Virus record (IMG/VR): IMGVR_UViG_3300009163_000075
Coordinates: 1-40,390 of that record
DNA: 40,390 bases
Direction: 5' to 3' (one strand)
Source: a virus
Notes under the pieces: generated by a model
Told to the model about the DNA's origin: nothing
The model's database searches: none
What the model saw: the letters and a program-made list of their open reading frames with translations, nothing else
Translations under genes and position numbers: made by a program
Shown here: positions 1-40,390 of the stretch, one piece after another
Position numbering within the stretch: the stretch's first letter is position 1
Layout of the letters: each line of letters opens with the position of its first letter

Positions 1-2
1 CT

Positions 3-98
3 CCTACCGTTGCAGATGTAACCGCTGGAACTGTGCAATACACAATTGTCTATACCGTTGCTGACTCTAACGGTACGCAATCTCCCGCATCTGCTTAA
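3..98 (+). CDS. C-terminal end of a virion-type protein (partial, 5' cut by window)
   Basis: An open frame enters from the left edge and ends at TAA 96-98. The 31 visible residues are Thr/Val/Ser/Ala-rich (ending NGTQSPASA), which is the beta-strand-like composition of phage head or tail proteins. The other two forward frames have stops within this stretch. The gene is followed directly by a terminator-like hairpin, so it probably ends a transcription unit. A capsid or decoration protein would fit the position upstream of adaptor genes, but 31 residues do not identify the family. Confidence 0.6.
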   Translation, partial: PTVADVTAGTVQYTIVYTVADSNGTQSPASA

Positions 99-105
99 TT
101 AATCT

Positions 106-123
106 CAGGGGCTTCGGCCCCTG
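106..123 (+). terminator. Hairpin terminator with UUCG tetraloop
   Basis: A perfect 7-bp stem, CAGGGGC/GCCCCTG, closes a TTCG tetraloop. It lies 8 bases after the stop of the upstream gene and is followed by a short T-rich run (TCTTAT). GC-rich stems with UUCG loops are typical of intrinsic terminators. The T-tract is weak, so partial read-through into the downstream genes, or a role in stabilising the 3' end of an abundant upstream mRNA, is plausible. Confidence 0.7.
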
Positions 124-141
124 TCTTATAGGAGATTAGTT

Positions 142-648
142 ATGAATCAGACACCTGTAAAACAGGCGCATCTAAATGCAAGTGGCTTTCTGGTACTTGG
201 GCGTAACCGTGTAAAAGGCATTTCTTTTGTTGGGACTGCTACTGCGGGCTATGTAGCTCTATTTGATACCACCACGGCTCCGGTAACAACTGGAACTTAT
301 GGTCGTTCTGGGACTACGGTTACTGTTACACAAACATCACATGGCTTAGTAACTGGGCAAGTGATTGGTATCGACTTTGCAGCGGGTACAGGCGGTACAG
401 CTACCAATGGTAATTACCCAGTTACGGTATTAACCTCCAGCACATTTACGATTACTGATATCAACACCGGGTCTATTACGGCGGGTGCAGCAATGGTGTA
501 TTCGGATCGTTGGCTGATGAGCTACGATGTAAGCGCAAGTGATAGCTTTAACAATTCTCCATTTATCCCTGATGATGGTGTGATAGCTGTAAACGGTATC
601 TACGCGCAGATGTCTAATCTATTGGCAGTGAACATTTTCTATGGCTGA
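142..648 (+). CDS. Putative virion structural protein with an FCCH-like beta domain
   Basis: This 168-aa protein has no enzyme motif and is rich in Thr, Gly, Val and Ser. Residues about 58-120 carry the pattern 'HGL.TGQ.IGIDF...NG.Y.VTVL....FTIT', a small beta-rich module seen in many phage virion proteins. From memory it is sometimes matched to the E1 FCCH-like Pfam family. The rest is a short conserved N-terminus (residues 1-50) and a C-terminal tail, as if the module were inserted into a small scaffold. AGGAG at 130-134 lies 7 bases before the ATG. The stop overlaps the start of the next gene by 8 bases. The exact role is unknown; a head or neck decoration function is my inference. Confidence 0.7.
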   Translation: MNQTPVKQAHLNASGFLVLGRNRVKGISFVGTATAGYVALFDTTTAPVTTGTYGRSGTTVTVTQTSHGLVTGQVIGIDFAAGTGGTATNGNYPVTVLTSSTFTITDINTGSITAGAAMVYSDRWLMSYDVSASDSFNNSPFIPDDGVIAVNGIYAQMSNLLAVNIFYG

Positions 649-1384
649 TAAGAGTTTCAACTTGGTGGGACGCAAGCTCATGCTTGCTATCCCGTGTTAT
701 GACGGCAAGGTCAACATCAAGACTGCGTTTGCCATAGCACAACTCGTTCCCAAGTTGGATAAGATGGGTGTACAGATTCATCTGGCGCACCTGTCTGGCT
801 GCTCTATTATTTCTAAAGCGCGTAACAAACTAGTACGTAACTTTATAGAGTCTGACTGCACCGACCTACTGTTTGTAGACGCAGATGTGGTTATTAACGT
901 AGAAGCTGTTACTCGTTTGTTGGCACTCTCCTCTGACCGGGATGTAGTCGCTGGAACATACCCTCGCCGTGCCACGGATGCTAAATTCTTCCTTGACTTC
1001 TATTTGGATAAACACAAGCAGTTGGAGTTTGACGAGAACGGCCTGATGCGCGTTGAGAGCGTAGCTACAGGCTTTATGCTTATTCGCCGCCATGTGATTG
1101 AACACATGATGGAAAAACATCCTGAGTGGGAATACCAAGGGGATGGCGATGGCGAGACTGAGTACGCTATCTTTGACTTCCTGTTGATTGATGGTCAGTA
1201 CATTGGCGAGGACTATGCGTTCTGCCGTAGAGCTAGGGAAGAAGGATTTAAGATTTACTTAGACCCAGCTATCAGCCTACCTCATATTGGTAGTCAAGAA
1301 TTTACCCGTAACTTTGAACAAGATGCTTTACAGCCGCTCCTTAAGGAACATGCGCGTTTGCATCTGAAAGTAGCAAATGGCTAA
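641..1384 (+). CDS. Family-2-like glycosyltransferase (GT-A fold)
   Basis: The 247-aa protein opens with a conserved 'LAIPCYDGKV' strand-loop. A 'LFVDADV' segment at about residues 78-84 is the DXD-type nucleotide-sugar and metal-binding motif of GT-A glycosyltransferases. 'IGEDYAFCRRA' near residue 188 resembles the acceptor-side ED motif, and 'DPAISLPHIG' follows. There is no signal peptide or membrane segment. It lies inside the virion gene block, overlapping the previous gene by 8 bases and the next by 8, so it is translationally coupled to them. Phages use such enzymes to glycosylate virion proteins, or less often DNA or host surface. The substrate cannot be read from sequence. Confidence 0.8.
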   Translation: MADKSFNLVGRKLMLAIPCYDGKVNIKTAFAIAQLVPKLDKMGVQIHLAHLSGCSIISKARNKLVRNFIESDCTDLLFVDADVVINVEAVTRLLALSSDRDVVAGTYPRRATDAKFFLDFYLDKHKQLEFDENGLMRVESVATGFMLIRRHVIEHMMEKHPEWEYQGDGDGETEYAIFDFLLIDGQYIGEDYAFCRRAREEGFKIYLDPAISLPHIGSQEFTRNFEQDALQPLLKEHARLHLKVANG

Positions 1385-1622
1385 GTCACCAGCATGGCAG
1401 AGAAAAGAAGGCAAATCCGAGAAGGGTGGCTTGAACGCCAAGGGTCGAGCCTCCGCCAAAAAGCAAGGTATGAATTTGAAACCTCCCCAACCGGAAGGCG
1501 GCAGCAGGCGCGACTCCTTTTGCGCAAGGATGACTGGGATGAAGAAGAAACTTACCAGCGAGAAAACGGCGAAAGACCCGAATTCCCGTATCAATAAGAG
1601 TCTACGGGCATGGAACTGCTGA
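1377..1622 (+). CDS. Conserved small basic phage protein (DUF6321-like)
   Basis: This 81-aa lysine-rich protein begins MAKSPAWQRKEGKSEKGGLN and carries the conserved core 'GRASAK.QGMNLKPPQPEGG' followed by 'RRDSFCARMTGMKKKLTSEK'. I recognise this pattern as a widespread uncharacterised phage family (DUF6321, from memory). The ATG overlaps the glycosyltransferase stop by 8 bases. An overlapping frame (1394-1597) is also open but has no family-like pattern. The net charge is strongly positive, so nucleic-acid or capsid-interior association is possible but unproven. Confidence 0.85.
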   Translation: MAKSPAWQRKEGKSEKGGLNAKGRASAKKQGMNLKPPQPEGGSRRDSFCARMTGMKKKLTSEKTAKDPNSRINKSLRAWNC

Positions 1623-1623
1623 T

Positions 1624-1872
1624 ATGGAACTGCCAATCTGGAACGTCCTTTTATCTTTCCTATCAGCAGCGCTGTTGCTATGGGTAAAGGTTTCGCATGA
1701 CGAGGTTAAACGTTTAGGTATTCTTTTGAGTAAAACTCGTGAAGAAAATGCTGATAAATTTGTAACCAAGCACGATATGCATGCTGACATTAACCGGGTA
1801 CTTGCTAGGCTTGACCGGCTAGACGAAAAGCTGGATGCGTTTATGAGGGAACAACGAAGTGCCCTCAGCTAG
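1624..1872 (+). CDS. Small membrane-anchored coiled-coil protein
   Basis: The 82-aa protein has one N-terminal hydrophobic segment (about residues 5-22, WNVLLSFLSAALLLWV). A charged heptad-like helix runs from about residue 25 to the end (KTREENADKFV...RLDRLDEKLDAFM). This topology, a short N-terminal anchor with a cytoplasmic or periplasmic coiled coil, occurs in phage hypothetical proteins sometimes labelled holin-like or spanin-like. It is far from the lysis cassette at 14.5-16 kb, so a lysis role is doubtful. The start is 1 base after the previous stop, and the 3' end overlaps the next gene by 14 bases. Confidence 0.75.
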   Translation: MELPIWNVLLSFLSAALLLWVKVSHDEVKRLGILLSKTREENADKFVTKHDMHADINRVLARLDRLDEKLDAFMREQRSALS

Positions 1873-2257
1873 CAAAAAACAACACAATTTCATGGAAGCG
1901 GTGGCTAATAACCCAGCGTTTGCCAAGAAGGTAGGCGTTCCACAGTCCGTGGGGCAAGATTTCAGTAAGGCCGATAAAGGCAAAACTTTTAAAAGAGGTG
2001 GTGAGATGGCTACAAAAATGGATCCCAAAATGATGGCTATGATGATGGCTAAAAAACGCTCTGCTATGGCCCCAGCGGCTGCTCCTATGGCTCCCCCTAT
2101 GGGCGGCGGTGGTGGTATGGGTGGCATGAAAAAAGGCGGTAAAGCTAAGAAAATGGCTTCTGGCGGTTCAGCTTCTTCTCGCGCTGATGGCGTTGCTTCC
2201 AAAGGCAAAACTAAAGGTACGTTTGTGAAGATGAACAAGGGCGGTATGTCCTGCTAA
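1859..2257 (+). CDS. Conserved small Lys/Gly/Met-rich phage protein (SRADG motif)
   Basis: The start is GTG at 1859, supported by AGGGA at 1846-1850, 8 bases upstream. The N-terminal 45 residues form a conserved module (SKKQHNFMEAVANNPAFAKK, then VGVPQSVGQDF). A Met/Ala/Pro/Gly-rich linker follows, then a C-terminal motif 'GGSASSRADGVASKGKTKG'. That motif recurs in the next gene. The protein is very basic. I recognise the N-terminal module from phage genomes but know of no function; a packaged or virion-interior protein is an inference from its charge and position. Confidence 0.8.
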   Translation: MPSASKKQHNFMEAVANNPAFAKKVGVPQSVGQDFSKADKGKTFKRGGEMATKMDPKMMAMMMAKKRSAMAPAAAPMAPPMGGGGGMGGMKKGGKAKKMASGGSASSRADGVASKGKTKGTFVKMNKGGMSC

Positions 2258-2266
2258 GGATTAATT

Positions 2267-2470
2267 ATGGCTGACGTTAAATACCCTGACGCTACCCCAG
2301 TAGACGAGCCAGTGGCTAAGAAGGCTAAGCCTAAGCCCGCACCTAAGCCGCCAATTTATCCTGACTCTGTTCCTGTAGACGAGCCGGTAAAAAAAGCTAA
2401 TGGCGGCACTGCTTCCTCACGCGCTGATGGCTGTGCCCAACGTGGGAAAACTAAAGGAATGATGCGGTGA
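2267..2470 (+). CDS. Small protein sharing the SRADG(C)A-GKTKG motif
   Basis: This 67-aa protein has two near-copies of a Pro-rich segment ('YPDATPVDEPV' and 'YPDSVPVDEPV') separated by a Lys/Pro linker. It ends in 'NGGTASSRADGCAQRGKTKG', the same C-terminal motif as the preceding gene. It is preceded by AAGGATTAATT-ATG. Its last bases overlap the GTG of the next gene. The shared tail in neighbouring small proteins suggests a common binding or targeting role, but none is established. Confidence 0.75.
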   Translation: MADVKYPDATPVDEPVAKKAKPKPAPKPPIYPDSVPVDEPVKKANGGTASSRADGCAQRGKTKGMMR

Positions 2471-2703
2471 GAGCTTCACGCGGCATGGGTAATATCAATC
2501 CTTCCAAAATGCCCGGTGCTAAGAAAAAAGCACGCAGGGATGACACTGACTTTACGCAGTATGCTAAGGGCGGAAAAGTTGGTTTATACGCTAACATCAA
2601 CGCTAAGCGAGCAAGAGGTGAGAAAATGCGTAAGCCCGGTCAAAAAGGTGCCCCGACTGCCCAAGCATTTATTGACTCTGCAAAAACAGCAGGTTTTAGA
2701 TAA
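2467..2703 (+). CDS. Conserved small basic phage protein (GLYANI-KR motif)
   Basis: The 78-aa protein uses a GTG start at 2467-2469, overlapping the previous TGA (2468-2470). It contains 'YAKGGKVGLYANINAKRARG' followed by 'EKMRKPGQKGAPTAQAF', a pattern I recognise from many uncultured phage and cyanophage genomes as a conserved hypothetical protein. It is strongly basic. It ends one base into the next start codon. Codon 41 onward holds the conserved core; the N-terminal 30 residues are variable-looking. Confidence 0.8.
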   Translation: MRASRGMGNINPSKMPGAKKKARRDDTDFTQYAKGGKVGLYANINAKRARGEKMRKPGQKGAPTAQAFIDSAKTAGFR

Positions 2704-3629
2704 TGGCAAATACTTCCGGTTCTACGGCCTTCAACCTTGACCTAACTGAGTTAGTTGAGGAAGCATTTGAACGCGCTGGTTCCGAGTTGCGCACGGGCTA
2801 TGACTTACGTACGGCCCGTCGTAGCCTTAACATCATGTTTGCCGACTGGGCAAACCGGGGGATTAACCTGTGGACTATTGAGCAGGGGACTATTGAGCTA
2901 GTACAAGGGCAAAACACGTATGCCCTACCTGACGATACGATTGACTTGCTTGAGCACCTAATACGTACTAACGCAAACAGTACGACTAATCAAGCGGACC
3001 TAACTATCACACGTATTAGTGTTTCTACCTACGCTACGATCCCCAACAAGCTAACTCAAGCTCGACCAATCCAGTTGTGGATTCAGCGTTACAACGGACA
3101 GACTTCAGTGGTAGGGTTAACCCTAAGTAGCACTATCACTAGTACGGATACGCAGATCACCCTTAGTTCTACTGTGGGCCTGCCTGCTTCTGGGTTCATA
3201 AAAATTGACTCAGAAACAATCAACTACGGGTACATAGTAGGAAATACCCTATATAGCTGTTTCCGTGGGCAGAACAACACTACCGCTGCTTCACATACTT
3301 CTGGGGCTACTGTTTACTGGCAACAGCTTCCAGCCGTGACAGTCTGGCCTACGCCCGATAATGCGCAGACGTACACATTAGCCTACTGGCGCATGCGCCG
3401 TACCCAAGATGCTGGCGGTGGTGTCAATATCATGGATGTACCTTTCCGGTTTATTCCTTGTATGGCAGCAGGGCTTGCTTACTATATAGCGGGAAAAATT
3501 CCTACTGGTGCAGAGCGCATACCTATGCTTAAAGCGCAGTACGATGAAGCTTGGCAGTTGGCAGCGGACGAAGATCGAGAAAAAGCGTCTGTGCGGTTTG
3601 TCCCGCGTCAAACATATATTGGGCGGTAG
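2703..3629 (+). CDS. Putative head-tail adaptor / tail tubular A-like protein with an inserted beta domain
   Basis: The 308-aa protein has an alpha-helical N-terminus (LVEEAFERAGSELRTGYDL, then RRSLN..FADWANRGINLW). Its C-terminal part reads 'AVTVWPTPD...YTLAYWRMRR', 'MDVPFRFIPCMAAGLAYYIA' and a final helix with YDEAW. This is the pattern of podovirus adaptor or tail tubular A-type proteins, which sit below the portal ring. Between residues about 139 and 206 a Thr/Ser-rich beta module is inserted ('ITLSSTVGLPASGFIKIDSE' to 'AASHTSGATVYW'). Removing it would join 'RPIQLWIQR' to 'LPAVTVWP', as I expect in family members lacking it. Adaptor function is inferred from pattern and position. Confidence 0.7.
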   Translation: MANTSGSTAFNLDLTELVEEAFERAGSELRTGYDLRTARRSLNIMFADWANRGINLWTIEQGTIELVQGQNTYALPDDTIDLLEHLIRTNANSTTNQADLTITRISVSTYATIPNKLTQARPIQLWIQRYNGQTSVVGLTLSSTITSTDTQITLSSTVGLPASGFIKIDSETINYGYIVGNTLYSCFRGQNNTTAASHTSGATVYWQQLPAVTVWPTPDNAQTYTLAYWRMRRTQDAGGGVNIMDVPFRFIPCMAAGLAYYIAGKIPTGAERIPMLKAQYDEAWQLAADEDREKASVRFVPRQTYIGR

Positions 3630-3631
3630 TA

Positions 3632-4021
3632 ATGGGCAACAGGTTTGCTTCTGGTAAGAATGCAATTTCTGAATGTGACCGTTGTGGTCAGCGGTTCAAG
3701 TTAAAAGTATTACGCACGGAAATTATCAAGACAAAGAACTACAATCTCTTAGTGTGTCCACCCTGCTGGGATCCAGATCACCCTCAGTTGCAACTGGGTA
3801 TGTACCCCGTTGACGACCCGCAAGCCCTGCGCAACCCTAGACCAGATCGTAGTTATGTGGCTTCTGGTTTAGATACCCTAGGGTATCCGGGGCAAGGTAG
3901 TCGTGATATTCAGTGGGGCTGGAACCCAGTTGGCGGGGCTAGTAGTTTTGATGCGGTTCTAACACCCAATTATTTGGTTGGAACCACAAGTGTTGGTACA
4001 GTAACAGTAACGGTTTCATAG
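3632..4021 (+). CDS. Zinc-ribbon phage protein
   Basis: I chose ATG 3632, 2 bases after the preceding stop, rather than a start at 3551 inside the adaptor gene. The 129-aa product begins MGNRFASGKNAISECDRCGQ and has paired cysteines CDRCG and 'CPPCWDPDHPQ', a likely four-Cys zinc site. It continues 'MYPVDDPQALRNPRPD'. The C-terminal third is a Gly/Thr/Val-rich tail typical of virion proteins. I recognise the N-terminal half as a common conserved protein beside adaptor genes in uncultured phages. No function is established. Confidence 0.8.
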   Translation: MGNRFASGKNAISECDRCGQRFKLKVLRTEIIKTKNYNLLVCPPCWDPDHPQLQLGMYPVDDPQALRNPRPDRSYVASGLDTLGYPGQGSRDIQWGWNPVGGASSFDAVLTPNYLVGTTSVGTVTVTVS

Positions 4022-4027
4022 GAGTCC

Positions 4028-4228
4028 ATGATGGCTAAAGAAAACATGAAAAGTGATATGGCGCAAGACAAGGCCATGATTAAAAAAGCGTTCAAGCAGC
4101 ACGATGCTCAAGAACACAAGGGCGGTAAGGGTACAACCTTGAAGCTCAAAAAAGGTGGCCCTACCAGTGAAGACCGCATGAGCATGGGCCGCAATATGTC
4201 TCGCGCAGCTAACCAGAAAACGGGGTAA
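4028..4228 (+). CDS. Small charged phage protein (HKGGKGT motif)
   Basis: This Lys/Met-rich protein of 65-66 aa has the core 'AMIKKAFKQHDAQEHKGGKG' followed by 'TTLKLKKGG'. Two adjacent ATGs (4028, 4031) are possible. AGGAG at 4020-4024 is 3 bases from the first and 6 from the second, so 4031 is likely the main start. It looks helical at the N-terminus and very basic. It belongs to the same cluster of small Gly/Lys-rich proteins as 1859-2703. The function is unknown. Confidence 0.75.
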   Translation: MMAKENMKSDMAQDKAMIKKAFKQHDAQEHKGGKGTTLKLKKGGPTSEDRMSMGRNMSRAANQKTG

Positions 4229-4231
4229 ATC

Positions 4232-4474
4232 ATGGCGATCAACAACAAACCTGCTTCGGCATACGCCAAGCCGCACACTATGTCTGGCAAGTCTGTGACG
4301 GTAGAAGCCAATCCCGGTAAAGACCCTAACCGTAGCAAACTAGACACTATGGACGTCAGTCTCGGTCAGTTTAGTAAATCTGCTGGGGATGAGGCTGTCA
4401 AGACTGATGGAATCAAAACCCGTGGCAATGGCTGTGCTACCAAGGGCGTGATGGCACGAGGCCCGATGGCATGA
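4232..4474 (+). CDS. Small phage protein with GNGCATKG tail
   Basis: This 80-aa protein has an ending, 'TRGNGCATKGVMARGPMA', that resembles the 'ADGCAQRGKTKG' tail of the protein at 2267-2470: a Gly/Asn/Asp-Gly-Cys-Ala core flanked by basic residues. The N-terminal half (YAKPHTMSGKSVTVEANPGK) is polar and without predicted domains. The stop codon overlaps the next start as ATGA, so the pair is translationally coupled. The function is unknown. Confidence 0.75.
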   Translation: MAINNKPASAYAKPHTMSGKSVTVEANPGKDPNRSKLDTMDVSLGQFSKSAGDEAVKTDGIKTRGNGCATKGVMARGPMA

Positions 4475-5325
4475 ACTACTCTGAGCTTTCGTCGGCGATA
4501 CAGACTTACACGGAAAATAACTTTCCGACAATTACCGTTGTAGGTAGTTTGTATACGGCTGGAAGTTTCACTGTTGGTTCTAGTTACATAATTAATACGG
4601 TTGGTACAACTAGTTTTACATCAATTGGCGCTTCTGCCAATACCGTAGGGATAACTTTTACCGCTACAGGAGCAGGCACTGGAACTGGTACGGCAGCATT
4701 AGTTACAACGTCTACACAAACAGACCAAATTAATCGGTTCATTACACAGGCTGAGCAGCGCATCTATAACTCGGTGCAATTCCCATCATTGCGTAAAAAC
4801 CAGACAGGGACAGTCACGGGTAACAACAAGTACCTGTCTTGCCCTGATGATTTTTTAGCGCCTTACTCTTTGGCTATTTACCCTTATGGCGGTGGGAGCT
4901 ATACGTATCTTCTTAACAAAGATGTGAACTTCATGCGTGAGGCGTATCCTAGCCCTACTGATACGGGGACACCAAAATACTACGCGCTATTTGGCCCCAC
5001 TGTTTCCGGGGCCACCATCACCAACGAGTTGAGTTTTATCCTCGGCCCTACGCCAGACACCGCGTACTCAGTAGAACTCCACTATTACTACTATCCAGAG
5101 TCAATCACCACTGCCTTGACTACTTGGCTGGGTGATAACTTTGATACCGTATTGTTGTATGGCGCTTTGGTAGAAGCGTACACCTTCATGAAAGGTGAGC
5201 AGGATTTAATCGCGTTGTATGACGGCAAGTACAAAGAAGCACTTGCGTTGGCTAAACGACTCGGAGACGGTATGGAAAGACAGGATGCGTACCGTAGCGG
5301 TCAATTTAGGCAGGTGGTCACATGA
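4471..5325 (+). CDS. Adaptor/neck protein (SU10-adaptor-like) with an inserted 'GTTSFTSIGA' domain
   Basis: The 284-aa protein has the core 'FITQAEQRIYNSVQFPSLRK', 'LSCPDDFLAPYSLAI', 'ELHYYYYPESIT' and a C-terminal helical segment 'LLYGALVEAYTFMKGEQDL'. I associate this pattern with podovirus adaptor proteins of the phage SU10 type. Residues about 27-78 are a Gly/Thr-rich module, 'AGSFTVGSSYIINTVGTTSF' through 'FTATGAGTGTGTA', which recurs as an independent unit in many unrelated phage proteins. Here it interrupts the N-terminal helix ('IQTYTENNFP...TDQINRFITQAE'). The start overlaps the previous stop (ATGA). Confidence 0.7.
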   Translation: MNYSELSSAIQTYTENNFPTITVVGSLYTAGSFTVGSSYIINTVGTTSFTSIGASANTVGITFTATGAGTGTGTAALVTTSTQTDQINRFITQAEQRIYNSVQFPSLRKNQTGTVTGNNKYLSCPDDFLAPYSLAIYPYGGGSYTYLLNKDVNFMREAYPSPTDTGTPKYYALFGPTVSGATITNELSFILGPTPDTAYSVELHYYYYPESITTALTTWLGDNFDTVLLYGALVEAYTFMKGEQDLIALYDGKYKEALALAKRLGDGMERQDAYRSGQFRQVVT

Positions 5326-5738
5326 GCATAGTCCAGACCCAAACTACCAGCTTCAAGAAGGAGTTGTACACGGCTGTCCACGACTTGTCCACAGACACGA
5401 TCAAGATTGCGCTGTATACGGGTAATGCGGATTTGAATGAGGCTACTACGGTTTACAGTGCTACCAATGAAGTCTCGGGTACAGGCTACACGGCTGGCGG
5501 TCAGGTCATGACAGGGGTGGCTATTAGTTCATCTGGTTCTGTAGCCTACGTAAACTGGAGCAACGTGTCTTGGACAGCAGTTTTGACTGCCCGGTGTGCT
5601 TTGATTTACAACGCATCCAAGGGTAATAAGTCTGTGGCGGTTCTGGACTTTGGGTCTGACAAAACATCGACCACCACGTTTACAATCACGATGCCCGCTA
5701 ACACCTCAACCACTGCACTTATTAGGAGTTCAAATTGA
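5322..5738 (+). CDS. Virion structural protein, first of two paralogues
   Basis: This 138-aa beta-rich protein contains 'FKKELYTAVHDLSTDTIKIA' then 'LYTGNADLNEATTVYSATNE', and 'YTAGG', 'CALIYNAS' and a Thr-rich C-terminus 'TTFTITMPANTSTTALIR'. The same landmarks in the same order occur in the protein at 5936-6427, so the two arose by duplication. The start overlaps the previous stop as ATGA. I recognise it as a recurrent structural-module protein in aquatic phages. Its exact place in the virion (neck, tail or decoration) is unknown. Confidence 0.75.
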   Translation: MSIVQTQTTSFKKELYTAVHDLSTDTIKIALYTGNADLNEATTVYSATNEVSGTGYTAGGQVMTGVAISSSGSVAYVNWSNVSWTAVLTARCALIYNASKGNKSVAVLDFGSDKTSTTTFTITMPANTSTTALIRSSN

Positions 5739-5926
5739 TTGTTACCACCACCAAAGGCGACATGGACGATTCCCAGCTTGAGAAGCGGGAAGGCACAGTC
5801 GATAATGAAAATGAACTGACATCATGGGTCGAGTATTGGCTTGATGGCGAGTTGGTTCACCGATCAGCGCATGTGACGTTGAAAAAAATGCCGGGATTTG
5901 CCGGTGCTGAAGTTGCTACTTTTTAA
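5735..5926 (+). CDS. Conserved small phage protein with a TTG start
   Basis: The 63-aa protein reads (M)IVTTTKGDMDDSQLEKREG, then 'EYWLDGELVHRSAHVTLKK'. The likely initiator is TTG at 5735, supported by AGGAG at 5724-5728 (6-base spacer) and overlap with the previous TGA (5736-5738). The first ATG lies 27 bases further on and would remove conserved residues. The charge pattern and length match a conserved hypothetical family I recall from neck and tail gene blocks. It sits between two paralogous structural genes, and its function is unknown. Confidence 0.75.
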   Translation: MIVTTTKGDMDDSQLEKREGTVDNENELTSWVEYWLDGELVHRSAHVTLKKMPGFAGAEVATF

Positions 5927-5935
5927 GGAAATATC

Positions 5936-6427
5936 ATGGCAAATACCCAAACAATGGTCACTTCGTTCCTTGGCGAACTAATGCTAGGCCAACACCAGCT
6001 TGGAGCTTCTACTATTGTCTCGCGCACTAGTTTGACTGCACCTACCACGGATACGGTAAAAGCGGCGTTGTACCTTGCTTCGGCTACGATCAATGCTGCT
6101 ACTACTGTGTATACAACTACGGGTGAGGTAACAGGAACCAACTACACCGCTGGTGGTGTGACGGTAACTAATGCAACGGCTCCAACTTCTACCAACTCGT
6201 CTTCCACGGCGGGCGTAGGGTATTGGACTCCCTCAGCGAGTATTGTGTACACAACCGTGACACTAGCTACTTCTTTTGATTGCGTGTTGATTTACAACTC
6301 TACACAGAGCAATAAGGCTATCAGTGTCCACACATTTACTGCGCAGACTATTACTGCTGGTACGTTGACATTAACAATGCCTTCTAATACCACTACGACT
6401 GCCCTGCTTCGCTTGGCAACAACCTAA
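5936..6427 (+). CDS. Virion structural protein, second paralogue
   Basis: This 163-aa paralogue of the 5322-5738 product shares 'SFLGELMLGQHQL', 'KAALYLASATINAATTVY', 'EVTGTNYTAGGV', 'CVLIYNSTQSNKAISV' and a Thr-rich end 'LTLTMPSNTTTTALLR'. It is about 25 residues longer because of insertions near residues 27-36 and 80-97. AAGGAAATATC precedes the ATG. No enzyme motif is present. Duplication with divergence is common for decoration or tail-surface proteins. Confidence 0.75.
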   Translation: MANTQTMVTSFLGELMLGQHQLGASTIVSRTSLTAPTTDTVKAALYLASATINAATTVYTTTGEVTGTNYTAGGVTVTNATAPTSTNSSSTAGVGYWTPSASIVYTTVTLATSFDCVLIYNSTQSNKAISVHTFTAQTITAGTLTLTMPSNTTTTALLRLATT

Positions 6428-6458
6428 TAGTGGGGCGCGGCTATATGCCGTGTAGGCC

Positions 6459-8627
6459 ATGTTTGGTATAACCCCTTTTGCCGGAGCGCCATTTGGCGCT
6501 ACTGGCGATACCGCTATAGTCCCAACTCCGGGTACATGGGGGTATGATACTTGGGGGTCTAATCCTTGGGGCGGGGTTGTTGGGACTACGATTGCGCTCA
6601 CTGGCGTACAAGCGTCTGGTGCTGTCGGAACTGTAACTACCTCCCAAGCTTTTTCTAAAGCGCTCACTGGAGTACAAGCATCCGGCGCTGTTGGTACAGT
6701 CGTCGCATCTCAAGCTTTTTCTAAAGCGCTTACGGGAGTCCAAGCATCTGGTGCTGTCGGGACGATTGTTACTTCCCAAGCTTTTTCTAAAGCGCTCACT
6801 GGAGTACAAGCATCTGGTGCAGTTGAAACAGTCACAGCATCTCAAGCAGTTTCTAAAGCGCTTACGGGAGTTCAGGCAGTAGGCTTAGTAGGTTCCGTCA
6901 CAGCATCTCAAGCAGTTTCTAAAGCACTTACAGGTGTTCAGGCATCCGGTGTTGTTGGAACGGTTGTTACTTCCCAAGCAGTTTCTGTTGCACTCACTGG
7001 CGTCCAAGCATCCGGTGCTGTCGGAATAGTTACCGCCTCACAAGCTGTTTCTAAAGTACTCACGGGAGTACAAGCGTCTGGTGCTGTTGGAACCGTCACA
7101 GTATCACAAGCAGTTTCTAAAGCGCTCACGGGAGTACAAGCGGCGGGACTAGTTGGCACGGAGAGTGTCAATATATCTTTAGCTTTAACAGGTGTTCAAG
7201 CCACGGGTAACGTTGGTTCAGTCACTGCCTCACAAGCAGTTTCTAAAGCGCTCACTGGCGTTCAGGCTTCTGGTGCTGTTGGAACGGTAACTGCTTCTCA
7301 AGCAGTCTCCAAAACACTTACGGGGGTTCAAGCCTCTGGGGCTGTCGGAACAGTAACTACTTCCCAAGCAGTTTCTGTTGCACTCACGGGAGTACAAGCT
7401 ACGGGTAGCGCTGGGTCGGTAACTGCTTCTCAAGCAGTCTCCAAAACACTTACAGGTGTACAGGCATCGGGTAATGTTGGTTCCGTCACTGCTTCCCCAT
7501 TTGTTTCAATTGCCTTAACCGGCGTAGAGGCGCTAGGAACTCAGGCTACTTGGGGTGCTAATCCTTGGGGATTAAGCGTATGGGGTGGCGGTGTCGGCTC
7601 AGTTACTGCCTCCCAAGCAGTCTCCAGAGCACTCACTGGCGCACAAGCGTTGGGTAATGTAGGAACAGTTACCGCAGATCAAGCTGTTTCTGTTGCGCTT
7701 ACGGGGGTACAAGCGGCGGGATTAGTTGGTACGGAGAGTATCAACATATCTATTGCCTTGACAGGTGTACAGGCTGACGGGAATATTGGCACTGTAGTTA
7801 CATCGCAAGACTTAGCTAGGGCGCTTTCAGGGGTTGAAGCTACTGGTAATGTTGGAACTGTGACTGCCTCCCAAGCAGTCTCCAAAGCACTTACCGGCAT
7901 ACAAGCATTGGGTAATGTCGGAACAATAGCTACTTCCCAAGCAGTTTCTGTGGCGCTTAGTGGCGTTCAGGCAGCGGGATTAGTTGATACGGAGAGTGTC
8001 AATATATCTCTAGCGTTAACAGGTGTTCAATCTTCGGGCAGTGCAGGCACTATTACAGCTTCCCCGGTCATTTTAATTGCCTTAACCGGCGTAGAAGCGC
8101 TAGGAACTCAGGCTACTTGGGGTGCTAATCCTTGGGGATTAAGCGTATGGGGCGGTAGCGTTGGTTCAGTTATTGCATCTCAAGCTGTTTCCATAGCACT
8201 TACTGGAGTTGAAGCGGCAGGCGGTGTAGGAACAGTTACCACAGATCAAGCTGTTTCTAAAGCACTTACAGGTGTTCAGGCATTGGGTAATGTGGGAACT
8301 TTGTTACCAATAACACCTGTTACATTAATCGGTGTTGGGGCACAAGGGTCGGTAGGTTCTGTAGGTGTTGGGATATCTTTAGCCTTAACGGGGGTCAGCG
8401 CAGCAGGACAGGTTGGAACCATAATTCCGGTAAGTTGGGTCATAATAGATGACAGCCAGAACGCAAACTGGCAAAATATCAACGATGCGCAAACGGCGGC
8501 ATGGACGGCAATCAGTAATGCGCAGTCCTCAAGCTGGGCCGCAATAAGCAACACGCAGACTCCCGGCTGGTCTACAATTGCGGATAGCCAAACTCCGGGC
8601 TGGGTCTTGGTTGACAACTCAACATAG
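6459..8627 (+). CDS. 722-aa repeat protein, putative fibre or tail-associated virion protein
   Basis: After a short Trp/Gly-rich head (residues 1-45, with 'TWGYDTWGSNPWGG') the protein consists of about 27 units of a roughly 22-aa repeat, consensus 'ALTGVQASGAVGTVTASQAVSK'. A few 20-aa variants carry 'GTESVNIS'. Two longer units include a 'TWGANPWGLSVWGG' insert. The last 55 residues switch to five 11-aa units of the form W..I.(D/N).Q... . There is no signal peptide and no catalytic motif. The regular repeats suggest an extended beta-solenoid or stacked-strand shaft. The ATG has only a weak Shine-Dalgarno (TAGG). It sits among fibre genes, so a fibre or long decoration role is likely. Confidence 0.7.
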   Translation: MFGITPFAGAPFGATGDTAIVPTPGTWGYDTWGSNPWGGVVGTTIALTGVQASGAVGTVTTSQAFSKALTGVQASGAVGTVVASQAFSKALTGVQASGAVGTIVTSQAFSKALTGVQASGAVETVTASQAVSKALTGVQAVGLVGSVTASQAVSKALTGVQASGVVGTVVTSQAVSVALTGVQASGAVGIVTASQAVSKVLTGVQASGAVGTVTVSQAVSKALTGVQAAGLVGTESVNISLALTGVQATGNVGSVTASQAVSKALTGVQASGAVGTVTASQAVSKTLTGVQASGAVGTVTTSQAVSVALTGVQATGSAGSVTASQAVSKTLTGVQASGNVGSVTASPFVSIALTGVEALGTQATWGANPWGLSVWGGGVGSVTASQAVSRALTGAQALGNVGTVTADQAVSVALTGVQAAGLVGTESINISIALTGVQADGNIGTVVTSQDLARALSGVEATGNVGTVTASQAVSKALTGIQALGNVGTIATSQAVSVALSGVQAAGLVDTESVNISLALTGVQSSGSAGTITASPVILIALTGVEALGTQATWGANPWGLSVWGGSVGSVIASQAVSIALTGVEAAGGVGTVTTDQAVSKALTGVQALGNVGTLLPITPVTLIGVGAQGSVGSVGVGISLALTGVSAAGQVGTIIPVSWVIIDDSQNANWQNINDAQTAAWTAISNAQSSSWAAISNTQTPGWSTIADSQTPGWVLVDNST
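6594..8430 (+). repeat. Tandem 66-bp coding repeats (about 27 units)
   Basis: The repeat period is 66 bases (22 codons), with some 60-base units. The copies are diverged but share long identical stretches. One 78-base segment (7508-7585) recurs at 8075-8152 with a single mismatch, 567 bases away, indicating a recent internal duplication or recombination. Such arrays expand and contract easily, so repeat number probably varies among relatives. Confidence 0.85.
8466..8624 (+). repeat. 33-bp coding repeats (11-aa Trp/Gln units)
   Basis: There are four full 11-codon units and one partial unit at the end of the 722-aa repeat protein. Each has Trp at unit position 2, Ile at position 5 and Gln at position 9 (for example NWQNINDAQTA, AWTAISNAQSS). 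The spacing differs from the preceding 22-aa array, so this is a separate terminal domain. Confidence 0.8.
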
Positions 8628-8635
8628 GGGCGTAA

Positions 8636-8986
8636 ATGGCGCTAGTTCTTGCTGACCGGGTTCAAGAAACAACCACGACGACTGGTACAGGTACGGTCAC
8701 GCTTGCCGGAGCCGTTTCAGGTTATCAGACCTTTGCAGCCGTTGGTAACGGAAACTCAACTTACTACACCATCGCAGGGCAGACCGGAACAGAGTGGGAG
8801 GTTGGTATTGGCACATACACAACTTCTGGCACAACGCTATCCAGAACTACCGTGCTTTCATCTAGCAACTCTGGGTCTTTGGTAACTTTCTCCGCAGGCA
8901 CAAAGAATGTGTTTGTAACCTACCCTGCCAGTGTAGCTGTCCCAGAAGGTAAGGCCATAATTATGGCAATGGTTTTTGGATACTAA
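8636..8986 (+). CDS. Tail-fibre-type structural protein
   Basis: This 116-aa protein begins 'MALVLADRVQETTTTTGTGT' and continues 'LAGAVSGYQTFAAVGNGNST', 'EWEVGIGTYT', 'TLSRTTVLSSSNSG' and 'GTKNVFVTYPA'. I recognise this as a very common small module in phage tail-fibre loci, either free-standing or as a fibre N-terminus. The beta-rich pattern fits an oligomeric surface protein. It starts 8 bases after the previous stop and is followed by further fibre-type genes. Confidence 0.8.
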   Translation: MALVLADRVQETTTTTGTGTVTLAGAVSGYQTFAAVGNGNSTYYTIAGQTGTEWEVGIGTYTTSGTTLSRTTVLSSSNSGSLVTFSAGTKNVFVTYPASVAVPEGKAIIMAMVFGY

Positions 8987-8995
8987 GGAACATTT

Positions 8996-9388
8996 ATGGC
9001 AAACCCAAACCTTACTAATATAAGCTCCATTACAGGTAATACCACTTATTTTGTGCCTACTGGCACAACTGCGGTAGTGTTATTAGCCAATGCCGCATCA
9101 TCTGGTGTGGTTAACAAAATTAATTCTATAACGGTTGCAAATACTACTGGAACTGCTGCTTCAGCAACTGTTTCTGTTTACACAAATGGTGCTGTTGCCC
9201 AAGGTTCTGCACCATCTGGGGGTACAGCTTATCCAATCATTTCTGCGGGTTCAGTTCCAGCAAATTCTACTTTTATTGCATTAGATAAAAGCACTTCTCT
9301 TTATTTGCAGGAAGGAACTTCTATTTCGATTACGTCAGGCACAGCAAGTGCTCTTACGTTTGTAGTTTCTTATGAGGCTATTAGCTAA
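8996..9388 (+). CDS. Small beta-rich virion protein
   Basis: The 130-aa protein is rich in Thr, Ser, Ala and Val, with '[15 protein letters not shown]'-like strands, '[14 protein letters not shown]' and a closing '[20 protein letters not shown]'. The pattern matches small structural proteins that accompany phage tail fibres. AAGGAACATTT precedes the ATG, and its TAA shares one base with the next start (TAATG). No catalytic residues are evident, and its position in the particle is unknown. Confidence 0.7.
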
Positions 9389-10551
9389 TGTCTACTCGGT
9401 ACAAAGGTTCAATAATGTCTGCCACGGCAGCAGTTAATTCCACAATAGCTGCTTCAGGAATATGGCGTTCAAATGAAGTAATGCAGGCAATTGCAGCAGG
9501 GGCATGGCCTCTTGCTAATGCTTTTCCAATTGAATTTTTATTAATTGCTGGCGCAGGCCCCGGCGGATGGAACTATTGTGGTGGTGGCGGTGCTGGCGGC
9601 GTAGTTTTGTCCTCAAACTTAAATGTTACCCCCACTGTAAATTACACGGTAACAATTGGGGCTGGCGGAACTGGGCCAGGCAGCGGTGGAGTGCCCGCAA
9701 CTGGAAACGACTCAATATTTACGGCATCAAGTTCAAGCCCTGCAAAAGGCGGCGGTGGCGGCTCTGTAGACAGCACATCAACTAAGTACGGCGGCAATGG
9801 GGGTTCTGGCGGGGGCGCAGGATATATTACAGGCGTTGGTGGAACTGCGGTAGCCACTCAAGGCAATGCAGGCGGCAATGGCTCTACTTCTACTGACTTT
9901 GCTGGCGGTGGAGGCGGGTATGGCGCTGCTGGTTCTGGCGGCGCTAGTTCTACTGGTGTCGGCGGTATTGGATTGTTAAGCACGATCACCACGGCGTTTG
10001 CTGGAACTGCCAGTACAGCATCCACGGTCACTTTAACAATCACCGCAGTCTCTGCGGGGGTAATAGGTATTGGTACTCAGATAACAGGGTCTAATATCCC
10101 CGCAGGCACAGTAGTTACGGCGCTAGGAACAGGTACGGGCGGAACCGGCACTTATACCATGAATAAAGCCGCTACTAGCACTACAACGGGTGTAGCGATA
10201 ACAAGCACTGGCGTTTACTATGCTGGTGGCGGTGGTGGTTGGACTCGCAGCACAAGTACAACCCTTGGTGGTTTAGGTGGCGGTGGTGGTGGAGTAACCG
10301 GAACCAATACAGTTGCAGGCGGCGCTAATCAAGGCGGTGGTGGTGGCGGTGGTGGATCACTTGCCGTAGGCGGCACTGGTGGTTCTGGCATATTAATCAT
10401 TGCTTACCCTGATTCGTATGCTAATCTTGTTTCCGTATCCGCAGGTTTGACTTGCAATGGTAGCGCGGGGAATACCACACCAAACACAACATACCGTTCA
10501 GGATATAAAGTGTATAGGTTTACTGCTGGTACAGGCACAATTTCTTGGTAG
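9388..10551 (+). CDS. Polyglycine-rich fibre or adhesin protein
   Basis: The 387-aa protein starts with a fibre-like helix ('[20 protein letters not shown]'). At least nine Gly-rich blocks follow (for example '[12 protein letters not shown]', 'GGGGGSVD', '[10 protein letters not shown]'), separated by short beta segments. It ends with '[17 protein letters not shown]', a common phage adhesin closing motif. Polyglycine sandwiches of this type form the tip adhesins of some T-even phages such as S16 gp38. A 75-residue non-glycine module (about residues 197-275, '[20 protein letters not shown]') interrupts the Gly blocks. Receptor binding is the likely role, by analogy. Confidence 0.75.
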
Positions 10552-10556
10552 CAACT

Positions 10557-10937
10557 ATGGCACATTACGCAGAACTTGATGAAAATAACACAGTCTTACA
10601 GGTAATTGTGGGCGTGGACGAGCCTCTGGATGGGGAGGCCATCTACGCAGAGACTACAGGCACGGTATGGAAAAAGACAAGCTACAACACACGGGGCAAC
10701 CAGCACCTTCTAGGCGGAACTCCGTTTCGTAAAAATTACGCTGGAATTGGGTATACGTATGACCCGGAAATGGATGCTTTCTATCCCCCCGCAGCATTCT
10801 CAAGTTGGACGTTGGATAAAGAAGTTGGAGTATGGGTTCCGCCTGTGCCTATGCCTGTTGATGATAAAGTTTATATTTGGGTAGAGGATGCTCAACGGTG
10901 GATTGAGTACACTCGCTTTAACAACACTACTTCGTAA
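10557..10937 (+). CDS. Conserved tail-associated hypothetical protein
   Basis: ATG 10557 (MAHYAELDENN...) is preferred over an upstream TTG at 10545 because conservation in this family begins at MAHYAELDE. The 126-aa protein has the recognisable core 'WKKTSYNTRGNQHLLGGTPF' followed by 'RKNYAGIGYTYDPEMDAFYP'. Later come Pro-rich 'WVPPVPMP' and 'YIWVEDAQRWIEY'. It is widespread in marine and freshwater phages beside fibre genes, with no established function that I know. It starts 5 bases after the stop of the polyglycine adhesin. Confidence 0.8.
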   Translation: MAHYAELDENNTVLQVIVGVDEPLDGEAIYAETTGTVWKKTSYNTRGNQHLLGGTPFRKNYAGIGYTYDPEMDAFYPPAAFSSWTLDKEVGVWVPPVPMPVDDKVYIWVEDAQRWIEYTRFNNTTS

Positions 10938-10949
10938 AGAGAAAATCTT

Positions 10950-12452
10950 ATGACTGTCAACTACACAACCAACCTAGCCCTCGGACAGCCGGTAACAGGT
11001 ACAGAAAGTTCAAGCTGGGGGGATGACGTAAACAATGCAGTTACGTCTTATTTAGACATTGCCGTTGCTGGCGGCTTGGCGATCACTATCACTACGGCGG
11101 ATGTCACGCTTACCAATACACAGGGTACAAGCTCGGCAACCAACATTGGCTCGACTACGGCGCAGTACGCCATCCTAAACATCAGCGGGGCTAAGACTGC
11201 GGCCCGTAACTTGAATTTACCGATCACTAGCAAGTGGTACATGATTAACAATGCGGGGACAGGTGGGTTTGCACTTACTGTGCGCGGTACAACTCCTACT
11301 ACTGGGGTTACTTTGACTGATGGCGAGCGGGTTCTCGTTGCTTGGAACGGCACCGACTACGTAAAAGTAAGCACAAATACCCAAACAGTAGCTACTACAA
11401 ATTTTCCTACTATCTCATCTAGTGGACTTACTGGTAACGTCCCCGCTGGCGACTCTACAGCGCCCATTCTAACCGGCACAGGTTCAGCAACCGCTACTAT
11501 TTATGGAAACTATATAAACCCTCAAGTAAATGTTACAGATTCTGGTGGGTCTGCTGTAACATCTGTACTTGGTGCGCAAATAACTCCAGCTATTTTAAGT
11601 TCAGGCGAGACAACAGTACTTAATATTACCGGCCTAGGTGTAAATATTACTAGGACAAATAGTAATGATTTATCGTCAGCTAGTTCAACTGTATACGGCA
11701 TAAATAATGTTATAAATTATCAATCTTCTGCACCGGCTAGTACATATACAAGTACAATATATGGAACAGTGTCGGATATGCGTATACAGGGAGGGGGCGG
11801 AAATACAATACAAAACATTTATGCGCTTCAGTCTATATTTACCCAAAGTGCCACATCCCCCATTGCCTCTGTAACTACAGTTTATGGGATACGCAATAGC
11901 AGTTCTATTGGTAATACCACTGGCACTGCATTTACAGTTACCAATCATTACGGTATATTTTCTTCAACTTCAACGGGTGTTTCGGCAACAATAACTAATT
12001 TTTACGGTTTATATTTAGCGCATACTGTTACTGGCACAAACACCAATCGGTATGGCGTGTATCAGTTAGATTCCGCAGCAACCAATTATTTTGCTGGTTC
12101 CGTGCTTGCTTCTGGGGCTACTGGTGGATTAGGTTATGGCACAGGTTCTGGAGGCACTGTAACTCAAGGCACTTCTAGAACTACAGGCGTAACGCTTAGT
12201 AAAAATAATGGCGCTATTACTATGTTTTCAGCCGCAGGGTCGGCACTAGCAGCCACTTTTACAGTAACCAATACGTTAGTTGCAGCCACTGATACGATTA
12301 TTTTAAATCAAAAGTCTGGAACTAATTTGTATGTGCTATTAGTAACCGCAGTGGCTGCGGGTAGCTTTAATATCACGTTTTACACCACCGGGGGCGTTGC
12401 AACCGATGCTCCAGTTATTAACTTTTCTTTAATTAAAGCAGTAACTGCATAA
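10950..12452 (+). CDS. Tail fibre protein, first of two paralogues
   Basis: The 500-aa protein opens with 'MTVNYTTNLALGQPVTGTES' and 'SSWGDDVNNAVTSYLDIAVA', a fibre N-terminal module shared almost residue for residue with the protein at 12671-13501. The middle (about residues 170-370) has repeated short motifs such as 'TTVYGIRN', 'TNHYGIF', 'TNFYGLYL' and 'TNRYGVYQ', suggesting a repeating-strand shaft. The last 105 residues match a common phage fibre C-terminus ('GSGGTVTQGTSRTTGVTLSK'). Gly/Thr/Ser richness and absence of enzymatic motifs support a structural fibre role. Confidence 0.85.
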   Translation: MTVNYTTNLALGQPVTGTESSSWGDDVNNAVTSYLDIAVAGGLAITITTADVTLTNTQGTSSATNIGSTTAQYAILNISGAKTAARNLNLPITSKWYMINNAGTGGFALTVRGTTPTTGVTLTDGERVLVAWNGTDYVKVSTNTQTVATTNFPTISSSGLTGNVPAGDSTAPILTGTGSATATIYGNYINPQVNVTDSGGSAVTSVLGAQITPAILSSGETTVLNITGLGVNITRTNSNDLSSASSTVYGINNVINYQSSAPASTYTSTIYGTVSDMRIQGGGGNTIQNIYALQSIFTQSATSPIASVTTVYGIRNSSSIGNTTGTAFTVTNHYGIFSSTSTGVSATITNFYGLYLAHTVTGTNTNRYGVYQLDSAATNYFAGSVLASGATGGLGYGTGSGGTVTQGTSRTTGVTLSKNNGAITMFSAAGSALAATFTVTNTLVAATDTIILNQKSGTNLYVLLVTAVAAGSFNITFYTTGGVATDAPVINFSLIKAVTA

Positions 12453-12462
12453 AGGAACTTAT

Positions 12463-12648
12463 ATGTCATATCTCGCACACGTAACCCACGATACTCAAGC
12501 TAACACTTTAGAAGCTACTTGGGCTGAACCCCTAGGTGAAGAAATAAAACGAGTAAAGTGCCGTAACTACAGCCCCGATCAAAAAGCCGATTTCTTGGCA
12601 GACTGCGGTGCTGAGGGTCAGAAGTACACTGACATGGCTGGTTGGTAA
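12463..12648 (+). CDS. Small conserved phage protein between fibre genes
   Basis: The 61-aa protein reads 'MSYLAHVTHDTQANTLEATW', then 'EPLGEEIKRVKCRNYSPDQK'. AAAGGAACTTAT precedes the ATG. It is soluble, mixed-charge and has a single central Cys. I recall similar small proteins beside fibre genes in aquatic phages. It may be a fibre chaperone or an early-type protein, but nothing in the sequence decides this. Confidence 0.7.
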   Translation: MSYLAHVTHDTQANTLEATWAEPLGEEIKRVKCRNYSPDQKADFLADCGAEGQKYTDMAGW

Positions 12649-12670
12649 TATTTATTAGTGAGAAACTACC

Positions 12671-13501
12671 ATGACAGTCAATTACACAACCAGTCTAAAA
12701 CTTGGGCAACCAGTAACAGGTACGGAGTCTGGTACATGGGGTGAGGACGTAAATAACAGCGTTACGTCTTATTTAGACATTGCTATTGCTGGCGGCTTGG
12801 CTATCCCAATTACTAGCGCTGATGTTACGCTTACTCTTACAACGGGTGATAATACGGCAACAGGAATTATCTCTACTGGAGCTAGTGGAAGCACCGCGCA
12901 GTATGCTATCCTGAACATAAGCGGCACAAAAACAGCAGCGCGTAATTTAAACGTACCAGCGTCCAGTAAAAGTTATGTAATCAACAATAGCGCAGCTTTA
13001 GGAGGGTACGCACTTACTGTGCGCGGATTTACTTCTCCAAGCACTTACACCACAGGCATCACGCTGGTTGACGGTGAAAAAGCAATTGTGGCTTGGAACG
13101 GTACGGACTACGTAAAAATTGCAAGTAGCTCTGGCCCTGTAGCATTTACCACATTAACCGCAAGCGGCAGTGCCGCCACTCCCCCTGTAGTAGTTGCTTT
13201 TTCCGCCACTGCAATGGCTATCAACTGTGCGCTGTCAAACGTATTTACAACCACAATGACTGCCAATGTAACAGTTGCCCCAACATTTTCAAACCTAACG
13301 GATGGTCAGACCATCAATTGGTTTATCACACAAGACACAGGAAACCGTACTATGACTTGGCCCACATCGTTTAAGTGGGCAGGCGGTTCTACATTTGCAG
13401 GAGTTCTTAGTACAACAGCTAGTGCGGTAGACCTATTAGTAGCAACGTACCGTAGCTCTACTGGTTTTTGGTACGCATCACTTGCAAAGGGGTTTGCATG
13501 A
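12671..13501 (+). CDS. Tail fibre protein, second paralogue
   Basis: Residues 1-155 of this 276-aa protein parallel the N-terminus of the 500-aa fibre ('MTVNYTTSLKLGQPVTGTES', 'DVNNSVTSYLDIAIAGGLAI', 'ALTVRGF', 'AWNGTDYVKI'). The C-terminal 105 residues differ completely and carry the common phage module 'GQTINWFITQDTGNRTMTWP' then 'FKWAGGS'. Two fibres with a shared base and different tips suggest alternate receptor-binding modules attached at equivalent sites. Its TGA overlaps the start of the propeller gene. Confidence 0.85.
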   Translation: MTVNYTTSLKLGQPVTGTESGTWGEDVNNSVTSYLDIAIAGGLAIPITSADVTLTLTTGDNTATGIISTGASGSTAQYAILNISGTKTAARNLNVPASSKSYVINNSAALGGYALTVRGFTSPSTYTTGITLVDGEKAIVAWNGTDYVKIASSSGPVAFTTLTASGSAATPPVVVAFSATAMAINCALSNVFTTTMTANVTVAPTFSNLTDGQTINWFITQDTGNRTMTWPTSFKWAGGSTFAGVLSTTASAVDLLVATYRSSTGFWYASLAKGFA

Positions 13502-14550
13502 CTTTTGCTTCACGTTCATTAAATCTTCGCTCCAACACAAATAATTTTACTACGCCAGCGTTAATGAATGGATCAACTACCTATGCGGCTATGCAAAGCG
13601 TTACAGTTAATTCGTCAGGGTTATTTGTAGCTGTTGGTTATGATAATGGTAATGGACCAATTTACGCCACATCTACCGACGGCGCTACATGGACTACACC
13701 CGCATTAATGAACGGATCAACTGCTTTTGCACGCATGCAAAGCGTTACAGTTAGTTCATCCGGTTTGTTTGTAGCTGTTGGTTATGATAATGGTAATAGA
13801 CCAATTTATGCCACTTCTTCCAATGGTAGTACATGGTCTACACCAGCAGTAATGAATGGATCAACTACTACTGCATTCATGACAAGCGTTACAGTTAGTT
13901 CATCTGGATTGTTTGTAGCTGTTGGATACGATAGTTCTATTGCACCTTTGTTTGCCACTTCTTCTAATGGAAGCACTTGGACTACACCTGCACGGATGAA
14001 TGGATCAACTTTTTACGCAGTAATGCAAAGCATTACAGTTAACTCATCCGGTTTATTTGTAGCTGTTGGTTATGAGAATCCAGCAGCTCCTATTTATGCC
14101 ACTTCTTCCGATGGGAGTACATGGACTACACCCGCATTAATGAATGGATCAACTGTCGTAGCATTAATGCAAAGCGTTACAGTTAATTCGTCAGGGTTAT
14201 TTGTAGCTGTTGGACGCGACAGTGGAGGCGCTCCTTTATATGCCACTTCTTCCAATGGAAGCACATGGACTACGCCCGCAAGAATGAACGGGTCGTCTAG
14301 TTATGCAAACATGCAAAGCATTACAGTTAATTCGTCAGGCTTATTTGTGGCTGTTGGCTACGACACTAATGTTTACCCTTTATATGCTACATCCTCTAAC
14401 GGTAGTACATGGACTACACCTGTGGCTATGAATGGATCAACTACATATGCAGGCATTCGAAGCGTTGCAGTAAATTCATCAGGGGTATTTGCGGCTGTTG
14501 GTTATGGTAGTTCTTTTGCGCCTTTGTTTGCATATGCAGTTTTCCCTTAA
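13498..14550 (+). CDS. Seven-repeat beta-propeller protein with Asp-box motifs
   Basis: ATG 13498 overlaps the preceding TGA and is chosen over an upstream start at 13468. The 350-aa protein has a 17-residue leader followed by seven 48-aa repeats. Each repeat contains 'TTPALMNGS', a strand 'MQSVTVNSSGLFVAVGY' and an ending 'ATSSNGSTW'. The ending matches the Asp-box pattern S-x-(D/N)-x-G-x-(T)-W found in sialidase-type propeller blades. Seven copies suggest one closed seven-bladed propeller. I see no conserved sialidase catalytic Arg triad, so carbohydrate or surface binding at a fibre tip is more likely than hydrolysis. Confidence 0.75.
   Translation: MTFASRSLNLRSNTNNFTTPALMNGSTTYAAMQSVTVNSSGLFVAVGYDNGNGPIYATSTDGATWTTPALMNGSTAFARMQSVTVSSSGLFVAVGYDNGNRPIYATSSNGSTWSTPAVMNGSTTTAFMTSVTVSSSGLFVAVGYDSSIAPLFATSSNGSTWTTPARMNGSTFYAVMQSITVNSSGLFVAVGYENPAAPIYATSSDGSTWTTPALMNGSTVVALMQSVTVNSSGLFVAVGRDSGGAPLYATSSNGSTWTTPARMNGSSSYANMQSITVNSSGLFVAVGYDTNVYPLYATSSNGSTWTTPVAMNGSTTYAGIRSVAVNSSGVFAAVGYGSSFAPLFAYAVFP
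13549..14550 (+). repeat. Seven 144-bp coding repeats
   Basis: The unit is exactly 48 codons and begins at 13549, 13693 and so on. The copies retain long identical stretches, such as the codons for SSGLFVAVGY. The last copy is shorter at its end, where the Asp-box is replaced by the C-terminus (FAYAVFP). High similarity between copies implies recent duplication or ongoing gene conversion. Confidence 0.85.
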
Positions 14551-14571
14551 TAAACAGGAAAAATAATATGT

Positions 14572-14889
14572 ATGCGCTTGTTTCTGTTTTGTTTTCTGAT
14601 GCTGGTAACAGGATCATCGGCACAGGACAAGCTCATCCTGTCTACGGAGCCACCCAAAAGGCAGGAAAGGCCAAAGCAGGTGGGCTGCGCGGTACAGGAG
14701 CTATACGTCATTGGTTTGACAACGCACGACCCCGCAGAGCGCCACAAGGCCATGCTGGATTGGCTGGATAAATCGGCATGCAGTTCAGACGACTACGTGA
14801 ATATTTGGAACGCCTTGCCGGAGTGGGCAGGCACATCAGACAGTCCTTTGCTACGCGCAAAGATTATAGAGAAAGTGGGGAAAAAGTGA
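14572..14889 (+). CDS. Small exported protein at the start of the lysis cassette
   Basis: The 105-aa protein begins with a clear secretion signal (MRLFLFCFLMLVTGSSAQD), probably cleaved after SSA. The mature part of about 87 residues has two cysteines (near residues 39 and 70) that could form a disulphide in the periplasm. There is no lipobox at the cleavage site, so it is not a typical o-spanin. It precedes two holin-like genes and the endolysin, so a periplasmic lysis or superinfection role is possible. AGGAA lies at 14557-14561. The nearby ATG at 14568 opens a frame with no signal sequence. Confidence 0.65.
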   Translation: MRLFLFCFLMLVTGSSAQDKLILSTEPPKRQERPKQVGCAVQELYVIGLTTHDPAERHKAMLDWLDKSACSSDDYVNIWNALPEWAGTSDSPLLRAKIIEKVGKK

Positions 14890-15134
14890 ACGACAACATC
14901 AAAGCACGGCTAACCTTTGCAGTAACGCTCATGGTCAGTGCCACCCTTTGCATCTCAGTGCTGGGCATGGTCATGGCTTTTCTACTTGGCCTATGGTCAA
15001 AAGAAGTGGACAACAGCGAAATCTTCAAACTACTGTCTCCCGCTTTCCAAACCATCATTGGCGGCTTTATTGGGTTGCTGGCGGGTGTGAAGCTTTCCCA
15101 TGACGAAGAAACCCCTCCCTGCAAAAAGGACTGA
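14886..15134 (+). CDS. Two-TM holin-like membrane protein (GTG start)
   Basis: GTG 14886 overlaps the previous TGA (14887-14889) and has GTGGGG 5 bases upstream. A start at 14778 would overlap the exported-protein gene by 112 bases and is rejected. The 82-aa product has two hydrophobic helices, about residues 9-34 (FAVTLMVSATLCISVLGMVM...) and 50-66 (FQTIIGGFIGLLAGVKL). A charged tail ends in CKKD. Size, topology and position before the endolysin fit a class II holin or holin-like protein. The family pattern also occurs in related uncultured phages. Confidence 0.7.
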   Translation: MNDNIKARLTFAVTLMVSATLCISVLGMVMAFLLGLWSKEVDNSEIFKLLSPAFQTIIGGFIGLLAGVKLSHDEETPPCKKD

Positions 15135-15135
15135 T

Positions 15136-15630
15136 ATGTTTGAACTACTAAGTGGCGGTATAGCTGGCTCCCTACTTGGGGGCTTATTTCGTTTGGCTCC
15201 AGAAGTCCTCAAGTGGGTGGACAAGAAGAACGAACGGGCGCATGAACTGGCAATGTTTAGCCAGCAGTGTCAACTACAATCCGTGCGGGGTCAGCAAAAA
15301 CTAGCTGAGATAGGTGCACAGCGCGAGGCGGCGGTGGATTCTGGAGTTATGGATGCATTTAACGCAGCGATTAATCAACAGACCGACATGGTTAAAGTTG
15401 CCGGTGGATGGGCTGCAAGTCTATCTGCTTCGGTACGCCCAGTAGCAACCTACTGGATTTTGCTATTGTGGAGCTTTGCTCACATCTGGTTTGCCTTGAC
15501 AGCGTGGATGGCGGGTTCTCCTCCAGAGGCTGTGTTTAAACTAATCATGACCGCTGACTTCGCCGCGCTGGTATCGGGTACGTTGAACTATTGGTTCCTT
15601 GATAGGACGCTGGCAAAGCGTGGGATATGA
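15136..15630 (+). CDS. Three-TM holin (GTA_holin_3TM-like)
   Basis: ATG 15136 starts 1 base after the previous stop, with AAGGA 6 bases upstream. An alternative start at 15100 lies within the previous gene. The 164-aa protein begins 'MFELLSGGIAGSLLGGLFRL', a Gly-rich amphipathic segment. A charged helix follows ('KWVDKKNERAHELAMF', 'QQKLAEIGAQREAAV'), then membrane segments near residues 101-129 (VATYWILLLWSFAHIWFAL) and 140-155. This is the layout I know from the holin family first defined in gene transfer agents. It overlaps the endolysin start by 4 bases (ATGA), consistent with coupled synthesis. Confidence 0.75.
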   Translation: MFELLSGGIAGSLLGGLFRLAPEVLKWVDKKNERAHELAMFSQQCQLQSVRGQQKLAEIGAQREAAVDSGVMDAFNAAINQQTDMVKVAGGWAASLSASVRPVATYWILLLWSFAHIWFALTAWMAGSPPEAVFKLIMTADFAALVSGTLNYWFLDRTLAKRGI

Positions 15631-16070
15631 ATCTGGACATAGCCGCAGCACTGTGTAAACAGTTTGAAGGGTTTAGGGGTAAACCCTATCTCTGCCCTGC
15701 GGGTATTCCTACGATTGGTTACGGCAGCACCTACTACGCTGATGGGCGCAAGGTGACTTTGAATGACCAGCCAATGTCTGAGCCTGATGCCTCTGTACTG
15801 CTGCTACAAGAACTACAGCACACGTATCTACCGGGCGTTTTACGAAACTGTCCTGTCCTGCTGACCGACGAGAAAAAGTGCAACGCTATTGTGGATTTCG
15901 CCTACAATTTAGGCACTGGACGTTTGCAGACTAGCACCCTCAAGCGCAAGATAAATGCACAGGACTGGGATGGCGCAAAAGAACAGCTTTTGCTCTGGAC
16001 AAAAGGTGGCGGACGAGTCTTGCCGGGATTACTCAAACGCAGAAATGCGGAATGCCGATTACTGGATTAA
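15627..16070 (+). CDS. GH24 lysozyme-type endolysin
   Basis: The 147-aa muramidase has the N-terminal triad pattern of the T4/P21 lysozyme family, E-8aa-(D/C)-5aa-T: Glu14 (FEGFRG), Cys23 (YLCPAG) and Thr29 (PTIGYGST). Cys in the middle position is an accepted variant of the triad. 'AIVDFAYNLGTG' and the C-terminal 'RVLPGLLKRRNAECRLL' are also typical of GH24. There is no signal peptide or SAR anchor, so the enzyme is cytoplasmic and needs a pore-forming holin to reach peptidoglycan. Two holin-like genes are directly upstream. It would cleave MurNAc-GlcNAc beta-1,4 bonds. Confidence 0.93.
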   Translation: MNLDIAAALCKQFEGFRGKPYLCPAGIPTIGYGSTYYADGRKVTLNDQPMSEPDASVLLLQELQHTYLPGVLRNCPVLLTDEKKCNAIVDFAYNLGTGRLQTSTLKRKINAQDWDGAKEQLLLWTKGGGRVLPGLLKRRNAECRLLD

Positions 16071-16073
16071 CGT

Positions 16074-18479
16074 ATGCCCTTACAAAAACTGACGCTCAAG
16101 CCGGGGGTTAACCGGGAAAACACTCGGTACACCAACGAGGGTGGTTGGTATGAGTCCGACAAGGTACGGTTTCGTCAAGGCACGCCCGAAAAGATAGGCG
16201 GATGGCAACGTATTTCTGCTAGTACATTTTTGGGCGTATGCCGTTCTTTGTGGAACTGGGTAACGCTCACATCTCAAAACCTGCTTGGCGTTGGCACAAA
16301 CTTAAAGTTTTACATTGAGAACGGCGGTGCGTATTACGACATCACCCCGATCCGCGCATCCTCCACAATTAATAACAACCCTTTTGTAGCCACGCTCGGT
16401 TCATCTACCGTAACAGTTACAGATACAGCGCATGGTGGAATTACAAACGACTACGTTACATTTAGCGGGGCTACGGGTTTAGGTGGAAACATTACAGCTA
16501 CCGTATTAAATGCGCAGTATCAAATAACGGTTATTAATGTTGATAGCTACACCATCAATGTTGCAGTTGCTGCAATTGCTGCGGACGTTTCAGGTTCCCC
16601 CGGTGGTGGCGCAGCCGTTGTTGCCGTTTACCAAATTAACACCGGACCGCCCTACGCCGTTCCGCTTTCTGGCTGGGGAACAAGTATTTGGGGAGCACCG
16701 CCCGTAGTATCCCCTCCTTCTACTGTTGGTACATGGGGCATTGGTAGAACAACGACGGATGCCATGCGTATCTGGAGCCAATTAAATTGGGGTCAAAATT
16801 TAGTATACGGCCCTCGTGGTGGGCCAATGTACTACTGGGATGCAACCGTAGGGTATTCAAGTACTACGATTACGATTTCCAATGCTTCTCCTTGCGTTGT
16901 TACATGCACCTTGGGGCTTGCAGATTTAACTCCTATCATGCTTGCTACAACTGGGGTGCTACCAACAGGATTAACGCCGGGGGTTACGTACTACGTTAAG
17001 TATTTGACTTCAAGTACGTTTAATTTGGCTACATCCGCCACGGCAAGTGCAACACTATCTGGTGTAGTTATTACAGGTACTGCGGGTCAATTTAGTTGTA
17101 CCGCATCAAACGTTGCTTTGGCAGTAGGCCAGTCAATAACAATTAGTGGGACATACGGTGGTACTGGGTCTATTACAGGGTATGTTAATCCGACTACGTA
17201 CTACATCATCGCCACTAACAACTCTACAACATTTACCCTATCTACTACTGCCGGTGGCTCAGGTGTTGCAACTACAGCGGGTACACCGACGGGTCTTACA
17301 TATACTTTATCAACGACTATCAACACTTCTTCTGCGGGATCAGGTACGCAGTTTATTTCCCCTCGGGGTATTTTGTTGTCTAGTCTTGCTGGGTCTGATG
17401 GCTACTGCCCGCTGTACCAAAACACATTTAACATATCTGATGCCAGCAGGTTTCTAATTGTATTTGGTACAAATGACTACGGCAGCACAACGTTTGACCC
17501 TATGCTTATCCGCTGGTCAGATCAAGAATCTTTGACTACATGGTATCCAGCAATTACTAACCAAGCAGGTAGTGTGCGTTTATCACACGGTTCTAAAATT
17601 GTTACCACCTTGCAAAGCCGCCAAGAAATTGTAGTGTGGACAGACCAGTCTTTATACTCTCTCCAGTATCTTGGCCCTCCATATGTTTGGGGTACTCAAC
17701 TCCTTGCAGATAATATATCTATCATTGGCCCTAATGCAGCAGCAATGGCTTCCGGTATCACTTATTGGATGGGTGTGGATAAGTTTTATAAATACGATGG
17801 TCGTGTACAGACTTTACGTTGTGATTTACGGCAGTTTATTTACAGCGACATAAACCTATTTCAGTCCGATCAAGTATTTGGTAGCACCAACGAAGGGTTT
17901 AATGAGGTCTGGTGGTTCTATTGTTCTTCAGGTAGCTATACTGTAGACAAGTACGTTGTGTATAACTATCTTGAAGATAACTGGTACTACGGCTCAATGG
18001 CCCGTACTGCTTGGCTGGATACCGGTTTGCGTAACTATCCGCTTGCGGCAACGTATAGCTACAACATTGTGCAGCATGAGTATGGGGTAGATGACAACGA
18101 AACGGCTACCGCCCTACCAATTGCAGCGTCAATAACATCTTCCCAGTACGACATTGGAGACGGGCACAACTTTGCTTTTGTGTACCGCATGATTCCTGAC
18201 TTAACTTTCCGTGGTTCGACTGGCGGCACAACACCCACTGTTACGATGTATCTACAAGGTTTAAACAACTCCGGCTCTGGGGTTACGCAGTCTGGTAGCG
18301 CCAACGTAGTTAATAACGGCGCGGCCCCCTCAGTCATTAACGTAGATCAATTCACGGGGCAAGTCTACATCCGGGTTCGTGGTCGGCAGATGCAGATGCA
18401 AATTACATCCAACACCCTTGGTACGCAGTGGCAGCTAGGCTCCCCGCGTATTGACATTAGACCTGACGGAAGGCGGTAA
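16074..18479 (+). CDS. Large tail structural protein, nozzle/tubular-B-like (inferred)
   Basis: The 801-aa protein has a conserved start (LKPGVNRENTRYTNEGGWYE, then 'KVRFRQGTPEKIGGW') and later blocks: 'GTNDYGSTTFDPMLIRWSDQ', 'SLYSLQYLGPPYVWG', 'YWMGVDKFYKYDGRVQTL' and 'NEVWWFYCSSGSYTVDKYVV'. The repeated strand-turn-strand pattern with 'WMGVDKFYKYDG' resembles propeller-like nozzle proteins. Two beta-rich inserts are visible: residues about 100-165 (an FCCH-like 'AHGGITNDYVTFSG') and about 265-420 (Thr/Ser-rich, two 'GVTYYVKYLTSSTFNL'-type units). The start is 3 bases after the lysozyme stop with only a weak RBS. The nozzle assignment is an inference from pattern and order. Confidence 0.6.
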   Translation: MPLQKLTLKPGVNRENTRYTNEGGWYESDKVRFRQGTPEKIGGWQRISASTFLGVCRSLWNWVTLTSQNLLGVGTNLKFYIENGGAYYDITPIRASSTINNNPFVATLGSSTVTVTDTAHGGITNDYVTFSGATGLGGNITATVLNAQYQITVINVDSYTINVAVAAIAADVSGSPGGGAAVVAVYQINTGPPYAVPLSGWGTSIWGAPPVVSPPSTVGTWGIGRTTTDAMRIWSQLNWGQNLVYGPRGGPMYYWDATVGYSSTTITISNASPCVVTCTLGLADLTPIMLATTGVLPTGLTPGVTYYVKYLTSSTFNLATSATASATLSGVVITGTAGQFSCTASNVALAVGQSITISGTYGGTGSITGYVNPTTYYIIATNNSTTFTLSTTAGGSGVATTAGTPTGLTYTLSTTINTSSAGSGTQFISPRGILLSSLAGSDGYCPLYQNTFNISDASRFLIVFGTNDYGSTTFDPMLIRWSDQESLTTWYPAITNQAGSVRLSHGSKIVTTLQSRQEIVVWTDQSLYSLQYLGPPYVWGTQLLADNISIIGPNAAAMASGITYWMGVDKFYKYDGRVQTLRCDLRQFIYSDINLFQSDQVFGSTNEGFNEVWWFYCSSGSYTVDKYVVYNYLEDNWYYGSMARTAWLDTGLRNYPLAATYSYNIVQHEYGVDDNETATALPIAASITSSQYDIGDGHNFAFVYRMIPDLTFRGSTGGTTPTVTMYLQGLNNSGSGVTQSGSANVVNNGAAPSVINVDQFTGQVYIRVRGRQMQMQITSNTLGTQWQLGSPRIDIRPDGRR

Positions 18480-18481
18480 CC

Positions 18482-18784
18482 GTGGCACAGAAAAACGTAG
18501 TAGCCCCTAAGTTGCCCGCTGCAATAGGCAATACGTATGACCCTGCGCTTATAAACCAATTAACCAACGTATTGCGGCTGTACTTTAATCAGTTGGACAA
18601 CCCCGCTCCAATGGTAGCTAGTACGCAGCGTAACGGTACAGACGTTATTGCAGGCTTGAGCTTTTTTCCTACTGGTAACACTACCGCCCCAAGCCTACCG
18701 ACAGAAGCAGATTACACCAATTTGCGGGTAGGCGATATATACTATGACACCTCGGCTAGTAACGTTTTGAAAGTAAAAACATGA
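18482..18784 (+). CDS. Small structural-module protein (GTG start)
   Basis: The start is GTG at 18482, 2 bases after the upstream stop; the AGGCGG just before it is the likely ribosome site. The 100-aa protein contains 'NTYDPALINQLTNVLRLYFN' then 'QLDNP', a likely helix, followed by 'TNLRVGDIYYDTSASNVLKV', a typical closing strand pair of phage fibre-associated proteins. The 3' end overlaps the next gene by 4 bases (ATGA). The role is unknown; the position suggests a tail-tip or internal-protein partner. Confidence 0.7.
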   Translation: MAQKNVVAPKLPAAIGNTYDPALINQLTNVLRLYFNQLDNPAPMVASTQRNGTDVIAGLSFFPTGNTTAPSLPTEADYTNLRVGDIYYDTSASNVLKVKT

Positions 18785-20907
18785 GCCTACAACTTGCTGC
18801 CAAACACTTAGCTGCGCATGGTCGCGGCCCGGACAATACGCTTGTCCACATGACCCCTAAAGAAGTAGAAAGTTTGCAAGCACTTGCTATGCGGCATGGT
18901 GGCTCCCTTACTATCAACCCTCAAACTGGGTTACCTGAAGCTGGGTTCTTGTCTTCTATTTTGCCTTTGGTAGCAGGAGTAGGTTTGGCTGCTATGGGCA
19001 TGCCTGCTGGTATGGCTGCGCTTACTGTAGGTGGCGGTACTGCTCTGGCTACTGGAGATTTAGGTAAAGGTCTAATGGCGGGTTTGGGCGCTTATGGTGG
19101 CTCTGGTTTAGCCGAGTCGCTAATTGGTTCTGGTGCAGCAGGTTTAGCCCCTGAAGCCGCTGCCGCTGCCGCTAACGCAGTACCCACAGAAACCGCAGCA
19201 CAGATTGCTTCCGTAAACCAAGCGGGATTGACAATGCCTTCTGCTGTAGAGCCATCTATTTCAGCTTCACTACCTTCCGCAAATGCGGCTGATCCGTTTA
19301 GGCTTGGGTCTAGTGTGTCACAAGAGACTTTAAAAGCTCCTGTTGGCGGCATAACTTCGCAAAGTCTAAACTACACATCTCCAATTACAACTACCCCTTC
19401 GCCTTACTCTAACGCTAGTAACGCTACCGCTGATGGTCCTATGGCAAAATATGGGCCGAGTGTTTCAGAGTCTACTTACCCTGTACAACCGCCAAGCGTT
19501 GAAAACATGACAGCAGGGCAACGCTTTGATGCGTTGAAAGCCGGTGCTACAGGGCAAAACTTGTTGAATTACGCTAAGGCTAACCCTCTGCAAACTGCTG
19601 GTATGGTGGCGGGCCCTTTGATGGCAGCTTCTGAAGATAACAACGCTCCTTCTACCCCTGTTGGAGATTCTGACCGTGGCGCAATGGCAAATGCTGGGTA
19701 TGAATTTGATCCCGGATGGGCTAACCCAACGCCCGCTCCTGACCCTTTTGGTCGGGAACAAAAGTACGGCAACCCGCGCTACGTTATCCCTAAAAAAGCT
19801 AAAGCAGCCGATGGTGGCGCAGTGCAACATTTTGACTCGGGTGGCGCGGTAGGTGGGGTTAACCAAACTCCGGCATTAAACAAGTTTTTAGAGTTACAAG
19901 CTGCAAGAGCAGCAGCGCCTACCACTGCGCCTATTGATGCTAAACAACAGTTTGCCGACTACCTTAAGGCCCAGTCAAGGCCTGTAGCTTCTACTGTTTA
20001 TGCTCCTCCAGTCATAGAACGTTTACCTACAACGCCAGCGGTTGAGCCTACTACTGCGCCAGAAGATTTTACCCAACAACACGGTGGTGGTGGTGGTGGT
20101 GGTGGCGGTAACTACGGCGGTGGTGGCGGTAACTACGGCGGTGGTTTCCCCGCTGGACTTGCTCCTGCGGCAAATTCTATTGCTCAAGCTTTAGGCGACA
20201 TGGGGCTTAATTCACTATCTCACGCACTCTCAAACGCAGCAATGAGCGGAGCAATGTCAGGTTCTGGCGCTGCTGCGGGCAGTTCTACCGGCCCTGCTGT
20301 TGGCACAGTCAACGGCGGAGAAAGTGGTGGCTGGGGTAGTCGTGATGCGGGTGGTGGTGATGGCGGTGCTGGTAGCCCCGGTGGTGGTGATGGCGGTGGC
20401 CCCGGTGGTGGTGATGGCGGTGGTGGTGGCCCCGGTGGTGGTGGCGGTGGTGATGGCGGTGGTGGTGGCCCCGGTGGTGGTGGTGGCGGTGGTGATGGCG
20501 GTGGTGGCGGTGGTGGTGGCGGTGGCGCAAAGGGCGGTTACTTAGAGCACGGTAGATTTAGTCAACACCCAAGCTACGCCTACGGCGGCGGCATTGCTGC
20601 GCTTGCTCAAGGCGGCATGTACAACCTTGGCTCCTACTCCGATGGTGGCAGGCTCTTGCGTGGCCCCGGTGACGGTGTGTCCGACTCTATTCCTGCGGTT
20701 ATTGGACGTAAACAGCCTGCGCGTTTAGCCGACGGTGAATTTGTAATACCGGCTCGTATCGTCTCTGAAATTGGTAACGGCTCCACGGAAGCTGGCGCAC
20801 GTAAGCTATACGCCATGATGGACAAGGTACAAAGTGCCCGAGGTAAAACAGTTGGTAAAGGCAGAGTTGCTAAAAACACCCGTGCTGATAGGTATTTACC
20901 CGCATGA
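18781..20907 (+). CDS. Putative internal virion/ejection protein with a polyglycine tract
   Basis: The 708-aa protein has a conserved N-terminus ('AAHGRGPDNTLVHMTPKEVE' then 'LTINPQTGLPEAGFL'). A hydrophobic Gly/Ala helix at residues about 58-115 could insert in membranes. A long Ala/Pro/Thr-rich middle and a polyglycine stretch (residues about 515-585) follow. The C-terminal domain is conserved ('GPGDGVSDSIPAVIGRKQPA', 'LADGEFVIPARIVSEIGNGS', 'ARKLYAMMDKVQ'). I recognise that C-terminal domain from large virion proteins of uncultured podovirus-like phages. Its size, membrane-active segment and position beside two other giant proteins suggest an ejectosome component. It is coupled to both neighbours by ATGA overlaps. 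Confidence 0.65.
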   Translation: MSLQLAAKHLAAHGRGPDNTLVHMTPKEVESLQALAMRHGGSLTINPQTGLPEAGFLSSILPLVAGVGLAAMGMPAGMAALTVGGGTALATGDLGKGLMAGLGAYGGSGLAESLIGSGAAGLAPEAAAAAANAVPTETAAQIASVNQAGLTMPSAVEPSISASLPSANAADPFRLGSSVSQETLKAPVGGITSQSLNYTSPITTTPSPYSNASNATADGPMAKYGPSVSESTYPVQPPSVENMTAGQRFDALKAGATGQNLLNYAKANPLQTAGMVAGPLMAASEDNNAPSTPVGDSDRGAMANAGYEFDPGWANPTPAPDPFGREQKYGNPRYVIPKKAKAADGGAVQHFDSGGAVGGVNQTPALNKFLELQAARAAAPTTAPIDAKQQFADYLKAQSRPVASTVYAPPVIERLPTTPAVEPTTAPEDFTQQHGGGGGGGGGNYGGGGGNYGGGFPAGLAPAANSIAQALGDMGLNSLSHALSNAAMSGAMSGSGAAAGSSTGPAVGTVNGGESGGWGSRDAGGGDGGAGSPGGGDGGGPGGGDGGGGGPGGGGGGDGGGGGPGGGGGGGDGGGGGGGGGGAKGGYLEHGRFSQHPSYAYGGGIAALAQGGMYNLGSYSDGGRLLRGPGDGVSDSIPAVIGRKQPARLADGEFVIPARIVSEIGNGSTEAGARKLYAMMDKVQSARGKTVGKGRVAKNTRADRYLPA
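20326..20527 (+). repeat. GGT/GGC/GAT low-complexity tract (polyglycine codons)
   Basis: About 200 bases are almost entirely GGT, GGC and GAT codons with CCC/GGC interruptions, encoding (G)n-D-(G)n-P blocks. A shorter similar tract is at 20083-20150. On the coding strand the runs of paired Gs could form two-tier G-quadruplexes. Open frames on either strand here (His-rich or Val-rich) are by-products of the repeat. Confidence 0.85.
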
Positions 20908-21365
20908 ATTACACCATTCAGCAGGAGAACTTCAAGGAAACTTATCTAGAACTTGAACCTCTGTACCGGCAGCACTACGCTGAGATGATAGAAAGACTTG
21001 CTGGGCAGGGAGTGGACTACTCTCCTTACAACCCAAGACTGCATGAGTATGGGGAATCATGTGATAAAGGTAATTTGTTAACGTTTGTGCTTAGAGGTGA
21101 TGGAGTTGCTTGTGGTTATATAAATGTGTATATTACTAATGACATGCATAACCAAGATTTAATAGCACAAGAAGATACGATATTTGTAGTAAAAGAACAC
21201 CGTAATGGTGTGGGTAAAAAACTAGTCCAATTTGGGCTTAATGAGTTGAAAAATCGCGGCGTAAAGCGATTGCTTGTTTCAGCTATGACGGATTTACGAG
21301 TAGCTAAATTATGGGGTCGGATGGGTTTCAAAGAAGTTGCTACCCAAATGATGTATACCTTTTAG
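20904..21365 (+). CDS. GNAT-family N-acetyltransferase
   Basis: The 153-aa protein has the GNAT acetyl-CoA-binding motif A, 'VVKEHRNGVGKKLVQFGLNE', with the R-x-x-G-x-G/A pyrophosphate loop (HRNGVGKK). The preceding strand carries 'DTIFV', and the C-terminal motif B region reads 'AKLWGRMGFKEVATQMMY'. The N-terminal 60 residues ('YRQHYAEMIERLAGQGVDYS') form a conserved helical cap that I recall from phage GNATs beside internal virion genes. It is translationally coupled (ATGA) to the 708-aa gene. The substrate could be a virion protein or a host target; this cannot be decided here. Confidence 0.85.
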   Translation: MNYTIQQENFKETYLELEPLYRQHYAEMIERLAGQGVDYSPYNPRLHEYGESCDKGNLLTFVLRGDGVACGYINVYITNDMHNQDLIAQEDTIFVVKEHRNGVGKKLVQFGLNELKNRGVKRLLVSAMTDLRVAKLWGRMGFKEVATQMMYTF

Positions 21366-21374
21366 GATAGAAAT

Positions 21375-23579
21375 ATGTGCAAATCTTCATCTCCATCAGC
21401 AACTACAACAAACACTAGTATGACGGAACTGCCCGAGTGGGCACGGGGTTATGCTAAAGATACGTTATTTCAGGCTTCACAATTAACTGATATCAACAAA
21501 AACCCATATAAAACTTACGACCAAAATCGTATTGCTGGGTTTTCACCGCTGCAAGAACAAGCCCAGCAGGGCGCTGCAAACATGCAGCCAAACCAAGGGA
21601 TAAATGCCGGTATGGATATGGCGGCTAGAGTAGGCGCTCAATCCTTTGCAAACGGTAACACTGCGGCTAACTTCATGTCGCCCTACATGCAAAATGTAGT
21701 GGATATCCAAAAGCGTGAGGCTGGTCGGCAATCGGCTATGCAAGGTACTCAGCAACAAGCTCAAGCTGCGCAGGCTGGTGCATTTGGCGGTGGGCGCGAT
21801 GCGATTATGCGGGCTGAACGGGAGCGCAATCTTGGTCAGCAAATGAACGATATACAGGCAACGGGTTCACAAAACGCGTACCAACAAGCGCAGCAGCAAT
21901 TTAACATGGAGAACCAGACAGGACTCCAAGCGGCTGGTCAACTTGGCGCGTTAGGGCAAGCTCAATACGGGCAGCAGATGGGTATTAACCAGCTACAGAA
22001 CCAATACGGTGGACAGCAGCAAGCACTTGCACAGCAAGGCCTAAGCCAAGGCTACCAAGACTTCTTGAACCAGCAAAACTATCCATACAAGCAATTGGGA
22101 TTTATGTCCGATATGGTTCGCGGTCTGCCTTTGGGCCAACAATCTACGGCTCAAATGTATCAAGCTCCTCCGTCAATGATGCAAAACATTGGCGCTGCGG
22201 GTATGGGCCTTTATGGCGCTAAACAACTTGGCATGTTTGCTAAAGGTGGTCAGGTAAAAGGCTATGCTGGCGGTGGTGAACTCAACCCAATGGACGACCC
22301 CAACCGCATGACTGCTGCGGTCAGCAAACTTTCAACTGAACAACTTCAACAGATTGTCCAACACCCCTCAAGTGCAGCGGAAAAACAAGCTGCACAGCTT
22401 GAGCTAGCTACCCGTGCGTCTGAAAAACAAGGACTAGCTAGTGCATACAACGCTATGCCTATGGCTGCTGGTGGCGGCATGGTTGCCTTCGGCAAAGGGG
22501 GGATTATGCATTTTGACGAGGGGGATATAGTTGAAGACCCCACTGCTCAAGCGCAACCCGACACAATGGGCAACCCAGCATTGCAAGCGCAACTAAACCC
22601 TCTACTTCTTAAAGCCGCCCAGCGAATGGGGAGCGAACAAGACTACAAAGATGACGGTGAGACTGAAGAGCAAGGTATTACCCGTGAGATGAACTTGGTA
22701 AATAAGATGGCGGGGCCTAGTTCTTACGACGAGTCAAAAGCGCAAGTAGCAGATTTAACCTCACAGGCTAAAGATGCGCTAGAACAAGGTAAAGGTATTG
22801 CCGCGCTTAGCGCAATGGGCGCAATACTTCAAGGGCCTAACTTTATGCGTGCGTTAGGTGGCGCAGGTACTGCTTTTGCCGACTCCTATAAAGGCGCATT
22901 AGCTGCTAACCAAACAGCAAAAAATTCTATTGCGCAGATGAACATTAACCTGCTTGCAGGTCAACGAGCGGAAAAACTTGGGCAGATTAAAGATGCCGCG
23001 ACTAGCTACCGCGCAGCGAAGAGTTACAGACTTGCAGCGTTTAAAGCGCAGCAAGATGCAGATGCTAAAGCGCTTATCGCCCTTTCAAAAGCCGAACGTG
23101 CTGTGCAGCCACCTAAGCCTGTAGCAGTAGCTAAACCTAAACCTGAAGAACAAGCGCAAGCTGCTTTTGCAGCGCTAGCAGCAGACCCAACTAATGTAGA
23201 AAAACAACAAACAGCAGCAGCATGGGAAAAGACGTTTGGTTTATCACGCCCAGCAGTTGCCGCAGCAAATGTGACTCAAGCAGCTACTACTGCCCGCCAA
23301 GCCCCGGTACTTGAAAAAGACTACGCTCAACTGCAAGCACAAGCAGCGGAAAAAGCAGCGCCAATTGTGGATAACTTGCTACTCCGAGATAGTGTGTATA
23401 GGCAAGCATTAGCGAAAAAAGATGCTGCTGCTCAGCAAGCGCGTAGGAAAGAGCTAATAGATGCTGAAGTTCGTACGATATTACAAGGAACTAAGGCTGC
23501 TCCTGCTGCCGCTCCTGCTCCTGCGGCTGCTCCCACAACTAGGTTAAGATTCAACAACCAAGGCCAGTTAATCCAATGA
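21375..23579 (+). CDS. Putative internal virion protein, Gln/Ala-rich helical
   Basis: The 734-aa protein has an N-terminus with 'TELPEWARGYAKDTLFQASQ'. The conserved block 'FMSPYMQNVVDIQKREAGRQ' is followed by 'QAGAFGGGRDAIMRAERERN', then extended Gln/Ala-rich helices (residues about 85-250). Gly hairpins include 'AKGGQVKGYAGGG' and 'GKGGIMHFDEGD'. The C-terminal third is again Ala/Lys/Gln-rich with heptad-like stretches and an 'APAAAPAPAAAP' linker. Such long coiled-coil, Ala/Gln-rich proteins are typical of DNA-ejection apparatus subunits. AGGATAGAAAT precedes the ATG. Confidence 0.65.
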   Translation: MCKSSSPSATTTNTSMTELPEWARGYAKDTLFQASQLTDINKNPYKTYDQNRIAGFSPLQEQAQQGAANMQPNQGINAGMDMAARVGAQSFANGNTAANFMSPYMQNVVDIQKREAGRQSAMQGTQQQAQAAQAGAFGGGRDAIMRAERERNLGQQMNDIQATGSQNAYQQAQQQFNMENQTGLQAAGQLGALGQAQYGQQMGINQLQNQYGGQQQALAQQGLSQGYQDFLNQQNYPYKQLGFMSDMVRGLPLGQQSTAQMYQAPPSMMQNIGAAGMGLYGAKQLGMFAKGGQVKGYAGGGELNPMDDPNRMTAAVSKLSTEQLQQIVQHPSSAAEKQAAQLELATRASEKQGLASAYNAMPMAAGGGMVAFGKGGIMHFDEGDIVEDPTAQAQPDTMGNPALQAQLNPLLLKAAQRMGSEQDYKDDGETEEQGITREMNLVNKMAGPSSYDESKAQVADLTSQAKDALEQGKGIAALSAMGAILQGPNFMRALGGAGTAFADSYKGALAANQTAKNSIAQMNINLLAGQRAEKLGQIKDAATSYRAAKSYRLAAFKAQQDADAKALIALSKAERAVQPPKPVAVAKPKPEEQAQAAFAALAADPTNVEKQQTAAAWEKTFGLSRPAVAAANVTQAATTARQAPVLEKDYAQLQAQAAEKAAPIVDNLLLRDSVYRQALAKKDAAAQQARRKELIDAEVRTILQGTKAAPAAAPAPAAAPTTRLRFNNQGQLIQ

Positions 23580-23586
23580 GGATGCT

Positions 23587-26500
23587 ATGACAATCGAAGC
23601 AGAATTAGCAGATGGTCGCATCCTAGAGTTTCCTGATGGCACAGACACTGCGGTAATTCAAGGAGTTGTCAGTAAGTTAATGAGCGGAGGGGCTCCTTCT
23701 TCTGTTCCTCCGGCTACTTGGACAGGGGCAACTTTACCCGACAAGCAACTACAGCAGTTAGAAACCGATGCTAACGCTGGGAATGCTAATGCTCAAGACG
23801 TATTGCGTGCGTACAAGGAAGCCAACCCTACCGGCAAACGCATAACTCAAGCCGAGTTTGCCCCCGCAAAAGCACCAGCCCCGGTGCAACAACAGGCTAA
23901 AGCAGAACCTACGTTCTTGCCGCTAAAAAGTGGCACCTTAGGGGGTATTGGAGCTATTAGGTCAAACACTGATACCCGTAGCGTATTAGAGCGAGGCGAG
24001 AAATTACCCCCCGCTGCGGGGCAAAATTTAGTTAACCTAGGTGGGGTTAGCCCGCAGTATGTGGAGTCTTTGGAAGCGCAGTTCAACTCAATGCCCGAGG
24101 CGCAGAGAGGTGTTGCGCTGCAACAAGCCATTGCAGCAAACCCAGAGAACACAGTAAAAGGCCGCGCATTCCGTGCAATTGCTGAGAGGAATGCTGCTTG
24201 GGCTACTGCGCTACCTACAGCCAAAAGACTTGATCCCCGGTTAGAGGCTGTAAAAGCTAACATTGCGCAGCAATTCCCCGAACGCGCAAGGATGTACCCT
24301 GAGTTAATTGAGCAGGACGCCATAAGGGCTATTTCTCAAGGGCAACTTGAAACTGATTATGGGTCAATGACCCCTGATGTAGTTGGCGAGCAAGCTGATA
24401 TTGCGGCTAAGGCACGGGCTAAAGAATTAGAAGGCGCTGGGTTCTTGCGCCGTGTTGGGGCAGGTGCTGCTTCAGAAGTCACAAAATCAGGTTTAGGACT
24501 AACCAATATTTATGCCGACATTCTTGGGTATTCGGATATAAGCAAAGGGTTAACTAACCAACGGCGTGTTGAAGAAGCTAGGGCAGGCGCTATTCCACAA
24601 GGGGAAAGCATACTGGAGAAGTCGGCTCAAGGAGCTATTACTAGCTTGGCAACTCAAGCTCCACTTATGGTTCTTAGTGCAGTTACAGGTACTGCCGCAC
24701 CCATATTAGCCCAAGCCTTTATTCAACAGCTTGGTGACTCCTACGGGGAGGGTAAAGCAGCCGGTTTATCGGGCAAAGCAGCGTTTGCACGGGCAGCGCC
24801 AACAGCACTGGCAGAAGTGTTTTTTGAACGTTTTGGTATGACCAAAGCCCTAGCGGGGCTTAAAGAGCACGTTGCTAAGTATGGTGCTGATAGCGTGGCT
24901 AAATACATGACGGAAGCTATTGCGCGTGAACTACCGCCTGAGCTTGCTACCACCCTAACCCAGTATGGTATAGATGCTCTTCCGGGAGTTGGGCTTAACA
25001 AAAATCCAAACCTTGTTGACCTATACAAGCAGCTAGAAGAAACTGTACGTCAAACGGTTCTACAAGCAGGCGTTACTTCTGCGGCTACTGTTGGCGGGGT
25101 TAAAGCTGCGCAAAAAAGTAAAGAAGCTTTAACTAAGTTTCTGCCCGCGCAACGTGAAGGTTATATACAGGATAAAAGCTATGAGGGGATGGCTAGCCTT
25201 ATGGCGCAAGCTAGGGGCTTTAATGTTAAGCCTGAGCAAGAACTAGGTAAAGCAAAGGTTGACACAGGTGCTGAAGGCCCACCGCTAGGTGAAGCCAAAG
25301 TTGATACTGGTGCTGAAGGCCCTGCTATGGGCGAAGGACAAGTTGATACTACTGGTGCACGGGTAGAGCCTGAGTTAAAAGAATTTACGCTAGAAGAAGC
25401 CACTGCCCCCACTGCCGACGTTGAAACAATTGCTGAACAACTTAGAAGTAATGGCGTCCCAAGTGCACTTGCACAGAGAATGGCAGAAAAGCGAGTAGCT
25501 GAACAAACTCAAGGAGCCGAAAATGTTACAGGAACTGAGCCCCCACCAAGTGGAGGAAGCGCTGGCGTGGCTGGCGAACCCGGCACCAGTGAACCCACCG
25601 GAGGACTTGAAACACCTGCACGAGATGGAGTGGTTCCTGTTGAGTCGGATGCTGGAGTCTCTGCTACAGGAGAAGTTTCACAGCCCGCTGCAATAGAACA
25701 AAAAAGAAATGAACTACTGGCTGAAATGCGAAGGCTTGCAGAAGAGGGTGAACGCCTAAATGATGCTGCTCAAAGTTCGGCGTTTAATGCCCCTAAGTTT
25801 GACGAGATAAGGGCGCAGCAAGCCCAGCAAATGAAAGACTTTAATGCTGCTGCTGAGCAATTTGAAGCGCTAGGTAAACCCCCCGCAACTACCGAAGGAG
25901 CCCCCGCAAGTGTCACTACGCCCACTGAAACCGTCGAAACAAAACCGAAAAAACAAAAAGCGCCAGCAGCCACAGGTCGCAAAGATGTACACACAGTAGC
26001 GCAAGGTGCTGAAGGTAAATGGGATCACACGGTAAACGGTGAAGTAGTTAATAGCTACGATACCAAGCGCCAAGCCACTGCTGCGTCTTTATTGACCAAA
26101 GCTCAAAAGACTGGCGATGCCGACTTAATTGCGCAGAGACAAAAAGCCTTTGATGATGCAATGAACCCGAACCCACGGGGCAAGCCGCCAATGCTTATGG
26201 TTAATGGGGAGTTTGGAACACCCAAAAATGAAACTACTACTGAACCTGTCGCTGAGACTGCCACTCCCGCTGCTGAGACTGATGTACAGAATGCCCCTAC
26301 CGAAACGATGGAAGGACAACCTGCTGCTGGAACTACTGAGGCGGTAGAAGGTGAAGCCCCCAAGACTGAAGCCCCAACCGAAGAACCCAAAGCCAAGGTT
26401 CCGTCTGCTACCGACGCGCTTGCTGCTGAGACTCAGGAAAAGCTTCAAGAGCTTGAAGACCTGCTTGGGAACTACAACACCAATCCAGATGAGTTTAGTG

Positions 26501-29500
26501 CAAGAACTTCAGCAAAGAATATAGCCCGCATGGCTAAAGACCCTGCGCAGCCTAAAGAAGTCAGAGAGCGTGCCAAGGAAATACTGGCGGATGAGATTGA
26601 CTCCAAAGACCTTTCTTCTAAGTTTACGCAAAGCCCAGCCGACACAGCTTTTGGTGAGCACACGAATGCGGCGCAAGCTATATCGCACATCCTAAGAACT
26701 GGTACAAAATTTCAAAAGGCTTTGGCAGCACGCTTGCGTGGCTTTGTGCAAGGCGTTAAATTCGTGGTGGTTGAACGAGATAGCCCGATGCCCGAGGGCT
26801 TGGCTAATAAGGGTGAGCAGTGGGATCGTTCCATTGCTATGTATGACAGAGCAGACCGTACTATCTATGTGCGTGGCGAGTCGTTTGGTAGTAAGCAGGG
26901 TATCAACCACACCACCATATTGCACGAGCTACTACATGCGGCTACCGCTAGGAAAATAGACCTAGCTATGAAAACTATTAAAGATGGGGCTAGTCTGGAT
27001 TCCCCGTTGGTTCAAGCTGCGCTTTCACTGCACCGCACGATGGAGAACGCCGACACTGCCCTCAGGGAGTCGGCTCGTAAGGGGGAGTTAACTGAAGACT
27101 TAGCTAACCTAGCTGTGAACGGTAAGGCTTTCTCTGACCTACATGAGTTCTTGGCCTATGGCATGACTGATAAGACCATGCAGGACTTCTTGCTTGAGAC
27201 TAAAGGTATTGAAAGCGATACGCACTTGTTCAACCGGTTTGTTGACAGCGTGCGCCGTATGTTTGGTATGGGTAAGGACTCGGTTAATGCGTTGTCTGAT
27301 CTAATCTTAGCAACCGACCAAATCCTAAGCGCCCGTGAAGTTGGTACAACGGAAGAAACCGGGGTTTACTCAGCAGTTGGGCCAGAAGAGCAAAGGGAAC
27401 TGAACAAGAATGTAAACAAAGCCCTTAAGAAAGTTGCAAAATCTAGGGATGGCGCTGAGCTAGGGGATGCTACGGCTAACTTGGCTAAGCTTCGTGACCC
27501 TCGCTATTTGTGGGGCGAGATCAAAGGCGCATGGAACGCATTGGGCTACGATGCACGGTCACGCATTTCCCACTTCTACGATAGCGAAGGTCTTGCCTAT
27601 GCTGGCCCCGGAGACCTTATTCCGGGTCTAAAAGATACGCACGAAGCAATTCAAAAAATGTCAGGCTCGGTGCAAACGTATTTGCGTGGCACAGCTAACA
27701 TGGCTGATGAAATTGTTAATTTTTACAGGGCTGAACCTAAGAAACGCCAAGCGTTTGAAGACCTTGTAAACGCAACTACGCTTGCTGGGTACGACCCATC
27801 AAACCCTAAAAACACTGTACGTAACGCTAAGCTAGACACCGCTTACACGGCGCTGGGTGCAGAAGGGCAAAAAGTCTATCAACGCCTGCGAGACTACTAC
27901 AAGACTATGAATGCTGTTAAGCAGCATCTCTTGGAAGAAAACCTTAGTAAGTTGGAGCTATCAGACGAGGCCCGTAAAAAACTGTTGTCCGATATTAGGT
28001 TGCTGTTTGAGACCGACAAGATAGAACCGTATTTCCCCTTAGCCCGCTTTGGTGACTTTATTCTGGAGACGGGTAAAACAAGCGCACGCGCAACCTATCG
28101 GTTTGACTCAATGCTGGAGCGTGATCGCGCAGCTAGAGAATATGCAGCGCAACAAGGTAAGACTATAGATGAGCTTAAGAGCGATGGTGAGCTAAAAGTA
28201 TCTAATGACTCTAACGGAAAAACCTTACGCGCCAATATTGAGGGAACCAGCAAACTACTTAAGAGTGCGTATGCTGCGATAGACACAGCGAGCATAACTG
28301 ACCCCCACCTTAAGCAAAACCTTAAAGATAATTTATACCAAGCATACTTGGCGGCTATGCCAGAGAACAGTGTGCGCAAGATGTTTGTTCACCGTAAAGG
28401 TACACCGGGCTTTAGCTCTGACATCCTTAGGGCAGTCAATGACTCTGGTTCTAGGATGGCGCGGGCGTTTGCCAAACTTGAGCACGCTGGTGATATTCGC
28501 CGTGGTGTAGAACAAGCTCGTCGGCAGCTTGAAGGTCAAGAACAGTACACCCCGTTCGTTAAACGGATGGAGGAGATGGCAGCAGAAGCACTACAACCTT
28601 CAGTGCCGACTGATGCGGGGAAATGGATAGACAGCGCCGCAAATGCAATCGTCAAATTATCTTTCTTGCGCAACCTGACAAGCTGGTCTTCTGCCATCAT
28701 GCAGCCAATGGACGTTGTAATGAAGGGCATGCCTGTACTGACCGGCAACCACGGGCCTAGGGCGATGGTTGAGCTATCTAAGATGATGAAGTTGCACAAT
28801 CAATACGGGGTTGTGGAAAAAATGCCTGATGGCACTACGCGTTTCCGTGCTCCTAGTATTGAGTTTGCTACAGGTCTTAGCCCACAAGAACGCCGAGCGG
28901 TTCGTGACATGGTGGACATGTACGGTGTAACTAAAGATACGCTGGCAAATGAAGTGTTCAGTCAGGCCAGAACACCAGCTACTAAAGTAAACAGCAAAGC
29001 ATTTGAGTTGGGTAAAGACGCAGTAAACACCTTGGTAATGGGTGGGCTCATGCACCACGGAGAGCGGTTGTCGCGTGAAATTATTGCGCTTACTTCGTTC
29101 CGTCTGCACTTGGCTGAGTTACAAAAAGCTAGCCCCAACAATCCACTGAATTACCACGAGGCAGTGAAGGCGGCAGTGCAGGAAACTAATGAAGTGCTGG
29201 GCAACTATAGCGCTAACAACAGGCCCTTAATGATGCGTGGCGCTGGTGGGCGGCTTGTAACCATGTACAAGTTTTTCCCACTTCTGACTACTAAGCTATT
29301 ACTTGGGAACTTTTTTAAGATGCTACCCATGTTTAACAAACAGGGTAAGGCAGCGGCGGCTACTAAGTTCTTTGGTGTTCTAGGTTCACATGCACTGCTT
29401 GGCGGTCTTGTGGCGTTGCCAGCATTTAGCTTAGTTATGGGGCTGCTACAAGCTGCTTGGAAACAATGGCAGAAAGACCCCGATGCTCCTGACGAAATGC

Positions 29501-30318
29501 GGGACATTGACTACGAAACTTGGTGGCGTACTGAATGGCTACCTAAGTACTTTGGTAACCCTGAACTAGCCCGTATAGCTGAGTATGGAGTGCTAAATAA
29601 ACTGACTGGATTTGACATATCCAGCCGCATATCCTTGAATGATATGTGGTTCCGTGACCCGCAACCGGGTAAAACTTTAACTGATACGTTCCTAAACTGG
29701 GGGCAAGTAATCGGCGGTGCTGCTGCATCTACTGCGCTAGGGGTTGCTCAAGGTGTCCAGCTTATGTCTCAAGGCGAATACGAGCGTGGGATGGAAAAGC
29801 TAACTCCTGCATCTATAAGCAAGCTGTTAATAGCGCGTAGGTTTGCAAAAGAGGGTATACAGACAACCCAAGGTGCGCAGTTAGTAGAGAAGGGTAAAGT
29901 ACCTACAAGTGAGCTTGTCGGTCAAGCTATGGGCTATACCCCAGCACGTATAGCAGAAGCTCAAACCATTGCGTTTAAAGAACAAGCTGCTGAAAAAGTT
30001 ATTACCCGTGAACGGCAAAAAATTATGGGTGGGTTAAAAGACTCATTCCGCAAGTCAATTGACTTTAATAGACCCGACGTTAACGAACGCTTCGATAAAA
30101 TTTTCCAAGACACATTGGACAAGGCCACAGACTTTAGCCTACGCTATCCTGAGCAAGAAATCAAAGATGCAGAAATCAACAAAGCTATAAACGACGAGTT
30201 GAAAAAAGTGATTGAAACGGAAATGGATAGTGGGGTTAGGATAACCAAGAAAAACGTTATTCTGGCTGGCCCGTCTGCGGAAAAAGCGGAGAACGCTTTA
30301 GCTCCGTACAAAAAATAA
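23587..30318 (+). CDS. Giant (2243-aa) internal virion protein with zinc-peptidase motif
   Basis: The start ATG follows GAGGATGCT, which overlaps the previous stop. The N-terminus 'EAELADGRILEFPDGTDTAV' is a common phage module. Residues about 60-540 are helical. Residues 553-591 hold three repeats ('LGKAKVDTGAEGP'), and about 610-960 is a low-complexity Pro/Glu/Thr region. A metallopeptidase-like segment has His1113-Glu-Leu-Leu-His1117 ('ILHELLHAATARK') and downstream 'DLHEFLAYG' (His1186, Glu1187), fitting an HExxH enzyme with a gluzincin-like third ligand. The C-terminal half is conserved helical sequence ('LSFLRNLTSWSSAIMQPMDV', 'MMRGAGGRLVTMYKFFPLLT') with a hydrophobic segment at about 1930-1958. 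It resembles the large polyvalent-protein or ejection-protein class; the exact domain family needs a profile search. Confidence 0.75.
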   Translation: MTIEAELADGRILEFPDGTDTAVIQGVVSKLMSGGAPSSVPPATWTGATLPDKQLQQLETDANAGNANAQDVLRAYKEANPTGKRITQAEFAPAKAPAPVQQQAKAEPTFLPLKSGTLGGIGAIRSNTDTRSVLERGEKLPPAAGQNLVNLGGVSPQYVESLEAQFNSMPEAQRGVALQQAIAANPENTVKGRAFRAIAERNAAWATALPTAKRLDPRLEAVKANIAQQFPERARMYPELIEQDAIRAISQGQLETDYGSMTPDVVGEQADIAAKARAKELEGAGFLRRVGAGAASEVTKSGLGLTNIYADILGYSDISKGLTNQRRVEEARAGAIPQGESILEKSAQGAITSLATQAPLMVLSAVTGTAAPILAQAFIQQLGDSYGEGKAAGLSGKAAFARAAPTALAEVFFERFGMTKALAGLKEHVAKYGADSVAKYMTEAIARELPPELATTLTQYGIDALPGVGLNKNPNLVDLYKQLEETVRQTVLQAGVTSAATVGGVKAAQKSKEALTKFLPAQREGYIQDKSYEGMASLMAQARGFNVKPEQELGKAKVDTGAEGPPLGEAKVDTGAEGPAMGEGQVDTTGARVEPELKEFTLEEATAPTADVETIAEQLRSNGVPSALAQRMAEKRVAEQTQGAENVTGTEPPPSGGSAGVAGEPGTSEPTGGLETPARDGVVPVESDAGVSATGEVSQPAAIEQKRNELLAEMRRLAEEGERLNDAAQSSAFNAPKFDEIRAQQAQQMKDFNAAAEQFEALGKPPATTEGAPASVTTPTETVETKPKKQKAPAATGRKDVHTVAQGAEGKWDHTVNGEVVNSYDTKRQATAASLLTKAQKTGDADLIAQRQKAFDDAMNPNPRGKPPMLMVNGEFGTPKNETTTEPVAETATPAAETDVQNAPTETMEGQPAAGTTEAVEGEAPKTEAPTEEPKAKVPSATDALAAETQEKLQELEDLLGNYNTNPDEFSARTSAKNIARMAKDPAQPKEVRERAKEILADEIDSKDLSSKFTQSPADTAFGEHTNAAQAISHILRTGTKFQKALAARLRGFVQGVKFVVVERDSPMPEGLANKGEQWDRSIAMYDRADRTIYVRGESFGSKQGINHTTILHELLHAATARKIDLAMKTIKDGASLDSPLVQAALSLHRTMENADTALRESARKGELTEDLANLAVNGKAFSDLHEFLAYGMTDKTMQDFLLETKGIESDTHLFNRFVDSVRRMFGMGKDSVNALSDLILATDQILSAREVGTTEETGVYSAVGPEEQRELNKNVNKALKKVAKSRDGAELGDATANLAKLRDPRYLWGEIKGAWNALGYDARSRISHFYDSEGLAYAGPGDLIPGLKDTHEAIQKMSGSVQTYLRGTANMADEIVNFYRAEPKKRQAFEDLVNATTLAGYDPSNPKNTVRNAKLDTAYTALGAEGQKVYQRLRDYYKTMNAVKQHLLEENLSKLELSDEARKKLLSDIRLLFETDKIEPYFPLARFGDFILETGKTSARATYRFDSMLERDRAAREYAAQQGKTIDELKSDGELKVSNDSNGKTLRANIEGTSKLLKSAYAAIDTASITDPHLKQNLKDNLYQAYLAAMPENSVRKMFVHRKGTPGFSSDILRAVNDSGSRMARAFAKLEHAGDIRRGVEQARRQLEGQEQYTPFVKRMEEMAAEALQPSVPTDAGKWIDSAANAIVKLSFLRNLTSWSSAIMQPMDVVMKGMPVLTGNHGPRAMVELSKMMKLHNQYGVVEKMPDGTTRFRAPSIEFATGLSPQERRAVRDMVDMYGVTKDTLANEVFSQARTPATKVNSKAFELGKDAVNTLVMGGLMHHGERLSREIIALTSFRLHLAELQKASPNNPLNYHEAVKAAVQETNEVLGNYSANNRPLMMRGAGGRLVTMYKFFPLLTTKLLLGNFFKMLPMFNKQGKAAAATKFFGVLGSHALLGGLVALPAFSLVMGLLQAAWKQWQKDPDAPDEMRDIDYETWWRTEWLPKYFGNPELARIAEYGVLNKLTGFDISSRISLNDMWFRDPQPGKTLTDTFLNWGQVIGGAAASTALGVAQGVQLMSQGEYERGMEKLTPASISKLLIARRFAKEGIQTTQGAQLVEKGKVPTSELVGQAMGYTPARIAEAQTIAFKEQAAEKVITRERQKIMGGLKDSFRKSIDFNRPDVNERFDKIFQDTLDKATDFSLRYPEQEIKDAEINKAINDELKKVIETEMDSGVRITKKNVILAGPSAEKAENALAPYKK

Positions 30319-30339
30319 CCCCCGGTGATTAGCCGGGGG
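30319..30339. terminator. Bidirectional intrinsic terminator between convergent arms
   Basis: The inverted repeat CCCCCGG/CCGGGGG, with a 7-base loop, begins immediately after the stop of the giant gene. Reading leftward the stem is followed by TTATTTTTTG, a proper U-tract, so it is strongest for the replication operon. Reading rightward there is no T-run, so termination of the structural operon may be partial. Confidence 0.85.
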
Positions 30340-30343
30340 CAAG

Positions 30344-30357
30344 GGTCTTAGCAGACC
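30344..30357 (+). other. Second small hairpin downstream of the convergence point
   Basis: A GGTCT/AGACC 5-bp stem with a TAGC loop lies 4 bases after the main terminator. It has no T-run. It may assist rightward termination or block 3' exonucleases; this is weak evidence from the inverted repeat alone. Confidence 0.4.
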
Positions 30358-30391
30358 AAGGAGAAACAACAGAACACGTTGGCAGTTTAGC

Positions 30392-30586
30392 TCAAACCCG
30401 CCAGACCCGCAAGCCTTTGATGCCATCCACAAGTTCTACTTTGGATACCGTGGCTATCTTCAGGCGTTTTGTAACCGCAGCTACCTCCGCCCGTGCAGCT
30501 TTGTGGTCAATGCAGGGTACAAAAAACGAATGGCCTTTGCGGAACTTAGACCAGTCAATCCTGTACGTCACCGTCTCTATTTTCAT
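30392..30586 (-). CDS. Small phage protein at the end of the replication operon
   Basis: The 64-aa protein reads MKIETVTYRIDWSKFRKGHS, then 'FFVPCIDHKAARAEV' and a closing 'GIKGLRVWRV'. It overlaps the 3' end of the primase-helicase gene by 32 bases, in a different frame. The 'W.KF..G.SFFVP' start and 'G..GLRVWR' end are a pattern I recall from small conserved phage proteins. It is the last gene before the terminator at 30319-30339. The function is unknown; Lys/Arg richness permits nucleic-acid binding. Confidence 0.7.
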   Translation of the reverse strand: MKIETVTYRIDWSKFRKGHSFFVPCIDHKAARAEVAAVTKRLKIATVSKVELVDGIKGLRVWRV

Positions 30587-33407
30587 TGGTGCCCAATATA
30601 GCTTCTACTTGCAGGAACTCGTTATTAGAGGCGTCAAACTTCAGTACACGGACAGCGGGCGATACAACCTTCATGCCCTTGGACATGCGCTTATTGGTGG
30701 CCTCAACAAAGACTTGTATGTCGGTGAGTTTCTTAAGTAACTCTTTATAACCGATCTGCTGCTTGACGCAGAAGTCTTTGAACTGCTTAGCTGCTATGTA
30801 TAGGTGCTTGGTATCTGGCTCGTAGCGTATCAGTAGCTCATTACGGGGTTCTAGCAAAGGCATAGATATCAACTGGCTGCGGGCATCTACTTCACCGTTA
30901 ACCACCAGCGTGTTGAAGATGTGGGAGTTAATGAACTCACCCAGTGCAGCTACAGGTGTAGAGTTTGGTGGCTTTACATCATTGCGCATCTCGGACAGCA
31001 TGCCCTTGAGCCAGCTATAGACCTTTGCCATATCGTAATTGTGCAACTCTAAGCTCTTAGCAATCAGGCCACCGGCAATGTTGCATGCGGCTACGGCTGA
31101 CCAGAACCGTTCACGGGCTGTGAACTTAACTTCGCTGTCGATACGAGCTTGGATTTTCTTGACTAGGGCTTTTGCTTCTTCAAGGTTGTTCACCAACCAA
31201 GTGATATATATTTCCCCAGCATGCCCGTAGTTCTCATTAAGCTGGTGGTCAAACATTTCTTTGCCGACTGCTACGCCGATTAGGTCGTTGGGCTCTATCT
31301 TGTACTCCAATAACCGCACCGACTCGCCATCCGGTGTGTTCTTCGCTTCACCCAGCTTCTCGTAAAAGCTACAGTTAGCTGAGCACAGGGTCATGTTTTT
31401 CCACGATGTGTTATTCAGCCGTAGTGCGTTGGACTGAGACTTCATGCGGTTCTTACCGCGCCCTTGGCTGATGCTGTATGCCATGTCGGAGAACTCTATC
31501 CCTGACATATTGGTGATCTCGTCCATTGTGTTGGGCAGGTTGTTCATAACCCCCAACTGCTGCATCTTGGAGTTAAACGTGTCCTTCGGTATTGCCATCA
31601 ACTCCTTGGGTTGACCGTACACACTGTTGCACATACGCAAGATGGTGGACTTACCTGAACCTGCCAACTCGTAGATGACGTTAATGATGGCCCCGTCCAA
31701 CCCTGTGAACTTAAACAGCGGGGAGCCAAACGCAGTCAGTGCAGCAAACGCATGGGCTTCCATGCCCTCCATGCCGTATAGGTTAAAGACTTCCTTCCAC
31801 TTGTCCATGTCGCCTTTGGTGTGAATCTTCTCGGCAAAGAATTCTGTGGTCGATGTCGGCGGGCTGTAGAACGTACCGTCCTTGGTAATCTCCTTGTCGC
31901 CCATGATGAACTTGCTATCGTTCTCTACCCATCCAAATTGTGTTCTCATAATGTCTGCTTTCCTTGTGTACTGTAGATTTTTTATAAATGTCACCACGAA
32001 CACCGCTAGATTCTCATACTGCTTGTGGTGTGCTACTACCCCCTGCTGGGCCAATAGCTTGCGTAGCTCGTCCTTGGAGGAAATAGCTGCTGTGGATACC
32101 GCAAACTCCCTGACCCCATCGTGAGGTAGGTGCAGCCTGAACAAAGCAACCTCGCCCATCTCAGGGTCACGCATCCGCTTAACTACGTAAAGGTCATGCT
32201 CATAGACAAGTACCGGGTCTGATTCCTCGTCATCAGGTCGTCTATAAACACCACCGTTCTTGCCCCGGAAAAAAGGAAACGGATACTCAGGTATGTTTAA
32301 GGTTACAGTCTTGCCTTCTTCCTCTTCGACAACCACTTCGTTATCTTCGTCGTCGGCTTCTTCTATCTCAATGCCCAACACAATGGGGGACTTGATCTTG
32401 CCCTTGTGTGCGCAGCCATCACAGCCACCGGGGTTCTGCTTTTCAAACGTAGCGCAGTGGTGCGGGCCACCCTTTTTTATCAGGTTGTTGACCTTTATCT
32501 CTACCTCGTCAGGGTCATACCCATCGTGCTTCTCGGACATCTTTATTGCCGCACTGTGCCGATCTACACAGAAAGCTGTAATAGACAACGCAGAACGCCA
32601 AAGTGGTTCGTCCAAAGTAGCTTGGTTTTCAAAGCAATAAAGCAGTTGGTTGCAGCCTTCACCACGCGCTGTCTTCATCATTATTGTTTTGAACCGCTTG
32701 ACCTTGTTAGCCATCAACGCTTCCATCATTGGGCTCAATGAACTTGGAATAAAATCGGGCTTCTCAGGTTGGGGGTCAGCCGCGCCGAGTAGGTCTTTCA
32801 TTTGCGCATACGGGATGCGCACGGTATCGGAACTCAAAACCTCTACAGGCATTGATTCTTCGTTCTTGAAGTTAAACGTGCCGGGAATACGGAGAACACG
32901 CGATGCTTCAAACACCGACGAGTCAACGATTAAACCCTGCTCAACGCACAACTCCCGAAGTCGCTCAGACAGAGGTTCCCACTGAGTGCGGGATACCGTC
33001 TCTTCAAGCAACCAGTATGCATGAATCCCATAACCGGAACTCACCAGTATTGGCTTGGGTAGCTTTACAGCTTTGCAAAACTTCTGGAACTCGGCAAGGC
33101 CGGTCTGCTGGTCAATGTAGCCCTTGATTCTGCCCTTGTCGTCGGGTGCTGCCTTTGTGGGGCCGCAATCAATATCCATCCACAGTGCGCGAAAATACGT
33201 AGCGTTGTCGTGTGTACGGTTGTTAAGGGGGCCAAACTTGGCACACCCAAAATACGCATCGACTCTGCGACTTACGAACTGCTCGGCTAGCTCATTAACT
33301 TGTTCCCGTGTATCTACAAAATGCTGGTCAGGATACCTGCCAATACCTAACACGCAGTACCTTCCCTCTACGGGAAGAACCGCATTCAATAGGTCGAATG
33401 TGGACAT
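30555..33407 (-). CDS. Primase-helicase fusion (AEP primase plus SF3/DUF927-like ATPase)
   Basis: The 950-aa protein starts with an archaeo-eukaryotic primase-like domain. The metal site 'ALWMDIDCG' has Asp78 and Asp80, 'SSGYGIHAYW' carries His129, and 'ASRVLRIPGTFNFKN' follows. A Cys/His segment near residues 315-335 (CATFEKQNPGGCDGC) may bind zinc or Fe-S. An acidic linker (EEADDEDNEVVVEEEEG) joins an ATPase domain with Walker A 'GSGKST' (residues 583-588) and 'NTMDEITNM' as Walker B. A helical C-terminal domain follows. Such fusions prime and unwind DNA at the phage fork. It starts 2 bases after the HTH gene stop, implying operon expression. Confidence 0.85.
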   Translation of the reverse strand: MSTFDLLNAVLPVEGRYCVLGIGRYPDQHFVDTREQVNELAEQFVSRRVDAYFGCAKFGPLNNRTHDNATYFRALWMDIDCGPTKAAPDDKGRIKGYIDQQTGLAEFQKFCKAVKLPKPILVSSGYGIHAYWLLEETVSRTQWEPLSERLRELCVEQGLIVDSSVFEASRVLRIPGTFNFKNEESMPVEVLSSDTVRIPYAQMKDLLGAADPQPEKPDFIPSSLSPMMEALMANKVKRFKTIMMKTARGEGCNQLLYCFENQATLDEPLWRSALSITAFCVDRHSAAIKMSEKHDGYDPDEVEIKVNNLIKKGGPHHCATFEKQNPGGCDGCAHKGKIKSPIVLGIEIEEADDEDNEVVVEEEEGKTVTLNIPEYPFPFFRGKNGGVYRRPDDEESDPVLVYEHDLYVVKRMRDPEMGEVALFRLHLPHDGVREFAVSTAAISSKDELRKLLAQQGVVAHHKQYENLAVFVVTFIKNLQYTRKADIMRTQFGWVENDSKFIMGDKEITKDGTFYSPPTSTTEFFAEKIHTKGDMDKWKEVFNLYGMEGMEAHAFAALTAFGSPLFKFTGLDGAIINVIYELAGSGKSTILRMCNSVYGQPKELMAIPKDTFNSKMQQLGVMNNLPNTMDEITNMSGIEFSDMAYSISQGRGKNRMKSQSNALRLNNTSWKNMTLCSANCSFYEKLGEAKNTPDGESVRLLEYKIEPNDLIGVAVGKEMFDHQLNENYGHAGEIYITWLVNNLEEAKALVKKIQARIDSEVKFTARERFWSAVAACNIAGGLIAKSLELHNYDMAKVYSWLKGMLSEMRNDVKPPNSTPVAALGEFINSHIFNTLVVNGEVDARSQLISMPLLEPRNELLIRYEPDTKHLYIAAKQFKDFCVKQQIGYKELLKKLTDIQVFVEATNKRMSKGMKVVSPAVRVLKFDASNNEFLQVEAILGTNENRDGDVQD

Positions 33408-33409
33408 TG

Positions 33410-33649
33410 TTATTTGCGTTTCTTGAGGCTGTCTATGTAAGCAAGCACCCTGCTCTTAAGAGAAGACGTAGGGGCATGAGTCCCCAAAAACCAGTTGTAG
33501 ACCGCCATACGGCTAACTTCTAGTTCTTTCGCCACCTCAGTAACAGGGACACCATGCTTAATACACAAACGTCCCAAGGCTACGCCCAGAGACTTAGCGT
33601 TTGCTTTTTTATTGGCATCCACCAAGCTCTGGCTGTAACCATAGCTCAT
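33410..33649 (-). CDS. Small helix-turn-helix DNA-binding protein
   Basis: The 79-aa protein has a Cro/XRE-type HTH at about residues 30-56 (LCIKHGVPVTEVAKELEVSR followed by MAVYNWFLG). The 'VTEVAKELEVS...VYNW' pattern places a recognition helix at SRMAVYNWF. A basic tail ends in KKRK. Its ribosome site, GAGGAA, is formed by the last Glu-Glu codons of the upstream gene. It lies between a putative DNA-binding protein and the primase-helicase, so it may autoregulate the operon or act at the replication origin. Confidence 0.85.
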   Translation of the reverse strand: MSYGYSQSLVDANKKANAKSLGVALGRLCIKHGVPVTEVAKELEVSRMAVYNWFLGTHAPTSSLKSRVLAYIDSLKKRK

Positions 33650-33652
33650 AAG

Positions 33653-34555
33653 TTATTCCTCACCAGACCAAGCAGCAACTACAGAGTCCAAGCTCTTCTT
33701 GGTTGTAACTGTAGGCTCAGGGGCTTTCTTAGAATCACGCTTCTTAGGCTCCTCAATAGGGTCATCCTGTGGCGCTTCCAACTTAGGTGCCGCAGCTTTA
33801 GGTGCTTCCAACTTAGGCGCACGGGCTGATGTTTCCGCTTGATACGGAGTCATAGTGACCATCTTCTGCGTTTCAGGCAAAGTGGCAACCTTGCTAGTCA
33901 CGTTATGGATAGCCTTATTGATGAACTTAACAGGCGTAAACAGCACGGACTGGTTATCGTTGTCTTCGTTGAAAGACATCTGTGTAACCACGTAGTCCAA
34001 GCTCTTGCCGTTGTTGGAAAGATACTTGGTGTAGTTTTCAAAGGTATGGGTGTTGTCCCCTACGCTGTCACCAAACAAAGACTTGGAAGCCAAGTTCATT
34101 TGGTAGACCTCGCCCTCAAGAGAAGTACCGAAGTCTTCTTCCAGTACTACAGCAATGCGGCGCGAGTAACGGCAAGCCTTAGAGCTACCCATACCCGAAC
34201 CTTTGATGTTGCGTTCGCATGAGTCGCACCGGTCAGCTTGCTTATTAACTGAACCAGCGTCAGGAGAACGTCCATCATTGGAGAAGCAGTCAGGTGAAGT
34301 CGGCTCGGCATCAGGAGTCCATGCTTGCGCATAGAAAATACGCCCAACATGGGGTGATGCGTTAACAACGATTACGTTAAGGTCGCCCTTAACTTTACCC
34401 ATTTCTTCGCCACCGACAACCTTACGGAAGATTCCGTTTTTAGGCACGATGCGCTTAACGCCAGTGCGACCAGCGAGTTGCTTTGTAAGCTCACTAACAC
34501 CTGCTTGTTGCAGGAAGTCGGGGAGGTCTTGATTCAGTAGAGTGAGATTACTCAT
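33653..34555 (-). CDS. Putative DNA-binding/replication accessory protein
   Basis: ATG 34555 (MSNLTLLNQDLPDFLQ...) has AAGGA 10 bases upstream and begins 1 base after the previous stop, so the longer reading from 34642 is rejected. The 300-aa product has a conserved core with a Cys motif ('ADRCDSCERNIKGSGMGSSK', then ACRYSRR), which may bind zinc. A beta-rich section follows ('EGEVYQMNLASKSLFGD'). A Pro/Ala/Glu linker contains 'APKLEAPKAAAPKLEAP', and the tail is acidic (AWSGEE). A folded core, flexible linker and acidic tip resemble SSB architecture, but no OB-fold signature can be proven by eye. Its operon position supports a replication or recombination role. Confidence 0.65.
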   Translation of the reverse strand: MSNLTLLNQDLPDFLQQAGVSELTKQLAGRTGVKRIVPKNGIFRKVVGGEEMGKVKGDLNVIVVNASPHVGRIFYAQAWTPDAEPTSPDCFSNDGRSPDAGSVNKQADRCDSCERNIKGSGMGSSKACRYSRRIAVVLEEDFGTSLEGEVYQMNLASKSLFGDSVGDNTHTFENYTKYLSNNGKSLDYVVTQMSFNEDNDNQSVLFTPVKFINKAIHNVTSKVATLPETQKMVTMTPYQAETSARAPKLEAPKAAAPKLEAPQDDPIEEPKKRDSKKAPEPTVTTKKSLDSVVAAWSGEE

Positions 34556-34556
34556 T

Positions 34557-34991
34557 TCAGTTTTCCTTAGAACGTCTAACAACCACGGTATAAGAATTCT
34601 CCACATTAAGACCAATGGGGTAGAACGATGGATTCTCTGCAAGAAATTCCTTCATGTTTGTCTGATGAAGTCGTTTCTCTAACAGGCCAAACGCACCATG
34701 TTCTTTGATAACTTGGTACATCGAATCCCAATCATTTGTCCAGTACCGTGACTTCACTGAACGGATGATCGTGCCATGTTGGGTGCGCACACTGTCGGCT
34801 TCAAGGCGCTTGCATACTTCAAGCATCTCGTCCGATAGCACTTGCATTTGTTCGTCAAGCTCGTTGTCCTTTGCTTCAAAGGCTTGCTTGAGTTGTGCGC
34901 GTTTGTCGCGTATCTTGATGTACACCTCAGCTAGCTTGTCGAGGTTAACGGTGGAAGGCGGTGCTTCCTGAACGGTATCGTCCAATGTCAT
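34557..34991 (-). CDS. Coiled-coil phage protein, first gene after the internal promoter
   Basis: The 144-aa protein has a long charged N-terminal helix (residues about 17-68, 'DKLAEVYIKIRDKRAQLKQA' and on to 'MLEVCKRLEADS'). A compact C-terminal part contains 'TQHGTIIRSVKSRYWTNDWD', 'EHGAFGLLEKRLHQTNMKEF' and 'PIGLNVENSYTVVVRRS'. This helix-plus-strand layout is reminiscent of Gp157-like phage proteins, but identity is uncertain. GGAG lies 6 bases before the ATG, and a strong promoter is about 30 bases upstream. The following gene starts 1 base after its stop. Confidence 0.75.
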   Translation of the reverse strand: MTLDDTVQEAPPSTVNLDKLAEVYIKIRDKRAQLKQAFEAKDNELDEQMQVLSDEMLEVCKRLEADSVRTQHGTIIRSVKSRYWTNDWDSMYQVIKEHGAFGLLEKRLHQTNMKEFLAENPSFYPIGLNVENSYTVVVRRSKEN

Positions 34992-35020
34992 GTGTCGCTC
35001 CAGTTGTTATTGGGAAAAGA

Positions 35021-35048
35021 ACTATAGCACAGCTTTTTACACTGTCAA
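35021..35048 (-). promoter_or_regulatory. Sigma70-type promoter for the distal replication operon
   Basis: On the leftward strand the -35 box is a perfect TTGACA (35043-35048). The spacer is 16 bases and the -10 box is TATAGT (35021-35026), one mismatch from consensus. The first downstream start codon is at 34991. The stop codon TGA of the SNF2 gene lies inside the -35 box. It would be read by the host RNA polymerase and would express the coiled-coil, DNA-binding, HTH and primase genes independently of upstream transcription. Confidence 0.85.
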
Positions 35049-36433
35049 GTACTTTCCAAAGAAATTTCTTGTCGGTATAAGTCTATGATTTTGCTATGGT
35101 TACTTATGTTGCCCTGCAACATTTTGTACATCCGCGCCTCAATGGGACTGCCTGTGATGTGCACGATGGTCATGTTGTTCACCTGTCCGGGGCGATCAAT
35201 CCGTGCATTGGCTTGAAGGTACGTTTCCACGCTGGTACAAGGAGCGTACCATATGATTGTGTTGGCAGCAGTAAGGGTTAACCCGTGTGATGCAGCCTTT
35301 GGTTGTATCAGCAGAACCTTGGGCTCGGCCTGCTCTTGGAACCGTTTAACTATGTCGGCGCGTTGATTTGCGCTTACGCTGCCATTGATAACGTCACACG
35401 TTATGTTGTGCTTGTTCAGGTGTTTTTGCAGTAGCTCAATGGTGTGCGTGAACGGTATGAACACAAGCACTTTGTGGCTCGACTCTTCGATAACTTCTTG
35501 CACCACTTTAAGGCGGTTGGTTACATCGAACTCAAGCACTTCACCTGTGTCCGTATACACAGCGCCACCGGCTATCTGAAGCAGCTTGTTGATCTGCACC
35601 GCAGCGTTGACCGCGCTGATCTCTTCTCCGTCGGCCTCAATCAGCATCTGCTTCTTTAATACGTTGTAGTACTTAACTTGCTGGGGGGACATCACCGACT
35701 CACGCTCAACAAAAGTTAGCGGAGGTAGGTCTAGGCACTGGGCTTTCTCAAAGCGAATAGCGGGCTGAAGAATACTGTGTACTAGCGTCATAGCATTAGG
35801 TTTAGGCACCCACCTAAACGTGCTTACCTTAGTCATTACCGTGTCTTTGAAATGACCAAAGAACGGTGACACTGCTGTGGGGTTTATCAGCTTAGCTAGT
35901 CCGTAAGCATCCACAGGAGATTGGGCGGCTGGTGTACCTGTGAGCATCCATAAACCCTTGATGACTTTGTTTAAGTCCCGCATGTCTTTCCAACGCGCAG
36001 TCTGTGCGTTCTTGTAGGCTGATGCCTCGTCCACTACGATCAGGTCAAACCCACCGGCAAGGATTTCCTTCTTGACAACGCCAACACCATCAAAGTTGAT
36101 GACAACAAACTCAGCGCCGTTGTTGATGATCTCTTTGCGCTTTGCTGCACTGCCGTGGGCTATGGCAACTGTACGGTGTATAGCAAACTTGAATAGGTCA
36201 CCCTGCCATGCCGACTTCATAATGGATAGTGGGCATACCACCAACACACGCTTGATTAAACCTCGTTGCATCAAGTAGTCAACAGCCCAAATCACTGATG
36301 CTGTCTTACCTGTACCCTGCTCATTGAAACAGAAGGCTTTGGGGTTTGCTAATAGGAACTCGGATGTTTGCTTCTGATGCGCGAACGGTGTAAACCCCGG
36401 AGGCCGGGGCCACTCATACTCTGATAGGTTCAT
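35045..36433 (-). CDS. SNF2/DEAD-like helicase (SF2)
   Basis: The 462-aa ATPase shows the superfamily 2 motifs in order: Q-motif area 'FTPFAHQKQTSEFLL', motif I 'NEQGTGKTAS', motif Ia 'VLVVCPLSIMKSAW', motif II 'IVVDEASAYKN' (DEAS), motif III 'MLTGTPAAQSP', motif V 'QPKAASHGLTLT' and motif VI 'QANARIDRPGQ'. The DEAS and RxxRxxQ forms are those of SNF2-type translocases. Its length fits the compact phage SNF2 class. It probably remodels protein-DNA or recombination intermediates during replication. The start overlaps the HNH stop (ATGA), and the stop lies in the promoter -35 box. Confidence 0.92.
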   Translation of the reverse strand: MNLSEYEWPRPPGFTPFAHQKQTSEFLLANPKAFCFNEQGTGKTASVIWAVDYLMQRGLIKRVLVVCPLSIMKSAWQGDLFKFAIHRTVAIAHGSAAKRKEIINNGAEFVVINFDGVGVVKKEILAGGFDLIVVDEASAYKNAQTARWKDMRDLNKVIKGLWMLTGTPAAQSPVDAYGLAKLINPTAVSPFFGHFKDTVMTKVSTFRWVPKPNAMTLVHSILQPAIRFEKAQCLDLPPLTFVERESVMSPQQVKYYNVLKKQMLIEADGEEISAVNAAVQINKLLQIAGGAVYTDTGEVLEFDVTNRLKVVQEVIEESSHKVLVFIPFTHTIELLQKHLNKHNITCDVINGSVSANQRADIVKRFQEQAEPKVLLIQPKAASHGLTLTAANTIIWYAPCTSVETYLQANARIDRPGQVNNMTIVHITGSPIEARMYKMLQGNISNHSKIIDLYRQEISLEST

Positions 36434-36705
36434 TTTTTCGGCTTGTTAATTTTGACCGTGTGGTCTGAGTTACGTGTAAAGGAACGGTTGGCACTCGGGC
36501 TTTTCAGCTTCAGGTTACCCGCAGCATTAGTGCCGCCTTTGGACAACGGAATTGAATGGTCAATGTCTTTACCTGTTCGGTCAATACCTTTCTTGTCCAT
36601 CTCGGTGCGGGCACGTTGACGCTCAAGCCGAGGCTTATCTTCGCCTCGACTAAGTTGTTGCTCGTATTCCTTTTTGTAAGGACGGGGTTTGTTAACGTAA
36701 GGCAT
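36430..36705 (-). CDS. Small HNH-family nuclease
   Basis: ATG 36705 has AAGGAT 8 bases upstream and is preferred to starts further up. The 91-aa protein is basic at the N-terminus ('MPYVNKPRPYKKEYEQQ', 'ERQRARTEMDKK'). It carries a compact HNH-like motif 'DIDHSIPLSKGGTNAAGNLK' followed by 'SPSANRSF'. This is the His-...-Asn-...-Asn/His arrangement of small phage HNH proteins found beside replication or terminase genes. It lacks the CxxC zinc pairs of larger HNH enzymes. It overlaps the coiled-coil gene by 14 bases. The role could be nicking during recombination or packaging; this is unproven. Confidence 0.75.
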   Translation of the reverse strand: MPYVNKPRPYKKEYEQQLSRGEDKPRLERQRARTEMDKKGIDRTGKDIDHSIPLSKGGTNAAGNLKLKSPSANRSFTRNSDHTVKINKPKK

Positions 36706-37039
36706 GATTAATATCCTTGTCAATTGCGTTGTTAAGGTTTTGCACATCATCCAAACGCCTGATAGATGAGCGGTTAAGGTCTTCTTCAGTTAACCCAAAT
36801 TCTTCGGGGGTTGCTTCCCACAAAGGCTTGCGGCCTTCTTTCTCAACTACTTGCAGCATCTTACCGATTGATACGCTAATTTCCATCATCATTTCGGCTT
36901 TGTATTTGTCTAGTTCCTGATGGATGATCTTACCCACCATGTTCACAACTACGCGCTCGACGACTTCGTTCACTCGGCGTTTTAGTTCGTTCTCAAGGAT
37001 AAGGGCGGTATCAATTTCTTGGTTGGTCATTTCGTTCAT
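36692..37039 (-). CDS. Helical (coiled-coil) protein of unknown function
   Basis: The 115-aa protein is almost entirely predicted helix: 'LENELKRRVNEVVERVVVNM', then 'HQELDKYKAEMMMEISVSIG'. A short acidic turn contains 'ATPEEFGLTEEDL'. AGGAG (37046-37050) is 6 bases from the start. No known motif is seen. It sits between a Cas4-like nuclease and an HNH protein, so it could be a nuclease partner, but that is speculation from context. Confidence 0.7.
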   Translation of the reverse strand: MNEMTNQEIDTALILENELKRRVNEVVERVVVNMVGKIIHQELDKYKAEMMMEISVSIGKMLQVVEKEGRKPLWEATPEEFGLTEEDLNRSSIRRLDDVQNLNNAIDKDINHALR

Positions 37040-37041
37040 TG

Positions 37042-37704
37042 TTAACTCCTGTTGTATTCACACTGCTTCACTGAGCAGAACTTACACAGCGGGCCGCTGA
37101 TTGGGTTCCACACTCCGTTCTCTAACGCTGCTTCGATACGTGCTACATCTTGTGCAGGCTTCTCTACGTACTTGAGTAGCATCTCTCTGTGGTGGTCGGC
37201 TTTAATAAACTCTTTGCTCACCGTAAATATCAAGGCTGACTTCACCTTGTTGATCTTCGGGTACTTTGCGAACAGGCCACAAGCTACAAGATCGAGTTGC
37301 TTCACGTCCGCATATCTCGCATTCTTGCTTGTCTTGTAGTCTACCGAGTGAGCTATCCCAGTCTCCCGGTTGATAATCACCAAATCGGCTATCCCATGCC
37401 ACCATACATTCGGTGCATTGAAATCGCATCCCTCTAAACTCTTTGTCAACCCAAGCTTTACTTCGCATAACTTTTCCCCCGGTATCGCTTTCAGTATGTC
37501 CAATGTAGGCTGCATATATTCAAATGCAGAAGGGATCGGGGTTTCATCACGTATATATTCTTCAGCAACTGTATGCGCTGACTTGCCGTACAACGTAGCT
37601 TTTGTATCAGGCTCAACCACATCCTTAGCTATCTTGGTGTGGTAGTACTTTTTAGGACACTGCTGGAATGTCTTTAAGCTGCTGAATGACCATACGATAC
37701 TCAT
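37042..37704 (-). CDS. Cas4/RecB-like PD-(D/E)XK exonuclease with Fe-S cysteines
   Basis: The 220-aa protein has 'FSSLKTFQQCPKKYYH' with Cys16, 'LYGKSAHTVAEEYI' (GxxxH motif), 'WWHGIADLVIINRE' and 'HSVDYKTSK', the D...(D/E)xK catalytic core. C-terminal Cys207, Cys210 and Cys215 (CKFCSVKQC) follow. One N-terminal and three C-terminal cysteines are the 4Fe-4S signature of Cas4/AddB-type nucleases. There are no CRISPR repeats or other cas genes, so it is a phage recombination or DNA-degradation exonuclease. The start overlaps the stop of the 40-aa ORF as ATGA. Confidence 0.9.
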   Translation of the reverse strand: MSIVWSFSSLKTFQQCPKKYYHTKIAKDVVEPDTKATLYGKSAHTVAEEYIRDETPIPSAFEYMQPTLDILKAIPGEKLCEVKLGLTKSLEGCDFNAPNVWWHGIADLVIINRETGIAHSVDYKTSKNARYADVKQLDLVACGLFAKYPKINKVKSALIFTVSKEFIKADHHREMLLKYVEKPAQDVARIEAALENGVWNPISGPLCKFCSVKQCEYNRS

Positions 37705-37823
37705 TCTTGTTCCTTCGGTATTCTAAATTCCCAAAACCCATACGCATCGCCTCGCTCCCAGCGTTCCCACGAGAAGTGGATGTCCCTAGTCCGCTTGTTA
37801 ACGTACTTCCAAAGGATTCTCAC
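37701..37823 (-). CDS. Small Trp/Arg-rich ORF (40 aa) between polymerase and exonuclease
   Basis: A 123-base frame fills the gap between the polymerase stop (37826) and the exonuclease start (37704). It begins with GTG at 37823-37821, has GGAG 10 bases upstream, and its TGA overlaps the next start as ATGA. The product contains five Trp: (M)RILWKYVNKRTRDIHFSWE, then RWERGDAYGFWEFRIPKEQE. The tight fit at both ends is the same coupling used by neighbouring genes and argues that it is real. Composition suggests a small soluble binder of DNA or of a replication protein. No family is recognised. Confidence 0.6.
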   Translation of the reverse strand: MRILWKYVNKRTRDIHFSWERWERGDAYGFWEFRIPKEQE

Positions 37824-37825
37824 AG

Positions 37826-40390
37826 CTAGCAGTCTCCATAACTTTTACCGTACCCTGCCTCGCAGTTCAAGGGTAGTTCAAGCGCCCACTTAGGACGTAA
37901 GCGCATACAAAATTCAACGTACTCCTTAGCCGTATCTGCTTGCTGCTCGGGCACAACGATAGCAATGGCATCATGGACAGTCATCACCACACGGTACTTC
38001 TTGGCAATGTTAAGCATCTGCTCCCCGATAACAATACGGGCTAGGGCTTGGCACACGTTCTCTATAACTTTACCACCGTATATGCGGTTAGGCACAATGG
38101 CTATGCCCTTTTTAGTGTCGTACACAAACTCCGAAGATGCTTCCTCGTCCTCTGTAGCGGGCTTAGCAACTTTGCGTAGATTGGGATACTTTAAGCGTAA
38201 GTCGTTGGGTAGCAGAATACCCTTGCTCCCATGTATTTGCAACTTGTAACCAACACCAAGCGTAGTCTGCTGGTTCTGTAATATGCCGTTAAGGGCACTA
38301 CCTGCTGACCACCATAGCTTGCGGATTTCGGGGTAAGTTTTGCGATAGACATCAATGACATGCTTGGCAGCGTCTAGCTCAAAGTCCACGCCAAAGGTCT
38401 TTAACTGCGCCTTGAACTTAGCTGCACCCATGCCGTAGCCGCAGTTATGGACAACTAGGGGGCCATCAGCACTTAAGATTGTGTATCGGTTTCTCGGCCC
38501 TGAGTAGGCGATGTCGTAAGTCTGCATTCTCTGCTTCAAGGGCGGCAACTCTCTCTTGCATGCGTCCGATGCTACGCCTATTTGCCATGTTGGTTGAACG
38601 CCCCACAAAGCGAAGATTGCCCGGCTCGTAACCCCTATCCACGTCAATCCTGTCCAGTTCAAGACTTTGAGTACCGTGACCTTCCAACGTAAGAAGGTAT
38701 TTGAGGAAAGCGATTCGGTCAGTTCTCCACGGTTCGTAGACGTATATACCGCGCCCGCCATAGTGGGGGTATACCTTGCTGTTGGGGTTGTGACACCGGG
38801 AAACGCACGATGAGATACGGTTGAGGAGCCTAGCTCGTGTGGCTTCATCAGGACATACGCTTTCATATGCCCAATAGCGTTTAGTATGCGCCTTAATTTT
38901 GGCGCAAGTGTTGCACCTAGTGCTACGACCTTTAATAAGGTTTTCCCGTAGGACAACCCCGACCCACCCACATGAACATTTGCAAATAGGATGCCATCCA
39001 CGGTTCCTACCCTTTGTGGTTTTATGTGGCCCCCACTCAACGACAGTAAGTTCGCCACACTTCGCGCCGACTGCCAAAGGGAAGTCTTTGTAGTTACCTC
39101 TGACCACGCCTCCCAACCATGTTCCGTCAGGATTTCGTGGTCCGATGTTGCGCTTATTCCCTTGTAAGTCCATACGTCTTTTACCCCTTGGTCGACCACT
39201 CCACCATGCTGTACCCACCGTAACCCATCCCACACCATATCCGTAACCTGTACGTGGATTATAGGTATCCAACCTCGGGTTGTCAACACTAGGGTGTCTG
39301 CGCCAAAGCAACCTAGTATGGTGGTCTTGCCTACGAACCGCTCGTCTTTGGTAATCTCGCTCTGAGGCTTGCCGTAAATAGCCGAGGCCATTATTTTGTA
39401 AACGTCCTCACCATCCTCAAAGGCTTGCACCAAGTCGTCCTGTCCAGCTAACCATGCCAACGTACGCGCTTCAATCTGCGAGGAGTCCGAGTCCAGTATT
39501 ACGTAACCATCGGGGGGAATGATGCACTCTTTTAAGATGGAATTGCGTGGTAGGTTCTGTAAGTTCAGCTTGTCATCGCCACCCCAGCGTCCGGTGTGTG
39601 CTGCGTAGTAGCGTAGGGGTACGGGCAATGCGCCGCGTGAAGCAATCCCCATAAACCGCTCGGTGCGAGTTTCCTCAATCGTGGACTTTGTACCTAACCG
39701 TGCAACTACTAGGGCTTGTACGTTTGGTTCTTCGTGTTCAAGCAGGGCTTTGAACTCTTCATCAGTCTTAGAAAACGCGTACGTCTGTTTGCCATTGGCA
39801 GGGCTAACTTTCATTGGGGGCTCTACCCCGTATTGCCGCAGTAGCTCAGCAAACTTGGGGTTGCTCATCAACGTGTCTTTGTCGTAAAAACCTAATATCC
39901 GTTCTTTATTAGCCTTAACTTGGAACAAGTACTGAGTTAACAGCGCCCTACGCAACTGCAAAACCGGCTCGGTGAACATACGCACGGTCAGGTCAATGAG
40001 TCGCAACTCAGTCGGCGGGAACTCCCCCATCGCGTTGAACAGCGCCCATGTCAGGGCCACATCGTTCTTGCAATATTCACCGTATCGTGCAAGCTGGTCG
40101 GCGGGGAAAGCCTCGCGCCTAAGCCCGAGTGCGTTGACAACCTCAGTGCCCTTCTCCCCCAAGCCATAGTGAGATGCAAGCACAGCTAAGCTACCACCTA
40201 CCTCCGTACCGTGTAGCGCACGGCCCATGCTCAGCGTGTCCAACCAACCCTTGGGCTTGATACCGAACACCCAATTAAGGATGGCTCCATCAAACGGCGC
40301 GTTGTGCGCCAAAGCCAGCGAGTGCTCCCAATCAAACGATGCAAGGAACTGGTGCGTATCAGCAGGGGTTCCACTAAACCACACTGGCTC
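37826..40390 (-). CDS. polA: Family A DNA polymerase with 3'-5' exonuclease, interrupted by an intein (5' end outside window)
   Basis: The open frame runs off the right edge, so residues are numbered from codon 40384. Exonuclease motifs are 'AHNAPFDGAIL' (Asp32) and 'EYCKNDVALTW'; exo I is off-window. Polymerase motif A is 'LDSDSSQIEAR' (Asp300 as catalytic). Motif B is split by an intein: 'RFVGKTTILG' (Arg349, Lys353, Leu357), then after the intein 'CGYGMG' (Cys648). Motif C is 'VHDAI' (His804-Asp805), with Ala where E. coli-type enzymes have Glu. Leu357 corresponds to position 762 of E. coli Pol I. The enzyme replicates the phage genome and is active only after protein splicing, because the intein separates O-helix residues. 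Confidence 0.95.
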   Translation of the reverse strand, partial: EPVWFSGTPADTHQFLASFDWEHSLALAHNAPFDGAILNWVFGIKPKGWLDTLSMGRALHGTEVGGSLAVLASHYGLGEKGTEVVNALGLRREAFPADQLARYGEYCKNDVALTWALFNAMGEFPPTELRLIDLTVRMFTEPVLQLRRALLTQYLFQVKANKERILGFYDKDTLMSNPKFAELLRQYGVEPPMKVSPANGKQTYAFSKTDEEFKALLEHEEPNVQALVVARLGTKSTIEETRTERFMGIASRGALPVPLRYYAAHTGRWGGDDKLNLQNLPRNSILKECIIPPDGYVILDSDSSQIEARTLAWLAGQDDLVQAFEDGEDVYKIMASAIYGKPQSEITKDERFVGKTTILGCFGADTLVLTTRGWIPIIHVQVTDMVWDGLRWVQHGGVVDQGVKDVWTYKGISATSDHEILTEHGWEAWSEVTTKTSLWQSARSVANLLSLSGGHIKPQRVGTVDGILFANVHVGGSGLSYGKTLLKVVALGATLAPKLRRILNAIGHMKAYVLMKPHELGSSTVSHRAFPGVTTPTARYTPTMAGAVYTSTNRGELTESLSSNTFLRWKVTVLKVLNWTGLTWIGVTSRAIFALWGVQPTWQIGVASDACKRELPPLKQRMQTYDIAYSGPRNRYTILSADGPLVVHNCGYGMGAAKFKAQLKTFGVDFELDAAKHVIDVYRKTYPEIRKLWWSAGSALNGILQNQQTTLGVGYKLQIHGSKGILLPNDLRLKYPNLRKVAKPATEDEEASSEFVYDTKKGIAIVPNRIYGGKVIENVCQALARIVIGEQMLNIAKKYRVVMTVHDAIAIVVPEQQADTAKEYVEFCMRLRPKWALELPLNCEAGYGKSYGDC
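38444..39310 (-). mobile_element. Intein (289 aa) in polymerase motif B, with a nested endonuclease gene
   Basis: The element is in frame with the polymerase. It starts with Cys1 (codon 39308-39310; block A 'CFGADTLVLTTRGWIPI'). Block B is 'ATSDHEIL' with Thr55 and His58. It ends with block F 'TYDIAYSGPRNRYTIL' and block G 'GPLVVHN' followed by Cys+1 (codon 38441-38443). All residues for class 1 splicing are present: Cys1, TxxH, penultimate His, terminal Asn and Cys+1. The middle about 160 residues show no LAGLIDADG or other in-frame endonuclease; instead an HNH endonuclease is encoded in another frame. Ligation would give 'TTILGCGYGMG', a normal motif B. Confidence 0.95.
38466..39173 (-). 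CDS. HNH homing endonuclease nested out of frame in the intein
   Basis: ATG 39173 has AAGGGG 10 bases upstream; a TTG at 39311 would extend it but lacks family sequence. The 235-aa protein has an N-terminal 'LAVGAKCGELTVVEW' and Cys pairs (CKCSCGW...CNTC), probably zinc-binding. The HNH core 'SRCHNPNSKVYPHYGGRGIY' is followed by 'LELDRIDVDRGYEPGNLRFV' and 'STNMANRR', the form typical of phage HNH homing endonucleases. A coiled-coil tail (ERVAALEAENADLRHRLLR) ends at TGA 38466-38468. It is on the polymerase strand, shifted by one base. It overlaps intein block B at its start and block F at its end, and lies wholly within the intein. It presumably cuts inteinless polymerase genes. Confidence 0.9.
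   Translation of the reverse strand: MDLQGNKRNIGPRNPDGTWLGGVVRGNYKDFPLAVGAKCGELTVVEWGPHKTTKGRNRGWHPICKCSCGWVGVVLRENLIKGRSTRCNTCAKIKAHTKRYWAYESVCPDEATRARLLNRISSCVSRCHNPNSKVYPHYGGRGIYVYEPWRTDRIAFLKYLLTLEGHGTQSLELDRIDVDRGYEPGNLRFVGRSTNMANRRSIGRMQERVAALEAENADLRHRLLRAEKPIHNLKC

Follow-up and report, generated by a model that had tools for sequence, protein, structure and literature searches.

The window analysed here, a stretch of 40390 bases, is a viral contig, one end of which falls within the gene for DNA polymerase I (PolA). On the minus strand the polymerase frame is free of stops from the contig end at 40390 to 37826 (854 codons) and contains an intein of 289 residues at 39310-38444, with C1 at 39310 and N289 at 38444. 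The insertion point lies in polymerase motif B (ILG|CGYG). The splicing blocks of the intein are CFGADTLVL (block A), TSDH (block B) and TYDIAYSGPRNRYTILSADGPLVVHN (blocks F/G), followed by Cys+1. The residues characteristic of class-1 inteins (C1, T55 and H58 of the block B TxxH, H288 and N289) are invariant across 22 relatives, and the residue at +1 is Cys, with Ser in one relative (L004). The N-extein region can be aligned with intein-free relatives, at identities of up to 88%. Another contig (L006) is 99.9% identical to the window over the whole stretch.

The middle of the intein is overlapped by a second open reading frame encoding an HNH endonuclease (Table 1). The phrog_374 profile (HNH endonuclease) is matched by 23 of the 23 aligned members of this HNH family. 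The motif LDRID...YEPGNLRFV...N..N+R is conserved; the canonical first His is not evident, and DRID stands in its place. Invariant columns comprise Y138, G139, R141, G142, D174, R175, Y182, P184, N186, F189 and R200, and an invariant Cys is also retained among the relatives. A Pfam search of the window proteins, the intein included, gave no HNH or Hint match. Where Pfam gave nothing, the HNH protein was matched by PHROGs and the intein by its family profile, which matches the PI-MtuI mini-intein (E 1e-4). The in-frame middle of the intein holds no recognised domain and is predicted to be disordered, which sets the element apart from a bifunctional (maxi-)intein; the host frame runs uninterrupted between the two intein halves, which distinguishes it from a fractured gene or split intein.

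Table 1. Features of the polymerase, intein and HNH frames at the locus, in window coordinates.
Feature	Position	Strand	Basis
PolA (DNA polymerase I) N-extein	39311..40390	-	gene 5' end beyond contig end; Pfam DNA_pol_A E 1.1e-29
Intein N-terminal splicing half, residues 1-91 (Cys1, block A, block B TxxH)	39038..39310	-	pLDDT, Foldseek, family profile
Shine-Dalgarno-like AAGGGG, 10 nt before HNH ATG	39184..39189	-	sequence; L088 has AAAGGAG at same place
Overlap zone 1 (intein block B and HNH residues 1-34), dominated by the intein frame; HNH disorder predicted up to residue 29	39072..39173	-	codon-position rates, AlphaFold
HNH endonuclease ORF, 235 aa plus stop, ATG start, -1 (+2) frame relative to intein	38466..39173	-	phrog_374 E 9.2e-34
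Intein-frame linker, residues 92-255, stop-free read-through of HNH gene, predicted disordered	38546..39037	-	pLDDT about 27; codon-position rates; 0 vs 286 stops
HNH nuclease motif region, residues 138-200 (YGGRGI ... LDRID ... YEPGNLRFV ... N..N+R)	38574..38762	-	invariant columns
Overlap zone 2 (stretch leading to block F and HNH coiled-coil tail, residues 201-235), with constraint on both frames	38469..38573	-	codon-position rates 0.186/0.089/0.216
Intein C-terminal splicing half, residues 256-289 (blocks F, G; His288-Asn289)	38444..38545	-	pLDDT >90 over most; H288/N289 invariance
PolA C-extein from Cys+1 (38443-38441); stop codon 37828-37826	37829..38443	-	open frame

The HNH frame is open upstream of position 39173 as well, and the window alone does not fix its start. 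In three relatives (L007, L008 and L088) an in-frame stop occurs shortly upstream, and the first start after it is an ATG at the position common to all, which supports the ATG at 39173 as the start of the HNH gene. The sequence preceding this ATG in the three relatives is AAGGGG, GAGGGG or AAAGGAG. The initial annotation had assigned the gene its own start with an upstream AAGGGG, and both are supported, at 39173 and 39189-39184 respectively. Pairing of the Shine-Dalgarno (SD) region reaches -6 kcal/mol or better in 57% of HNH-frame ATGs, against 10.5% of the background; the mean pairing energy is -5.6 kcal/mol for HNH-frame ATGs, -2.5 for ATGs in other frames and -2.1 for the background. This excess is supportive and not decisive, since it is partly due to the conserved intein residues WDG.EWV, the codons of which are GG-rich and contain ATG. 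The presence of a start codon and an SD-like site of its own points to internal initiation of HNH translation. Alternatively, the HNH frame might be reached by programmed -1 frameshifting, the fusion of the N-terminal part of the intein with HNH being the real endonuclease. We regard this as unlikely. Programmed shifts usually go to the -1 frame, where the HNH of the window family lies, and in some loci that frame is open from upstream. Against this, the region before the HNH core has no conserved slippery heptamer, the stop just upstream of the ATG in the three relatives leaves only a short stretch for the shift, the nested HNH genes of a second family are read in the +1 frame, and SD pairing at the ATG clearly exceeds the background.

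Coexistence of the two open frames was evaluated by permuting HNH codons synonymously and counting stops in the intein frame, and by the reverse permutation. At the window locus about 7 intein-frame stops are expected and none is observed; the product of the probabilities of zero stops over 22 loci is about 1e-56, and 62 distinct loci display 0 intein-frame stops against the 286 expected if the HNH protein alone were constrained. In the reverse permutation 5-11 HNH-frame stops are expected per locus, against 0 in each of the 22 loci. A chance open frame is ruled out by the permutations in both directions. The initial description of the locus, as an HNH gene lying out of frame inside an intein with all canonical splicing residues, is upheld, and both frames are open in 62 relatives.

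Codon-position rates, calculated as substitutions per site in 13 pairs, reveal which of the two frames is under selection along the element. Upstream of the HNH gene the third base of intein codons changes fastest (0.308 vs 0.136 and 0.077), and it still has the highest rate in the region encoding the HNH N-terminus (0.232 vs 0.138 and 0.141). Within the core of the endonuclease, HNH residues 35-200, the fastest position is the wobble base of HNH codons, which is the second base of intein codons (0.340 vs 0.129 and 0.095), indicating that all that is preserved of the intein frame in this part is the absence of stops. The rates in the HNH tail are mixed (Table 1). The contrast of the selection frames corresponds to a chi-square p of about 2e-34, calculated over pairs that are not independent. 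The constraint by two proteins is limited to about 35 codons at each end of the HNH gene, and the two frames split the element between them. The initial annotation had envisaged about 235 codons under dual constraint, which is opposed by the codon-position rates and by the disorder that AlphaFold predicts for intein residues 92-255.

The same comparisons bear on the possibility that the HNH frame is a dead remnant, held open by inertia within what is in effect a mini-intein. Loss of the endonuclease is evidently tolerated, as a single stop breaks the HNH frame next to an intact intein in L140 and a mini-intein without HNH occupies the same motif in L102. Against these cases stand purifying selection on the HNH-frame amino acids of the core across the 13 pairs, the intactness of HNH in 22 of 22 loci down to about 37% identity, and the persistence of the invariant Cys and the motif residues; a dead remnant is accordingly quite improbable.

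Structure predictions agree with the division of the element between the frames. In the AlphaFold models, built from alignments of the loci only, intein residues 1-91 and 256-289 have pLDDT above 90 over most of their length, while residues 92-255 are at about 27. A Foldseek search with the intein model comprising both ends returns the Ssp DnaB mini-intein as the best match (E 5e-4, probability 1.00), along with other mini-inteins. As modelled, the intein is a confidently predicted mini-intein joined by a disordered linker of 164 residues, the linker being the stop-free shadow of the HNH gene. The HNH model is confident from residue 30 onwards, and its part over block B is predicted to be disordered. 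A PDB fold search with this model matched no solved structure. Among predicted viral structures its closest neighbours are HNH endonucleases, headed by an uncharacterised ORF of Salmonella phage LPSE1. In phage LPSE1 the intein itself lies under a gene annotated merely as hypothetical.

The annotation of Sodalis phage SO-1 describes the corresponding insert (gp38/gp39) as a self-splicing intron of type I that carries an HNH gene. Group I introns often house HNH genes, which lends this label some appeal; however, searches of the window region and of L101, L096, L088, L001 and L003 gave no match to an Rfam intron model at E up to 1, and the host frame traverses the insert, encoding a full intein with a predicted mini-intein fold. 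We consider a self-splicing intron highly unlikely.

The arrangement is common among phages. A tblastn search of phage records with the intein and HNH sequences found both co-located in Jerseyvirus (more than 140 Salmonella records), EBPR siphovirus 2, Pseudomonas MR14, Vibrio 97.13, Sodalis SO-1 and Shigella EP23. Every locus inspected in detail has HNH in the -1 frame and a polymerase frame that continues through the intein without a stop. With scans of viral and bacterial contigs added, the count rises to 88 loci with the -1 arrangement; 13 more have HNH in the +1 frame, mainly in prophage-type PolA of bacterial genomes, and in 17 further loci HNH is free-standing or cut at the contig edge. 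Some of the contigs counted are near-identical. Most loci were found through HNH similarity, a source of sampling bias. In a set selected by PolA, independently of HNH, a nested HNH was present in 12 of the 12 complete inteins among the best 80 matches. None of the HNH loci examined has HNH in frame with an intein. The proposal of the initial annotation that mobility is encoded apart from the splicing protein is supported. The locus L186, flagged by its long own frame as an in-frame intein domain, proved to be a free-standing HNH. Two outcomes had been named in advance as damaging to the interpretation, a routinely broken HNH frame and an indel joining HNH to the intein frame. Nearly all relatives retain an intact HNH frame, with one clear decay, and no such indel was seen. 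On another view, a pair of indels from assembly or sequencing shifted an in-frame HNH domain of the ordinary kind into a different frame; such errors do occur in single metagenome contigs. The same offset recurs, however, in cultured phages and in many contigs independent of one another, which refutes this explanation and leaves it next to no probability.

Several of the loci have further peculiarities. One PolA gene (L091:2795-5197) contains two inteins, each with an out-of-frame HNH, the first in the -1 and the second in the +1 frame. L157 and L158 carry inteins of the same family with a much longer insert and an HNH frame of up to about 1064 nt. The phage L005 (PP389045), for which the deposited host is Pseudomonas syringae, has a polA region nearly identical to that of the Salmonella Jerseyvirus Ent1, and a nested locus in a Taishania genome assembly (L180) is 95% identical to Jerseyvirus, possibly as a phage contaminant.

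Comparison of the loci shows lateral movement of the intein. The intein DNA of the window is 96.9% identical to that of L007, against 77.7% and 71.6% in the two flanks, and 89.2% identical to that of L008, against 64.0% and 58.6%; between L070 and L075 the values are 94.8% against 73.9% and 73.8%. The step in identity is sharp at the intein edges. In the pairs L009-L011 and window-L010 the intein is no more similar than the flanks, which means that not all transfers are of the same recency. Precise empty sites (ILG|AGYG) are present in L012 and other relatives, and intein-free sites also take the forms |SGYG and |CGYG, with Ala, Ser or Cys after the insertion point. The window polymerase is nearest to the intein-free L012 and L014. 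An intein more alike than its flanks and empty sites in close relatives imply that the element moves laterally, as homing predicts; it shows marks of a homing element, namely a precise site, empty sites in relatives and lateral transfer. A Fitch count on the extein tree gives 6 gain/loss steps, a weak lower bound since the loci were sampled via HNH and PolA matches. The decayed HNH of L140 (L140:2300-3500), the near-twin of which, L138, retains an intact HNH, and the mini-intein of L102 complete the set of stages that a homing cycle should show. A plausible origin, judging by the mini-intein of L102 and the free-standing relatives of the endonuclease, is the invasion of a mini-intein by a free-standing HNH gene.

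Taken together, the element is very probably a mobile intein, the homing endonuclease of which is a separate overlapping gene; splicing, HNH translation and cleavage are here deduced from sequence and predicted structure. The PolA-intein-PolA precursor would be translated whole, and the class-1 splicing halves, with their intact residues and predicted fold, would come together around the disordered linker of 164 residues, excise the intein and restore PolA. The same mRNA would yield HNH, encoded in the -1 frame within the linker region, from its own start codon and SD site. The endonuclease would cleave the insertion site in intein-free polA, and repair with an intein-bearing copy as template would transfer the intein and the endonuclease gene together; lateral transfer is evident in the compared loci. 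Across the HNH gene the intein frame is held only stop-free, and strict double coding is limited to the short overlaps at both ends.

In textbook inteins splicing and homing reside in one polypeptide and are produced in equal amounts, and decay of the endonuclease is limited by splicing. The nested element shares with canonical bifunctional inteins of the PI-SceI type the placement of the endonuclease between blocks B and F and its role in homing; unlike their in-frame domain, its endonuclease is a separate ORF in another frame. The fractured genes that Dassa et al. are said to have described in 2009 are reportedly split inteins, the two halves of which flank an endonuclease gene standing on its own. 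There too the endonuclease gene is apart from the intein protein yet inside its coding region; the host gene is in two parts joined by trans splicing, in contrast to the continuous host frame of the window. A fractured-type intein also occurs in the same PolA at L092 (L092:1200-2340), where the N half ends in a stop and is followed by a GIY-YIG ORF and the C half (MRTYDIVNAGPRNRF...VSN|S); the fractured-type and nested-HNH inteins coexist there in one polymerase. An intein of cyanophage CL131, in dCTP deaminase, represents the canonical type, carrying an in-frame HNH_3 domain and excising in E. coli (PMC6293099).

The nearest published case we found, though not an intein, is the ShiLan domain with the Pacc40 gp60 insertion (Arsenault, Gosselin, Gogarten 2025, PMC11855218), where the authors found no splicing domain and consider that the insert stays in the methylase. 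Another methylase with an out-of-frame HNH of the ShiLan kind is described in PMC12613952. Similarly to the window element, the ShiLan insertion leaves the phage host gene open, carries an out-of-frame HNH and has a patchy, homing-like distribution (PMC11855218). Unlike ShiLan, the host frame of the window encodes a complete class-1 intein, and the window family has SD-like sites before the start, whereas no detectable ribosome binding site was reported for ShiLan (PMC11855218). A passage of PMC11855218 describes overlapping reading frames as frequent in actinobacteriophages and cites beside this a 2025 preprint (Gosselin et al.). Our literature search found no description of an out-of-frame endonuclease in an intein; this 2025 preprint, on actinobacteriophage inteins, may overlap with our findings, and Gorbalenya 1998 and Dassa 2009 were outside the search. 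The statement of the initial annotation that no well-established example was known needs revision, as the arrangement is widespread and had already been annotated, unexplained, in SO-1 (gp38/gp39, L101) and APSE-1 (P45/P46, L096). Both are the same nested pairs, annotated as overlapping genes; the SO-1 insert was labelled an intron, the APSE-1 pair was left unexplained, and neither was recognised as an intein with an overprinted endonuclease.

APSE-1 and Caulobacter phage GB2A harbour another HNH subfamily, nested in the +1 frame in PolA inteins at the site GGKxC|EN; the APSE-1 annotation places the HNH P46 within P45. A scan with this P46-type subfamily recovered 41 nested loci, all in the +1 frame, in PolA at several sites and in an SNF2-like helicase (L243, L245, L248 and the second intein of L024). 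Free-standing relatives in the subfamily are about as many as the nested ones, and none is in frame. In L024 (L024:5700-6614) the helicase-like gene has an intein with a +1 nested HNH cut by the locus end. Differences in frame, subfamily and site suggest independent origins of the two families. We give about even chances to the broader reading that phage inteins adopted an out-of-frame endonuclease at least twice. On this reading a single HNH subfamily took the -1 frame (88 loci) and others took the +1 frame (13 loci of prophage type, 41 of APSE type), with several insertion sites in PolA and a further host gene in the helicase, and the whole would be a general architecture previously unrecognised.

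In the nested layout splicing and endonuclease share DNA and not protein. The endonuclease can be regulated or lost independently, as in L140, and the middle of the intein is free to drift while no stop appears. The layout opens to tests the entry of homing endonucleases into inteins, the evolution of internal starts and the cost of long-term overprinting. Phage inteins recorded without an endonuclease, such as the Jerseyvirus PolA 'splicing domains', merit re-reading in all frames.

Elsewhere in the window, two neighbouring genes at 10950-12452 and 12671-13501 encode proteins with a near-identical N-terminus (MTVNYTTxLxLGQPVTGTES...), probably reflecting a tandem duplication of a virion protein gene.
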